Under the pieces are notes generated by a model. That model was not told where the DNA came from. It was given only the letters and a program-made list of their open reading frames with translations, and did no database searches. From contig NZ_CP009455.1 of assembly GCF_000759535.1 (NCBI RefSeq), forward strand, positions 4,278,001-4,342,000: a stretch of DNA of 64,000 bases, read 5' to 3'. This document shows, in pieces, positions 1 through 64,000 of this stretch. Position 1 is the first letter of the stretch; each line of letters starts with the position of its first letter. The translations under genes were made by a program, and so were the position numbers. The stretch is from Pseudomonas cremoricolorata (GTDB lineage: Bacteria > Pseudomonadota > Gammaproteobacteria > Pseudomonadales > Pseudomonadaceae).

Positions 1-63
1 CTGGAGGGGGCCGATCTGTTAGGGTGCCCGCCGATACCCGCCCTACCACACCAGGAGCCGACC

Positions 64-492
64 GTGAGCGCCGAGCAACCCATGACCGCCGACCTGTTCG
101 AAGTCGACAAACGCCTGAGCCTCAAGCCAGTCACCGACTTCAACGGCTACCTGCGCAGCGCCTTCGGCGACGGCCCTTGCACTTGCCATCGCTGCACCGA
201 GAACAGCGGCGAACAGACCGACTACAGCCACCTGCACACCTTCGAATTCGACGGCAAGCCTAGCCACCGACGCTTTGCCAGCACCGCTGCCAGCGACGTG
301 CTGCAAAAGCTCAAGAAAGCCTGGCTGTCATACACTCAGGCCGAGCTGCAAAGCCTTGGCCTGATCGACCTCGATACGCTGAAAACCTTCACCGACGATG
401 CCCTGCACCCACGCCTGTTCGCGCTGCTCGGCGCCAGTGGCCTGGCCCGCGAAGAAGACGGCCAATGGCACCTGCAGGCGCTGGCCGACTGA
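64..492 (+). CDS. Hypothetical protein, 142 aa
   Basis: I do not recognise a family. The protein is soluble and has no signal peptide or membrane segment. A pair of cysteines sits in CTCHRCTE near residues 39-46, with a nearby histidine (HLH), which could bind a metal, but this is weak. The GTG start at 64 is chosen because AGGAG lies six bases upstream; an ATG at 82 is the alternative. The gene ends 48 bp before the convergent SulP gene, with a hairpin between them. Codon use matches the neighbours, so it looks like a real gene of unknown function. Confidence 0.75.
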   Translation: MSAEQPMTADLFEVDKRLSLKPVTDFNGYLRSAFGDGPCTCHRCTENSGEQTDYSHLHTFEFDGKPSHRRFASTAASDVLQKLKKAWLSYTQAELQSLGLIDLDTLKTFTDDALHPRLFALLGASGLAREEDGQWHLQALAD

Positions 493-512
493 GTCGAGGC
501 GTCTCCGATTAT

Positions 513-536
513 GCTGGCCCGAGCCCTCGGGCCAGC
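513..536. terminator. Hairpin between convergent genes
   Basis: GCTGGCCCGAG and CTCGGGCCAGC form an almost loopless perfect stem between the 3' ends of two convergent genes. There is no long T tract on either side, so termination in both directions is inferred from position and stem strength. Confidence 0.5.
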
Positions 537-540
537 GCAC

Positions 541-1983
541 TCAATGCTGCTCGCCCGCCCGCTTGAGCAGTTTCTTGCAGCGCTCTGACAGATGCACCAC
601 GCGCAAGTGCTTGCCCGCCTTGGCATAGCGTTCGCGCAGGGTCTTCAGGGCGGCGATGGCTGAATAATCGACGAAACTCAGGTGCTGGCAATCCAAGGTT
701 ACGCTGGCCGGATCGTTGGCCGGGTCGAACTGGTTGAGAAACGGCGTGGTCGAGGCGAAGAACAGCGTGCCGTGCACTTGGTAATGCTTGTGCCCGTCTT
801 CCTCCATACGGCTGTCGGCGTACAGCTCGCGGGCGTGCTGCCAGGCGAAGTTGATCGCGGCGATGACGATACCGAACAGCACCGCCGCAGCCAGGTCGGT
901 GAGCACCGTAACTACCGTCACCGCGACGATCGCCAGCACATCGCTGGCCGGCACCTTGTGCAGCACCCGTAGCGAGGCCCAGGCGAAGGTCTGCTGCGCG
1001 ACCACGAACATCACCCCCACCAGCGCCGCCAACGGAATGCGCTCGATCAGCGGCGACAGGAACAGGACGAACAGCAGAATCATCACCCCCGCAGTGACCC
1101 CGGACAGCCGCCCGCGGCCACCCGAGCTGAGGTTGATCACCGTCTGCCCGATCATCGCGCAGCCGCCCATGCCGCCACACAGGCCCGAGGCCATGTTGGC
1201 CGCCCCCAGCGCCACGCATTCACGGTCGGGGAAGCCGCGGCTTTCGGTGATTTCGTCGGTCAGGTTGAGGGTCAGCAAGGTTTCCAGCAGACCGACCATG
1301 GCCATCAGCAACGCGTAGGGGGCGATGATGCGCAGGGTTTCCAGGCTCCACGGCACCTGCGGCCAGGCCAGCGCCGGCAAGCCGCCAGCGATCTGCGCCA
1401 TGTCCCCAAGGGTGCGGGTTGGCAGCTCAAGGCCATACACCAGCAAGCCTACACCCACAATTGCCACCAGTGCCGGCGGTACGGCGCGGGTGAGTTTGGG
1501 CAGTACGTAGACCACCAGCATGGTCAACGCCACTAGGCCAATCATCAGGTACAGCGGCGTACCGCTGAGCCACTGTTCGCCGCGCTTGAAGTGCTCAAGC
1601 TGCGCCATGGCAATGACGATGGCCAGACCGTTGACGAAGCCGAGCATCACCGGATACGGCACCAGGCGAATCAACTTGCCCAGGCGCAGCACGCCGAACA
1701 GCACCATCAACGCGCCACCCAGCAGCACGGTCGCCAGCAGATACTCGACCCCGTGCTGCACCACCAGCGCGATGATCACCACCGCCATCGACCCTGCAGC
1801 ACCGGAAATCATCCCTGGGCGACCACCGAACAGCGCGGTCAGGGTGCAGATGATGAACGCGCCATACAGGCCCATCAGCGGGTTGAGGTGAGCCACCAGG
1901 GCGAAGGCGATGCACTCGGGCACCAGGGCGAAGGCAGTGGTCAGGCCGGCCAGCAAGTCGGCGCGAAGACGAACGGGTTTCAT
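541..1983 (-). CDS. SulP family anion transporter with STAS domain
   Basis: Inner-membrane transporter of the SulP/SLC26 family, whose members carry sulfate, bicarbonate or dicarboxylates. The protein is 480 aa with about 11 hydrophobic segments in residues 1-380 (for example the N-terminal LLAGLTTAFALVPECIAFAL). A C-terminal STAS domain follows at about residues 390-475, including DCQHLSFVDYSAI. It is somewhat shorter than classical SulP proteins of about 550 residues. The ATG is preceded by AGGA at good spacing. No carbonic anhydrase or sulfur gene lies beside it, so the substrate cannot be assigned from context. Confidence 0.9.
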   Translation of the reverse strand: MKPVRLRADLLAGLTTAFALVPECIAFALVAHLNPLMGLYGAFIICTLTALFGGRPGMISGAAGSMAVVIIALVVQHGVEYLLATVLLGGALMVLFGVLRLGKLIRLVPYPVMLGFVNGLAIVIAMAQLEHFKRGEQWLSGTPLYLMIGLVALTMLVVYVLPKLTRAVPPALVAIVGVGLLVYGLELPTRTLGDMAQIAGGLPALAWPQVPWSLETLRIIAPYALLMAMVGLLETLLTLNLTDEITESRGFPDRECVALGAANMASGLCGGMGGCAMIGQTVINLSSGGRGRLSGVTAGVMILLFVLFLSPLIERIPLAALVGVMFVVAQQTFAWASLRVLHKVPASDVLAIVAVTVVTVLTDLAAAVLFGIVIAAINFAWQHARELYADSRMEEDGHKHYQVHGTLFFASTTPFLNQFDPANDPASVTLDCQHLSFVDYSAIAALKTLRERYAKAGKHLRVVHLSERCKKLLKRAGEQH

Positions 1984-2171
1984 GAAGGTCCTGTGGTCAG
2001 GCCAGCGTTCGGCTGTGCTTGAACAGCAGTGAGCGGATGACGCAAGCGGAAAAAGAGGCGCGATGGTACGGAATTTATGCCCACCCTGCCAGCCGCTGCC
2101 TGCCAGAGACCAGGCGGCAGACCGTCGCCAAATTTGCCATCATGCTGACTTCACTCGCGGAGATCGCCGCC

Positions 2172-2906
2172 ATGCCACTACGCCCCCTAGTCGCCACCTT
2201 GTTGCTATGCAGCAGCTTCGCCATCCAGGCAGCCACCGCCGTACTGCCCCTGCAAAACCGTACCAGCGCCCAGTTGCTGCCCACCGCCCAGGCCTTCATC
2301 GGCAGCGAAGGCAGCGTCAGCGCCTTCGAAAACAAGCTGGTGGTCAATGCCAGCCAGCCGCGCATCGACGAGCTGCGCACGCTGCTGCTGCAGCTCGACA
2401 CGGCCCCCAAGCGCTTGCTGATCAGCGTCGATACCCAGGACAGCAACGTCCAGGACACCCGCGGCAACGCCAGGATCATTCGCCACGGCACCCGCAACCG
2501 CGAGGGCGGCCTGCAGCAGATTCGCGCCAGCGAAGGCCAGCCGGCACTGATTCAGGTCGGCCAGAGCGTCCCGTTCACCAGCACCTCAAGCGATGGCTAT
2601 GGACGCGTGCAGAGCGACACTGAATATCGCAACGTCACCCAGGGTTTCTATGTCACCCCGCAGGTGATGGGTAGTACGGTTCAGCTGCAAATCAGCAGCA
2701 ATCATGACCGCATCAGCCGTGAACGCGCAGATGTAGTGAACGTCCAGAGCACCGACACGACGGTCAGCGGCGAGCTCGGCACCTGGATCACCCTGGCCGG
2801 ATTCAACCCGCAAAGCCAGGCAGACCGCACTCCTGGAGGGTACAGCTACGGCACCCAGCGGGGCGAGAGCATGACCCTGCGGGTAAAAGTCGACCTGGTG
2901 GACTGA
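2172..2906 (+). CDS. Secreted secretin-like protein
   Basis: The 244-aa protein has a signal peptide (MPLRPLVATLLLCSSFAIQA). An N-terminal stretch resembles secretin N1-type folds (LLPTAQAFIGSEGSVSAFENKLVVNA, shown in part), with a regular LRTLLLQLDTAPKRLLISV segment. The C-terminal part resembles the secretin core region (GQSVPFTS, then GFYVTPQVMGSTVQLQIS). It is much shorter than GspD/PilQ and stands alone, without pilus or type II secretion genes, so it probably does not form a full secretin channel. The start at 2172 is chosen over an upstream in-frame start because it opens the signal peptide and has GGAG nine bases before it. Confidence 0.7.
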   Translation: MPLRPLVATLLLCSSFAIQAATAVLPLQNRTSAQLLPTAQAFIGSEGSVSAFENKLVVNASQPRIDELRTLLLQLDTAPKRLLISVDTQDSNVQDTRGNARIIRHGTRNREGGLQQIRASEGQPALIQVGQSVPFTSTSSDGYGRVQSDTEYRNVTQGFYVTPQVMGSTVQLQISSNHDRISRERADVVNVQSTDTTVSGELGTWITLAGFNPQSQADRTPGGYSYGTQRGESMTLRVKVDLVD

Positions 2907-2972
2907 TATCGACCCCATCGACCTACGACCAGAGACCCTGAAACTGACTGACAAGTCGTATTAGACCAAAGA

Positions 2973-2998
2973 TGTAGTGAGCGCATAAAACCACTACA
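2973..2998. promoter_or_regulatory. Inverted repeat upstream of aceA, RccR-like operator
   Basis: TGTAGTG, a 12-base spacer and CACTACA form a perfect 7-bp inverted repeat seven bases upstream of a TTGACA -35 element. From memory, the Pseudomonas RpiR-family regulator RccR recognises TGTAGT/ACTACA half sites and controls the glyoxylate shunt gene aceA. The repeat is seen directly; the regulator is an inference. Confidence 0.6.
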
Positions 2999-3004
2999 AA
3001 GTCG

Positions 3005-3034
3005 TTGACAGGCGCTTTTTGCACTGGGCATGAT
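3005..3034 (+). promoter_or_regulatory. Putative aceA promoter
   Basis: A consensus -35 TTGACA at 3005-3010 is followed, 18 bases later, by CATGAT as a weak -10. If used, it gives aceA a leader of about 350 bases. The interval 3040-3387 contains no supported gene, although it holds short palindromes such as TCAGGGGCCCTGA (3052-3064). Confidence 0.45.
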
Positions 3035-3387
3035 TGCCTCGCTCCCGCTGATCAGGGGCCCTGACCGGGCCTGCGGGGCGCACTCCCGCCACCTGTGGAG
3101 GCGCTCCGTGTCCATGCAGCCCAAAAGGCAGCGCGACGCGATGGTGACTGCAACGAAGAAGTTGTCCCGAGGGACGGAAGCGCTTGACCGCAGCCACGGC
3201 CACCGACGTCGCCTGTGCAGCACGGCATCCACGAGCCACGCTGCCGGCGGGTCCACCGCGCCTGCTTTCTTCCGCCCTCGCCCCTTCGCCGCAACCACCT
3301 TCCTCGCGCAGGACAGCCGCCACGCCCCCTGAGCCGTGCGCCGAGCCCAGTACCTACTTCACCGACTGATGCGACGAGGTTATTTCC

Positions 3388-4713
3388 ATGGCACTGACAC
3401 GCGAACAGCAAATTGCAGCCCTCGAGAAAGACTGGGCCGAGAACCCGCGCTGGAAAGGCGTGACCCGTACCTACACCGCCGCCGATGTCGTGCGCCTGCG
3501 CGGTTCGCTGCAACCGGAACACACCCTGGCCCGCGCCGGTGCCGAGAAACTCTGGAAGCTGGTCACCCAAGGCGCCCACCCCTCCTTCCGCCCCGAGAAA
3601 GACTTCGTCAACTGCATGGGTGCCCTGACCGGCGGCCAGGCCGTACAGCAGGTCAAAGCCGGCATCCAGGCCATCTACCTGTCGGGCTGGCAGGTCGCCG
3701 CCGACAACAACTCGGCCGAATCGATGTACCCCGACCAATCGCTGTACCCGGTCGATTCGGTGCCGACGGTGGTCAAGCGCATCAACAACTCCTTCCGCCG
3801 CGCCGACCAGATCCAGTGGAAAGCCGGCAAGAACCCGGGGGACGACGGCTACATCGACTACTTCGCGCCGATCGTCGCCGACGCCGAAGCCGGCTTTGGC
3901 GGTGTGCTCAACGCCTATGAACTAATGAAGAGCATGATCGAAGCCGGCGCTGCTGGCGTGCACTTCGAAGACCAACTGGCCTCGGTGAAAAAATGCGGAC
4001 ACATGGGCGGCAAAGTGCTGGTGCCGACCCAGGAAGCGGTGCAGAAACTGGTGGCCGCGCGCCTGGCGGCCGACGTTGCCGGTACGCCGACGATCATCCT
4101 CGCCCGTACCGACGCCAACGCCGCCGACCTGCTGACCAGCGACTGCGACCCATACGATCAACCGTTCGTGATCGGCGAGCGCACCCGTGAAGGCTTCTAC
4201 AAGGTACGTGCCGGTCTCGACCAGGCGATTGCCCGCGGCCTGGCCTATGCGCCCTACGCCGACCTGATCTGGTGTGAAACCGCCAAACCTGACCTGGACG
4301 AGGCACGTCGCTTCGCCGAGGCGATCAAGAAGGAATACCCAGATCAGTTGCTGTCGTACAACTGCTCGCCGTCGTTCAACTGGAAGAAGAACCTCGACGA
4401 CGCGACCATCGCCAAATTCCAGCGTGAGCTGTCGGCGATGGGCTACAAGCACCAGTTCATCACCCTGGCCGGCATCCACAACATGTGGCATGGCATGTTC
4501 AACCTGGCGCACGACTACGCCCGCAACGACATGACCGCCTACGTCAAGCTGCAGGAACAGGAGTTCGCCGACGCCAGCAAGGGCTACACCTTCGTCGCCC
4601 ACCAGCAGGAGGTGGGCACCGGCTACTTCGACGACGTGACCACCGTGATCCAGGGCGGCGCATCGTCGGTCACCGCTCTCACCGGCTCGACCGAGGAAGA
4701 ACAGTTCCACTGA
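3388..4713 (+). CDS. aceA: Isocitrate lyase
   Basis: Cytosolic glyoxylate-shunt enzyme that cleaves isocitrate to glyoxylate and succinate during growth on acetate or fatty acids. The 441-aa length fits the Pseudomonas type. The catalytic signature KKCGHMGGK lies near residues 200-208, and further substrate-site motifs are visible ([24 protein letters not shown]). The gene is single and is followed by a hairpin. Its long upstream leader and the TGTAGT/ACTACA inverted repeat suggest carbon-source regulation. Confidence 0.97.
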
Positions 4714-4729
4714 TTCGCCTGGCAATCAT

Positions 4730-4763
4730 CGAGGCCCGGACCGCGCCAGCGCTCCGGGCCTCG
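4730..4763 (+). terminator. Hairpin after aceA
   Basis: CGAGGCCCGGA pairs perfectly with TCCGGGCCTCG 17 bp after the aceA stop codon. There is no clear T tract, so termination is likely but not certain. Confidence 0.55.
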
Positions 4764-4890
4764 TGCTGTGCGCGCAAGGTGATGCGGCCGTACGACAACC
4801 GCGCACGCGCTCGGGCTTGCCGAATCGATCCGTGCGCACAGGGAAATACGGGCTATGCTTGGCAGACAATAAAGAAGCAAGGACGGATAC

Positions 4891-5055
4891 ATGTCCCGCT
4901 CACTGGCCTGCGCACCTGCACCCCTTCGCACCGAGACGGCGGTCCATCGTCGATTCATTGATCCAGCACCGCGCACCCCAGCCCATTTTTGCGTACAACA
5001 GTCGGCTGCCTGCACGCTCAGCGTGAGGCTGGATGATGCGCAGTTAATGCATTAA
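4891..5055 (+). CDS. Candidate small ORF, 54 aa, upstream of nuo
   Basis: An ATG eight bases after a good ribosome-binding site (AAGGA) opens a 54-codon frame, MSRSLACAPAPLRTETAVHR and onward, ending LMH-stop. It has three cysteines (positions 7, 34 and 41) and no membrane segment. I recognise no family. It lies between the aceA hairpin and a Fur box, in a region otherwise empty. It may be a real small protein, a leader peptide or chance; the strong ribosome-binding site is the main argument for it. Confidence 0.4.
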   Translation: MSRSLACAPAPLRTETAVHRRFIDPAPRTPAHFCVQQSAACTLSVRLDDAQLMH

Positions 5056-5086
5056 AAACCAACTAAAACGATCAGGCTTATTTAGA

Positions 5087-5101
5087 TGATAGTAATTATC
5101 A
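5087..5101. promoter_or_regulatory. Fur box upstream of nuo operon
   Basis: TGATAGTAATTATCA matches the 7-1-7 Fur consensus TGATAATNATTATCA at 13 of 14 defined positions. It stands in an AT-rich stretch 274 bp before nuoA. Fur represses iron-responsive promoters when iron is plentiful. The controlled transcript could be the nuo operon, which encodes a complex rich in Fe-S clusters, or an untranslated RNA in between. Confidence 0.65.
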
Positions 5102-5218
5102 TTACAAACAAGACGAACGTTACCGGAAACAATAAACATAATTGAGAGAATTGCGCGAATGCCCGAAATTCAAGGGCTTCAGCGAGTTAGGAGCGATTTT
5201 TGTTCTTAATCCTACGAA

Positions 5219-5259
5219 TAAATTTGCCTGGGTAAATTTACTTGCATAGGGTTTACCCA
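5219..5259. repeat. Nested inverted repeats in the nuo leader
   Basis: Two overlapping perfect inverted repeats are present: TAAATTT (5219-5225) with AAATTTA (5234-5240), and TGGGTAAA (5229-5236) with TTTACCCA (5252-5259). They could bind a regulator or form alternative RNA hairpins. The rest of 5056-5374 contains no gene. Confidence 0.55.
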
Positions 5260-5343
5260 TAAAATCAGCCGGATTGATCCAGCTGCGACATTTGGTCACT
5301 GCGCCTGCGACACCACGTCGCCGCTTTAATTATTTTCAGAACG

Positions 5344-5359
5344 CAGAGCCTGGGCTCTG
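5344..5359 (+). promoter_or_regulatory. Small hairpin just before nuoA ribosome-binding site
   Basis: CAGAGC-CTGG-GCTCTG forms a six-pair stem with a tetraloop ending three bases before the AAGGA ribosome-binding site of nuoA. It may affect translation initiation or be an mRNA 5' structure. Confidence 0.35.
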
Positions 5360-5374
5360 TATAAGGACTTGAGC

Positions 5375-5788
5375 ATGCCCGATTCGACAGGACTGATCGC
5401 CCACAACTGGGGCCTGGCCATCTTCCTTCTCGGTGTCGTTGGCCTGTGCGCCTTCATGCTCGGTCTTTCCAGCCTGCTGGGCAGCAAGGCCTGGGGCCGC
5501 GCCAAGAACGAACCTTTCGAATCCGGCATGCTGCCCACTGGCAGCGCCCGCCTGCGCCTGTCCGCCAAATTCTATCTGGTCGCGATGCTGTTCGTGATCT
5601 TCGATATCGAAGCCCTCTTTCTCTTTGCCTGGTCTGTGTCCGTCCGCGAAAGCGGCTGGACCGGATTCGTCGAAGCACTCGTTTTCATAGCAATTCTGTT
5701 GGCAGGTCTTGTCTACCTATGGCGTGTGGGGGCCCTTGACTGGGCGCCGGAAGCACGTCGCAAGCGGCAAGCGAAGCTGAAACAATGA
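5375..5788 (+). CDS. nuoA: NADH-quinone oxidoreductase subunit A
   Basis: Membrane subunit of the proton-pumping NADH dehydrogenase I. It is 137 aa with three transmembrane helices, starting with [20 protein letters not shown]. The conserved loop contains KNEPFESG, and helix 2 carries the acidic FDIEALFLF motif. The ATG at 5375 (MPDSTG) is chosen because AAGGA lies seven bases before it; an in-frame TTG at 5369 is not needed. First gene of the 13-gene nuo operon. Confidence 0.97.
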
Positions 5789-5798
5789 GGCTTTGGCA

Positions 5799-6476
5799 AT
5801 GCAATACAATCTCACCAGAATCGATCCGGACGCGCCCAACGAGCAGTATCCGGTCGGCGAGCGGGAAACCGTAACCGACCAGCTGCTGGAAGATCAGGTC
5901 CACAAGAACATCTACATGGGGAAACTCGAGGATGTTCTGCGGGGCGCGGTCAACTGGGGTCGCAAGAACTCCCTGTGGCCGTACAACTTCGGCCTTTCCT
6001 GCTGCTACGTGGAGATGACCACGGCCTTCACGGCGCCCCACGACATCGCCCGCTTCGGCGCCGAAGTCATCCGGGCCTCGCCGCGTCAGGCCGACTTCAT
6101 GGTCATCGCCGGTACCTGCTTCATCAAGATGGCGCCGATCATCCAGCGCCTGTATGAGCAGATGCTCGAGCCCAAGTGGGTTATCTCCATGGGTTCGTGC
6201 GCCAACTCCGGCGGCATGTACGACATCTACTCGGTCGTTCAGGGGGTCGACAAGTTCCTCCCCGTGGACGTCTACGTGCCGGGCTGCCCGCCTCGCCCCG
6301 AAGCCTTCTTGCAAGGGCTGATGCTGTTGCAGGAGTCGATCGGGCAAGAGCGTCGCCCGCTGTCCTGGGTGGTGGGCGATCAAGGCATCTACCGTGCCGA
6401 GATGCCTGCCCAGAAGGACCTGCGCCGCGAACAGCGAATCGCGGTAACCAACCTGCGCAGCCCCGACGAAGTCTGA
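5799..6476 (+). CDS. nuoB: NADH-quinone oxidoreductase subunit B
   Basis: Peripheral-arm subunit that holds the N2 [4Fe-4S] cluster and passes electrons to quinone. The 225-aa protein carries the ligand set: adjacent cysteines in LSCCYVEM, then GTCFIK, and PGCPPRPEA. The ATG at 5799 follows a GAGG that overlaps the nuoA stop codon, so the two genes are translationally close. A TTG start six bases upstream is less likely. Confidence 0.97.
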
Positions 6477-6536
6477 TCCAGCGACCTGCCGCCCGCTCCC
6501 CTGGAGCCGGCGGCCTGGCTTCATTCTCTACGTTGA

Positions 6537-8336
<1,800 letters not shown>

Positions 8337-8338
8337 GC

Positions 8339-8836
8339 ATGAACAGCACGCTTATCCAGACTGACCGCTTCGCCCTGAGCGAAGCCGAGCGCTCGGCCAT
8401 CGAGCACGAGATGCACCACTACGAAGACCCGCGCGCGGCGTCCATCGAAGCCTTGAAGATCGTGCAGAAGGCCCGTGGCTGGGTGCCCGATGGCGCCATC
8501 CACGCCATCGGCGAGGTGCTCGGTATCCCGGCCAGCGATGTCGAAGGTGTCGCCACCTTCTACAGCCAGATCTTCCGCCAGCCGGTCGGTCGCCACATCA
8601 TCCGCGTCTGCGACAGCATGGTCTGCTACATCGGCGGCCATGAATCGGTGGTCGGCCAGATTCAGAGCGAACTGGGCATCGGTTTGGGCCAGACCACCGC
8701 AGACGGGCGTTTCACCCTGCTGCCGGTGTGCTGCCTGGGGAACTGCGACAAGGCCCCGGCGTTGATGATCGACGACGACACGTTCGGCGACGTGCAACCT
8801 GCCGGCGTCGCCAAACTGCTGGAGGGTTACGCATGA
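8339..8836 (+). CDS. nuoE: NADH-quinone oxidoreductase subunit E
   Basis: 24-kDa subunit of the NADH-input module, carrying the N1a [2Fe-2S] cluster in a thioredoxin-like fold. The 165-aa protein shows the four cysteine ligands in [12 protein letters not shown] and [11 protein letters not shown]. It starts two bases after the nuoCD stop codon, and its stop codon overlaps the nuoF start. Confidence 0.97.
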
Positions 8837-10212
8837 CCATCACTTCCTTCGGCCCGGCCAACCGCATCGCGCGTGCAGCCGAAACCCATCCGCTGACCTG
8901 GCGCCTGCGTGACGACGGCGAGCCGGTGTGGCTTGCCGAGTACGAGTCGAAGAACGGCTACGTCGCCGCGCGTACCGCGCTGGCGCAGATGGCCCCCGAC
9001 GACATCGTGCAGAGCGTCAAGGACTCCGGCCTCAAGGGCCGCGGCGGCGCAGGCTTCCCCACTGGAGTGAAGTGGGGCCTGATGCCCAAAGACGAATCCA
9101 TGAACATCCGCTACCTGCTGTGCAACGCGGATGAAATGGAACCCAACACCTGGAAAGACCGCATGCTGATGGAGCAGCAGCCCCATCTGCTGATCGAAGG
9201 CATGCTGATCAGCGCCCGTGCGCTCAAGGCCTACCGCGGCTACATCTTCCTGCGTGGCGAATACACCACCGCGGCGAAGAACCTCAACCGCGCCATCGAT
9301 GAAGCCAAGGCCGCCGGCCTCTTGGGCAAGAACATTCTGGGGTCGGGCTTTGACTTCGAGCTGTTCGTCCACACCGGCGCCGGTCGCTACATCTGCGGCG
9401 AAGAAACCGCACTGATCAACTCCCTCGAAGGCCGCCGTGCCAACCCGCGTTCCAAGCCGCCCTTCCCTGCCGCCGTGGGCGTGTGGGGCAAGCCGACCTG
9501 CGTGAACAACGTCGAGACCCTGTGCAACGTGCCGGCCATCGTCGCCAACGGCAATGACTGGTACAAGTCGCTGGCTCGCGCCGGCAGTGAAGACCACGGC
9601 ACCAAGCTGATGGGCTTCTCCGGCAAGGTGAAGAACCCTGGCCTGTGGGAGCTGCCGTTCGGCGTCACCGCCCGCGAGCTGTTCGAAGACTACGCCGGCG
9701 GCATGCGTGATGGCTTCCGGCTCAAGTGCTGGCAGCCAGGCGGCGCCGGTACTGGTTTCCTGCTGCCCGAGCATCTCGACGCACAGATGTACGCCGGCGG
9801 CATCGCCAAGGTGGGCACGCGCATGGGTACGGGCCTGGCGATGGCGGTCGATGATTCGATCAACATGGTTTCGCTGCTGCGCAACATGGAAGAGTTCTTC
9901 GCTCGAGAGTCGTGTGGCTGGTGCACACCATGCCGCGACGGCCTGCCGTGGAGCGTGAAGATGCTGCGCGCCCTGGAAAAAGGCCAGGGCCGCGCCGAGG
10001 ACATCGAGACCCTGCTGGGTCTGGTCAACTTCCTCGGCCCTGGCCGAACCTTCTGCGCTCACGCACCCGGTGCCGTCGAGCCCTTGGGCAGCGCCATCAA
10101 ATACTTCCGCGAAGAGTTCGAGGCCGGTGTCGCGCCTGCAGTTGCAGGCGCCGCCTTGAGCCCGAACCTGGCCAAACCCGTGCCGGCTGGTCCGGTCGTG
10201 GTCGGCGCATAA
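8833..10212 (+). CDS. nuoF: NADH-quinone oxidoreductase subunit F
   Basis: 51-kDa subunit that oxidises NADH with FMN and carries the N3 [4Fe-4S] cluster. It is 459 aa. The nucleotide-binding [14 protein letters not shown] motif is near residue 60, [12 protein letters not shown] is in the flavin region, and the cluster ligands lie in [12 protein letters not shown] with a later cysteine in RTFCAHAP. The ATG at 8833 overlaps the nuoE stop (ATGA) after GGAGGG; the frame is open further upstream, but that part overlaps nuoE. Confidence 0.97.
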
Positions 10213-10222
10213 CAAGATGAAC

Positions 10223-10246
10223 AGCGGATGGTCCGTGCCATCCGCT
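10223..10246 (+). other. Intra-operon hairpin between nuoF and nuoG
   Basis: AGCGGATGG pairs perfectly with CCATCCGCT around a six-base loop, in the 132-bp nuoF-nuoG gap, which is the largest inside the operon. It lacks a T tract, so it is more likely an RNA stability, processing or attenuation element than a full terminator. Confidence 0.5.
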
Positions 10247-10344
10247 CGCCTGCAGGCCGACCCGAGCATCTCGAGGCAGGCCGCAGGCACACCGATTTCC
10301 ATTAGCCACGCCTGCTCACGCGGGCCAACGAAGAACTTTGAACC

Positions 10345-13059
10345 ATGGCCACTATCCACGTAGACGGCAAAGCGCTCGAAGTCAACGGTGCGGACAACCT
10401 GTTACAGGCCTGTCTGTCGCTTGGCCTCGACATCCCTTATTTCTGCTGGCACCCGGCGCTCGGTAGCGTCGGCGCCTGCCGCCAGTGCGCGGTCAAGCAG
10501 TACACCGACGAGAACGACACCCGGGGTCGTATCGTCATGTCGTGCATGACCCCCGCCTCCGACGGCACCTGGATCTCCATCGAAGACGACGAATCCAAGG
10601 CGTTTCGCGCCAGCGTCGTCGAATGGCTGATGACCAACCACCCGCACGACTGCCCGGTGTGCGAGGAAGGCGGTCACTGCCACCTGCAAGACATGACGGT
10701 GATGACCGGCCACAACGAGCGCCGTTATCGCTTCACCAAACGCACCCACCAGAACCAGGACCTCGGCCCGTTCATCGCCCACGAGATGAACCGCTGCATC
10801 GCCTGCTACCGCTGCGTGCGCTACTACAAGGACTACGCTGGCGGCACCGACCTGGGCGTCTACGGCGCCCACGACAACGTATACTTCGGCCGCGTCGAAG
10901 ACGGCGTGCTGGAAAGCGAGTTCTCCGGCAACCTCACCGAGGTCTGCCCGACCGGCGTGTTCACCGACAAGACCCACTCCGAGCGCTACAACCGCAAGTG
11001 GGACATGCAGTTCGCCCCAAGCATCTGCCATGGCTGCTCGAGCGGCTGCAACATCAGCCCTGGTGAGCGTTACGGCGAACTGCGGCGCATCGAGAACCGC
11101 TTCAACGGTTCGGTGAACCAGTATTTCCTCTGTGACCGTGGCCGCTTCGGCTATGGCTACGTCAACCGTAAGGACCGTCCACGCCAGCCGCTACTGGCCG
11201 ACGGCAGCAAGCTTGGTCTCGACGCTGCGCTGGACAAGGCCGCCGATCTGCTGCGCGGGCGCACCATCGTCGGTATCGGTTCGCCCCGCGCGAGCCTTGA
11301 AAGCAACTACGGCCTGCGTGAACTGGTCGGCGCCGAGTACTTCTACTCAGGCATCGAAGCCGGCGAGCTGGCGCGCGTGCGCCTGGTGCTGGAGGTGCTG
11401 AACAACAGCCCGCTGCCAGTACCGACCCTGCGCGACATCGAAGACCACGACGCCGTGTTCGTGCTCGGTGAAGACCTCACCCAGACCGCTGCACGCGTCG
11501 CCCTGGCCGTGCGCCAGGCCACCAAGGGCAAGGCCGAGGCCATGGCCGAAGCGATGAAGGTCCAGCCGTGGCTGGATGCGGCGGTGAAGAACATCGGTCA
11601 GCACGCGCTGTACCCGCTGTTCATCGCCTCGCTGGCCGAGACCAAGCTCGATGACGTCGCCGAAGAATGCGTACACGCCGCACCGGCCGACCTCGCCCGT
11701 CTCGGCTTTGCCGTGGCCCACGCCATCGACCCGAGCGCCCCGGCCGTCAATGGCCTGGACAGCGACGCCCTGGCCCTTGCCCAGCGCATCGCCGACGCCC
11801 TGGTCGCGGCGCAACGTCCACTGGTAGTTGCCGGCACCTCGCTGGCCGACCCGGCACTGATCGAAGCGGCGGCGAACATCGCCAAGGCGCTGAAACTGCG
11901 CGACAAGAACGGCTCGCTGAGCCTGGTGGTGCCCGAAGCCAACAGTCTGGGCATGGCCATGTTCGGTGGTGACAGCGCCGACGCGGCGCTGGACGCGGTG
12001 ATCGACGGCAAGGCCGATGCCATCGTGGTGCTGGAGAACGACCTGTACGCCCGTCTGCCGGCGGCCAAGGTCGATGCGGCCCTTGCTGCGGCCAAGGTGG
12101 TGATCGTCGCCGACCACAGCAAGACCGCCACCAGCGATCGTGCGCACCTGGTATTGCCGGCCGCCTCGTTCGCCGAAGGCGATGGCACCCTGATCAGCCA
12201 GGAGGGCCGCGCCCAGCGCTTCTTCCAGGTCTTCGACCCGCAGTACCTGGACAGCAGCATCCAGATCCACGAAGGCTGGCGCTGGCTGCACGCCCTGCGC
12301 GCCACCTTGCTGAACAAGCCGGTGGACTGGACCCAACTCGACCACGTCACCCAGGCTTGCGCGCAGGTTTCGCCGCAACTGGCCGGCATCGTCGATGCTG
12401 CGCCAAGCGCTGCCTTCCGCATCAAGGGCCTGAAGCTTGCCCGTGAGCCACTGCGCTACTCCGGTCGAACCGCCATGCGCGCCAACATCAGCGTGCACGA
12501 GCCGCGCACCCCGCAAGACAAAGACACCGCATTCGCCTTCTCCATGGAGGGCTACTCGGGGTCGGCCGAACCGCGCCAGCAGGTGCCGTTCGCCTGGTCG
12601 CCGGGCTGGAACTCGCCACAGGCGTGGAACAAGTTTCAGGATGAAGTCGGTGGTCACCTGCGTGCAGGTGATCCGGGCGTGCGCCTGATCGAAACCCAGG
12701 GCGATGGCCTGAGCTGGTTCAGCGCCATTCCCGGCGCCTACAACCCGGCCCGTGGCACCTGGACCGTGGTGCCATTCTTCCACCTGTTCGGCAGCGAGGA
12801 AAACTCCTCACGCGCCGCGCCGGTGCAGACGCGCATTCCGCAGGCCTACGTGGGCCTGGCCAAATCCGAGGCCGATCGCCTGGGGGTCAATGACGGTGCT
12901 CTGCTGAGCCTGAACGTGGCCGGTCAGTCGCTGCGCTTGCCGCTGCGCATCGTTGAGGAGCTGGGCGCTGGCCTGGTTGCCCTGCCGAAGGGCCTGGACG
13001 GGATTCCGCCGGCGATCTTCGGCGCCACCGTCGAAGGCCTGCAGGAGGCAGCACAATGA
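10345..13059 (+). CDS. nuoG: NADH-quinone oxidoreductase subunit G
   Basis: 75-kDa subunit of the electron-input arm, 904 aa, holding several Fe-S clusters. The [2Fe-2S] N1b ligands lie in [16 protein letters not shown] and the later MSCMTP. The N5 ligands are in [12 protein letters not shown]. The N4 cluster uses [11 protein letters not shown] with EVCPTG, and the extra [10 protein letters not shown] set is the N7-type cluster seen in enterobacterial and Pseudomonas NuoG. The remainder is a molybdopterin-oxidoreductase-like fold without the cofactor. The stop codon overlaps the nuoH start. Confidence 0.97.
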
Positions 13060-14063
13060 GCTGGTTCACACCCGAAGTGATCGATGTGATCCTCAGCGTC
13101 GTCCGGGCCATCGTGGTGCTGCTCGCCGTGGTCGTCTGCGGCGCGCTGCTCAGCTTCGTCGAGCGCCGCCTGCTGGGGTGGTGGCAAGACCGCTATGGCC
13201 CGAACCGGGTCGGCCCGTTCGGCATGTTCCAGATCGCTGCCGACATGCTGAAGATGTTCTTCAAGGAAGACTGGAACCCGCCCTTCGTCGACCGCTTCAT
13301 CTTCACCCTGGCACCCGTGGTAGCGATGAGCGCCCTGCTGATCGCCTTTGCGGTAATTCCGATCACCCCGCTGTGGGGCGTGGCTGACCTGAACATCGGC
13401 CTGCTGTTCTTCTTCGCCATGGCCGGTCTTTCGGTCTATGCGGTGCTGTTCGCCGGCTGGGCCTCGAACAACAAGTACGCCCTGCTCGGTAGCCTGCGGG
13501 CCTCGGCGCAGACCGTGTCGTACGAAGTGTTCCTGGGCCTTGCGCTGATGGGCGTGGTGGTGCAGGTGGGCTCGTTCAACATGCGCGATATCGTCGAGTA
13601 CCAGGCGCAGAACCTGTGGTTCATCATTCCGCAGTTCTTCGGCTTCTGTACCTTCTTCATCGCAGGCGTGGCCGTGACTCACCGTCACCCCTTCGACCAG
13701 CCGGAAGCGGAGCAGGAACTGGCCGACGGCTACCACATCGAGTATGCCGGCATGAAATGGGGCATGTTCTTCGTCGGTGAGTACATCGGCATCATCCTGG
13801 TGTCGGCGCTGCTGGTGACGCTGTTCTTCGGTGGCTGGCATGGTCCGTTCGATCTGCTGCCGCAGGTGCCGTTCCTGTGGTTCGCGCTCAAGACCGCGTT
13901 CTTCATCATGCTGTTCATCCTGCTGCGCGCCTCGATTCCGCGCCCGCGCTATGACCAGGTGATGGATTTCAGCTGGAAATTCTGCCTGCCGCTGACCCTG
14001 ATCAATTTGCTGGTGACCGCTGCGATCGTGCTCTACAACACGCCAGCCGTCGCGGCCCAGTGA
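13056..14063 (+). CDS. nuoH: NADH-quinone oxidoreductase subunit H
   Basis: Membrane subunit that builds the quinone chamber at the joint of the two arms. It has 335 aa with eight or so hydrophobic helices. Conserved family motifs include [19 protein letters not shown] near the N terminus and [18 protein letters not shown] in a cytoplasmic loop. The start codon overlaps the nuoG stop (ATGA), which implies coupled translation. Confidence 0.97.
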
Positions 14064-14074
14064 GGATTTGACCC

Positions 14075-14623
14075 ATGTTCAAGTATATCGGCCACATCGT
14101 TAAGGGCACCGGCACCCAGCTGCGCAGCCTGGCGATGGTGTTCTCCCACGGGTTTCGCAAGCGCGACACCCTGCAGTACCCCGAAGAACCCGTGTACCTG
14201 CCGCCGCGCTACCGCGGCCGCATCGTCCTGACCCGCGATCCCGACGGCGAAGAGCGCTGCGTGGCCTGCAACCTGTGCGCCGTAGCCTGTCCGGTCGGCT
14301 GCATTTCGCTGCAGAAGGCCGAGACCGACGACGGTCGCTGGTACCCCGAGTTCTTCCGCATCAACTTCTCACGCTGCATCTTCTGCGGTCTGTGCGAGGA
14401 AGCGTGCCCGACCACTGCGATCCAGCTGACGCCGGATTTCGAAATGGCCGAGTTCAAACGTCAGGACCTGGTGTACGAGAAGGAAGATCTGCTGATCTCC
14501 GGACCGGGCAAGAACCCTGACTACAACTTCTATCGGGTTGCCGGGATGGCGATCGCTGGCAAGCCGAAAGGCGCTGCGCAGAACGAAGCCGAGCCGATCA
14601 ACGTGAAGAGCTTGCTCCCATAA
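14075..14623 (+). CDS. nuoI: NADH-quinone oxidoreductase subunit I
   Basis: Ferredoxin-like 182-aa subunit with two [4Fe-4S] clusters (N6a and N6b), linking the input module to NuoB. The two CxxCxxCxxxCP motifs are plain: [15 protein letters not shown] and [13 protein letters not shown]. An amphipathic N-terminal stretch docks it to the membrane arm. It is 11 bp downstream of nuoH. Confidence 0.97.
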
Positions 14624-14633
14624 GGACAGAAAG

Positions 14634-15134
14634 ATGGAATTCGCGTTCTACTTCGCATCCGGGATCGCCGTGGTCTCCACCCTTCGGGTGGTGACCGGGA
14701 CCAACCCCGTGCATGCGCTGCTGTATCTGATCATCTCCCTGATCTCGGTAGCGATGATCTTCTTCTCCCTCGGCGCCCCGTTCGCCGGTGCCCTGGAAGT
14801 GATCGCCTACGCCGGCGCCATCATGGTGCTGTTCGTCTTCGTGGTGATGATGCTCAACCTGGGCCCGGCCTCGGTCGCCCAGGAGCGCGGCTGGCTCAAG
14901 CCGGGCATCTGGGCGGGTCCGGTGCTGCTCGCGGCACTGCTGCTCGGTGAGCTGCTGTACGTGCTGTTCACCACCTCGAGCGGTGCCGGCATCAGCGGTA
15001 CCACCGTCGACGCCAAGGCCGTGGGCATCAGCCTGTTCGGGCCTTACCTGCTGGTGGTCGAGCTGGCCTCGATGCTGCTGCTCGCCGCAGCGGTCACCGC
15101 CTTCCACCTGGGCCGTAACGAGGCGAAGGAGTAA
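14634..15134 (+). CDS. nuoJ: NADH-quinone oxidoreductase subunit J
   Basis: Membrane subunit of 166 aa with five predicted helices. The third helix carries the family signature [17 protein letters not shown]. It lies next to the E-channel that couples quinone reduction to proton pumping. The gene begins ten bases after nuoI and ends three bases before nuoK. Confidence 0.96.
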
Positions 15135-15137
15135 ATC

Positions 15138-15442
15138 ATGGGTGCTATCCCTCTCGAGCATGGTCTGGCGGTCGCCGGCATCCTGTTCTGTCTAGGACTG
15201 GTCGGCCTCATGGTCCGGCGCAACATTCTCTTCGTGCTCATGAGCCTGGAAGTCATGATGAACGCCTCTGCCCTGGCGTTCATCGTCGCCGGCGCACGTT
15301 GGGTACAACCCGACGGCCAGGTGATGTTCATCCTGGTGATCAGCCTGGCAGCCGCCGAGGCCAGTATCGGCCTGGCGATCCTGCTGCAACTGTATCGCCG
15401 CTTCCACACTCTCGACATCGATGCTGCCAGTGAGATGCGCGG

Positions 15443-15446
<4 letters not shown>
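15138..15446 (+). CDS. nuoK: NADH-quinone oxidoreductase subunit K
   Basis: Small MrpC-like antiporter-type subunit of 102 aa with three helices. The buried glutamates used in proton transfer are visible in [12 protein letters not shown] and [11 protein letters not shown]. Its stop codon overlaps the nuoL start. Confidence 0.97.
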
Positions 15447-17296
<1,850 letters not shown>

Positions 17297-17345
17297 CCCT
17301 GACTCTTGCGAACCTTGCGACTCTGCAAAAGGAAACGAACCCGTC

Positions 17346-18878
17346 ATGATTCTGCCTTGGCTGATCCTGATTCCCTTCATCGGCGGCCTTCTGTGCTGGC
17401 TGGGCGAGCGCTTCGGCGCCACCCTGCCACGCTGGATCGCGTTGCTGACCATGTCCCTGCTGCTCGGCATCGGCCTGTGGCTGTGGGCCCACGGCGACTA
17501 CACCCTCGCCCCTGCTCCGGGCGCTGAGCCGGCCTGGGCGCTGGAATTCAAGGTCCAGTGGATCCAGCGCTTCGGCATCAGCCTGCACCTGGCCCTCGAC
17601 GGCCTGTCGCTGCTGATGATCCTGCTCACCGGCCTGCTCGGTGTGCTGTCGGTGCTGTGCTCGTGGAACGAGATCCAGCGCCACGTCGGCTTCTTCCACC
17701 TCAACCTGATGTGGATTCTGGGCGGCGTGGTCGGGGTATTCCTGGCCCTGGACCTGTTCCTGTTCTTCTTCTTCTGGGAAATGATGCTGGTGCCGATGTA
17801 CTTCCTCATCGCGCTCTGGGGTCACAGCTCGGCAGACGGCAAGAAGACCCGCATCTATGCGGCGACCAAGTTCTTCATCTTCACCCAGGCCAGCGGCCTG
17901 ATCATGCTGGTGGCGATCCTGGGTCTGGTGCTGGTCAACTACAACAGCACCGGGGTCATCACCTTCAACTACAGCGACCTGCTCAAGGCCGAGCTGCCCG
18001 CCGGTGTCGAGTACCTGCTGATGCTGGGCTTCTTCATCGCCTTCGCGGTGAAGCTGCCGGTGGTGCCGTTCCATTCCTGGCTGCCCGATGCCCACGCCCA
18101 GGCGCCCACTGCCGGCTCCGTGGACCTGGCCGGTATCCTGCTGAAAACCGCCGCCTACGGCCTGCTGCGCTTCGCATTGCCGCTGTTCCCCAACGCCTCG
18201 GCCGAGTTCGCGCCGATCGCCATGACCCTGGGCCTGATCGGTATCTTCTACGGCGCCTTCCTGGCCTTCGCGCAAACCGACATCAAGCGCCTGATCGCCT
18301 TCTCCAGCGTTTCGCACATGGGCTTCGTGCTGATCGGTATCTACTCCGGCAGCCAGCAGGCCCTGCAAGGCGCGGTGATCCAGATGCTCGCCCACGGTGT
18401 CTCGGCCGCCGCGCTGTTCATCCTCAGCGGTCAGCTGTACGAGCGCCTGCACACCCGTGACATGCGGCAAATGGGCGGGGTCTGGCACCGCATCGCCTAC
18501 CTGCCGGCCATCAGCCTGTTCTTCGCCGCCGCGTCGCTGGGCCTGCCAGGCACCGGCAACTTCGTTGGCGAGTTCCTGATCCTGATCGGCAGCTTCGCCC
18601 AGGTTCCATGGATCACCGTGATTGCCACCACCGGCCTGGTATTCGGCTCGGTGTACTCGCTGATCATGATCCACCGCGCCTACTTCGGCCCGGCCAAGTC
18701 GGACACCGTTCTGGCTGGCATGGACGGCCGCGAGCTGACCATGGTGCTGGGCCTGGCGGTCCTGCTGATCGTGCTTGGCGTGTACCCACAGCCGTTCCTC
18801 GATACCTCTGCCGCCACCATGAGCGGTGTGCAGCAATGGCTCGGTTCCGCTTTCACTCAACTCGCTTCGGCCCGGTAA
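17346..18878 (+). CDS. nuoM: NADH-quinone oxidoreductase subunit M
   Basis: Second antiporter-like subunit, 510 aa and about 14 helices. Proton-channel motifs include [35 protein letters not shown] and [20 protein letters not shown]. The ATG at 17346 ([10 protein letters not shown]) gives the standard length; the frame is open upstream, but that part overlaps nuoL. The 49-bp gap after nuoL contains an AAGGAAACG ribosome-binding region. Confidence 0.97.
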
Positions 18879-18885
18879 GAGCGCT

Positions 18886-20355
18886 ATGGAATTCACCACT
18901 CAACACTTCATCGCACTGGCGCCGATGCTCATCACCACCGTGACCACGGTGGTGGTGATGCTGGCGATCGCCTGGAAGCGCAATCACTCGCAGACCTTCC
19001 TGCTCTCGACCATCGGTCTGAACCTGGCCCTGCTGTCGATCATCCCGGCCATGAAGGTCGCGCCATTGCCGGTGACCGGTCTGATCACCATCGACTACTT
19101 CGCCTGTCTGTACATGGCGCTGATGCTGGTGGCCACCCTGGCGTGCGTCACGCTGGCCCATGCCTATCTGGGCGAAGGCGCCACCGGCTACCCGGGCAAC
19201 CGTGAAGAGCTGTACCTGCTGCTGCTGATGTCGGCCCTGGGCGGCCTGGTGCTGGTCAGCGCCAACCACCTGGCCGGGTTGTTCATCGGTCTGGAACTGC
19301 TGTCGGTGCCGGTCTATGGCCTGGTGGCCTACGCCTTCTTCAACAAGCGCTCCCTGGAAGCCGGCATCAAGTACATGGTGCTGTCGGCTGCCGGCTCGGC
19401 GTTCCTGCTGTTCGGCATGGCGCTGCTCTATGCCGATGCCGGTAGCCTGAGCTTCGACGGTATCGGCAAGGCATTGGCAAGTACCGGCATGCCCAGCCTG
19501 CTGGCGCAACTGGGCCTGGGCATGATGCTGGTGGGCCTGGCCTTCAAGCTGTCGCTGGTGCCCTTCCACCTGTGGACGCCGGACGTCTACGAAGGCGCTC
19601 CGGCGCCAGTCGCGGCGTTCCTGGCCACAGCCAGCAAGGTCGCGGTGTTCGCCGTCGTCGTGCGCCTGTTCATGCTCTCCCCTGCTGCCAGCAGTGGCGT
19701 GCTGAGCACTGTCCTGGCGGTGATTGCCGTGGCCTCGATTCTGGTCGGCAACCTGCTGGCGCTGACCCAGAGCAACCTCAAGCGCCTGCTGGGTTATTCG
19801 TCGATCGCCCACTTCGGCTACCTGCTGATCGCCCTGGTGGCGAGCAAGGGGCTGGCCATGGAGGCCATGGGCGTGTACCTGGTCACCTACGTGATTACCA
19901 GCCTCGGCGCCTTCGGCGTGATTACCCTGATGTCGTCGCCTTACGCCGGTCGCGATGCCGATGCGCTGTACGAGTACCGCGGCCTGTTCTGGCGCCGTCC
20001 GTACCTCACCGCAGTGCTGACCGTAATGATGCTGTCGCTGGCGGGCATTCCGCTGACCGCAGGCTTCATCGGCAAGTTCTACATCATCGCCACCGGCGTC
20101 GAATCGCAACTATGGTGGCTGGTCGGTGCATTGGTGGTCGGTAGCGCCATCGGCGTGTACTACTACCTGCGAGTGATGGTGACGCTGTACCTGGCCGAGC
20201 CGAACCTGCGCCGCCATGACGCGCCGCTGAAGTGGGAACAGCGCACCGGTGGCGTCATGCTGCTGGCCATCGCCATCCTGGCCTTCGTCCTTGGCGTCTA
20301 CCCCCAGCCGTTGCTGGACCTGGTACAGCACGCAGGTCTGCCGCTGCTGGGCTGA
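18886..20355 (+). CDS. nuoN: NADH-quinone oxidoreductase subunit N
   Basis: Third antiporter-like subunit, 489 aa. Motifs match the family: [37 protein letters not shown] and [19 protein letters not shown]. The ATG at 18886 is seven bases after the nuoM stop codon. It is the last gene of the operon and is followed within 20 bases by a strong intrinsic terminator. Confidence 0.97.
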
Positions 20356-20372
20356 TCTGGCTCTGCGCAACG

Positions 20373-20405
20373 AAAACACCCCGCCTTGGCGGGGTGTTTT
20401 GTTTC
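20373..20405 (+). terminator. Intrinsic terminator of the nuo operon
   Basis: AAAACACCCCGCC and GGCGGGGTGTTTT form a 13-bp perfect stem followed by a T-rich stretch (TTTTGTTT). It is a textbook Rho-independent terminator and could also stop the convergent ogr-like transcript. Confidence 0.95.
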
Positions 20406-20414
20406 CTGCACCGT

Positions 20415-20681
20415 TCAATCACTGTGGACCGTTTCATCCATGCCCCTGCTCATCGCCGCCTGACGCAGCGCGCGATCAGCCTTGGGCAACTTGACCTCCG
20501 GGTTGGGCATACCGCTGGGTGATAGTTCATGGGTCATTTCGAACTGCGCACGGACTGACCAGCCACAGGCCTCGGAACAACACTGCAGGTAGGCAATGCG
20601 CAGAAAGATATGACGTCCCTCGCTCGTCCGGATACGCATGCGACCGTGGCAATGGGGGCACACCAGTTTGTACGCGCTCAC
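20415..20681 (-). CDS. Ogr/Delta-like zinc-finger protein
   Basis: Phage P2-type late-gene activator family. The zinc ligands are in LVCPHCHGRMRIRTSEG and LQCCSEACGWSV, matching the CxxC-CxxxxC layout of Ogr and Delta, which recruit RNA polymerase to phage late promoters. The GTG at 20681 (VSAYKLVCPHC) gives 88 aa and has AGG upstream; in-frame ATG 20699 and TTG 20708 are alternatives. It has no phage structural genes in front of it, so it is probably a leftover or co-opted regulator. It is divergent from the CI-like gene. Confidence 0.75.
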   Translation of the reverse strand: MSAYKLVCPHCHGRMRIRTSEGRHIFLRIAYLQCCSEACGWSVRAQFEMTHELSPSGMPNPEVKLPKADRALRQAAMSRGMDETVHSD

Positions 20682-20831
20682 AGCCCGCACCTGGCACATG
20701 CCGTACAAATGCTATGTAAGTTTTTTCCGCAGTATGTGTCAGACTTATCTACTCTTCTGTGGGTGATAATTAGCTGATTGACTGTCATGGCAGAAGCTCT
20801 CATTTAATAACAGGCCGGTATTTGTAACGAG

Positions 20832-20862
20832 TAGTTTACGCTTAGATAACGCCAGTAAACTA
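20832..20862. promoter_or_regulatory. Inverted repeat before CI-like gene, likely operator
   Basis: TAGTTTAC and GTAAACTA form a perfect 8-bp inverted repeat with a 15-base spacer, ending 16 bases before the CI-like start codon. The place suits autoregulation by the repressor; the binding protein is inferred. Confidence 0.5.
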
Positions 20863-20878
20863 GTCATGGATATTCGAA

Positions 20879-21268
20879 ATGAGTAACAACCCCTTGGGTG
20901 AAGTACTCACCCGTCTCAAGCAACTGACGCGCTCGCACTCTGACGCAGAGCTTTCTCGCGCGCTGAACATCAGCCCGCAGACCCTCAGCAGCTGGAAGGT
21001 GCGCCAGAGCATTCCCTACGCATTATGCGTAGATCTCGCCCGTACTCATCTATGCTCGCTGGATTGGCTGTTGCTCGGCGAAGGCGAGCAGCGCCGATCA
21101 CCCGTGGCTCTGAGCGAGTGGGAGGTGGGACTGCTGGCACAATTGCGCGAAATGGCCGGTGCTGATCGTCAGGCGATTCTGTTGCAGGTGCAGGACAAGC
21201 AGCGTTTGAAACAACTCGAAAGCCAACTTCAGCAACTGCTCGAGCAAGCACCGGTGGCTCATGCCTGA
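20879..21268 (+). CDS. CI-like phage repressor, helix-turn-helix
   Basis: The 129-aa DNA-binding protein has an N-terminal CI/Xre-like helix-turn-helix (residues about 15-65; DAELSRALNISPQTLSSWK) and the CSLDWLLLGEGEQR ending typical of the Bacteriophage CI repressor domain family. The C-terminal part is a short helical, possibly coiled-coil tail (LKQLESQLQQLLEQA). There is no peptidase S24 domain, so RecA-driven self-cleavage is not expected. It sits between the ogr-like gene and the holin/GpL pair and likely controls one or both. Confidence 0.8.
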   Translation: MSNNPLGEVLTRLKQLTRSHSDAELSRALNISPQTLSSWKVRQSIPYALCVDLARTHLCSLDWLLLGEGEQRRSPVALSEWEVGLLAQLREMAGADRQAILLQVQDKQRLKQLESQLQQLLEQAPVAHA

Positions 21269-21312
21269 TCCATGGGTGAGGCCGGGAGCGCCAACACCCC
21301 GTTGCCAGCGCC

Positions 21313-21687
21313 TCAACCACGCCTACGCAGTCGCTGCAACAGGTCGCGCAGGTCGAGTCCATCGAGCCAGACCATGATCTTCAGGCTGATCGGGATGACC
21401 ACCACCGCTGCCGAGAAGGCGGCCATGCCACTGGACAGTAGCGGGGCCAACGTCAGTATCAACGGTTCGAACAGGCACCCTACGCCTGCACTCAGGACCA
21501 CCAGCAGACTGCTTTTGCGCAGTGACAATCGGTCGTCGGCGCCGAGCATCAGCCATACCTTCATTCTTCCTCGGGCCAGACTGACCAGCAGCGAGCCCAG
21601 CAGTGCGCCGAACAGCACCTCAGGATCGATGCCCAGCCCCGCTTGGATGACGTTGCAGCAGGTTTGCAGCAGAGAAGGACCGCTCAT
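21313..21687 (-). CDS. Holin-like phage membrane protein
   Basis: The 124-aa protein has three hydrophobic segments (VLFGALLGSLLVSLARG; LLVVLSAGVGCLFEPLILTL; AAVVVIPISLKIMVWL) and a basic C terminus (RLRRRG). The size, topology and position next to a GpL-like gene fit a holin of a P2-like phage or tailocin. No endolysin follows, so a lysis role is unproved. The start overlaps the end of the upstream gpL-like gene by four bases, which indicates coupled translation. Confidence 0.6.
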   Translation of the reverse strand: MSGPSLLQTCCNVIQAGLGIDPEVLFGALLGSLLVSLARGRMKVWLMLGADDRLSLRKSSLLVVLSAGVGCLFEPLILTLAPLLSSGMAAFSAAVVVIPISLKIMVWLDGLDLRDLLQRLRRRG

Positions 21688-22052
21688 GACCTGACCTCGA
21701 CGTGCCGCCCGGTGCGCTCGATGCCCTTGAGCAATGCGCGGCGGGTGGCCATTTCCACGCAGCGCAGGTAGCAGCGCTGCAATGCTCGACCAGGCGCATG
21801 GCCGACCAGTGTCTCCAGGCGTCTGATTCCGCGCTCACGCAGACAATACCGCCACTGCGCGAATTCCCGCGCGGCTGTCATGGCGGCGCCTCGCGCAGCC
21901 ACCAGCAACTGCGCCTCACTGACCTCGTCGCCCAAGGCGAGCCTGTTGCGTAGATCATTCAGTTTGATCCGCGGCCAGAAGGGATCGTAGATATCGGCGC
22001 AGGGATCAAGGTGCCCCCTCTGGGGGTGCTCGGCAGATGACTCACTGTGCAT
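21684..22052 (-). CDS. GpL-like phage head completion/stabilisation protein
   Basis: The 122-aa protein resembles the P2 gpL family, which closes packaged capsids. Recognisable features are PFWPRIKLNDLRNRL followed by a helix-rich LLVAARGAAMTAAREFAQWR and RCYLRCVEMATRRALLKGIER. The start at 22052 is chosen because a GAGG lies nine bases upstream inside the luxR-like gene; its first codons overlap that gene end. No other capsid genes are present, so it is a remnant or has been recruited for another purpose. Confidence 0.6.
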   Translation of the reverse strand: MHSESSAEHPQRGHLDPCADIYDPFWPRIKLNDLRNRLALGDEVSEAQLLVAARGAAMTAAREFAQWRYCLRERGIRRLETLVGHAPGRALQRCYLRCVEMATRRALLKGIERTGRHVEVRS

Positions 22053-22305
22053 GGCACACATCCTCGGCCAGCAGGTTGTAGCGGATCGCCTTGATGACCG
22101 CCGCCACACGGGTTTCAACGTCGAATTTGCGCAGAATGTTGCCAACGTGGAAATTGACCGTCGATTCCTTGCATTCCAGTATTCGGCCAATTTCCCAAGA
22201 TGTCTTGCCATAGGCACACCACAGCAAGACTTGTCGCTCTCGCGGGGTCAGGTGAATGGCCGGTGCGTTTTTTGCGTCAGGGGGCAAGGTCACTGCTGTG
22301 TTCAT
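22042..22305 (-). CDS. LuxR-type DNA-binding protein without ligand domain
   Basis: The 87-aa protein consists almost only of a LuxR/GerE helix-turn-helix (residues about 19-80: LTPRERQVLLWCAYGKTSWE, then STVNFHVGNILRKF). The sequence is closest in style to quorum-sensing LuxR proteins such as LasR/QscR, but the acyl-homoserine lactone-binding half is absent. Its 3' end overlaps the GpL-like gene, so the two and the holin-like gene form one short operon. It may be a constitutive or partner-dependent regulator of the phage genes. Confidence 0.8.
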   Translation of the reverse strand: MNTAVTLPPDAKNAPAIHLTPRERQVLLWCAYGKTSWEIGRILECKESTVNFHVGNILRKFDVETRVAAVIKAIRYNLLAEDVCHAQ

Positions 22306-22529
22306 CGTCTAAGCTCCGCAAGCGTGAAGGCCGTCCCTTGCAGGGATCAGTGCCGGAGGCCTCACCTTACGAACAGCGCCCTGTCCTCTCCATCGACGCG
22401 ACTTGTAAAGAGCGTCCTGACAACTACGTCCCAAATGGTATTCGCATGACAGCGAAGTGCCCGTGCTTCGTGGGAGGTTTCGTGCGTCTCACTGCGATCG
22501 CCCGCTTGCCTTACCGATGGAGTAGCTTG

Positions 22530-24614
22530 ATGCGTCGCGTCTTACACCTTCCTTCCTACCTGACGCTGTTGGTGCTATTGCCCGCCGGTGCCGCTGAATC
22601 CGTGCCTGTCCAGCTCGATCAGTTGCTCATCAACGAACCGACCAGCGAGTTGGAACGCGCTGAGCAGCGGCTGCGGGCCGTCGCTGGCGCGAGCAACCTG
22701 GTGGACATGAACGCGGTCGATCAGGGTCGCGTGGCCAGCGGTCAGGACGTGCTGGCTTATCAGCCAGGCGTTTTCGCCCAGTCAGCAGGCAACGACGGGA
22801 TCAAGCTGTCCATCCGCGGCTCGGGCATCAACCGCGCGCCCGGCGCCCATGGCTCTGGGGTTTACGCGATGTTCGACGGCCTGCCACTGACGGGGCCGGG
22901 CGGCACACCTTACGAACTGCTCGAGCCGCTGTGGCTGAGCCGGGTCGAGGTGCTGCGCGGGGCCAGTGGCCTGCAGCGCGGCGCCCTGGCACTGGGTGGC
23001 GCGGTCAACTACGTGACGCACACCGGTTACGACGCTGCCCCCTTGCAGGTGCGCTACGAGCTGGGCAGCCGCGGCTACGCGCACCGTCAGGTCAGCTCGG
23101 GGCAGGTACTGGGTGATCTGGATTACTACGTGGCGCTGACCGACAGTGAGTACGATGGCTACCAGACCCACAGCGGCGGTCGTGCCAAGGGCGTTGCGGC
23201 CAACCTGGGCTACCGCTTCAGCCCACAGTTGGAAACGCGCTTCTACCTGCGCTACCGGGAAACCGACAACGAGCTGGCAGGACGCCTGACCCAGGCGCAG
23301 ATCAAGCATGACCCGCGCGCCGCCAATCCGGTGTACCTGCGCCGCGATGCCAGCCGCCCGCAACCGGGCAGCACCTGGCTGGCGAACAAGACCACCTTCA
23401 CCTTCGACGATGACTCGCGCCTGGTGGCCGGCCTGGTCTATCACGATTTCCCCATGGATCTGCGTGAAGGGCCTAATCGACTCAAGGTGGCTTACGCCGA
23501 TGTCAGCGGCACCCTGGATTACCAGCGTCGAGACACCCTGGCCGGTCGCGACAGCCGCACCAGCCTGGGCTGGCGCACCACCAAGCACTTGCCCAACACC
23601 GGCGCCTCGGAATTCGTCCGGGTACCCGAGCCTGGCAACGGCATGCGCCCGGTCGGCACCCGCACCCGCGACTTCAGTTACCAGGGCTCGGACACCGTAG
23701 TGCACCTGAACAACGAATTGGAACTGAGCCCCGACCTGTGGCTGACCAGCGGCCTGGCCCTGATCTACACGCGCCGGGAAAGCGATGTCAGCTACCCCGA
23801 GCAAGGCGGCAACGTCAGCCAGCACGACTGGGACTACGCCCCGCACCTGGGCCTGCGCTACGACGTCAATCCTGATCTGCAGGTGTACGGCACCCTCAGT
23901 CGCTCGGTCGAGCCGCCGCATCCCTGGGCACTGATCTGGAGTTCGCCACCGGTTGCCGGCGGCCAGATCCAGCCCATTGAAATGCGTAATCAGACCGCCA
24001 CTACCCTGGAGATCGGTGGCCGCGGCGATTCCTCCCTGGGTGAATGGAATCTGGCCTGGTACTACGCCCAGGTGCGCCATGAGCTGCTGGCAGTCGAGCT
24101 GGTGCCGAACATCAGCACGGCCGAATTCAATGCCAGCGCTACCGTGCATCAGGGCCTGGAAGCCGGGCTGCAGAGCACCTTGTGGCGCAGCGACGGCGGT
24201 GGCCGCCTGAGCCTGCGCCAGGCCTACACATACAGCGATTTCCACTATCGCGATGACCCACGCTTTGGCAGTAACCGCCTGCCGGGCCTGCCGGTGCATT
24301 ACTACCAGGCCGAAGTGCGCTATGACTGGGTAAATGGCGTATACGCCGCGCTGAACACGCAGCTCGCTTCAAAGGTACAAGTGGACTACGCCAACAGCCA
24401 GCATGCCGATGCCTACACCTTGTTCGGAGCGCGGCTTGGGTGGAATTCGCCTAAACAGGACTGGCAGACCTGGCTCGACCTGCGCAATCTCACGAACCAG
24501 CGATACTCGGCAACGGTAACACCGGGCTTCGATGATCGCGGCCAGGATGTGGCCCGCTCGACGCCCGGCGAAGGGTTCGCCGCTTATGTAGGCGTTGCCT
24601 ACAGCTTCAGGTAG
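22530..24614 (+). CDS. TonB-dependent outer-membrane receptor
   Basis: The 694-aa receptor has a signal peptide (MRRVLHLPSYLTLLVLLPAG) and a plug domain (about residues 45-160, with GIKLSIRGSGINRAPG and RVEVLRGASGLQRGALALGG). A 22-stranded-type barrel follows and ends VAYSFR. There is no N-terminal signalling domain, so it is not a FecA-type transducer. No sigma/anti-sigma pair, siderophore gene or evident Fur box is adjacent; the substrate is unknown. The ATG at 22530 is chosen for its signal peptide and a GGAG seven bases before; the frame runs upstream across the divergent luxR-like gene. Confidence 0.9.
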   Translation: MRRVLHLPSYLTLLVLLPAGAAESVPVQLDQLLINEPTSELERAEQRLRAVAGASNLVDMNAVDQGRVASGQDVLAYQPGVFAQSAGNDGIKLSIRGSGINRAPGAHGSGVYAMFDGLPLTGPGGTPYELLEPLWLSRVEVLRGASGLQRGALALGGAVNYVTHTGYDAAPLQVRYELGSRGYAHRQVSSGQVLGDLDYYVALTDSEYDGYQTHSGGRAKGVAANLGYRFSPQLETRFYLRYRETDNELAGRLTQAQIKHDPRAANPVYLRRDASRPQPGSTWLANKTTFTFDDDSRLVAGLVYHDFPMDLREGPNRLKVAYADVSGTLDYQRRDTLAGRDSRTSLGWRTTKHLPNTGASEFVRVPEPGNGMRPVGTRTRDFSYQGSDTVVHLNNELELSPDLWLTSGLALIYTRRESDVSYPEQGGNVSQHDWDYAPHLGLRYDVNPDLQVYGTLSRSVEPPHPWALIWSSPPVAGGQIQPIEMRNQTATTLEIGGRGDSSLGEWNLAWYYAQVRHELLAVELVPNISTAEFNASATVHQGLEAGLQSTLWRSDGGGRLSLRQAYTYSDFHYRDDPRFGSNRLPGLPVHYYQAEVRYDWVNGVYAALNTQLASKVQVDYANSQHADAYTLFGARLGWNSPKQDWQTWLDLRNLTNQRYSATVTPGFDDRGQDVARSTPGEGFAAYVGVAYSFR

Positions 24615-24665
24615 GGATGACCTGGCCCCGCGCCGGCCAGCGGCGCGGGACTCTGCTCAACGGCC

Positions 24666-25730
24666 TCAGTCGGGCAACTGCACCTTGGGTTTGGTAGAAG
24701 CGAAGATCGCCCAGCTGGAGATGAACAGCGCGGCGATCAGCGGGCCGATGACGAAACCGTTGAGGCCGAACACCGCCATCCCGCCCAGGGTCGAGACCAG
24801 AATCAAGTAGTCGGGCATGCGCGTGTCCTTGCCCACTAGAATCGGACGCAGCACGTTGTCCACCAGGCCGATCACCAGCACGCCATAGGCGGTGAGGATG
24901 ATGCCCTGCCAGTACATGCCGGTGGCCACGTAGTACACCGCCACCGGCCCCCATACCAGCCCCGCTCCCACCGCAGGCAACAGCGAAAGGAATGCCATCA
25001 GCACGGCCCAGACCAACGCGCTGGGAATGCCGAGGATCCAGAAGATGATGCCGCCCAACGCACCCTGGGTGATGGCCACCAGCAGGTTGCCCTTGACCGT
25101 GGCCCGCACCACGCGGTTGAACTTGAGCTGCAGACGACGCTTCTGCTCTTCTGGCAGCGGCACGGCCTGCCGCACCTTGCGGGCGGTTTCCGGCCCTTCG
25201 CGCAGAAAGAAGAACAGCACGTAGAGCATGATGCCGAAGCTCACCACGAAGTCGAACGTGCCCTGGCCGAAACTGAAGGCTTGGGTCGCCAGGTATTGAC
25301 TACCCTGGCCGGCGAACTGGGTGATCTTCTGCCGCAAGCCGTCGAGGTTGCCGACGCCCAGGCGATCCAGGCCATTCTGCGCGAAGGCCGGCAGCATGTT
25401 CTTGCCGTGTTCGATGTAGCCAGCAATGTCCAGATTGCCGCTCTGGATGCGCTGATACAGCGAGGCGCCTTCTTGTACCAGCAGCACGCTGATGATGATC
25501 ACCGGCAAGATGGCGATAGTCAGGCAGACCATCAACGTGGCGCCGGCCGCCAGGTTGCGCCGGCGGCCGAAGCGGATGAGCATGTTGCGTTGCATGGGGG
25601 CGAATATGATCGCCAGAACCACCGCCCAGAACACGGCGCCATAATACGGCAGCAGGATCCAGACGAAGGCGATGGTGACCGCGGCGAGCAAAACGGTGAG
25701 CGCCTTGTTCTGCAAAACGGTTTCGTTCAT
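24666..25730 (-). CDS. AI-2E family transporter
   Basis: Inner-membrane permease of 354 aa with about eight hydrophobic segments, of the family named after the AI-2 exporter TqsA; many members export other compounds or ions. Typical features are FFFLREGPE, GLVDNVLRPILVGKD and the C-terminal FGLNGFVIGPLIAALF. The ATG at 25730 (MNETVLQNKA) has an AGGAAA ribosome-binding site; an upstream extension is rejected. The gene is single. Confidence 0.9.
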   Translation of the reverse strand: MNETVLQNKALTVLLAAVTIAFVWILLPYYGAVFWAVVLAIIFAPMQRNMLIRFGRRRNLAAGATLMVCLTIAILPVIIISVLLVQEGASLYQRIQSGNLDIAGYIEHGKNMLPAFAQNGLDRLGVGNLDGLRQKITQFAGQGSQYLATQAFSFGQGTFDFVVSFGIMLYVLFFFLREGPETARKVRQAVPLPEEQKRRLQLKFNRVVRATVKGNLLVAITQGALGGIIFWILGIPSALVWAVLMAFLSLLPAVGAGLVWGPVAVYYVATGMYWQGIILTAYGVLVIGLVDNVLRPILVGKDTRMPDYLILVSTLGGMAVFGLNGFVIGPLIAALFISSWAIFASTKPKVQLPD

Positions 25731-25849
25731 GGGGTTTCCTCGAGAATTCACCCCTTTAGTGCGCGCCGAGCGGGCAAAAGTGCCGTTGATGCAGATCAAT
25801 ACTCATCGACCTTGCACCTCGTAGCATCCGCCGCTTTTCCAGGTGCCCC

Positions 25850-27169
25850 ATGACGCTGCCCGGCAAACCCGAACTGCTCGCCCCCGCAGGTTCCCTGAAG
25901 ACCCTGCGCTATGCCTTCGCCTACGGCGCCGATGCGGTCTACGCCGGCCAGCCGCGCTACAGCCTGCGGGTGCGTAACAATGATTTCGACCACGCCACCC
26001 TGGCCCAGGGCATCGAAGAAGCCCATGCGCTGGGCAAGCGCCTGTACGTGGTGGTCAACATCGCCCCGCACAACGCCAAGCTCAAGACCTTCCTCAAGGA
26101 CTTGGCCCCGGTGATCGCCATGGGCCCGGATGCACTGATCATGTCAGACCCCGGCTTGATCATGCTGGTGCGCCAGCACTTCCCCGACATGCCCGTGCAC
26201 CTGTCGGTGCAGGCCAATACGGTCAACTGGGCGAGCGTGCAATTCTGGCAGCAACTGGGGCTGAGCCGGGTGATCCTGTCACGCGAGTTGTCGCTGGAGG
26301 AAATCGCCGAGATTCGCCAGCAGGTGCCGGCCATGGAACTGGAGGTGTTCGTGCACGGTGCGCTGTGCATGGCCTATTCGGGGCGCTGTCTGCTGTCGGG
26401 ATACCTGAACCGGCGTGACGCCAATCAGGGCAGTTGCACCAATGCCTGCCGCTGGAAGTACCAGGCCAATCCGGCCACGGAAGATGTCACTGGCCAGATC
26501 GTGCGTCAGGTCGATCCGACCCTGGGCATCGGCGCGCCCACTGACCAGGTGTTTGTGTTGCAGGAAAGCCAACGGCCCGATCAAGACATGCCGGCCTTCG
26601 AAGACGAACACGGCACCTACATCATGAACGCCAAGGACCTGCGCGCCGTGCAGCATGTGGCGCGACTGGCCGAAATGGGCGTGCACTCGCTGAAGATCGA
26701 GGGGCGCACCAAATCGCATTTCTACTGCGCCCGTACCGTGCAGGCATACCGCCAGGCCATCGACGACGCGGCCGCTGGCCGACCCTTCGACCGCAGCTTG
26801 ATGGACAACCTCGAATCACTGGCCCGACGCGGGTATACCGAGGGTTTTCTGCGCCGCCACGTGCATGACGAGTACCAGAACTACCAGCATGGCCATTCGG
26901 TGTCTGAGCGCCAGCAGTTCGTTGGCGAGCTGACCGGAGTGCGCGTCGAGGGGCTCGCCGAGGTCAAGGTGAAGAACCGTTTCGCCGTGGGTGATCATAT
27001 GGAACTGATGACACCGGGCGGTAATTACCCGTTTGACCTGCACACCTTGCGCGACGCCCAGCGCCTGAGCATCGACACCGCCCCTGGCGACGGACACGTG
27101 GTGTACCTGCCGATCCCCGAGCAGGTCTCGCTGGCATTCGGCCTGCTGCTGCGTGATCTGCAAAGCTGA
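25850..27169 (+). CDS. trhP: U32 peptidase-family tRNA hydroxylation protein TrhP (YegQ)
   Basis: Cytosolic member of the U32 family, 439 aa. The E. coli counterpart YegQ/TrhP makes 5-hydroxyuridine at tRNA position 34. The N-terminal ELLAPAGSLKTLRYAFAYGA barrel region and the cysteine-rich core are conserved (CMAYSGRCLLSGYLNRRDAN followed by GSCTNACRWKY), probably Fe-S ligands. The C-terminal part (VKNRFAVGDHMELMTPGG) matches the family. The alternative, the 23S rRNA enzyme RlhA, is larger. Function is assigned by family knowledge. Confidence 0.85.
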   Translation: MTLPGKPELLAPAGSLKTLRYAFAYGADAVYAGQPRYSLRVRNNDFDHATLAQGIEEAHALGKRLYVVVNIAPHNAKLKTFLKDLAPVIAMGPDALIMSDPGLIMLVRQHFPDMPVHLSVQANTVNWASVQFWQQLGLSRVILSRELSLEEIAEIRQQVPAMELEVFVHGALCMAYSGRCLLSGYLNRRDANQGSCTNACRWKYQANPATEDVTGQIVRQVDPTLGIGAPTDQVFVLQESQRPDQDMPAFEDEHGTYIMNAKDLRAVQHVARLAEMGVHSLKIEGRTKSHFYCARTVQAYRQAIDDAAAGRPFDRSLMDNLESLARRGYTEGFLRRHVHDEYQNYQHGHSVSERQQFVGELTGVRVEGLAEVKVKNRFAVGDHMELMTPGGNYPFDLHTLRDAQRLSIDTAPGDGHVVYLPIPEQVSLAFGLLLRDLQS

Positions 27170-27304
27170 CGAAACTGTCATCTTGCCCTCAGCTGGCTGA
27201 CAGCGTGGGCAGGTGACAATCGTGCATCGGCTCCCTAAGCTGCATCTATTCCCCTTTGCCCGACCGGGCCATGGCCACTGCCCGCGCCCGGAGGCGCATC
27301 GACC

Positions 27305-27733
27305 ATGCTGCGCAAACACCTGTTGCCCCTGACCCTGCTGGCCCTGAGTGGACTGGCCCATGCCGGCGACACCCTCGACGTCTACCGCGACCCCAACTGC
27401 GGTTGCTGCAAACAGTGGATCCAGCATCTGCGTGACAATGGTTTCACCGTCAACGACCATGTCGAGCCGCAGATGAGTGCAGTCAAGCAGCGTCTGGGCG
27501 TCGCGCCGCGACTGGGGTCGTGCCACACCGGCGTGATCGACGGCAAGTTCGTCGAGGGCCATGTACCCGCCGAGCAGGTCCGCGCCCTCGCTGCCCGCAG
27601 TGACCTCAAAGGCATTGCCGTACCGGGCATGCCGGTGGGCTCGCCCGGCATGGAAATGGGTGATCGCAAGGACGCCTACCAGGTCATCGGGCTGACCCAT
27701 GAGGGTCAGGACATCGTTGTCGCCCAATACTGA
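27305..27733 (+). CDS. DUF411 metal-binding secreted protein
   Basis: The 142-aa periplasmic protein has a signal peptide (MLRKHLLPLTLLALSGLAHA) and the DUF411 hallmark DPNCGCCKQWIQHL. A later cysteine-histidine pair in GSCHTGVIDGKFVEGHVP and the C-terminal GMPVGSPGMEMG complete the pattern. DUF411 proteins are commonly near copper or other metal resistance genes and are thought to bind metals; no copper transporter lies here. The stop codon overlaps the start of the next gene (TGATG). Confidence 0.9.
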   Translation: MLRKHLLPLTLLALSGLAHAGDTLDVYRDPNCGCCKQWIQHLRDNGFTVNDHVEPQMSAVKQRLGVAPRLGSCHTGVIDGKFVEGHVPAEQVRALAARSDLKGIAVPGMPVGSPGMEMGDRKDAYQVIGLTHEGQDIVVAQY

Positions 27734-28170
27734 TGCTTGGCTACACGGCGCTGTTCTTCAGCGCCCTGGTGGCTGCCACCCTGCTGCCGATGCAATCGGA
27801 GGCGGTACTGGTGGCCCTGCTGCTGCGCGAGCCCCAGGCCTGGCTCAGCCTGCTGGTGGTGGCAACCGCAGGCAATGTGCTGGGCTCACTGATCAACTGG
27901 CTGCTGGGCAGGGGCATTGACCGCCTGCGTGATCGACGCTGGTTTCCCTTCGATGCTGCGCAACTGGCGCGTGCACAGCAACACTATCGGCGCTGGGGCG
28001 CCTGGTCGCTGCTGTTGAGCTGGATGCCGATCATTGGCGACCCGCTGACCCTGATCGCCGGGCTGATGCGCGAGCCCTTGTGGCGCTTCATCTTGCTGGT
28101 GACCTTGGCCAAAGCTGGCCGCTATGCGGTACTGGTAGCTGTCACCCTGGGCGGCTTTGGCGTGGCCTGA
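27733..28170 (+). CDS. YqaA-like small membrane protein (SNARE-associated/DedA type)
   Basis: The 145-aa inner-membrane protein has four or so hydrophobic helices. The motif SWMPIIGDPLTLIAGLMREP is typical of YqaA/DedA-like proteins, some of which act in lipid flipping or membrane homeostasis. It overlaps the DUF411 gene and is probably co-translated with it. Convergent with the AFG1-like gene. Confidence 0.8.
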   Translation: MLGYTALFFSALVAATLLPMQSEAVLVALLLREPQAWLSLLVVATAGNVLGSLINWLLGRGIDRLRDRRWFPFDAAQLARAQQHYRRWGAWSLLLSWMPIIGDPLTLIAGLMREPLWRFILLVTLAKAGRYAVLVAVTLGGFGVA

Positions 28171-28177
28171 AGCAGAC

Positions 28178-29284
28178 TCAGGCAAAACGCTCGAGCTGCA
28201 TCTCGCGCAGCCGACTCAAGGTTCGCTGATAGGCAAAGGCCAGGTAGCCCTCGGTGTACAGCGACTCCAGCGGCACCTCGGCCTGTATGTACAACGCCAC
28301 GCGCCGGTCGTAGCATTCGTCCACCAAGGCGATGAAACGCCGTACGCTGTCATCGCGAGGCGCCAGCGCCGGCAACTGACGATCACCCGCCTCGACCCGG
28401 CACGCGCCGTCTTCGGTGCCGCGTGCGATACGCCCGGCTCGCTGCACGCCGCCGAGCTGCGGCACGCCATCGAGCATCAGTGCGCTGAAGCGGTCGCACA
28501 GGGCCATGAATTCCAGCGCTGAAAACGGCTGTTCGCACAGTTCAAAGAAACTGCACCAGAGCACGCCCGCGCTGTGACGCCGAGGCTGCAGCCAGCGTTG
28601 GCCCAACTGTACCGGCTCGAGGCTGGCGGCTGCGCCCTCGCTCAAACGTTGGAACAACGCCGGGAACGGATCCGATTGCCGCGGCTCTGCAACCCAATAG
28701 CGCTGACACGCCGTGCCTGGGTGCAGGCGATGATCCTGCTCGCCGGCCACCGCGACGGTCTGCATATGACGCTCGATGGCGCTAATCGCGGGGAGGAAGC
28801 GTTCACGGTTGAAACCTTCGGCGTAGAGCTGCTGAGGAGGCTGGTTGGAGGTCGCGACAATCACCACGCCCTCGGCGAACAGCGCCTGGAACAAGCGCCC
28901 GAGGATGATCGCGTCACCGATGTCGCTGACGAACAGCTCATCGAAACACAAGACCCGAATGTCTTCGGCCAACTGCCGGGCCAGGGTCGTCAGTGGGTCG
29001 GCAGTGCCGCTGAGCTGAAACAGTCGCTGGTGCACCCAGGCCATGAAGTGATGGAAATGCTGGCGCCGCGCACTCACCTGCAGGCTGCGGTAGAACAGGT
29101 CCATCAGCCAGGTCTTGCCCCGGCCAACCGGCCCCCACAGGTACACGCCTTCAGTGGCAATGCCTCGCTGCACGCCTTCACAGCAGCGCTGCAACACCTC
29201 GACCGCTCGCGCCTGGGCAGGGTCGGCCACGATCTGGCCGCTGCTGAGGGCCTGGTGGTAGCGGCAGGTGAGGTCAACAGCCAT
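28178..29284 (-). CDS. AFG1/ZapE-like ATPase, first copy
   Basis: P-loop ATPase of 368 aa in the AFG1/ZapE family. Walker A is GPVGRGKT near residues 51-58 and Walker B is RVLCFDELFV near 109-118; TSNQPP lies at the sensor position. E. coli ZapE binds FtsZ and destabilises Z-rings under stress; mitochondrial AFG1 helps degrade membrane proteins. This copy departs from ZapE in sequence, so its exact role is open. A second relative lies 0.9 kb away across tRNA-Gln. Confidence 0.85.
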   Translation of the reverse strand: MAVDLTCRYHQALSSGQIVADPAQARAVEVLQRCCEGVQRGIATEGVYLWGPVGRGKTWLMDLFYRSLQVSARRQHFHHFMAWVHQRLFQLSGTADPLTTLARQLAEDIRVLCFDELFVSDIGDAIILGRLFQALFAEGVVIVATSNQPPQQLYAEGFNRERFLPAISAIERHMQTVAVAGEQDHRLHPGTACQRYWVAEPRQSDPFPALFQRLSEGAAASLEPVQLGQRWLQPRRHSAGVLWCSFFELCEQPFSALEFMALCDRFSALMLDGVPQLGGVQRAGRIARGTEDGACRVEAGDRQLPALAPRDDSVRRFIALVDECYDRRVALYIQAEVPLESLYTEGYLAFAYQRTLSRLREMQLERFA

Positions 29285-29414
29285 TGCAGGGGTCTCGGCA
29301 AAAGCAGCTATCTTACGCCACGTTCAGGCCCAACGGACCCTGAAACCCAGACGCAGAAAAACCCACCGCAGGCTCAGCCCGGGTGACTATCGATTTCAAG
29401 AGATTTGAAAAAAA

Positions 29415-29489
29415 TGGCAGGGGCGGCTGGATTCGAACCAACGCATGGCAGGATCAAAACCTGCTGCCTTACCGCTTGGCGACGCCCCT
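29415..29489 (-). tRNA. tRNA-Gln (anticodon TTG)
   Basis: Read on the minus strand, a complete 75-nt cloverleaf is present. The acceptor stem is AGGGGCG/CGCCCCT, the anticodon stem is GCAGG/CCTGC around loop TTTTGAT (anticodon TTG), the T-arm is GTTGG-TTCGAAT-CCAGC, and CCA is encoded. A T-rich run follows directly after CCA and may end transcription. Confidence 0.97.
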
Positions 29490-29769
29490 GTATCGGATTC
29501 GATGGCGGCAAGCGCTATCGACCAGATGCTTCCTGACGAATGACAACGGGGATGTTGTCGAGGAATGCGCGGCACTTTATCAACAATGTGCTCACATGGG
29601 AACCCCATGCTAAAAAAATATTTCCAGAAAACAGCAAGTTACTGGCCGTCACAAACGTCGGCGTACGCACATTGACCGTTCGTCGATTTTCTTCTCCGCT
29701 TCGCTTAACAATGCTCGATTTGTCGATTCCAACACCATGACTGCCCCAGTGCCCCATCAGGAGGATGCC

Positions 29770-30012
29770 ATGCCCGTTTCACACGATCTGTATCAGGACC
29801 TGCACTACCCACGCGAAATCGTCCAGCAGCGGCGCAAGGTGGACGACAAACTGGACAGCCTGCTTGATGAGTACGTAGACATCGACAATCAGGTGCTGGC
29901 TGCCGAGGCGATCTCGGCAGGCAACTTCGTCGATGAAGACCTGCTGCATCTCAAGGAAAAACGTCTGACCGTGAAGTACCTGATCGAGCAACAACTCGAA
30001 CGCAAAGCGTGA
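29770..30012 (+). CDS. YdcH-like DUF465 protein
   Basis: The 80-aa soluble, highly charged, mostly helical protein is of the DUF465/YdcH type, recognisable by the C-terminal LLHLKEKRLTVKYLIEQQL. Function is unknown. The ATG at 29770 is preceded by AGGAGG at five bases. The 280 bp upstream (29490-29769), between the tRNA and this gene, holds no other gene that I can support. Confidence 0.75.
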   Translation: MPVSHDLYQDLHYPREIVQQRRKVDDKLDSLLDEYVDIDNQVLAAEAISAGNFVDEDLLHLKEKRLTVKYLIEQQLERKA

Positions 30013-30140
30013 GCCGCAACCGCTCAGGTTCGCCGGGTACCGTGCAGTGATACGCTGCTCGGATTGCCGGCGCATGTGGCAATTGGTCAGAATGCTCTGC
30101 GCGCCCGTCCGGTGGTCGCCGTCTTGAGGAGCTTCTGCCC

Positions 30141-31199
30141 GTGTCTGAATGGATGCGTCACACGCTGAACCGCTTTGCCCAACCCGTAACCAGCGCTGAC
30201 CCTGAGTTACTGCAGGTCTTCAACGCCCAGGCTGCGGCGCGCGGCTACACTTTGAGCGCCGGTCAGCAGCGGGTGATACAGGCCATGGCTGAGCGCCTGG
30301 TTGACCGCCATAAAGGCAAGGTGCGCGGCCTTTACATTCACGGAGCAGTCGGGCGTGGCAAAAGCTGGTTGCTCGATGGTTTTTATCAGGCGCTGGCCGA
30401 GCCCGGCAAACGTCGCCTGCACTTCCACGACTTCTTCGCCCGCCTGCATCAAGGCATGTTTCGCCATCGCGAAAACGCCGATGCCCTCGCGGTAACCCTC
30501 GACGAGCTGCTCGGCGACTGCCGCGTGTTGTGTTTCGATGAATTCCACGTGCATGACATCGGTGATGCCATGCTGCTCAAAAGACTGTTCAGCGCCCTGT
30601 TCGAGCGCCATATTCTCGTGGTGCTGACGTCCAACTACGCACCCGCGCAACTGCTGCCCAACCCGCTGTACCACGAACGCTTCCTGCCCGTCATCGAGCT
30701 GATCGGCGAGCGCATGCAGGTGCTCGAGCTCGATGGCGACACCGACTTTCGCAGCTTGCCTGCCAACCACGCGCACCAGCGCTTCACCCGCGGTCATTAC
30801 CTCTACCCTGGTACTTGCGAACAGCGCGAGCGGCTGAATGTACCGCTGCCGTCGCCGTGCACGCTGCACGTCAATCGTCGTCCGCTGCGGGCGCTGGCCT
30901 GTGAGCCCGGGCAGGTCATGTTCGCCTTCGATGATCTGTGCCAGCAGCCGACCGCGGTAATCGACTACCTGGTGCTGGCCCGCGACCACCCGCGCTGGAT
31001 CATCGACGGCCTGGACGACCTGAATGAGTGCTCGCTGGCCGCCCAGCAGCGTTTCGTCAACCTGGTGGATGTGTTGTATGACCAGGACATCGAGGTGCTG
31101 GTGATCGGCCGCAAGCCGCTGGCCGAGTCACTGGACGGTGGCCTGGCCGACCTGATGAGAACCCGCAGTCGCCTCGGGCAGTTGCAGCAGGTCGGCTGA
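30141..31199 (+). CDS. zapE: AFG1/ZapE-like ATPase, second copy
   Basis: 352-aa member of the same family, probably the true ZapE: Walker A GAVGRGKS near residues 70-77, Walker B RVLCFDEFHVHDIGDAMLL, sensor VVLTSNYAPAQLLPN, and the C-terminal IDGLDDLNECSLAAQQRFVN. ZapE is a Z-ring-destabilising ATPase in E. coli. The GTG start at 30141 has GAGGA ten bases upstream; ATG 30153 is an alternative. It shares the layout of the first copy but is only moderately similar, so the two are old paralogues. Confidence 0.85.
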   Translation: MSEWMRHTLNRFAQPVTSADPELLQVFNAQAAARGYTLSAGQQRVIQAMAERLVDRHKGKVRGLYIHGAVGRGKSWLLDGFYQALAEPGKRRLHFHDFFARLHQGMFRHRENADALAVTLDELLGDCRVLCFDEFHVHDIGDAMLLKRLFSALFERHILVVLTSNYAPAQLLPNPLYHERFLPVIELIGERMQVLELDGDTDFRSLPANHAHQRFTRGHYLYPGTCEQRERLNVPLPSPCTLHVNRRPLRALACEPGQVMFAFDDLCQQPTAVIDYLVLARDHPRWIIDGLDDLNECSLAAQQRFVNLVDVLYDQDIEVLVIGRKPLAESLDGGLADLMRTRSRLGQLQQVG

Positions 31200-31262
31200 T
31201 TCGACCCGTTGTCGGTATCATCAGCGGCCACTTCCTGCAGCCGTTTCTCTCAGCGAGCGTCT

Positions 31263-32129
31263 ATGGACATCGATCAGGCCCGAACCTTTCTGGAAATCAT
31301 CCGCTGCGGCAGCCTGGTGGCCGCTGCCGAGCGGTTGTGCGTGTCGCAAACAGCCATCAGCGCGCGGGTTCAGCGCCTGGAACGCCAGCTCGATTGCCGC
31401 CTGTTCCTGCGCGGTCCTGGCGGCGTGACCCTGACAGCCGACGGCGAGGCGTTCGTCAGCTATGCCAATCAGCTGGTGCACACTTGGGAAGCGGCGCGCC
31501 GTGAACTCCCGCTGTCGGGCGAACGTCAGCCACTGCTGCGGGTGGGCAGCGAGGTGAGCCTGGGCAACCCGCTGCTGCTGGACTGGGTCAGCGCACTGCA
31601 CGATGCGCTGCCCGATCATGGCATCCGCAGTGAGGTCGGCGAAGGCCAGGCGCTGCTGCGAAAGATCGAACTGGGCACTCTGGACGCGGCGCTGGTGTAC
31701 CAGCCTGATTACGCCGCTGGGTTGCAGATCGAACAATTGCTGGAAGAAAAGCTGGTCCGCGTGCGTCGCGCCGGTCGACCTGAGCCGTATATCTACATCG
31801 ACTGGGGCGAGGCGTTCCGTCGTCAGCATGACGCGGCCCTGCCCGACTGCGCACAGGCTGCACTTTCGTTCAATCTGGGCCCACTGGCTTTGCAGTTCAT
31901 CCTCGAGCGCGGCGGCAGCGGCTACTTCCGTACCCGCGTGGTCCAGGCGTATCTGGACAGTGGCGTGCTGGAGCGGGTGCCCCAGGCGCCAGAATTCACC
32001 TATCCAACCTTCCTGGTGTATCGGCGCACCCCTGCCGACGATGCGCTGCAAAGCGCCATGGACGTCATCCGTGGATTGGCGGTCGGCGGCACCAGCGACT
32101 GGTCACAACGCTGGGACCCGCTGCTCTGA
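31263..32129 (+). CDS. LysR family transcriptional regulator
   Basis: 288 aa with an N-terminal winged helix-turn-helix (MDIDQARTFLEIIRCGSLVA; then SQTAISARVQRLERQL) and a C-terminal effector-binding domain. The target is unknown. The usual divergent partner gene is missing: the gene upstream is co-directional zapE and the downstream gene converges. Its last 27 bases overlap the end of the HPP-CBS gene on the other strand. The ATG at 31263 gives the standard LysR N terminus. Confidence 0.9.
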   Translation: MDIDQARTFLEIIRCGSLVAAAERLCVSQTAISARVQRLERQLDCRLFLRGPGGVTLTADGEAFVSYANQLVHTWEAARRELPLSGERQPLLRVGSEVSLGNPLLLDWVSALHDALPDHGIRSEVGEGQALLRKIELGTLDAALVYQPDYAAGLQIEQLLEEKLVRVRRAGRPEPYIYIDWGEAFRRQHDAALPDCAQAALSFNLGPLALQFILERGGSGYFRTRVVQAYLDSGVLERVPQAPEFTYPTFLVYRRTPADDALQSAMDVIRGLAVGGTSDWSQRWDPLL

Positions 32130-33254
32130 GCGCTGCGGCTGGACGTCGAGCAATTGGCGCTGCAAACCGGCGATCAGGTCGGTCTGGGTGATGATTCCCA
32201 CCACTGCATCACCGTCGAGTACCGGCAGGCAGTGCAGGCCCTGCTCGCACAGCAGCGGCAACAGATGATGCAACGGGTCTGCGCTGGCGACACTGACCAC
32301 CCGCCGACTCATGACCTCGGCCATGCGCACCGGCGCGCGGCGAAACATGCAGCGCCAGCTCGGACGTCCGCGGGCCATGGCCGGTGCGACCAGATCGCTG
32401 AGGCTGACGATGCCGACCAGCTTGCCGCCCTCGACCACCGGCAACGTCTTCAGACGGTGCTCGGCGAGCATCGACCAGGCCTGTTCCAAGGTGGTTTGAG
32501 GGGTCACCAATTGCACATCGCGAGACATCACCGCTGCAGCAGTGAGGCCGCCCAGGCTGCGCTGCAAGGCCTGTCGTTCGGTAGCCTGAATGATGCGCTG
32601 CAGCTCATCACGGCCGACGTCGACGAACTCCCCCAGCTCCAGCAGGGCCTGATCCAAATCCTGGTCGTTGACCCCGACTCGCTGGCTGGGCAGTGGATCG
32701 CGGGTGTGATGGGCATCTTTCGCCATCACCGCGGCCCTGGGATAGGCGACACCTGTCAGCCGGTTATAGACAATCGCCACGGCCAGCAGCACCAGCACAT
32801 TGAGCAGCACCGGTTCGAGCAAGTGATCGCCCAAGGCAACCAGGCCCGGGTCGGCCAGCACCGCAGTCACCGCCATGGCCCCACCGGGCGGATGCAGGCA
32901 GCGCAGTGCGCACATCAGCAGGAGCGAGAGCGCCAGCGCTGCCGCGGCGACCCACAACCCGCTCCCCAGCCCATGGCGCAACGCCAGACCAACCAGGCAC
33001 GCCACCGCGTAACTGCCCAGCACTGGCCATGGCTGCGCCAGCGGCCCGGAGTGCACCGCAAACACCAGCACGGCGGTGGCTGCCAAAGGGCCCAGCAGGT
33101 GCAGGGCAATCCCGGTACCGAATATCAAGCTGCACAGATAGCCGGCAAGAAACAGCCCTGCCAGCGCGCCGACACCGGCGCGCAGCCATTGCTGCGGTGG
33201 GATGGCCAGCGCTGGCGGAAGCAGGCGCTGCAGGAGGCTCGTCGTAGAGGGCAT
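32103..33254 (-). CDS. HPP family membrane protein with CBS domains
   Basis: The 383-aa inner-membrane protein has an N-terminal HPP domain of four transmembrane helices, with the signature RCLHPPGGAMAVTAVL. Two C-terminal CBS domains follow (AAVMSRDVQLVTPQTT; MAEVMSRRVVSVASADPLHH), which usually sense adenine nucleotides. Some HPP proteins transport nitrite. No nitrogen gene is near. The start at 33254 (MPSTTSLL) is preferred over a TTG at 33296, although neither has a strong ribosome-binding site. Confidence 0.85.
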   Translation of the reverse strand: MPSTTSLLQRLLPPALAIPPQQWLRAGVGALAGLFLAGYLCSLIFGTGIALHLLGPLAATAVLVFAVHSGPLAQPWPVLGSYAVACLVGLALRHGLGSGLWVAAAALALSLLLMCALRCLHPPGGAMAVTAVLADPGLVALGDHLLEPVLLNVLVLLAVAIVYNRLTGVAYPRAAVMAKDAHHTRDPLPSQRVGVNDQDLDQALLELGEFVDVGRDELQRIIQATERQALQRSLGGLTAAAVMSRDVQLVTPQTTLEQAWSMLAEHRLKTLPVVEGGKLVGIVSLSDLVAPAMARGRPSWRCMFRRAPVRMAEVMSRRVVSVASADPLHHLLPLLCEQGLHCLPVLDGDAVVGIITQTDLIAGLQRQLLDVQPQRSEQRVPAL

Positions 33255-33380
33255 GGATGTGCGGTCGTCAGAGTGGAGGGTGCGTGCGGACGGCAATTGT
33301 CCATCCCTGGACAGCGTTCGGCCAATTCAAAAAACTGCGCGCAGGCTGCAGTTTTTTTGCAGGGTCGGCCGACTGCTCGG

Positions 33381-34700
33381 TCAATGCGCCTTGCGCGGCA
33401 GCTCGATACTGACCCGCAATCCCCCCAGCGGACTCTGGTGCAGATCGAGCTGTCCGCCCCAGGCGTCGACGATGTCACGCACGATACCCAGGCCAAGGCC
33501 ATGCCCGGCCACGTGCTCATCCAGTCGCGAACCCCGGGTGAGCACCTGCTCGCGGGCATCCTGCGGGATGCCTGGGCCATCGTCGTCGACCCAAAGCTGG
33601 TAAGCCTCGGGCTGCTCGGCGATGCCCAGCCGCACTTCGCTGTCGGCCCACTTGCAGGCGTTGTCCAGCAGATTGCCCAGCAACTCGAGCAGATCTTCGC
33701 GATCCCACGGCAGCAGCAACCCAGCCGGCATGTCACGCGCCAGCGACAGGCCTTCACCGTGGATCAGCGCCAGGGTGGCCAGCAGTCCTGGCAGTTCGGC
33801 ATCACAGTCGAACTGCGCACCCGGCAGCGCATCTCCGGCCAGCCGCGCACGGTTCAGCTCGCGGGTCAGGCGCTGCTGAATCTGTTCGAGCTGTTCGTGC
33901 AGCAGCGCGCTGACGTGCGGCAGGTCGCGCAGTTGCGGGCTGCTGGCCAGGCTCATCAGCACCGCCAGCGGAGTTTTCAGGGCGTGGCCCAGGTTGCCCA
34001 AGGCGTTGCGCGAACGGCGCAGGCTGTCTTCGGTGTGGGCGAGCAGATGGTTGATCTGCGCGACCAGCGGCTCGAGCTCTACCGGAACCTGGGTGTCGAG
34101 TTGCGAGCGCTGTCCCTGCTGCAACTGAGCGATCTGCCGACGTGCCCGCTCCAGTGGCCGCAACGAGCGGGTCACGGTGATGCGCTGCAGTACCAGGATC
34201 AGCAATAGCGCCACTGCGCCCAGGCCCAGGCCGATCTGCTGCATACGGCGAAAGCCGTCGCGCACTGGCGAGTAGTCCTGCGCCACGCTGATGGAAATAG
34301 TCTGCCCAAGCCGTCGGTAATCACCGCGAAAAATCAGCAGTTGCTGACCGTCGGGCCCAGGCTCCGTGCTTTTTTCCAGGCCGGCACTGGCAGGTATCGG
34401 CATGTCCAGGTCCCACAGCGAGCGCGAGCGCCAGTGGCCTTGGGCGAAGTCGATGCGAAAGTAGTAGCCGGAAAATGGCCGGTGATAAGCCGCCGAGATA
34501 CGCCGCTCATCCAGTTGCATACCACCATTGCCACGCACCAGCGCGGCCAGCAGATTTTCGCTTTCCTTGCGCAGTCCCGCTTGCAGGTAGCGCTGCAACC
34601 CTGCTTCGAACAGCCACAGCGTGGACTGGGCGAGGATCAGCCCGACGGCCACCAGCACCGCCACCAGTCCCAGGCTCAGGCGCCCCTGAATCGATTTCAA
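33381..34700 (-). CDS. Two-component sensor histidine kinase
   Basis: 439-aa inner-membrane kinase. A first transmembrane helix ([20 protein letters not shown]), a periplasmic sensor region, a second helix ([16 protein letters not shown]) and a HAMP-like linker come in order. The H box is [15 protein letters not shown], the N box [10 protein letters not shown], and the G boxes DDDGPGIP and GHGLGLGIV. The likely TTG start at 34700 overlaps the regulator stop (TTGA) after GGGAG. With the PepSY genes in front, it is a PhoQ/PmrB-like system; the signal is unknown. Confidence 0.9.
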
Positions 34701-35365
34701 GCACCACTCCCGGCATACAGGTAACCCTGTCCACGACGGGTTTCGATCACGCTGCGCCCGAGCTTGCGACGCAGGTGATTGACGTGGACTTCGAGCACGT
34801 TGGAGTCGCGCTCGGTCTCGCCGTCGTACAGGTGCTCGGCGAGATGGCTTTTGGACAAAATCTGCCTGGGATGCAGCATGAAATAGCGCAGCAGGCGAAA
34901 CTCGGCAGCGGTCAGTTGAATGTCGTCGCCATCGCGGGTCACGCACTGACGGCTTTCGTCCAGGTGCAAACCCGCCGCTTCCAGACGCGGTTGATTGGCC
35001 AGACCACGAGCCCGCCGCAGCAGCGATTGCAGCCGCAGTTGCAGCTCTTCGGGATGAAACGGCTTGCTCAGGTAGTCGTCGGCACCGGCCTTCAGGCCCT
35101 CAATGCGCTCGGCCCAAGAACCGCGCGCGGTGAGAATGAGCACAGGCGCCGCCAGCCCGCCGGCCCGCCACTGCGCGAGCACGTCCAGCCCCGGCAACCC
35201 GGGCAGGCCCAGGTCGAGAATGATCAGATCATAAGGTTCGCTCTGGCCCTGATAGACCGCGTCGCGGCCATCGGCCAGCCAGTCGACGGCATAGCCCTGG
35301 CGCTGCAACGCGGCCGTCAGTTCATCGGCCAGCGGAACGTTGTCTTCGACAAGCAACAGGCGCAT
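34697..35365 (-). CDS. OmpR-family response regulator
   Basis: 222 aa. The receiver domain has the phosphorylation aspartate in [10 protein letters not shown] (near residue 51). The C-terminal winged helix carries [20 protein letters not shown] and [12 protein letters not shown]. It starts directly behind the PepSY gene and overlaps the kinase. It probably controls the PepSY genes, as in comparable Pseudomonas operons. Confidence 0.93.
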
Positions 35366-35680
35366 TCAGTCATCTTCCTCGTCTTTGAGCAGCTCACCTG
35401 TCGCAGCATCGAACTTGATTTCACGCACGACCCCTTCGGGGGTCAGGATTTCCACTTCGTACTCGTAGCGGTCATGTTCCTGCTCGAGTTCGGCTTCCAG
35501 CAAGCGAGCCCCGGGGTAACGCCCCAGGGCGGCTTCGAGCAGTTGCTCAAGGGGCATGATGGTGCCCCGATGCCGCAACTCGAGCGCTTCGTCCTGATCC
35601 AGGTCGCGGGCGGTCGCCAGCGCGCTGACGACCAGCAGTGACGCAGCCAGGTAGCGTGCGGGCCGGGACAGGGAACGCAT
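35366..35680 (-). CDS. PepSY-domain periplasmic protein
   Basis: 104-aa secreted protein: signal peptide (MRSLSRPARYLAASLLVVSA) and one PepSY domain ending in VVREIKFDAATGELLKDEED. PepSY proteins often sit with two-component systems and may modulate the sensor or envelope proteases. Its stop codon is directly before the response regulator, and its start overlaps the upstream PepSY gene by one base. Confidence 0.85.
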   Translation of the reverse strand: MRSLSRPARYLAASLLVVSALATARDLDQDEALELRHRGTIMPLEQLLEAALGRYPGARLLEAELEQEHDRYEYEVEILTPEGVVREIKFDAATGELLKDEEDD

Positions 35681-35988
35681 CAGCGGTCCTGTTCGTCCTT
35701 CAGCACTTCGCCGGTCTTGGCATCGAGCGCCACATCCCATTCCACGTTATTACCATCACGCAGTTCGACCTTGTAGATATAGCGGCCGTATTCGTCTTCC
35801 AGTTCGCTGTCGGTAACGGTGGACCCGGGGTGCTTGGCGATGGCGGCGTTCTTCAGCTCATCGAGCGACTTGATGGTCTTGTTGTTGACCAGTTTCACCA
35901 CTTCGTCGGGCTGTACGTCCTTGGCGAAAGCGGCGGCACTGCCGAAGGTCAGGGCGGCGGCGGTAAACAGGGCAGTCAACGTTTTCAT
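35680..35988 (-). CDS. PepSY-domain periplasmic protein, first in operon
   Basis: 102 aa: signal peptide (MKTLTALFTAAALTFGSAAA) and a PepSY domain (YIYKVELRDGNNVEWDVALD and TGEVLKDEQD). It is a tandem relative of the next gene. It opens the four-gene operon PepSY-PepSY-regulator-kinase. The upstream region has two GGTCTAC direct repeats 11 bases apart, which may be the regulator's own site. Confidence 0.87.
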   Translation of the reverse strand: MKTLTALFTAAALTFGSAAAFAKDVQPDEVVKLVNNKTIKSLDELKNAAIAKHPGSTVTDSELEDEYGRYIYKVELRDGNNVEWDVALDAKTGEVLKDEQDR

Positions 35989-36004
35989 GGGGTGTTCTCC
36001 AATG

Positions 36005-36022
36005 GGTCTACAAGTGGTCTAC
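36005..36022. promoter_or_regulatory. Direct repeats before the PepSY operon
   Basis: GGTCTAC occurs twice with 11 bases from start to start, one helical turn, 17 bases before the first PepSY start codon. OmpR-type regulators bind such repeats. Farther up (36048-36060) a second pair of ACTGAA repeats occurs. Assignment is inference. Confidence 0.35.
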
Positions 36023-36200
36023 GCAAACAACAGTAGCGCCCAGGCCTTAACTGAAACTGAAAAAAGCCGCAGCATCATAGCGCGGCATTGGCCAAGGTCA
36101 CGCCTGCGCTTTGACCACAGCCAGCGCCCAACGGCTGCAACCGTGAACGCGAACATGCTGTAAACTGCCGCCCGGCATCGTTATTCAAGAGTGTTTACGC

Positions 36201-36557
36201 GTGGAAATCTTCAAGGAATTCACATTCGAATCGGCCCATCGCCTGCCCAATGTGCCAGCGGGGCATAAATGTGGTCGGCTGCACGGCCATTCGTTCAAGG
36301 TCGCCCTGCACCTGACCGGGCCGCTCGACCCGCACACCGGCTGGATTCGCGACTTCAGCGAGATCAAGGCCGTGTTCAAGCCGATCTACGATCAGCTCGA
36401 CCACAACTACCTGAACGACATCCCTGGCCTGGAAAACCCCACCAGCGAAGTCATCGCCAAGTGGATCTGGGATCAGGTCAAGCCTTTGCTCCCCGAGCTG
36501 TCCAAGGTGCGTATCCACGAGACCTGCACCAGCGGCTGCGAATATACCGGCGACTGA
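36201..36557 (+). CDS. queD: 6-carboxytetrahydropterin synthase
   Basis: 118-aa enzyme of queuosine synthesis that turns dihydroneopterin triphosphate into 6-carboxytetrahydropterin. Zinc ligands are visible in FESAHRL and [15 protein letters not shown] and the catalytic region [10 protein letters not shown] close the site. It starts with GTG ([11 protein letters not shown]) and has a weak ribosome-binding site. A strong terminator follows it. No other que genes are adjacent. Confidence 0.93.
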
Positions 36558-36570
36558 ACCTGCGCACACC

Positions 36571-36610
36571 AAAACGCCCCGGCAGCTATTGGGCTGCCGG
36601 GGCGTTTTGC
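36571..36610 (+). terminator. Terminator between queD and the convergent gene
   Basis: AAAACGCCCCGGCAGC pairs with GCTGCCGGGGCGTTTT (16 bp, six-base loop). The A and T runs at either end let it work in both directions. Confidence 0.93.
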
Positions 36611-36611
36611 G

Positions 36612-37223
36612 TCAGGGGTGCGCGACCCCCATCCTGATCAGCTTCAATGCGACCCAACCCGACTCGCCCTGCTGCTCATTGAGATAAGCGAAGCCGTCCT
36701 CGTAATGGCGGTTGATCCTTAGCCCGTGCAGGCTATAGAGCTGTAGTTGGGCATAGAGGCTGTTGGCTACCAATTGATCGACTGGGAGCGAGTCGAAGCG
36801 CCAGAGCATGGTGGCGTTTTGCGCAGCGGGATGTCCGACCGGTTCTGCGGCCTTGTAGAGCCCCAGATAGCCGTTGCGACTGATGTCCAGCCGCCGGTTG
36901 GCGTAGGACCAGTGCGGATGGTCGTCATCGACCCCGGCAGCGCGGATTTCGAAGTCGTATTCGCCATCGGTTTCATAACAACCGAACCAGAACTGTGTGG
37001 CGAACTTGCGGCGCGAGATCACGTAGCCGGCGGCCTTGTGGTCGGTGTAATCATCAGGCCCGGCATGCAGCCAGCCTTCGCTGCTCCAGGGTGCGTCACC
37101 ATTGAGAGTGCCGCCGATGCGGTGCAAGCGCGAGAAGTCCCATTGTTCACTGGGCATGGGGACTTCCTGCCAGTAGAGCTTGGCGGTAAAACTTTTGGCG
37201 GGATTGAACTGATAGCTGGCCAT
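36612..37223 (-). CDS. Hypothetical protein, 203 aa
   Basis: I recognise no family. The soluble protein is rich in aromatic residues (QWDFSRLHRIGG, FWFGCYETDGEYDFEIRA, HPHWSYANRRLD), which recalls a beta-rich fold. It has no signal peptide. The ATG at 37223 has GGAG eight bases upstream. It lies between queD (convergent) and the DUF1289 gene (same strand, 60 bp upstream). Confidence 0.7.
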   Translation of the reverse strand: MASYQFNPAKSFTAKLYWQEVPMPSEQWDFSRLHRIGGTLNGDAPWSSEGWLHAGPDDYTDHKAAGYVISRRKFATQFWFGCYETDGEYDFEIRAAGVDDDHPHWSYANRRLDISRNGYLGLYKAAEPVGHPAAQNATMLWRFDSLPVDQLVANSLYAQLQLYSLHGLRINRHYEDGFAYLNEQQGESGWVALKLIRMGVAHP

Positions 37224-37283
37224 CGTGGTGCTCCGTGGCTATGGATAGATCCACGCGACCTTAATGAGCCGACGACAGCACTT

Positions 37284-37769
37284 TCAGCCGGAAACAGGCT
37301 CCGTATCCAGCCCCTGCTGGAGAAAACCCGGCGCGATATAGCGCTCGTAGTGCGCTTCGGAAAGCAGGAAGAACTCCCGGTCGATGGCGTCGCGCAATGG
37401 CGGCAGCTCCCAGTCGCGAAACTCCGGCAACAGCGCCACGCCGTAGGCATCGAGGTCACGGATCATGCGCGCGCCGCGGGCAATCAACTGGTACGCCCAG
37501 CAATACTCCGACTGACGGGCCAGAAAGCGGATCGAACGCTGTTCCAGTTGCTGACGCAGACGCTGGGCGTCGAACACTTCCAGCTTGGCCATCATCACCT
37601 GCGCCAGCAGTTGCTCGAGACGCAGCCAGACGGCGCGCTTGGCCTCTTCGTCGTAGCTGTTCCAGTGAATCACTTCATGGTGGAAGCGCTTGCAACCGCG
37701 GCACACGAGGTCGCCGTAGACCGTGGAGCAGAGGCCGACACAGGGGGTCTTGATAGTGTTGCTGGACAT
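37284..37769 (-). CDS. DUF1289 domain protein
   Basis: 161 aa with the DUF1289 cysteine pattern at its N terminus, CVGLCSTVYGDLVCRGCKRF, likely a metal or Fe-S site. A longer C-terminal helical part is typical for Pseudomonas versions. Function is unknown. It is divergent from acnB, sharing a 408-bp intergenic region. Confidence 0.8.
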   Translation of the reverse strand: MSSNTIKTPCVGLCSTVYGDLVCRGCKRFHHEVIHWNSYDEEAKRAVWLRLEQLLAQVMMAKLEVFDAQRLRQQLEQRSIRFLARQSEYCWAYQLIARGARMIRDLDAYGVALLPEFRDWELPPLRDAIDREFFLLSEAHYERYIAPGFLQQGLDTEPVSG

Positions 37770-37856
37770 GGCAGAGGTACAGCTTCTGAAACAGACACCG
37801 GGCCATGTTAGCCCTTTGTCTAACCAGGGTCACTCGCTAAAGTCGATTCGCTCGCC

Positions 37857-37885
37857 TTACCATCGGCCGGTTTTTCCCGTAGAAT
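37857..37885 (+). promoter_or_regulatory. Putative acnB promoter
   Basis: TTACCA at 37857-37862 and TAGAAT at 37880-37885 with a 17-base spacer resemble a sigma70 promoter. It would start RNA near 37892 and place the structured element below in a leader of roughly 285 bases. Confidence 0.45.
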
Positions 37886-37918
37886 CACTCCGCCTTTTCA
37901 AGGCAACCATGTCCGTTG

Positions 37919-38056
37919 GAAGCTGTTTTCAAAGCGTCACGAGCACAGTCAATCCGGTAGAACGGCGTTGGCCGGTGGCATGCCCTCCCCCGCATGTGCC
38001 GACCAACCCCTCATCAGCCTTCCGTTCTACAGGCGTAAAACTTTGAAAACAGCTTC
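37919..38056 (+). other. Long structured inverted-repeat element in acnB leader
   Basis: GAAGCTGTTTTCAAAG (37919-37934) and CTTTGAAAACAGCTTC (38041-38056) are perfect 16-base complements. Inside them GTAGAACGG (37957-37965) pairs with CCGTTCTAC (38022-38030), and GTTGGCCGG with CCGACCAAC (one mismatch), followed by a GC-rich loop. The whole folds as one long, three-helix hairpin of 138 nt. It is either a structured RNA (leader or small RNA) or a MITE-like element with 16-bp terminal repeats; no clear target duplication is seen. Confidence 0.7.
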
Positions 38057-38084
38057 TGCAAGGATTTCCAGCGACCCTGGCTGG

Positions 38085-38101
38085 GCGGCTCAAAAAGCCG
38101 C
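38085..38101 (+). promoter_or_regulatory. Second hairpin in acnB leader
   Basis: GCGGCT-CAAAA-AGCCGC forms a compact stem between the long element and acnB; a further weak stem GTCCC/GGGAC lies at 38136-38157 just before the ribosome-binding site. These add to the structured nature of the leader. Confidence 0.45.
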
Positions 38102-38177
38102 TGCGGCGCTTGGGTGCCGGAAGTGCTGGATGAGCGTCCCGGACTCCCTTTAGGGACCACTGATGAGGGTAATAACT

Positions 38178-40778
38178 GTGCTTGAAGCCTACCGCAAACA
38201 CATCGAAGAGCGTGCCGCACTGGGCATCGTGCCCCAGCCGTTGAACGCCGAGCAAACCGCAGGCCTGGTCGAGCTGCTGAAGAATCCGCCGGCCGGCGAA
38301 GAAGCCTTTCTCGTTGAACTGATCACCGACCGCGTCCCGCCTGGGGTCGACGAAGCTGCCTATGTCAAGGCCGGCTTCCTCTCCGCCGTCGCCAAAGGTG
38401 AAACCCATTCCCCCCTGATCGACAGCAAGCACGCCACCGAGCTGCTGGGCACTATGCAGGGCGGCTACAACATCGCCACGCTGGTCGAGCTGCTGGATGA
38501 CGCCACCCTCGGCGCCGTCGCGGCCGAACAGCTCAAGTCCACCCTGCTGATGTTCGACGCCTTCCACGACGTCGCCGAAAAAGCCAAGGCCGGCAATGCC
38601 AACGCCAAGGCCGTGCTCGAATCCTGGGCCGCGGGCGAGTGGTTCACCAAGCGTGCGGCCATCGCCGACAAGTACACCCTGACCGTATTCAAGGTGCCTG
38701 GCGAAACCAACACCGACGACCTCTCCCCGGCGCCCGACGCCTGGTCGCGCCCGGACATCCCGCTGCACGCCCTGGCGATGCTGAAAATGACCCGCGATGG
38801 CATCGAGCCCGAGCAGCCCGGTTCGGTCGGTCCGCTCAAGCAGATCGAAGCCATGCGCGCCAAAGGCTTCCCGGTCGCCTACGTCGGTGACGTGGTCGGT
38901 ACCGGTTCCTCGCGTAAATCGGCGACCAACTCGGTGCTGTGGTTCTTCGGCGACGACATCCCCAACGTGCCGAACAAGCGTGCTGGCGGTTTCTGCTTTG
39001 GCACCAAGATCGCCCCGATCTTCTACAACACCATGGAAGACGCAGGCGCCCTGCCGATCGAATTCGACTGCACGGACCTGGCCATGGGCGATGTCATCGA
39101 CGTCTACCCGTACAAAGGTGAAGTGCGCCGTCACGAAAGCGACGAGCTGGTCACCACCTTCGAGCTGAAAACCGAAGTGCTGCTCGACGAAGTGCGTGCT
39201 GGCGGGCGTATTCCGCTGATCGTCGGCCGCGGCCTGACCGAGAAGGCCCGTGCCGAACTGGGCCTGGGAAGCTCCGACCTGTTCAGGAAGCCGGAGCAAC
39301 CGGCCGACAGCGGCAAGGGCTACACCCTGGCACAGAAGATGGTCGGCAAGGCGTGTGGCGTCGAGGGCGTGCGCCCTGGCACCTACTGCGAACCGAAGAT
39401 GACCACCGTCGGCTCCCAGGACACCACCGGCCCGATGACCCGCGACGAGCTCAAAGACCTCGCCTGCCTGGGCTTCTCCGCCGACCTGGTGATGCAGTCG
39501 TTCTGCCACACCGCGGCCTATCCGAAGCCGATCGACGTCACCACCCACCACACCCTGCCCGACTTCATCCGCACCCGTGGCGGCGTGTCGCTGCGTCCGG
39601 GTGACGGCATCATCCACAGCTGGCTGAACCGTATGCTGATGCCCGACACCGTCGGCACCGGCGGCGACTCGCACACCCGCTTCCCGATCGGCATCTCGTT
39701 CCCGGCAGGCTCCGGCCTGGTCGCCTTCGCTGCTGCCACCGGTGTCATGCCGCTGGACATGCCCGAGTCGATCCTGGTGCGCTTCAAAGGCAAGCTGCAG
39801 CCTGGCATCACCCTGCGTGACCTGGTCCATGCCATTCCTTACTACGCCATTCAGAACGGCCTGCTGACCGTCGAGAAGAAAGGCAAGAAGAACGCCTTCT
39901 CCGGCCGCATCCTGGAAATCGAAGGCCTCGACGAGCTGACCGTCGAGCAAGCCTTCGAGCTATCCGACGCCTCGGCCGAGCGCTCGGCTGCCGGTTGCAC
40001 CATCAAGCTGCCAGAGAAAGCCATCGCCGAGTACCTGCAATCGAACATCACCCTGCTGCGCTGGATGATCGGTGAAGGCTACGGTGACCCACGCACCCTC
40101 GAGCGCCGTGCGCAAGCCATGGAAGCCTGGCTGGCCAACCCTGAGCTGCTGTCGGCCGACGCCGATGCCGAATACGCCGAAATCATCGAAATCGACCTGG
40201 CCGACGTCAAGGAGCCTGTGCTCTGCGCGCCGAACGACCCGGACGACGCCCGCCTGCTGTCCAGCGTCCAGGGCGAGAAGATCGACGAAGTGTTCATCGG
40301 CTCGTGCATGACCAACATCGGTCACTTCCGCGCTGCCGGCAAGCTGCTGGACAAGGTCAAGGGCGGTATTCCAACCCGTCTGTGGCTGGCCCCGCCGACC
40401 AAGATGGACGCTCACCAGCTGACCGAAGAAGGCTACTACGGCATCTTCGGCAAAGCCGGCGCACGCATGGAAATGCCAGGCTGCTCGCTGTGCATGGGTA
40501 ACCAGGCTCGCGTGCAGACCGGTTCGACCGTGGTTTCCACCTCGACCCGCAACTTCCCCAACCGTCTGGGCGATGCCACCAACGTCTACCTCGCTTCGGC
40601 GGAGCTGGCGGCAGTGGCCTCGATTATCGGCAAGCTACCGACGGTCGAAGAGTACATGCAGTACGCGCAGAGCATCGACAGCATGGCTGCCGACGTCTAC
40701 CGCTACCTGAGCTTCGACCAGATCGCCGAATTCCGCGACGCCGCCAAGGCCGCGCAGATTCCGGTAGTCCAGGCGTAA
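38178..40778 (+). CDS. acnB: Bifunctional aconitate hydratase 2/2-methylisocitrate dehydratase
   Basis: 866-aa TCA-cycle enzyme interconverting citrate and isocitrate. B-type order is seen: the N-terminal HEAT-like domain ([15 protein letters not shown]), then the swivel domain before the Fe-S domains. Cluster cysteines are in [10 protein letters not shown] and [13 protein letters not shown]; substrate residues occur in [15 protein letters not shown] and [14 protein letters not shown] choose GTG at 38178 because it matches the conserved N terminus and GAGGG lies eight bases before; ATG 38163 is an alternative. Cut off by a strong terminator. Confidence 0.95.
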
Positions 40779-40795
40779 GCCACCCGCTGTAACGC

Positions 40796-40828
40796 AAAAG
40801 CCCCGGCAGTGATGCCGGGGCTTTTGTG
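40796..40828 (+). terminator. Intrinsic terminator of acnB
   Basis: AAAAGCCCCGGCA and TGCCGGGGCTTTT form a 13-bp stem with a GTGA loop, ending in a T run. It lies 17 bp after the acnB stop codon. Confidence 0.95.
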
Positions 40829-40888
40829 CTTATGGAGATACTGCAACTCCTGTGGAGCGGACGCTCTGCCGCAGCGGTGAACCCGCCC

Positions 40889-42133
40889 CTACTCGTAACG
40901 TAGCGCCATCGCCGGCTCGACCTGAGAAGCCCGGTACGCCGGGTACACCGTCGCCAGGAAGCTCATCACCAGGCCTGCGGTGCAGATCATGCCGACATCC
41001 CCCCACTGCAACTCCGACGGCAGGCTGCTGATGAAGTACACGTCGGAGGTGAAGATATGCTGCCCGCTGACCCGCTCGATCCAGCCGACGATCTGGCTGA
41101 CATTGAGCGCCGCCACCACCCCCAGCGCGCCGCCGATCAAGGTGCCGACGATACCGATCAACGACCCCTGAACCATGAACGTGCCCATGATCTGCGCCGG
41201 CGTGGCACCGATGGTGCGCAGGATGGCGATGTCTGCGCCCTTGTCGTTCACCACCATGATCAAGGTGGCGATGATGTTGAACGCGGCCACGGCGATAATC
41301 ATCATCAACAGCAGACCGATCATGGTCTTTTCCATCTTCATGGCGCTGAACAGGCTGCCCTGGGTGTGCGACCAATCGTCGGCGTGGTAACCCTCGCCCA
41401 GCTCGGCGGCAATGGCCTTGGACACCTGCGGCGCGGCGTACAAATCCTGCAGCTTGATGCGCACGCCCTGCACGCTACCCGGCGCCCAGCGCTGCATCTG
41501 GGCAGCGTCGGCCACGTTGATATACGCCTGGGCACCGTCCAGCTCGGCGCCGACCTTGAAGATGCCGACCACCGTCAGGCGCAGCATGCGCGGGGTGATG
41601 CCACCCGGCTCCTTGCTGATCTCCGGCACGATGAGGGTCAGTTTGTCGCCCGTATTCAGACGAAAACGCCTCGCACTGAGCTCGCCGATCACCACCCCGA
41701 ACTCACCGGGCACCAGATCCTGCAGGCTGCCCTGGATGATGTGCTGGCCGACGATGGACACCTTGCCTTCTTCGGCCGGGTCGATGCCGCTGACCTGAAT
41801 CGGTTGCATCGCCCCCTTGTAGGAAAGCATGCCTTCCATTTCGGTGAGTGGCGCAGCGGCAACCACGGCCGGGTTGCGCAGCGCGACATCGGCGACCTTG
41901 CGCCACTCTTGCAGCGGCTGGTCACCGAGCAGGCTGGCGTGCGGCACCAGGCCGAGAATCCGTGAACTCATCTCGCGCTGGAAGCCGTTCATCACCGACA
42001 GCACCACGATCATCGCCAGCACGCCCAGGGACAAGCCGATCATCGAGGTCATGGAGATGAACGAGATGAAGTGATTGCGCCGCTTGGCGCGGGTGTAGCG
42101 AGCGCCGAGGAACAGGGGCAAGGGTCTGAACAT
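40889..42133 (-). CDS. lolE: Lipoprotein-releasing ABC transporter permease LolE
   Basis: 414-aa inner-membrane protein with one N-terminal helix, a large periplasmic domain and three C-terminal helices, as in LolC/LolE. It starts [20 protein letters not shown] and ends with the MacB/LolC fold LATVYPAYRASQVEPAMALR. With LolC and LolD it extracts outer-membrane lipoproteins and hands them to LolA. It is third in the operon after lolC and lolD; the two permeases are close paralogues, so the C/E names follow gene order. Confidence 0.9.
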   Translation of the reverse strand: MFRPLPLFLGARYTRAKRRNHFISFISMTSMIGLSLGVLAMIVVLSVMNGFQREMSSRILGLVPHASLLGDQPLQEWRKVADVALRNPAVVAAAPLTEMEGMLSYKGAMQPIQVSGIDPAEEGKVSIVGQHIIQGSLQDLVPGEFGVVIGELSARRFRLNTGDKLTLIVPEISKEPGGITPRMLRLTVVGIFKVGAELDGAQAYINVADAAQMQRWAPGSVQGVRIKLQDLYAAPQVSKAIAAELGEGYHADDWSHTQGSLFSAMKMEKTMIGLLLMMIIAVAAFNIIATLIMVVNDKGADIAILRTIGATPAQIMGTFMVQGSLIGIVGTLIGGALGVVAALNVSQIVGWIERVSGQHIFTSDVYFISSLPSELQWGDVGMICTAGLVMSFLATVYPAYRASQVEPAMALRYE

Positions 42134-42193
42134 GGACAGGGATACCCAATAGAAAAGGACAACAGGGCCTGTGCCAGGCCCCGCACGGTAGGG

Positions 42194-42877
42194 TCAGATC
42201 GGTACCAGGTGACCGTCTTCCAGGCGCAGCACGCGATCCATCTGCCGCGCCAGGTTCAGGTCATGGGTCACCACCAGGAAGGCCGTGCGCGAAGCGCTCG
42301 ACAGCTCCTGCATCAGTTCCTGAATACCTTGTGCGGTGTGATGGTCGAGGTTGCCGGTCGGTTCATCGAGCATCACCAGCCCAGGTCGATTGACCAGCGC
42401 GCGGGCAATCGCCACGCGCTGGCGCTCGCCGCCGGACAGCTCGGCCGGCTTATGGCTGAGTCGGTGCCCCAGACCTACGCGCTTGAGCAGCGCTTCGGCA
42501 CGCTCGCGCGCCTCGGGGATCGGTGTGCGGCCGATCAGCAGCGGCATGCAGACGTTCTCCAGCGCGGTGAACTCGGCCAGCAGGTGGTGGAACTGATAAA
42601 CGAAGCCCAGTGCTCGGTTGCGCAGCAGGCCGCGGGCCCGCTCACCGAGTGCCGACAGCTCTTCACCGGCCAGCCAGACGCTGCCCTGGCTCGGCGTGTC
42701 GAGGCCGCCGAGCAGGTTGAGCAAGGTACTTTTGCCCGAGCCGGAACTGCCGACGATGGCCACGCGCTCGCCCGGCAGCAATTCGAGCTGCAGGTTCGCC
42801 AGCACCTGGACCGACTCAGGACCCTCTTCGTAGGACTTGCCCAGGTTGCGGCAACTCAATACGGCTTTATCACTCAT
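42194..42877 (-). CDS. lolD: Lipoprotein-releasing ABC transporter ATP-binding protein LolD
   Basis: 227-aa ATPase: Walker [10 protein letters not shown]-loop FVYQFHHLL, signature [15 protein letters not shown], Walker [13 protein letters not shown]. It drives lipoprotein release with LolC/LolE. The start at 42877 ([11 protein letters not shown]) follows the family; an ATG at 42892 overlaps the lolC stop and is a possible alternative. Confidence 0.95.
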
Positions 42878-42884
42878 GGGCGAC

Positions 42885-44132
42885 TCACTCATAACGTAGC
42901 GCCTCTGCAGGCTGGGTGCGCGCGGCACGCCAGGCCGGATACAGGGTGGCGAGGAAACTCAGGGCCAGCGCCGCACCGCAGATCATCCACACGTCTTCGG
43001 CGAGGATCTGCGACGGCAGGTAATCGATGAAGTACACGTCGGCATTGAGGAATTTGTGCCCGATCAGGCGCTCGATGCCGGCGATCGCGGCGCTGACGTT
43101 GAGCGCTGCAAGAATGCCCACCACCGCGCCGATCAGCGTGCCGACCACCCCGATGACCGTACCCTGGACCATGAAGATGGCCATGATCTGCCGCGGCGTG
43201 GCGCCCAGCGTACGCAGGATGGCGATGTCGCCGCGCTTGTCGTTGACCACCATCACCAGGGTAGAAATGATGTTGAACGCCGCCACCGCGACGATCAGCA
43301 GCAACAGCAGGCCGATCATGGATTTCTCCATGCGAATGGCCTGGTAGAGGTTGCCGTGGGTGCGGGTCCAGTCACGTGAATAGAAGCGCTGGTCGAGGCT
43401 GTCGGCGATGTCCATGGCCACCCGTGGCGCCTCGAACAGGTCGTCGAATTTCAGGCGCAGGCCCTGCACCTGATCGGCTTTCCAGCGGTGCAGGCGCGAC
43501 AGGTCACTGATGTTGGTGATGCCCAGGTAGCCGTCGATCTCGCCGGCGCCAACATGGAAAGTGCCGACCACGGTGAAGCGCTTCATGCGCGGGAACATGC
43601 CGGCTGGCGTGACGCTGACCTCGGGGGCGACGAAGGTCAGCTTGTCACCGATGCCCACGCCCAGCTTGGCGGCAGCCTTGTCGCCGATCATGATGCCCCA
43701 CTCGCCCGGTGCCAGCCGTTCCAGGCCGCCCTGCAAGGTGAAGCGATCGATGATCGACACCTGTTTTTCCAGGCCCGGATCGACGCCGTTGAGCAGCACT
43801 TTCTGCACCTTGCCGTCGTGGGTCAGCAGGCCCTGCATTTGGGTGAACGGCGCCACTGCCAGCACTTGGCGGTTCTGCTTGACGCGCTCGGCCACCGCTG
43901 GCCAGTTATCGATCGGTTCGCCCGATTCAAGGGTGGCGTGGGGGATCATGCCGAGCACGCGGGTGCGCATCTCGTGGTCGAAGCCGTTCATCACCGAGAG
44001 CACCACGATCATCACCACCACGCCCAGGGCGAGGCCGATCATCGAGGTCAGGGAAATGAACGAGACGAAATGGTTGCGACGCTTGGCACGGGTGTAGCGC
44101 GTACCAATGAATACGAAGAGAGGTCTGAACAT
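42885..44132 (-). CDS. lolC: Lipoprotein-releasing ABC transporter permease LolC
   Basis: 415-aa permease, start [20 protein letters not shown], with the same layout as LolE: one N-terminal helix ([20 protein letters not shown]), a periplasmic domain and three C-terminal helices ending [20 protein letters not shown]. First gene of lolCDE. It is divergent from the PilZ gene, 93 bp away. Confidence 0.92.
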
Positions 44133-44225
44133 GTCGGGGCTTGTTCGGATGAAAGGGAACGTCTTTGTGGCGAGGTGCGCAAGGCAGCTTTACACTCGGA
44201 CCACCGCCGCTACCATGGGTTCACC

Positions 44226-44810
44226 ATGACGACACCAGACGAAGAACGCCGGGGATACTACCGCATCGAAGATAGGATGGCACTGCAAATCACCCCGCTG
44301 AGCGCCGCCGAACTGGCCGACAGCGAGCTGACCCAAGGCGCCTCGGCGCTGGTGGCGTTGCTCAGTGAGCTGCACCTGGCCGACTTCGAAAGCCAGCACC
44401 TGCTGCGCCAGCTCAGCGACAAGGACCGCATGCTCGCTGCCTTTCTGCGCGCGCAGAACAAGCGCATCGACCTGCTCAGCGCGGTAGTGGCCCAAGGCAT
44501 GCTCGAGCAGCTCGGCCCCGCGCAGAGCGTGATGCTGGCCGAAGACGGCGTCGATTCGCGGAGCGCGCAGCCGATCACCCCAGGCACCCGCGTTGCCGTG
44601 CAGATGGTGCTCATGCCCAGGGCCCATGGCCTGGTGCTGCGTGGGCGCATCAGCGCTTGCCAGCAACGTGCCGAAGGCGATTATGCGCTGAGCACCGAAT
44701 TCACCGAACTCACCGATGCCCAGCGCCAGCTGCTGGCCCGGCACATTCTGCAGCGCCAGCAGCAGCAACGTCGCCAGGCCCTGGAACAGAACGACCCAAC
44801 GACCCCGTGA
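44226..44810 (+). CDS. PilZ domain-containing protein
   Basis: 194-aa cytosolic protein. The N terminus has the PilZ-like RRGYYRIEDRMALQI (an RxxxR-type c-di-GMP contact may be reduced). The second half, from about residue 118, carries a beta-barrel-like GTRVAVQMVLMPRAHGLVLRG stretch, and the C terminus is a glutamine-rich helix. The PilZ family binds c-di-GMP; whether this one does is unsure because the usual D/NxSxxG motif is not evident. The ATG at 44226 is chosen from the domain start; the open frame runs further upstream but is antisense to lolC. Confidence 0.7.
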   Translation: MTTPDEERRGYYRIEDRMALQITPLSAAELADSELTQGASALVALLSELHLADFESQHLLRQLSDKDRMLAAFLRAQNKRIDLLSAVVAQGMLEQLGPAQSVMLAEDGVDSRSAQPITPGTRVAVQMVLMPRAHGLVLRGRISACQQRAEGDYALSTEFTELTDAQRQLLARHILQRQQQQRRQALEQNDPTTP

Positions 44811-44841
44811 GCCCCTGCTCTCTCGACCTGAAGGAACGATC

Positions 44842-45564
44842 GTGACTCTCATCTACGGCCACCGCGGCGCCAAGGGCGAAGCCCCCGAAAACACCCTGAC
44901 CAGCTTCCGCCAGTGCCTGTCCCATGGCGTGACCCGCTGCGAGCTGGACCTGCACCTGTCGGCCGACAACGAGCTGATGGTCATCCACGACCCGACCCTC
45001 AAGCGCACCACCGGCCGGCGCGGCAAGGTGGTCGAGCACAGCGCCGCCGATCTGATTACCTACGATGCCCGCCAGGGCGGCCCAGGCTGGGTCCAGCCTT
45101 GCCACATACCGACGCTGAAAACGCTGTTCGAGCAATGCGACTTCGAACACTGGCAGCTGGAAGTCAAAAGCGCATCGCGCACCCGGGCCGCCAGCACGGT
45201 GCTGGCGATTCGCGAACTGGCCCAGCAATTCGACCTGCTCGACAAGGTGACGATCACCTCCAGCTCACGGGAAGTGCTGGACGCGGCTCAGGATCTGGTG
45301 CCGGATGTGTCGCGCGGTCTGGTCGCCGAATACGCCTGGCTCGATCCGCTGAAAGTGGCGCACAACTACGGTTGCAAGTTGCTCGCATTGAACTGGACGC
45401 TGTGTACCCCCGAGCGCCTGAGCAAGGCCCAGGCGCAGGGGCTGCACGTGTCGGTGTGGACGGTCAACGAGCCGGCGCTGATGCACCGGCTGGCTGATTT
45501 TGGTGTCGACAGCCTGATTACAGACTTTCCCGGTTTGGCCAGGACCACCCTCGGCAAGGACTGA
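44842..45564 (+). CDS. Glycerophosphodiester phosphodiesterase
   Basis: 240-aa TIM-barrel enzyme releasing glycerol-3-phosphate from phospholipid head-group diesters. Active-site motifs: IYGHRGAKGEAPENT, CELDLHLSADNELMVIHD and LEVKSA; the C-terminal VWTVNEPALMHRLADFGVDS completes the barrel. There is no signal peptide, so it is a cytosolic UgpQ-type protein. The GTG start at 44842 has AAGGA six bases upstream. It follows the PilZ gene by 31 bases and may be co-transcribed. Confidence 0.92.
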   Translation: MTLIYGHRGAKGEAPENTLTSFRQCLSHGVTRCELDLHLSADNELMVIHDPTLKRTTGRRGKVVEHSAADLITYDARQGGPGWVQPCHIPTLKTLFEQCDFEHWQLEVKSASRTRAASTVLAIRELAQQFDLLDKVTITSSSREVLDAAQDLVPDVSRGLVAEYAWLDPLKVAHNYGCKLLALNWTLCTPERLSKAQAQGLHVSVWTVNEPALMHRLADFGVDSLITDFPGLARTTLGKD

Positions 45565-45606
45565 AATCACTCACCCCGACCGGCTCAGGCCACCGGCCGG
45601 AGCCGC

Positions 45607-47001
45607 TCAAAAAAGCCGGTTCAGGCCGTCGTAGGCCGCTACTCGATACGCTTCGGCCATGGTCGGGTAGTTGAAGGTGGTGTTGACGAAGTACTTGAGG
45701 TTGTTCTGCTCGCCGGGCTGGCTCATCACCGCCTGGCCGATGTGCACGATCTCCGAGGCCTGGTAGCCGAAGCAGTGCACGCCCAGCACTTCCAGGGTTT
45801 CGCGGTGGAACAGAATCTTCAGCATGCCCTGCGGCTCACCGGCGATCTGCGCGCGGGCCATGCTCTTGAAGAAGGCCTTGCCCACTTCATAGGGCACCTT
45901 GGCCTGGGTCAGTTCCTGCTCGTTCTTGCCGATCGAGCTGATCTCCGGAATGGTGTAGATGCCCGTCGGCACGTCGTTGACGAAGCGCCAACTGCCGTTG
46001 TCGACGATGCTGCCTGCTGCCGAGCGGCCCTGGTCGTGGGCGGCACTGGCCAGGCTCGGCCAGCCGATGACATCGCCTGCGCCATAGATGTTGGCGACGT
46101 CGGTGCGGTAGTTCTCGTCCACTTCGATCTGGCCGCGGCTGTTGACCTTGATACCGATGTTCTCAAGGCCCAGCTTGTCGGTGTTGCCGGTGCGGCCGTT
46201 GCACCAGAGCAAGGCGTCGGCCTTGATCTTCTTGCCCGACTTCAGGTGCAGGATCACCCCGTTGTCCAGCCCTTCGACGCGCTCGTAGTCTTCGTTATGC
46301 CGGACGGTGATGTTGTTGTTGCTGAAGTGGTAGCTCAGCGCCTGGGAAATTTCCGAGTCGAGGAAGCTCAGCAACTGCCCGCGGTTGTCCACCAGCTCGA
46401 CCAGCACGCCCAGGCCACTGAAGATCGAGGCGTATTCGCAGCCGATCACCCCAGCACCGTAGACGATCAGTTTGCGCGGGGTGTGGCTGAGGCTGAGGAT
46501 GGTATCGCTGTCGTACACACGCGGGTGATTGAAGTCGATGTCGGCCGGACGATACGGCCTCGAACCGGTGGCAATGATGATGTGCTTGGCCACCAGTTGC
46601 TCTACCACACCGTTAGGGCACACCACTTGCACGGTCTGCTCGTCGGCGAAGCTGCCGGTGCCGAAGAACAGGTCGACGCGGTTGCGCGCGTAGTAACCGG
46701 TGCGCGAGGCGACCTGCTTGGCGATGACCTTCTCGGCGCTCTTGAGCACGTCGGGGAAGGAGAACCAGCGCGGCTCACCGATGGCCCGGAACATCGGGTT
46801 GGTATTGAACTGCATGATCTGCCGCACCGAGTGACGCAGGGCCTTGGACGGGATGGTGCCCAGGTGGGTGCAGTTGCCGCCGACCTGGCGGCGAGTGTCG
46901 ACCATCGCCACCTTGCGACCGGCCTTGGCGGCGTTCATCGCCGCGCCTTCTCCGGCAGGGCCGGAACCCAGTACCACCACGTCGTAGTTGTAGACAGCCA
47001 T
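45607..47001 (-). CDS. sthA: Soluble (Si-specific) pyridine nucleotide transhydrogenase
   Basis: 464-aa flavoprotein that moves hydride between NADPH and NAD+, important for redox balance in Pseudomonas. FAD motif [20 protein letters not shown](P) motif [18 protein letters not shown], and the second FAD motif [15 protein letters not shown] are visible. The redox CxxxxC of lipoamide dehydrogenases is changed to [13 protein letters not shown], as in SthA. The ATG at 47001 ([12 protein letters not shown]) is preceded by GGAG. Confidence 0.96.
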
Positions 47002-47247
47002 GCGTACTCCTTCAGAACGGGCCCGGCGGCCGAGCTGGCCGCGGGGCTTGGCCATGGCGCCCAAGCGCCATGTAAAAATTCTTGTGCAGTTTAATGAAGC
47101 GCCAATGGCGCGCACATTAACCCTTGGTCGCGTCGTAGGCCAATTCTGCCTGCACTACATGTCACTTGCCTGCGTGCTTGCCGGCGCCGCTTCCTGCGCT
47201 CGGCGCGCCTTGCTCGTGCGCTTGCGCAGTCTGCGCAGGCCAGACGC

Positions 47248-47275
47248 AAAACGGGAACCCGAAGGTTCCCGTTTC
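47248..47275 (-). terminator. Intrinsic terminator of gap
   Basis: On the minus strand AAACGGGAACC-TTCG-GGTTCCCGTTTT forms an 11-bp stem with the very stable TTCG loop and a T run, 21 bases after the gap stop codon. Confidence 0.9.
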
Positions 47276-47295
47276 GCATGCACATTACCCGCCGA

Positions 47296-48759
47296 TCAGC
47301 GCGGGAATGCCGGCGGGTTGACCCCGGCCATGTCTTCCATCACCCGTACGACCTGGCAGCTGTAGCCAAATTCGTTGTCGTACCAGACGTACAGCACGAC
47401 GCGGTTGTCGTTGGCGATGGTCGCCTCGGCATCCACCACGCCAGCGTGGCGCGAGCCGACGAAGTCGGTGGAGACCACTTCCTGGGAGCTGACGTAGTCG
47501 ATCTGCTTGTGCAGGTCGGAGTGCATGGCGGTCTGACGCAGGTACTCGTTGATCTCCTCGCGGGAGGTCGGCTTTTCCAGGTTCAGGTTGAGGATGGCCA
47601 TGGACACGTTCGGCGTCGGCACGCGAATGGCGTTGCCGGTCAGCTTGCCCTTGAGCACTGGCAGTGCCTTGGCGGCAGCGGTGGCGGCGCCGGTCTCGGT
47701 GATGACCATGTTCAGCGTCGCGGCGCGGCCACGGCGGCTGCCCTTGTGGAAGTTGTCGATCAGGTTCTGGTCGTTGGTGAACGAGTGAACGGTTTCGACG
47801 TGACCGTTGATGATGCCGTACTTGTCGTTGACCGCCTTGAGCACCGGCACAATGGCGTTGGTGGTGCAGGAAGCGGCAGAGACGATCTTGTCGTCGGCGG
47901 TGATGTCACCGTGGTTGATGCCGTGCACGACGTTCTTCAGCGCGCCCTTGCCCGGGGCGGTGAGGATCACGCGGCCTGCGCCTGGGCAGGCCAGGTGCTG
48001 GCCGAGACCGTCGGCGTCGCGCCAGACGCCGGTGTTGTCGACGATCAGGGCATTGTTGATGCCGTACTGGGTGTAGTCGACTTCACTGGGGTTCTTGGCG
48101 TAGATGACCTGAATCAGGTTGCCGTTGGCGGTGATGGTGTTGTTGGCTTCGTCGATGACGATGGTGCCGTCGAACGGGCCATGCACCGAGTCGCGGCGCA
48201 GCAGGCTGGCGCGCTTGACCAGGTCGTTTTCCGAACCCTTGCGCACGACGATGGCGCGCAGGCGCAGGCCGTCACCGCCACCGGTTTTCTCGATCAGGAT
48301 GCGCGCCAGCAGGCGGCCGATACGGCCAAAGCCGTACAGCACCACGTCGGTGCCCTTGCGCTCGCCGCTGCCTTGCTTGCCCACCACATCGGCCAGCTCT
48401 TGGCGAACGAAGTCTTCGGCGCTACGGCCATTGCCTTCGAGCTTGAACTTGTTGGCCAGTTTGCCCAGGTCGACCGAAGCGGCGCCCAGTTTCAGCTCGC
48501 TCATGGCCTTGAGCAGCGGGAACGTCTCGTGCACGGACAGCTCGGTTTCGTCGGTCTGACGATGACGCGCAAAGCGGTGCGCCTTGAGGATCGAGATCAC
48601 CGAACGGTTGATCAGGCTGCGGCCATAGATCGAGCTCACCACGTTGTTATTGCGGTAGAGCTGACCAATCAGCGGAATCATCGCTTCGGCAAGCGCTTCA
48701 CGATCGATCCACTCACCAAGACACTGGTCGGGCTTCTGAGTCACGGGAACCTTCCACAT
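47296..48759 (-). CDS. gap: Glyceraldehyde-3-phosphate dehydrogenase, long type
   Basis: 487-aa enzyme, longer than the usual 330. About 125 N-terminal residues of unknown role precede the NAD-binding VVLYGFGRIGRLLARIL. The catalytic cysteine lies in SAASCTTNAIVPVLK, and the C terminus has WYDNEFGYSCQVVRVMEDM. Pseudomonas carries this long version beside the short GAPDH; it is thought to serve mainly gluconeogenesis. The gene is divergent from mfd with 163 bp between starts. Confidence 0.93.
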   Translation of the reverse strand: MWKVPVTQKPDQCLGEWIDREALAEAMIPLIGQLYRNNNVVSSIYGRSLINRSVISILKAHRFARHRQTDETELSVHETFPLLKAMSELKLGAASVDLGKLANKFKLEGNGRSAEDFVRQELADVVGKQGSGERKGTDVVLYGFGRIGRLLARILIEKTGGGDGLRLRAIVVRKGSENDLVKRASLLRRDSVHGPFDGTIVIDEANNTITANGNLIQVIYAKNPSEVDYTQYGINNALIVDNTGVWRDADGLGQHLACPGAGRVILTAPGKGALKNVVHGINHGDITADDKIVSAASCTTNAIVPVLKAVNDKYGIINGHVETVHSFTNDQNLIDNFHKGSRRGRAATLNMVITETGAATAAAKALPVLKGKLTGNAIRVPTPNVSMAILNLNLEKPTSREEINEYLRQTAMHSDLHKQIDYVSSQEVVSTDFVGSRHAGVVDAEATIANDNRVVLYVWYDNEFGYSCQVVRVMEDMAGVNPPAFPR

Positions 48760-48922
48760 GTAGGGACAAAAAAAAGGGGCTACATTATGCCGCCCCTGAG
48801 TCTATCGGGCAATCGGCGACGCGCGCGGGGTGGTGCATATTCAATGCCGCATGAACCTGACAGCCATGCCCGCCCCCGGTACAATCGATCTCTTTGCCGC
48901 AACGCTTGGAGTCCGATCTCCC

Positions 48923-52373
<3,451 letters not shown>

Positions 52374-52383
52374 AGGAATCTCC

Positions 52384-52956
52384 ATGCGTGCCATTCGTTG
52401 CCTGAGCCTGCTGCTGGCCCTCGCTGCCCCCCTCGCCAGCGCTGACGGCCTGTATCAGGTCGAGATGATGTTGATCAGGCAGAATGCCGTGCCCGCCCAG
52501 GCCAGCGCCCCCGCCCCCGCCCACTGGCGTGAGGGCGCCACGCCGCTTGCGGCCGACGCCGAGCGCCCAGGCCGGCTCAACGGCGAGCTCGAGCGCCTGC
52601 AAGGCAATCCTGAGTACAGCGTGCTGCTGCATAAGTCGTGGGAGCAATCGCTTGGCGCGCAGCCGAGCCTGATCGCCCTCAGTGGCGGCGAATCGAGCTA
52701 TGGCCGCTTCCCCATCGAAGGCACGCTGAGCCTTGCCGAAGGTCGCTTCATCGCGGCCCAGGCGCGCTTCTGGGTCAACCAGCTCGACGGCAATGGGCGG
52801 GTGATCGAAAGCGAACAGTTCCGCCAGAGCAACGCCAACGTCAAACGCGCCCAGCTCAACTTCCTCGACGGTGGTCATCTGGCGCTGCTGCTCAAGGTCA
52901 CCCCCGTCGGCGGTCGGCAACCGGCGCCGGTCGATACTGACCTGCTGGAGCAGTGA
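52384..52956 (+). CDS. CsiV family periplasmic protein
   Basis: 190-aa exported protein: signal peptide MRAIRCLSLLLALAAPLASA, then YQVEMMLIRQN at the mature N terminus, typical of the CsiV family. Vibrio cholerae CsiV is a peptidoglycan-binding protein that supports penicillin-binding protein 1A function. The C-terminal part (AQARFWVNQL; KRAQLNFLDGGHLALLLKVTP) matches. It starts 10 bp after mfd and ends two bases before the helicase gene, so the three genes probably share a transcript. Confidence 0.85.
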   Translation: MRAIRCLSLLLALAAPLASADGLYQVEMMLIRQNAVPAQASAPAPAHWREGATPLAADAERPGRLNGELERLQGNPEYSVLLHKSWEQSLGAQPSLIALSGGESSYGRFPIEGTLSLAEGRFIAAQARFWVNQLDGNGRVIESEQFRQSNANVKRAQLNFLDGGHLALLLKVTPVGGRQPAPVDTDLLEQ

Positions 52957-52958
52957 CG

Positions 52959-55900
52959 GTGGCCGAGCCGCGCGCCCTGACCCTGCTTCGTCACTCCGAC
53001 ACCTGGACCGAGCAGTTCGATCCACGGACCTTGAAGCGCGGCGCCGAGTACGCTCGCCAGGGCCGATCGAGGCTCATCAAGATCGACGATCTGTCGATCA
53101 TCGCCCGCTGCGAAGGCTCGGGGGCCGAGTTCTACCAGCAGTCCATCAACCTCATCGCCCAGCCGACTGGCCTGCGGTTGATCTGCCGGTGCAGTTGCCC
53201 GGTGCAAGGCAACTGCAAGCACAGTGCTGCGGCACTGTACACCTTGCAGGCGCAGGCCCAGGCCAGTGCCGGCGATGATCCGTCGCAGCAACTGCCGCCG
53301 GAGCTCAACTCCTGGATGACCGGCCTGGAGAACCCGACCAGCAGCGATGCCGCCAGACCCGACAGCAAGGGACGGGCGCTGTATTACCAGGTCGGGATGG
53401 ATGATCCTCAGTGCTACCTGCAGGTGCACAAAGGTGTGCTCGACAGCGCCGGCGAGCTGGAGCTGACCCCGGTCAAGTCGCTGCCCGAACTGGTCTACTA
53501 CCCACCGCGTTATGTGAGCGACGGCGATAAACGCCTGCTGCGCCTGCTGGAAAGCCACCGCCCACATGGCACATTGCAGTCAAGGATTGCCCTGCATGGC
53601 GCCGAAGGCGCGGAAATCCTCGAATACGCCTTGGCAACCGGGCGCCTGTTGTGGGCACCGCAGTTGCCAGCCTTGACCCCAGGCCCCGCGCGCAGCGCAG
53701 CGTTTCGCTGGTTGCGCAGTGACAGCGGTCACTACCGGGGCGCCTGGTTCGAGGGTGACAGCGCGCTCGAACAGGTGTTACCGCTGGCGCCCTTGTTCTA
53801 CCTCGACAGCCAACAGCGCCTGCTGGGCAAGCTTGAGCACGAGCTCGACCCCTTCATCGCTACGCAGTTGTCCCAGGCGCCGAGCGTGCCCGAGCATTTG
53901 ATCGTGCCGCTGAGCCATCGCCTCAACGCGCTCAATCGTCAGGTGCCGACCCCTACCCAGGTACGCAGTGAGCGCCTCGATGACGTGCAGCCGGTACCGC
54001 ACCTGACCTTGGGCAGCATCGAGTTCAGCGCCTACGCCACCAAGACCGGACGCATGCAGCGGCAGATGCAGCACCGCGCAGCGCTGTCGTTCGACTACCT
54101 GGGCGTGCGCGCCAGCGGCAGTAGCGACAAACCGCTGACCCGCCTGCAGGATGCCGTCAGCCAGCGCATCGAGCGCCAGCCGAAGGCGGAAAACGCTGCG
54201 CGCAAGGAGCTGCGAGACCTTGGCTTCAAACCTGCCACACGCCAGAGCAAGGCGCTGCCCGACAGCGCTGGTGAGATGCTGCAACTGCCTGACGATGAAG
54301 CCTGGCTGAAGGTGTCCCGCGAGGCGTTGCCACGCCTGCGCGAAGCGGGATGGGTGATCGACGTGCAGCGCGACTTCTCGTTCAACCTACACAGCGTCGA
54401 GGACTGGTATGCCGACATCGACGAAGCCTCGGGCCGCGAATGGTTCGACCTGGAGCTAGGCATCGTCGTCGATGGCCAACGCCATAGCCTGCTGCCCATC
54501 GTCCTGCAACTGCTGCGCAGCAACCCGGAACTGCTGCGCCAGGGCGAACTGGCACGGCGTGGCGACGATGATCACCTGCTGGTCGATCTCAACCAGCATC
54601 GCCCGGAAGGCCCGGCCATGCGTGTCGCCCTGCCCTACGGTCGCCTGCGCACGCTGATGGCGACCTTGGGCGATCTGTTCCACGGCGACGATCCCGGCAA
54701 TGGGCAGATCCGCCTGGATCGCGCTGACGCCGCGCGCCTCAACCAGCTCGACGCGCTGCCGCTGAAATGGCAAGGCGGCGAAGCGCTGCGCACCCTTGGC
54801 CAGCGCCTGCGTGATGCGCGCGAACTGGAAGTAGCGCCCCCTGAGCGACTCATGGCCAGCCTGCGACCTTACCAGCAGCAGGGCCTGAACTGGCTGCAGG
54901 CGCTGCGTGAGCTAGGTGTGGGCGGCGTGCTGGGCGATGACATGGGCCTGGGCAAGACCTTGCAGACTCTGGCCCATCTGCTTCTGGAGAAGCAGGCCGG
55001 GCGCCTGCAGCGACCCGCCCTGGTCGTGCTGCCCACCAGCCTGGTGCCGAACTGGATCGACGAAGCGCAGCGCTTCGCCCCCGACCTGCGCGTGCTCAGC
55101 CTGCACGGCCCAGGCCGCAGCAAGTATTTCGCACAGCTTGCCGAGTACGACCTGGTGCTCACCACCTACGCCCTGGTACCACGCGACCTCGAACACCTGC
55201 GCGGGCAACCCTGGCATGTGCTGGTGCTCGACGAAGCGCAGAACATCAAGAGCAGCACCAGCAAGGCCGCCAGTGCGCTGCGAGAATTGCAGGCCCAGCA
55301 GCGTGTCTGCCTGAGCGGTACACCGGTGGAGAACAACCTGGGCGAGCTGTGGTCGCTGTTCCACTTCCTCATGCCAGGGTGGCTCGGCGATCAGAAAGCT
55401 TTCAACCGCGACTACCGTACACCCATCGAGCGCCACGGCGACACTGAGCGCATGGCCCACCTGGCCCGGCGCATCAGGCCGTTTTTGTTGCGCCGTACCA
55501 AGGAAGACGTCGCCCGCGACCTGCCGCCCAAGACCGAGATGATTCACTGGGTCGAGCTCAGCGATGCCCAGCGCGATACCTATGAAGCGGTGCGCGTGGC
55601 GATGGACGAGAAAGTGCGTGACGAGATCGCCCGCAACGGTGCGGCGCGCAGCCAGATCGTCATTCTCGATGCGCTGCTCAAGCTGCGCCAGGTGTGCTGC
55701 GACCTGCGCCTGGTCAAGAGCAGCCAACTGAAGCCCGCCCAGCACGAGACCGGCAAGCTCGGCAGCCTGCTGCAGATGCTCGACGAGCTGCTGAGTGAAG
55801 GACGGCGAATCTTGCTGTTCTCGCAGTTCACCTCGATGCTGGCACTGATCGAGCAGGCGCTGGTCAAGCGTGGTATTCGCTACAGCCTGCTCACAGGCGA

Positions 55901-56276
55901 CACCCGCGACCGCCGCGCGCCGGTGACGGCCTTCCAGAACGGCGACAGCGAAGTGTTCCTGATCAGCCTCAAGGCTGGGGGCACTGGACTGAACCTGACC
56001 GCCGCCGACACGGTGATCCACTACGACCCCTGGTGGAACCCGGCCAGCGAAAACCAGGCCACCGACCGCGCCTACCGCATCGGCCAGGACAAGCCCGTGT
56101 TCGTCTTCAAGCTGATCACCCGCGGCACGGTGGAGGAAAAGATTCAGCAACTGCAGCAAGACAAGGCCGCGCTGGCCGCAGGCCTGCTGGGTGACGAGCA
56201 GGCCGGGCAATGGCGTATGAGCGACGACGATATCGAGGCGCTGTTCGCACCGCTACCGCCGCGGCGCGCGCGGTAG
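52959..56276 (+). CDS. SNF2-family helicase with SWIM zinc finger
   Basis: 1105-aa cytosolic DNA-dependent ATPase. An N-terminal SWIM finger (CRCSCPVQGNCKHSAAALY, near residues 68-86) precedes a linker region. The SNF2 motor follows: motif I GDDMGLGKTLQT, DEAQ box VLDEAQNIKSS, motif III LSGTPVENNLGELWSLFHFL, and motif VI ATDRAYRIGQDKPV. The family is usually linked to chromatin-like or RNA polymerase remodelling (RapA-like) and its role in Pseudomonas is unknown. GTG 52959 is chosen because GGAG is eight bases upstream; GTG 52953 is an alternative. Confidence 0.92.
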   Translation: MAEPRALTLLRHSDTWTEQFDPRTLKRGAEYARQGRSRLIKIDDLSIIARCEGSGAEFYQQSINLIAQPTGLRLICRCSCPVQGNCKHSAAALYTLQAQAQASAGDDPSQQLPPELNSWMTGLENPTSSDAARPDSKGRALYYQVGMDDPQCYLQVHKGVLDSAGELELTPVKSLPELVYYPPRYVSDGDKRLLRLLESHRPHGTLQSRIALHGAEGAEILEYALATGRLLWAPQLPALTPGPARSAAFRWLRSDSGHYRGAWFEGDSALEQVLPLAPLFYLDSQQRLLGKLEHELDPFIATQLSQAPSVPEHLIVPLSHRLNALNRQVPTPTQVRSERLDDVQPVPHLTLGSIEFSAYATKTGRMQRQMQHRAALSFDYLGVRASGSSDKPLTRLQDAVSQRIERQPKAENAARKELRDLGFKPATRQSKALPDSAGEMLQLPDDEAWLKVSREALPRLREAGWVIDVQRDFSFNLHSVEDWYADIDEASGREWFDLELGIVVDGQRHSLLPIVLQLLRSNPELLRQGELARRGDDDHLLVDLNQHRPEGPAMRVALPYGRLRTLMATLGDLFHGDDPGNGQIRLDRADAARLNQLDALPLKWQGGEALRTLGQRLRDARELEVAPPERLMASLRPYQQQGLNWLQALRELGVGGVLGDDMGLGKTLQTLAHLLLEKQAGRLQRPALVVLPTSLVPNWIDEAQRFAPDLRVLSLHGPGRSKYFAQLAEYDLVLTTYALVPRDLEHLRGQPWHVLVLDEAQNIKSSTSKAASALRELQAQQRVCLSGTPVENNLGELWSLFHFLMPGWLGDQKAFNRDYRTPIERHGDTERMAHLARRIRPFLLRRTKEDVARDLPPKTEMIHWVELSDAQRDTYEAVRVAMDEKVRDEIARNGAARSQIVILDALLKLRQVCCDLRLVKSSQLKPAQHETGKLGSLLQMLDELLSEGRRILLFSQFTSMLALIEQALVKRGIRYSLLTGDTRDRRAPVTAFQNGDSEVFLISLKAGGTGLNLTAADTVIHYDPWWNPASENQATDRAYRIGQDKPVFVFKLITRGTVEEKIQQLQQDKAALAAGLLGDEQAGQWRMSDDDIEALFAPLPPRRAR

Positions 56277-56280
56277 GGGC

Positions 56281-56329
56281 AGCTGCAAGCTGCAAGCTGC
56301 AAGCTGCAAGCTGCAAGCTGCAAGCTGCA
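56281..56329. repeat. Seven tandem copies of AGCTGCA
   Basis: A perfect 7-bp unit, AGCTGCA, is repeated seven times directly after the helicase stop codon (at 56274-56276). Each unit is built of overlapping palindromes (AGCT, TGCA). Such short tandem repeats vary in copy number by slippage. It lies between convergent genes and is outside coding sequence. Confidence 0.95.
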
Positions 56330-56370
56330 AGTCAGAGCCTAACCTGAGCTTGCTGCTTATGGCTCGCCGC

Positions 56371-57372
56371 TCACTGCGCGCGGCGCAGTGCCTCCAACGC
56401 CTGGAGCCAGCGGGGCTGTTCGCGGTAGTCGGTGCGGGGGAATCCGCGACCGCGCATGCTGGCGATGCGGGGTGAGGGCTGTACCTGCAGGCGCTGGGCG
56501 GCGCTCAGGGCCAGTTCGGCGGCGGCGCGGTCATTGCAGACCAGCCCCATGTCGCACCCGGCGCTCAAGGCGGCTTCGATCCGACTGGCGGCATCGCCCG
56601 CCACATGGGCACCGGCCATCGACAGGTCATCGCTGAAAATCACTCCAGTGAAGCCCAGCTCGCCGCGCAGGATGTCCTGCAGCCAACGCCGCGAGAATCC
56701 GGCCGGCTGATTGTCCACCTGGGGATAGATGACATGCGCCGGCATCACGGCGGCCAGCTGTCCGCTCAGGTGCTTGAACGGCAGCAGATCGGCCTGGCGC
56801 AGTTGCTCGAGGCTGCGCTCGTCGGTAGGAATGGCGACATGCGAGTCGGCCTCGGCCCAGCCATGGCCAGGGAAATGCTTGCCACAGGCAGCCATCCCGG
56901 CAGCGTTCATGCCGCGGATGAAAGCACCGGCCAGGGCGGTGGCGCGCTGCGGATCACCCTCGAAGGCGCGGGTGCCGACCACGGCACTGCGTTGGTGATC
57001 GAGGTCCAGAACCGGCGCGAAGCTCAGGTCCAGCCCCACCGCCAGCACTTCGGTGGCCATCAGCCAGCCGCACTGCTCGGCCAGGTACTCGGCGTTGTCG
57101 TACTCGGCCAGGCTGCGCATGGCCGGCAGGCGCACGAAGCCCTGGCGCAGGCGCTGCACCCGGCCGCCTTCCTGATCCACCGCCAGAATCAGGTCGGGGC
57201 GGATGGCGCGAATCGACGCGCACAACTCACGCACCTGACGCGGGCTGTCGATGTTGCGGGCGAAGATGATCAGGCCGGCCACTTGCGGCTGACGAAGCAG
57301 GTGGCGGTCTTCGGCGGTCAGCCACAGGCCGTCGATATCCACCATCAGGGAGCCTTGCAGGCAGGCAGTCAT
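56371..57372 (-). CDS. nagZ: Beta-N-acetylhexosaminidase
   Basis: 333-aa cytosolic glycoside hydrolase family 3 enzyme that removes N-acetylglucosamine from peptidoglycan fragments during recycling and so feeds AmpC induction. Active-site motifs are visible: DQEGGRVQRL, GKHFPGHG (GH3 signature), and the catalytic aspartate in VIFSDDLSMAGA. The ATG at 57372 (MTACLQGSLMVDI) has AAGGA six bases upstream; it lies 39 bp after psrA. Confidence 0.95.
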   Translation of the reverse strand: MTACLQGSLMVDIDGLWLTAEDRHLLRQPQVAGLIIFARNIDSPRQVRELCASIRAIRPDLILAVDQEGGRVQRLRQGFVRLPAMRSLAEYDNAEYLAEQCGWLMATEVLAVGLDLSFAPVLDLDHQRSAVVGTRAFEGDPQRATALAGAFIRGMNAAGMAACGKHFPGHGWAEADSHVAIPTDERSLEQLRQADLLPFKHLSGQLAAVMPAHVIYPQVDNQPAGFSRRWLQDILRGELGFTGVIFSDDLSMAGAHVAGDAASRIEAALSAGCDMGLVCNDRAAAELALSAAQRLQVQPSPRIASMRGRGFPRTDYREQPRWLQALEALRRAQ

Positions 57373-57411
57373 AGGAAATCCTTGAAGACAGGAAGAATTG
57401 AAACGCAAGGT

Positions 57412-58125
57412 CTACGCCTTGGCTGGCGCAGGCGGGTTGACCGGTTTGCTGCGTGGGCGCAATTGCGCGTCGGCCATGGCGGCATCGCTGACGGCGGTAT
57501 CGGCGCGCATGCCGGCAGCGAGGAACGGCACCATCAGGCGCATCACCTGCTCGATCGAGGTATTGATGCCGAAATCGTTCTCGGCGATGGCGCGCAGAGC
57601 CTTGATTCCGGACATGCTGAACGCGGCGGCGCCGAGCATGAAATGCACGCGCCAGAACAGCTCCAGTGGCGGAATACGGGGCGCGGCTTCGTTGACCAAC
57701 AGCATGTAACGGCGGAACACCTTGCCGTACATGTCTTCCAGGTAACGTCGCAGGTGACCTTGGCTCTCGCTGAACGCAAGGCCCAGCAGGCGCATGAAGA
57801 TGGAGAGGTCGTTGTTGCTGCGAGGCTGTACCGCCAGGGCCTGGTCGACCAGCATTTCCAGCAGCTCTTCGAGGCTCGGCTTGAGCTCGGGGCGCGCCTG
57901 GCGCCGCTCCAGCTCACGTTCCAAGCTTGCGCAGAACGGCCCGAGAAAACGCGAGAAGACCGCCTGGATCAGCGCTTTCTTCGAGCCGAAGTGGTAATTT
58001 ACCGCCGCCAGGTTGACCCCGGCCTTGCTGGTAATCAGCCGCAGCGAGGTTTCTGCAAAGCCTCGTTCCGCGAACAGCTGCTCGGCAGCGTCGAGAATGC
58101 GTTCAACGGTTTCGGATTGGGCCAT
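57412..58125 (-). CDS. psrA: TetR-family fatty-acid regulator PsrA
   Basis: 237-aa TetR-type protein. The N-terminal helix-turn-helix spans about residues 8-54 (AETSLRLITSKAGVNLAAVN followed by YHFGSKKALIQ); the long helical C terminus binds long-chain fatty acids in PsrA. PsrA activates rpoS and represses beta-oxidation genes and itself. The neighbours nagZ, lexA and sulA match the order known from P. aeruginosa. Two PsrA-type operators stand 22 to 48 bases before the start. ATG 58125 (MAQSETVERIL) is used. Confidence 0.93.
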   Translation of the reverse strand: MAQSETVERILDAAEQLFAERGFAETSLRLITSKAGVNLAAVNYHFGSKKALIQAVFSRFLGPFCASLERELERRQARPELKPSLEELLEMLVDQALAVQPRSNNDLSIFMRLLGLAFSESQGHLRRYLEDMYGKVFRRYMLLVNEAAPRIPPLELFWRVHFMLGAAAFSMSGIKALRAIAENDFGINTSIEQVMRLMVPFLAAGMRADTAVSDAAMADAQLRPRSKPVNPPAPAKA

Positions 58126-58146
58126 TACCTGATTCCACTCGCCAGA

Positions 58147-58173
58147 CAAACAGTTGTTTGAAACATACGTTTC
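58147..58173. promoter_or_regulatory. Two overlapping PsrA operators
   Basis: CAAAC-AGTT-GTTTG (58147-58160) and GAAAC-ATAC-GTTTC (58160-58173) both fit the PsrA half-site pattern (G/C)AAAC-N2-4-GTTT(G/C), and share one base. They stand directly before psrA, so strong autoregulation is expected. Confidence 0.85.
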
Positions 58174-58326
58174 AGTCTACCGCCTGTCAAGGATCGGTGA
58201 CTGACCGGTCGTTATCTGACACCCCTTTCGAGGCCTGGCTCGCTAACCTGTACGCCTGCTTGTCCCTCGGCCTCACAGCGCATCGTGCCATGCCGATGGC
58301 ACAGGACGCTTGCAGCCGCCCAACTA

Positions 58327-58342
58327 CTGTATATAATCCCAG
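58327..58342. promoter_or_regulatory. SOS box 1 of lexA
   Basis: CTGTATATAATCCCAG fits CTG-N10-CAG with the typical TATATA core of LexA sites. It lies 30 bases before the lexA start codon. Confidence 0.9.
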
Positions 58343-58345
58343 TCA

Positions 58346-58361
58346 CTGGATAAAAAGACAG
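58346..58361. promoter_or_regulatory. SOS box 2 of lexA
   Basis: CTGGATAAAAAGACAG, a second CTG-N10-CAG site four bases after the first, ends ten bases before the lexA start. It is less symmetrical than box 1. Paired boxes allow tight LexA autorepression. Confidence 0.8.
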
Positions 58362-58371
58362 AGCGCCCGCC

Positions 58372-58980
58372 ATGTTGAAACTGACGCCACGCCAAGCCGA
58401 GATCCTCGCCTTCATCAAACGCTGCCTCGAAGACAATGGCTTTCCCCCTACCCGCGCTGAAATCGCCCAGGAGCTGGGGTTCAAGTCGCCGAATGCGGCT
58501 GAAGAACATCTCAAGGCCCTGGCCCGCAAGGGCGCCATCGAAATGACCCCGGGCGCATCCCGCGGCATTCGCATTCCTGGCCTTGAGGCCAAGCCTGAAG
58601 ACTCCAGCCTGCCGATCGTCGGCCGGGTCGCCGCCGGCGCGCCGATTCTCGCCGAACAGCATATCGAGCAATCCTGCAACATCAGCCCCGACTTCTTCAA
58701 TCCGCGTGCCGATTATCTGCTGCGGGTGCACGGTACCAGCATGAAGGACATCGGCATTTTCGATGGTGACCTGCTCGCCGTGCACACCTGCCGTGAGGCC
58801 CGCAACGGCCAGATTGTCGTCGCGCGTATCGGCGACGAAGTCACGGTCAAGCGCTTCAAGCGCGAAGGCAGCAAGGTCTGGCTGATTGCAGAAAACCCTG
58901 AATTTGCGCCCATCGAGGTCGACCTGAAGGATCAGGAACTGGTCATCGAAGGCCTGAGTGTTGGCGTGATTCGCCGCTGA
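58372..58980 (+). CDS. lexA: SOS repressor LexA
   Basis: 202-aa repressor-protease. The winged helix covers about residues 1-66 ([20 protein letters not shown]). Self-cleavage is between Ala88 and Gly89 in VGRVAAGAP; the catalytic dyad is Ser123 (GTSMKD) and Lys160 (VTVKRF). RecA filaments trigger cleavage on DNA damage. It is preceded by two SOS boxes and followed after 14 bases by sulA. Confidence 0.97.
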
Positions 58981-58994
58981 TCGAGGAACCCCTG

Positions 58995-59471
58995 ATGCAG
59001 ACATCCACCCACGCACCCGAGCACAGCCAGTTGTCACTGTTCGAAGCCTTTCTGGCCCAGCCCGTGCTGCCCGGCCTCAAGGTCCGCGAACCGGCCGGAG
59101 AGTACTTCGAGCCCGACCTGTTCAGCGAGCTGACCCTGCGCGGTGCGTCGGGCCCCTGCCACAGCCTGTTGGCCCCGGTACTCAGAGAGCTCAGCGAAGA
59201 AGATGACACCCGCTGGCTGACCCTCATCGCGCCTCCTGCCAGCCTGACTCAGGCCTGGCTGCGCCATGCCGGGCTTAACCGTGAACGCATCCTGCTGCTG
59301 CAACCACGCACCGGTCAAAGCGCCCTGCACCTGGCCGCAGAAGCGCTGCGCCTGGGCCGTAGCCACACTGTGGTCAGCTGGCTTGGCAGCCTCAATGCCT
59401 CTGCCCGCCAACTGCTGATCCGCTCTGCCAGTGCCGGAAACGCACAAAGCCTGAACATCCGCATCGGCTGA
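58995..59471 (+). CDS. sulA: SOS cell-division inhibitor SulA
   Basis: 158-aa protein that binds FtsZ and stops division in the SOS response. RecA-like fold segments WLTLIAPPASLTQAWLRHAG and SHTVVSWLGSLNASARQLL match the family. It lies in an operon with lexA, as in other Pseudomonas. Its last codons form one arm of the terminator-like hairpin at 59446-59483. Confidence 0.92.
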   Translation: MQTSTHAPEHSQLSLFEAFLAQPVLPGLKVREPAGEYFEPDLFSELTLRGASGPCHSLLAPVLRELSEEDDTRWLTLIAPPASLTQAWLRHAGLNRERILLLQPRTGQSALHLAAEALRLGRSHTVVSWLGSLNASARQLLIRSASAGNAQSLNIRIG

Positions 59472-59483
59472 TGTCCAGGCTTT
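59446..59483 (+). terminator. Terminator-like hairpin at the sulA end
   Basis: AAAGCCTGAACAT and ATGTCCAGGCTTT pair with one mismatch. The left arm is inside the last sulA codons. A short T stretch follows. Confidence 0.5.
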
Positions 59484-59534
59484 GCCTGTATCGCTGAATG
59501 AATCACCTTCCAACCCCTTGAGCGCCACGCACGA

Positions 59535-59768
59535 TCAGTGCAGTACGCGGGGGCCTTCTTCGCGCTCGAGTTCGCCTTCGACCAAACGGCCAGCCATCTG
59601 CACGCCCACGCTGAGCATGGCTTTGGCGACTTCGACGTGCTGTCCTTGCAGAAATACCTTGGCGTCTTCAGAGAAACTCAAGGTCACCAATGACCCTTCA
59701 TCTTCGGCGCGGCGTAGCTCGATGCGGCCATCCGGCAACTCGACAATTTCAAGAAACGACGTTGACAT
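59535..59768 (-). CDS. Conserved hypothetical protein, 77 aa
   Basis: The acidic soluble protein begins MSTSFLEIVELPDGRIELRR and has a helical C terminus (VEVAKAMLSVGVQMAGRLVE). Its place between sulA and the DUF6586-type gene matches the gene order in P. aeruginosa, which supports it being real. Function unknown. The ATG at 59768 is used; a longer frame upstream is not needed. Confidence 0.8.
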   Translation of the reverse strand: MSTSFLEIVELPDGRIELRRAEDEGSLVTLSFSEDAKVFLQGQHVEVAKAMLSVGVQMAGRLVEGELEREEGPRVLH

Positions 59769-59818
59769 AAAGGGCTGTTCTCCACTAAAGGCGTGCATTG
59801 TAACAGCCACTGCCGGGA

Positions 59819-60337
59819 TCAGCACTCACTCAACGCGTCACGAAAACGTCGCACAACGTCCTTGAGCTGGCTGCGCCATTCCTGCAATTGCTCATGGCGA
59901 AGCGTTGGCGACTCTGGCTCATCCAGGTTCACGGCCTGGATCAGCGGCTGGGTAACGTCACCCTTGGCGACTTTCACCGCGACCGGCGGTCGGAACAAAT
60001 CTTCATAAGCATTGAGCAAACGCGCCAGCCAGGTTTCCCGCTGCGCGGCCAGTTCGAGCATTTCGGCCATTTCCGGGATGCGCAGTTCGCGCAGCGCCGA
60101 GTCGTTCAACAACGCACGGGCATCGCGACCGCCCTCCTCCAGGCGATAAAAGCCTGCAATCTCGTGACACAACCCCAGCAGTGCGCCGTACAGGTGAAAC
60201 ACAGCCGCCTCGCGCTCCGCCTGAACCAGGCCCTGGGCATTGAGCGCGCGGCTCTGCTGCGCCTTGGCCATCGATTCCAGCGCCAGGCCGGCGAAGAACA
60301 GTTTCTGATTGGTACGGGTGTAGCGTTCCTGGGCCAT
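59819..60337 (-). CDS. DUF6586-type hypothetical protein
   Basis: 172-aa helical protein beginning MAQERYTRTNQKLFFAGLAL. It has a conserved middle part (YGALLGLCHEIAGFYRL) and ends in a helix with QEWRSQLKDVVRRFRDAL. The position between sulA and topA is conserved in Pseudomonas. No known function. The ATG at 60337 is chosen for the conserved N terminus. Confidence 0.8.
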   Translation of the reverse strand: MAQERYTRTNQKLFFAGLALESMAKAQQSRALNAQGLVQAEREAAVFHLYGALLGLCHEIAGFYRLEEGGRDARALLNDSALRELRIPEMAEMLELAAQRETWLARLLNAYEDLFRPPVAVKVAKGDVTQPLIQAVNLDEPESPTLRHEQLQEWRSQLKDVVRRFRDALSEC

Positions 60338-60413
60338 GGACGGGATTCCCTGAATGGATAAGGTCAGAGCCGCAGTGTCAGCGACATCGCCAGGCGGCGG
60401 CAAGCGCAAACGC

Positions 60414-60449
60414 ATCGGGGGCAAGCAGGTTTCCCCGCTTGCCCCCGAT
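60414..60449 (-). terminator. Hairpin after topA
   Basis: ATCGGGGGCAAGC and GCTTGCCCCCGAT are perfect 13-base complements around a ten-base loop, 20 bases after the topA stop. There is no T run, so its effect is inferred. Confidence 0.55.
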
Positions 60450-60468
60450 TGGACTGCTCAGCTCACGC

Positions 60469-63078
60469 TCAGCGTTTGTCTTCGACCTTCCACGTCTTGC
60501 CGTCGTAGAAGGCCTTCCAGCCCGTGGGTTTGCCCTCGACCTCGGTCTGCACGTATTGCTCCTTGGTCTTGCGGCTGTAGCGAATCACACTCGGACGACC
60601 TTCCGGATCGTGCTGCGGTGCATCACAGAGGAAGTGGTACTTGGCATCGATTTCAGCCTTGTGCGGCACGATCTCCTTGACCAGCGGCGCACGGGTCTCG
60701 CGGTTCTTGGGGAACTGACTGGCCGCCAGGAACAGCCCGGATGCACCGTCACGCAGTACGTAGGTGTCGTCGACCTTCTCGCACTTGAGCTCAGGCATCT
60801 CCACCTTGTCCATCTTCGGCGGCGCCGCTTCGCCGCTCTTGAGCAGCTTGCGGGTGTTCTTGCACGCAGGGTTGGTGCAACCGAAGAACTTGCCGAAGCG
60901 GCCAGTCTTGAGCTGCATCTCACTGCCGCACTTGTCGCATTCCAGGCTCGGGCCTTCGTAGCCCTTGATGCGGTAGCTGCCTTCCTCGATCTCGTAGCCT
61001 GGGCAATCCGGGTTGTTGCCGCAGATATGCAGCTTGTGCTTCTCGTCGAGCAGGTACGCATCCATGGCCGTGGCACAGATTGGGCAACGGTGCTTGGCGC
61101 GCAGCACCCGCGACTCGGACTCGCCCTCGTCGTCGGCAGCGATCTCGTCGCCCGGCACTAGGTTGACCGTGGCCTTGCAACGCTCCTTGGGCGGCAGGCT
61201 GTAGCCCGAGCAACCGAGGAACACACCGGTGGACGCGGTGCGGATCATCATCGGCCGACCGCATTCCTTGCAGGCAATGTTGGTCAGGGTTGGCTGGTTG
61301 GCACGCATGCCGTTTTCGTTGGCTTCAGCGGTCAGCAGCTTCTGGCTGAAGTCGCCATAGAATTCGTCGAGGACGTTCTTCCAGTCGCGTTCGCCGTGGG
61401 CGACGTCATCGAGGTTCTCTTCCATGCCGGCGGTGAAGCCGTAGTCCATCAGGTTGGAGAAGCTTTCCGAGAGACGCTCGGTGACGATGTCGCCCATCTT
61501 CTCGGAATAGAAGCGGCGATTGTGCAGGGTCACGTAACCGCGGTCCTGGATGGTGGAAATGATCGCCGCATAGGTCGAAGGACGACCGATACCGCGTTTT
61601 TCCATTTCCTTGACCAGGCTGGCTTCGGTGAAGCGCGCCGGCGGCTTGGTGAAATGCTGGCTGGGGTCGAGTTCGAGCAGCTTCAGCGCCTCGCCCTGGG
61701 CCATTTCCGGCAGCACGTCGTCTTCGCCAGGCTTGCTCTGTTGCGGCAACACACGGGTGTAACCATCGAACTTGAGGATGCGGCCCTTGGCCCGCAGCTC
61801 GAAGTCGCCGGCCACCGCGGTGATGCTGGTGGACAGGTACTGCGCCGGTGGCATCTGGCAGGCCAGGAACTGGCGCCAGATCAGCTCGTACAGGCGCTCG
61901 GCATCACGCTCCATGCCACTGAGCTTGCTTGGGTGGGTATTGACCTCGGACGGACGAATCGCTTCGTGCGCCTCCTGGGCACCCTGCTTGCTGCCATAGA
62001 CGATCGGCGCTGCGGGCAGGTACTGACTGCCAAATTCGCGCTCGATATAGCTGCGGGCCATTTCCACGGCATCGGTCGACAGGTTGGTCGAGTCGGTACG
62101 CATGTAGGTGATGTAGCCGGCCTCATACAAGCGCTGGGCCATCATCATGGTCTTCTTCACGCCGAAGCCCAGACGGTTGCTGGCGGCCTGCTGCAGGGTC
62201 GAGGTGATGAATGGCGCCGACGGCTTGCTGCTGGTCGGGCGGTCTTCGCGCTTGCTGACGCTGTAGCTGGAGACCTTGAGGGCGTCCAGGGCGGCCATGG
62301 CCTGGGCCTGGTTCAGCGGCTTGAAGGCCTCGCCGTTGTGCCGCGCCACTTCGAAGCGCACCTTGGCGTTCTTGGCGCTGCTCAGATCGGCGTGGATTTC
62401 CCAGTATTCCTCAGGGTTGAATGCGCGGATTTCCCGCTCACGCTCGACCACCAGCTTGACCGCCACCGACTGCACACGCCCGGCCGAGAGGCCGCGGGCG
62501 ATCTTGGCCCACAGCAGCGGCGAGACCATGTAGCCCACCACGCGATCGAGGAAGCGCCGCGCCTGCTGGGCATTGACGCGGTCGATGTCGAGTTCGCCCG
62601 GTTGCGAGAACGCTTCCTGAATGGCTTTCTGGGTGATTTCGTTGAACACCACGCGCTTGTAGCGGGTGTCATCGCCGCCGATGGCCTCGCGCAGGTGCCA
62701 GGCGATGGCCTCCCCCTCGCGGTCCAAGTCGGTTGCGAGATAGATGGTGTCGGCATCCTTGGCCAGACGACGCAGTTCGTCGATGACCTTTTCCTTGCCG
62801 GGAAGGATTTCGTACTTGGCCTTCCAGCCCGATTCGGGGTCGACGCCCATGCGCGCCACCAGCTGGCGACGGGCCTTTTCCTTCGGCGTGAGTACCGGTG
62901 CGTCGGGCGCGGCCTTGCCGCGTTTGGCGGCCGGCTCCTTGGAGGCGCTAGCCGAACCGCTGGTGGGGAGGTCGCGGATATGGCCGATACTCGACTTCAC
63001 CACGTACTGGCTGCCCAGGTACTTGTTGATGGTCTTGGCCTTGGCCGGGGATTCCACAATGACCAGCGATTTGCCCAT
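60469..63078 (-). CDS. topA: DNA topoisomerase I
   Basis: 869-aa type IA topoisomerase that relaxes negative supercoils. The Toprim domain opens with [20 protein letters not shown] and holds [17 protein letters not shown]. The catalytic tyrosine is in [12 protein letters not shown]. The C terminus has topoisomerase zinc fingers ([41 protein letters not shown]) and a basic extension. The strong promoter with TATATA at -10 is consistent with supercoiling-sensitive control. Confidence 0.97.
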
Positions 63079-63139
63079 GGATCGGAATATTCCTGAATCT
63101 GAAGATGAAAAACGCGCCAGGTGCCGGACGCGGCACCGC

Positions 63140-63168
63140 TATATATAGTGGCGACAGAGTGAGGTCAA
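63140..63168 (-). promoter_or_regulatory. topA promoter
   Basis: On the minus strand TTGACC (63168-63163), a 17-base spacer and TATATA (63145-63140) form a near-consensus sigma70 promoter about 60 bases before the topA start codon. Confidence 0.75.
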
Positions 63169-63178
63169 GCGCAGTCGT

Positions 63179-63430
63179 CTAGGCCTCGGTCGCAGGCGGC
63201 AGGTCAAAACGCCCTGCTTCAGCGGTCAGCAGAGCAAAGCGCGGCACCTGCTCACCGTCAACCTCGACGGTCTCGAGAAACATCGCGAGCGGCCGCACCC
63301 ACAGGCCGAAATCGCCATACAGGCACTGGTAGACGACCACCCACTCTTCGTTCTCCGAATGCCTTGCGGTGCCGAATACGCGGTACTCAGGCCCTTTGTA
63401 ATGACGGTAAATGCCTGGTTGTACCTGCAT
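63179..63430 (-). CDS. DUF1653 protein
   Basis: 83-aa protein of the DUF1653 family, seen in PGIYRHYKGPEYRVFGTARH, WVVVYQCLYGDFGLWVRPL and FLETVEVDG. It has no known function; members are small beta-rich cytosolic proteins. The ATG at 63430 follows a good AGGAG (GCAGGAGTG). It lies between topA and fadA on the same strand, but a terminator separates it from fadA. Confidence 0.87.
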   Translation of the reverse strand: MQVQPGIYRHYKGPEYRVFGTARHSENEEWVVVYQCLYGDFGLWVRPLAMFLETVEVDGEQVPRFALLTAEAGRFDLPPATEA

Positions 63431-63454
63431 GTGACACTCCTGCTGAAACTGCGT

Positions 63455-63485
63455 GAAAAACAAAAACCGGGGCACTAGGCCCCGG
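63455..63485 (-). terminator. Intrinsic terminator of fadA
   Basis: On the minus strand CCGGGGC-CTAGT-GCCCCGG is followed by TTTTTGTTTTT, a classical Rho-independent terminator 21 bases after the fadA stop codon. Confidence 0.93.
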
Positions 63486-63505
63486 CTGCTGTGACAACGA
63501 CGCGA

Positions 63506-64000
<495 letters not shown>

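Follow-up and report, generated by a model that had tools for sequence, protein, structure and literature searches.

A family-wide predicted structured leader RNA of acnB in Pseudomonas cremoricolorata and its relatives

In translational riboswitches and ribosomal-protein leaders, a structured leader holds an anti-SD sequence. The acnB leader element described here differs from these in its bipartite complementarity, to the SD region and to the start codon, and in a nearly invariant 16-bp stem. The icd, sucA-II (RF01758) and sucC (RF01759) motifs reported by Weinberg et al. in 2010 are found in leaders of TCA-cycle genes in Pseudomonas (main text of PMC2864571), and resemble the acnB element in being candidate structured RNAs named for TCA-cycle genes of pseudomonads or gamma-proteobacteria; they are, however, other motifs at other genes, and the acnB element has no Rfam match. 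The strings "acnB" and "aconit" do not occur in the main text of PMC2864571, nor do words for acnB or aconitase occur in PMC3460626, PMC8297930 or PMC11109978, and no acnB leader RNA was found by title or opening of the abstract in the open-access articles searched, ncRNA surveys included.

Control of acnB itself has been described at two other levels. In P. aeruginosa at low iron, deletion of prrF de-represses acnB (cited passages of PMC2851614); PrrF is under Fur control (cited passages of PMC6321483), and PrrF complementarity over the SD region and start codon has been proposed for brnD (cited passages of PMC13104616). The PrrF sRNAs (RF00444) have CCUCAUCAG in common with the element, a sequence complementary to the acnB SD region, but they are trans-acting and Fur-controlled (PMC6321483, same passages), whereas the element lies in cis, has another fold and complements the start codon as well. 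E. coli acnB is subject to an sRNA at its RBS and to a second, mRNA-bound control: apo-AcnB attaches to the 3'UTR and stops RyhB-induced cleavage (cited passages of PMC4150767). There, however, the AcnB site lies in the 3'UTR, whereas Pseudomonas has a large 5' leader structure.

The window (the whole stretch of 64,000 nucleotides of P. cremoricolorata DNA that was analysed) holds in the acnB leader a 138-nt palindromic element at 37919-38056. Its 16-nt arms, separated by 106 nt, are perfect complements, as a sequence-only reading of this DNA had stated, and its placement after a promoter-like site and before acnB, assigned here by Pfam, also agrees with that reading. The features of the locus, in window positions, are as follows.

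37857..37885, + strand: promoter-like site TTACCA-17-TAGAAT (one found against 0.1 expected in shuffles)
37919..37934, + strand: 5' arm of P1, GAAGCTGTTTTCAAAG; 15 of the 16 P1 pairs invariant in 71 distinct sequences
37934..37949, + strand: conserved internal-loop strand GCGUCACGAGCACAGU
37940..37949, + strand: L1, CGAGCACAGU, complementary to the start-codon region 38175-38184
37957..37965 with 38022..38030, + strand: P2, a covarying 9-bp helix
37967..38007, + strand: P3, a covarying hairpin with a variable apical loop
38008..38017, + strand: L3 (anti-SD), CCCUCAUCAG, complementary to the SD region 38160-38169 and sharing CCUCAUCAG with PrrF
38041..38056, + strand: 3' arm of P1, CTTTGAAAACAGCTTC; one position A or G, paired either way (U-A/U-G)
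38071..38125, + strand: P4 hairpin region, covarying, missing in short-leader lineages (limits approximate, from alignment columns)
38136..38157, + strand: P5 hairpin GUCCC...GGGAC, directly 5' of the SD, with conserved pairing
38160..38169, + strand: SD region CTGATGAGGG, which both L3 and the PrrF core complement
38175..38184, + strand: start region ACTGTGCTTG, the complement of L1, comprising GTG (38178-38180) and the second codon
38178..40778, + strand: acnB, aconitate hydratase B (PF11791, PF06434, PF00330)

The element RNA folds with a computed energy of -55.4 kcal/mol, a value that none of 200 shuffles reached; these average -34.2 (sd 3.4), which puts the element at z -6.2. Two inner helices had been proposed from sequence alone; the 9-bp one is present as P2, while the supposed near-perfect 9-bp one is in fact a stem broken up into 5+5+5 bp. 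The outermost helix of P3, GTTGG/CCAAC, pairs 37967-37971 with 38003-38007. P4 is absent from some lineages because only about 50 nt follow the element there, leaving no room for it, and in P5 a C-G to G-C swap retains the pair in two of 34 aligned sequences. The TAGAAT hexamer of the promoter-like site is identical throughout the 34-sequence alignment. No terminator-like site (GC stem plus T run) was found on the + strand between 37770 and 38200, which rules out an intrinsic terminator, as had been claimed, and leaves the earlier suggestion of a free-standing small RNA unsupported, since no such site lies downstream. At gathering scores, an Rfam 15 scan of the whole window gave only SrbA and one tRNA, both elsewhere, and a scan of 37700-38300 at E values up to 5 matched no family; the element likewise gave no match to the PrrF covariance model (RF00444), both PrrF matches of the genome lying elsewhere. 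The SrbA sRNA match (RF02872; 3051-3272, + strand) scored 69.8 bits, barely over the gathering score of 69. Also in the window, a 203-aa ORF without a Pfam match (36612-37223, - strand) lies between genes of the 6-pyruvoyl tetrahydropterin synthase family and of DUF1289.

We infer from the spacing, the SD GAGGG at 38165-38169 and the conservation of the protein's N-terminal start that acnB begins at GTG 38178, 121 nt after the 3' end of the element, rather than at the upstream ATG 38163 of the ORF list, which overlaps the SD region. Across 144 of 147 loci, of which 127 are distinct, the start is GTG in 127/127, codon 2 is CTT in 125/127, codon 3 GAA in 127/127 and codon 4 GCC in 123/127, whereas most of the later codons show synonymous variation. 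The fixation of CTT is compatible with pairing to L1. Among the order's other families, acnB begins with GTG at 24 of the 26 loci used (of 28; L310 among them is probably misread), some with a GATGAGGG SD, and codon 2 is TTA (8), CTT (7), CTA (7) or CTC (4). Three genomes of g24 and g26, which have no element, retain TGATGAGGG and CTT. The constancy of the start region is thus no proof of pairing, and constant GTG, being common to other families too, was rejected as evidence for it.

The 291-nt region has a single match in its own genome and is present in 36/36 same-genus genomes and in 0/21 genomes of other families. A covariance search of relatives, which the sequence-only reading had proposed as a check, placed the element before acnB family-wide: a model built from 29 sequences matched 354 of 398 family genomes, in 17 of 19 genera. 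Most genomes give two model matches, the second of which, where listed, is nearly always the same palindrome in antisense. A third match in G118 (L094) is another repeat, and G082 and G253 likewise show a third match; the model matches at L094 and L080 were rejected as palindromes other than the element. In an order-level sample, 14 of 293 genomes matched; 13 are family members, and the sole remaining match was rejected as weak (E 5.6e-4) and located at a different palindrome. Among the matches listed (at least 120 stretches), the 80 named records are Pseudomonas or Stutzerimonas, and in 77 of these 80 loci an acnB start lies within 700 nt downstream, the other three having the element at the locus edge. 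The element is present in three strains of P. putida. Loci L037-L076 and L079-L093 (L080 excepted) were left out of the analyses. Seven of the 44 genomes without a match were inspected: one had an enlarged element, three had acnB without the element, one had acnB cut by a contig end and two had only weak AcnB paralogs. The element-free acnB loci read in g24 and g26 come from three genomes. In L123 (G143), the element has grown to 258 nt via added interior sequence, with P1, L1 and the acnB start region retained.

Covariation was examined in an alignment of 72 matches from 73 sources (A4; 71 distinct sequences, none from g28 or g39), from which L118 was dropped as falling below a cut set to exclude antisense matches. 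Paired cells amounted to 94.6%, compared with 86.0% when the 3' letters were shuffled and at most 47.0% when they were slid; double changes occupied 217 cells against 61.8 in shuffles (0/500 as high) and 17 pairs against 13.3 (4/500), figures biased toward the structure, because A4 was itself fitted to it and its rows are related, shared ancestry not being taken into account by the shuffle controls. Two-sided changes occurred in 10/10 P3 pairs and 6/8 P2 pairs. P1 is too constant for covariation to be judged, 15 of its 16 pairs being constant and the remaining one U-A or U-G, and the internal loop GCGUCACGAGCACAGU/GCGUAAAAC is also near-constant across the 15 coded genera of A4; g28 and g39 deviate in the internal loop or at the inner end of P1. 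The element, conserved before acnB across the family, covarying and unmatched in Rfam, is thus real and apparently an unreported structured leader RNA, in support of the earlier proposal of a new structured leader with a TCA-cycle connection.

At two places, over 10 bp each, the element complements the acnB translation start, once at the SD region and once at the start codon, a feature that the sequence-only reading had not noted. RNAalifold was applied to the whole leader in an alignment of 34 of 36 loci (A1; L027 and L036 dropped as inserted or divergent), while a second alignment (A2) held 29 of the 36, five near-duplicates also being dropped. Unprompted, the program paired CGAGCACAGU (37940-37949) with ACUGUGCUUG (38175-38184) at 10/10 positions in 34/34 sequences, and the ACCCUCAUCA segment with the SD sequence UGAUGAGGGU in 31-34 of 34 sequences per position. 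When the interior of the window's element was shuffled, two non-overlapping helices to the start region, each 10 bp or longer, arose in 21 of 20,000 shuffles, and one such helix in 1,355. Of 127 distinct elements, 112 contain the L1 motif GAGCACAG and 15 lack it (counted without a shuffle control), and Watson-Crick complements to the element's own SD window reach at least 7, 8, 9 and 10 nt in 104, 97, 80 and 61 of the 127 (likewise counted without shuffles). By duplex energy, L1 beats all of 60 shuffles in 93/127 elements and in 16/31 distant ones, while the SD complement does so in only 48/127 and 4/31. Complements to the SD and start codon thus occur in many but not all lineages, several being without one or both.

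The accessibility of the anti-SD was evaluated in 28 of 29 planned representatives (L012, a duplicate, was removed). It was better than in shuffles (p<=0.1) in 15 of 28, with a combined p of 1e-6 (2e-4 for the 21 from other genera) that assumes independence, which the representatives do not have. In the other 13, including L102, L108, L110, L113, L115, L120 and L121, it was no better than in shuffles; in three of these an accessible 9-nt window was not found, and one of the three nonetheless holds CCCTCATCAG. In two sequences of g27, the anti-SD CCUCAUCAA has an unpaired probability of 0.98-0.99; as read off the sequence, it belongs to a hairpin loop. In g34, where the element has shrunk (two genomes give model matches of 85 and 89 nt), SD and anti-SD have changed together in 3/3 genomes: the SD region has AAAGAGGG in place of UGAUGAGGG, and the anti-SD in the element is CCCUCUUU (CCUCUUUU in one genome). 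For L1 and its target, a compensatory change was never seen. The same-genus locus L115 (G424), without a PrrF match, has lost both complements and has an altered SD region (CTAAGAGGG).

The genome carries two PrrF genes whose core UCUCCUCAUCAGGCUAAUCACGG, which we take to be the PrrF pairing seed, includes CCUCAUCAG, the core of L3, and PrrF and L3 are predicted to pair with the same SD bases. PrrF alone is insufficient as the cause of the constant SD region, since in g34 the SD tracks the element and not PrrF, which retains CUCAUCAG despite the changed SD region. PrrF may well contribute, since the SD region of g24 and g26 fits PrrF though the element is absent. PrrF duplex energies computed on 65-nt windows were set aside because extra pairs were mixed in (g34 values of -17.7 to -27.8).

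On these grounds, the element is probably a cis-acting structured 5' leader that controls initiation of acnB translation. A nearly invariant P1 with a conserved internal loop carries the covarying P2-P3 arm, and in most lineages L3 complements the SD and L1 the start codon. Docking of L1 and L3 on the start region would block ribosome binding, and release of the start region by L1 and L3 would allow acnB to be translated. The docked form may be a pseudoknot keeping P1-P3, as both segments fall in internal loops once P1-P3 have formed, or an alternative fold without P1 and P2. For the leader in the window, the two mutually exclusive folds have computed energies of -116.3 and -117.1, and over 111 of 127 leaders the median difference is 0.6 kcal/mol, with 96 within 5. 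The mean difference is 0.4 observed against 3.5 with shuffled interiors, and the mean absolute difference 2.95 against 3.76; near-equal fold energy as proof of a switch is weakened by controls that lie only mildly farther from zero, and the energy balance is therefore weak evidence by itself. A clean open state is not predicted, since the SD has a mean unpaired value of 0.32 even with P1 enforced.

L3 would hide the possible pairing site of PrrF, and because the site is common to both, leader folding and PrrF should compete. Less firmly, the invariant core of P1 and internal loop may be a receptor for a signal, candidates being a TCA metabolite or AcnB acting as an RNA-binding apo-protein; a sensed ligand or protein behind the acnB leader is plausible. 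The fuller proposal, that a family-wide switch senses a metabolite or aconitase through the stem-and-loop receptor and drives a clamp on SD and start codon, with iron competing through the built-in PrrF core, is a tentative possibility. Aconitase B stands at the citrate/iron crossing of metabolism, and a leader RNA shared by 17 of 19 sampled genera would add a new point of control over this enzyme; its target overlaps the site that the iron-sparing sRNA PrrF could use, and it gives an exact, easily testable prediction of element-SD and element-start pairing.

What the core does can be read in two finer ways, and a third reading does without a sensed signal. The core might bind a small molecule that belongs to the aconitase reaction or reflects the iron/redox state, and shift the SD/start pairing as a strict metabolite riboswitch, for which the complements could act as expression platform; the near-invariance of P1 and internal loop in 71 sequences from 15 coded genera, next to variable P2 and P3, is aptamer-like. 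A nearly invariant perfect stem of 16 bp is nevertheless unusual for an aptamer, the stem or loop deviates in g28 and g39, acnB is the only downstream gene in the loci read and an Rfam match is absent, and we hold this reading to be possible but doubtful. In the second reading, apo-AcnB or another protein would bind stem and loop and repress or protect its own mRNA; the attachment to acnB alone in the loci read fits such autogenous control, and the invariant stem sequence suggests sequence-specific recognition. The protection of E. coli acnB mRNA from sRNA-induced cleavage by apo-AcnB at the 3'UTR (cited passages of PMC4150767) makes an AcnB-sensing leader a reasonable rival; that site is not a leader site, however, and a protein-sensing leader appears rather unlikely to us. 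The element could also work constitutively, with no sensed signal, as an mRNA stabilizer, an RNase III substrate or a shield against PrrF, the SD complement tuning basal translation or covering the PrrF site. The PrrF core holds the L3 core CCUCAUCAG and both fit the same SD, and P. aeruginosa acnB is de-repressed without prrF at low iron (PMC2851614, passages cited above), but a plain stabilizer would need neither an invariant loop nor the g34 anti-SD that tracks the SD rather than PrrF, and such a device likewise seems an unlikely account.

Two further readings concern DNA rather than RNA. The sequence-only reading had allowed that the leader might be supplied by a MITE, which dispersed copies of the ends and absence from relatives would betray. 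A present-day MITE is ruled out: allowing up to two mismatches, the P1 arm occurs at 10 genome places, the exact ones being the element's own two arms only, and relatives carry the element at the same place (354/398, not patchy). An ancient MITE, inserted 5' of acnB in the family ancestor and since domesticated, would account for the palindrome, for the 14/16 likeness of the arm to a stretch at 8 other genome places (7 inside dispersed-repeat copies) and for the one repeat copy in a relative that weakly matches the model (35 bits, L094). Its ends are without exact dispersed copies, however, the outer ends of the dispersed repeat differ in sequence in this genome, and BLAST of the element against 11 repeat places of its own genome gave a best E of 0.052, which makes such an origin very improbable. 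Even less credible are two transcription-factor operators formed by the inverted 16-mers: the near-invariance of both arm sequences speaks for them, but P2 and P3 covary as RNA, the sole P1 variant retains an RNA wobble (U-A/U-G) and the promoter-like site is followed, not preceded, by the element. The preferred reading remains that of a structured leader RNA in cis.

In g26, the element-free acnB leaders of L125 and L126 have ACAGGCGTTTGCCCGCAACC...CCCCACCAGAT in common and another pre-SD hairpin, GTTCCGTCACAAACGGAAC; a different leader structure may have taken the element's place there. Matches to the dispersed palindromic repeat ACAAGGCGAAAACAGCCGAGGAAGCGGAGTTTAC...GTAAATGAGCATTCCGAGGCTGTTTTCAACGCAG number 11 in the P. 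cremoricolorata genome (L279-L289, outside the window) and 3-39 in seven of eight other genomes searched, with none in G082; its outer stems are approximately TAGGCTCTGTCTGAAA here, and seem to differ from copy to copy in relatives.
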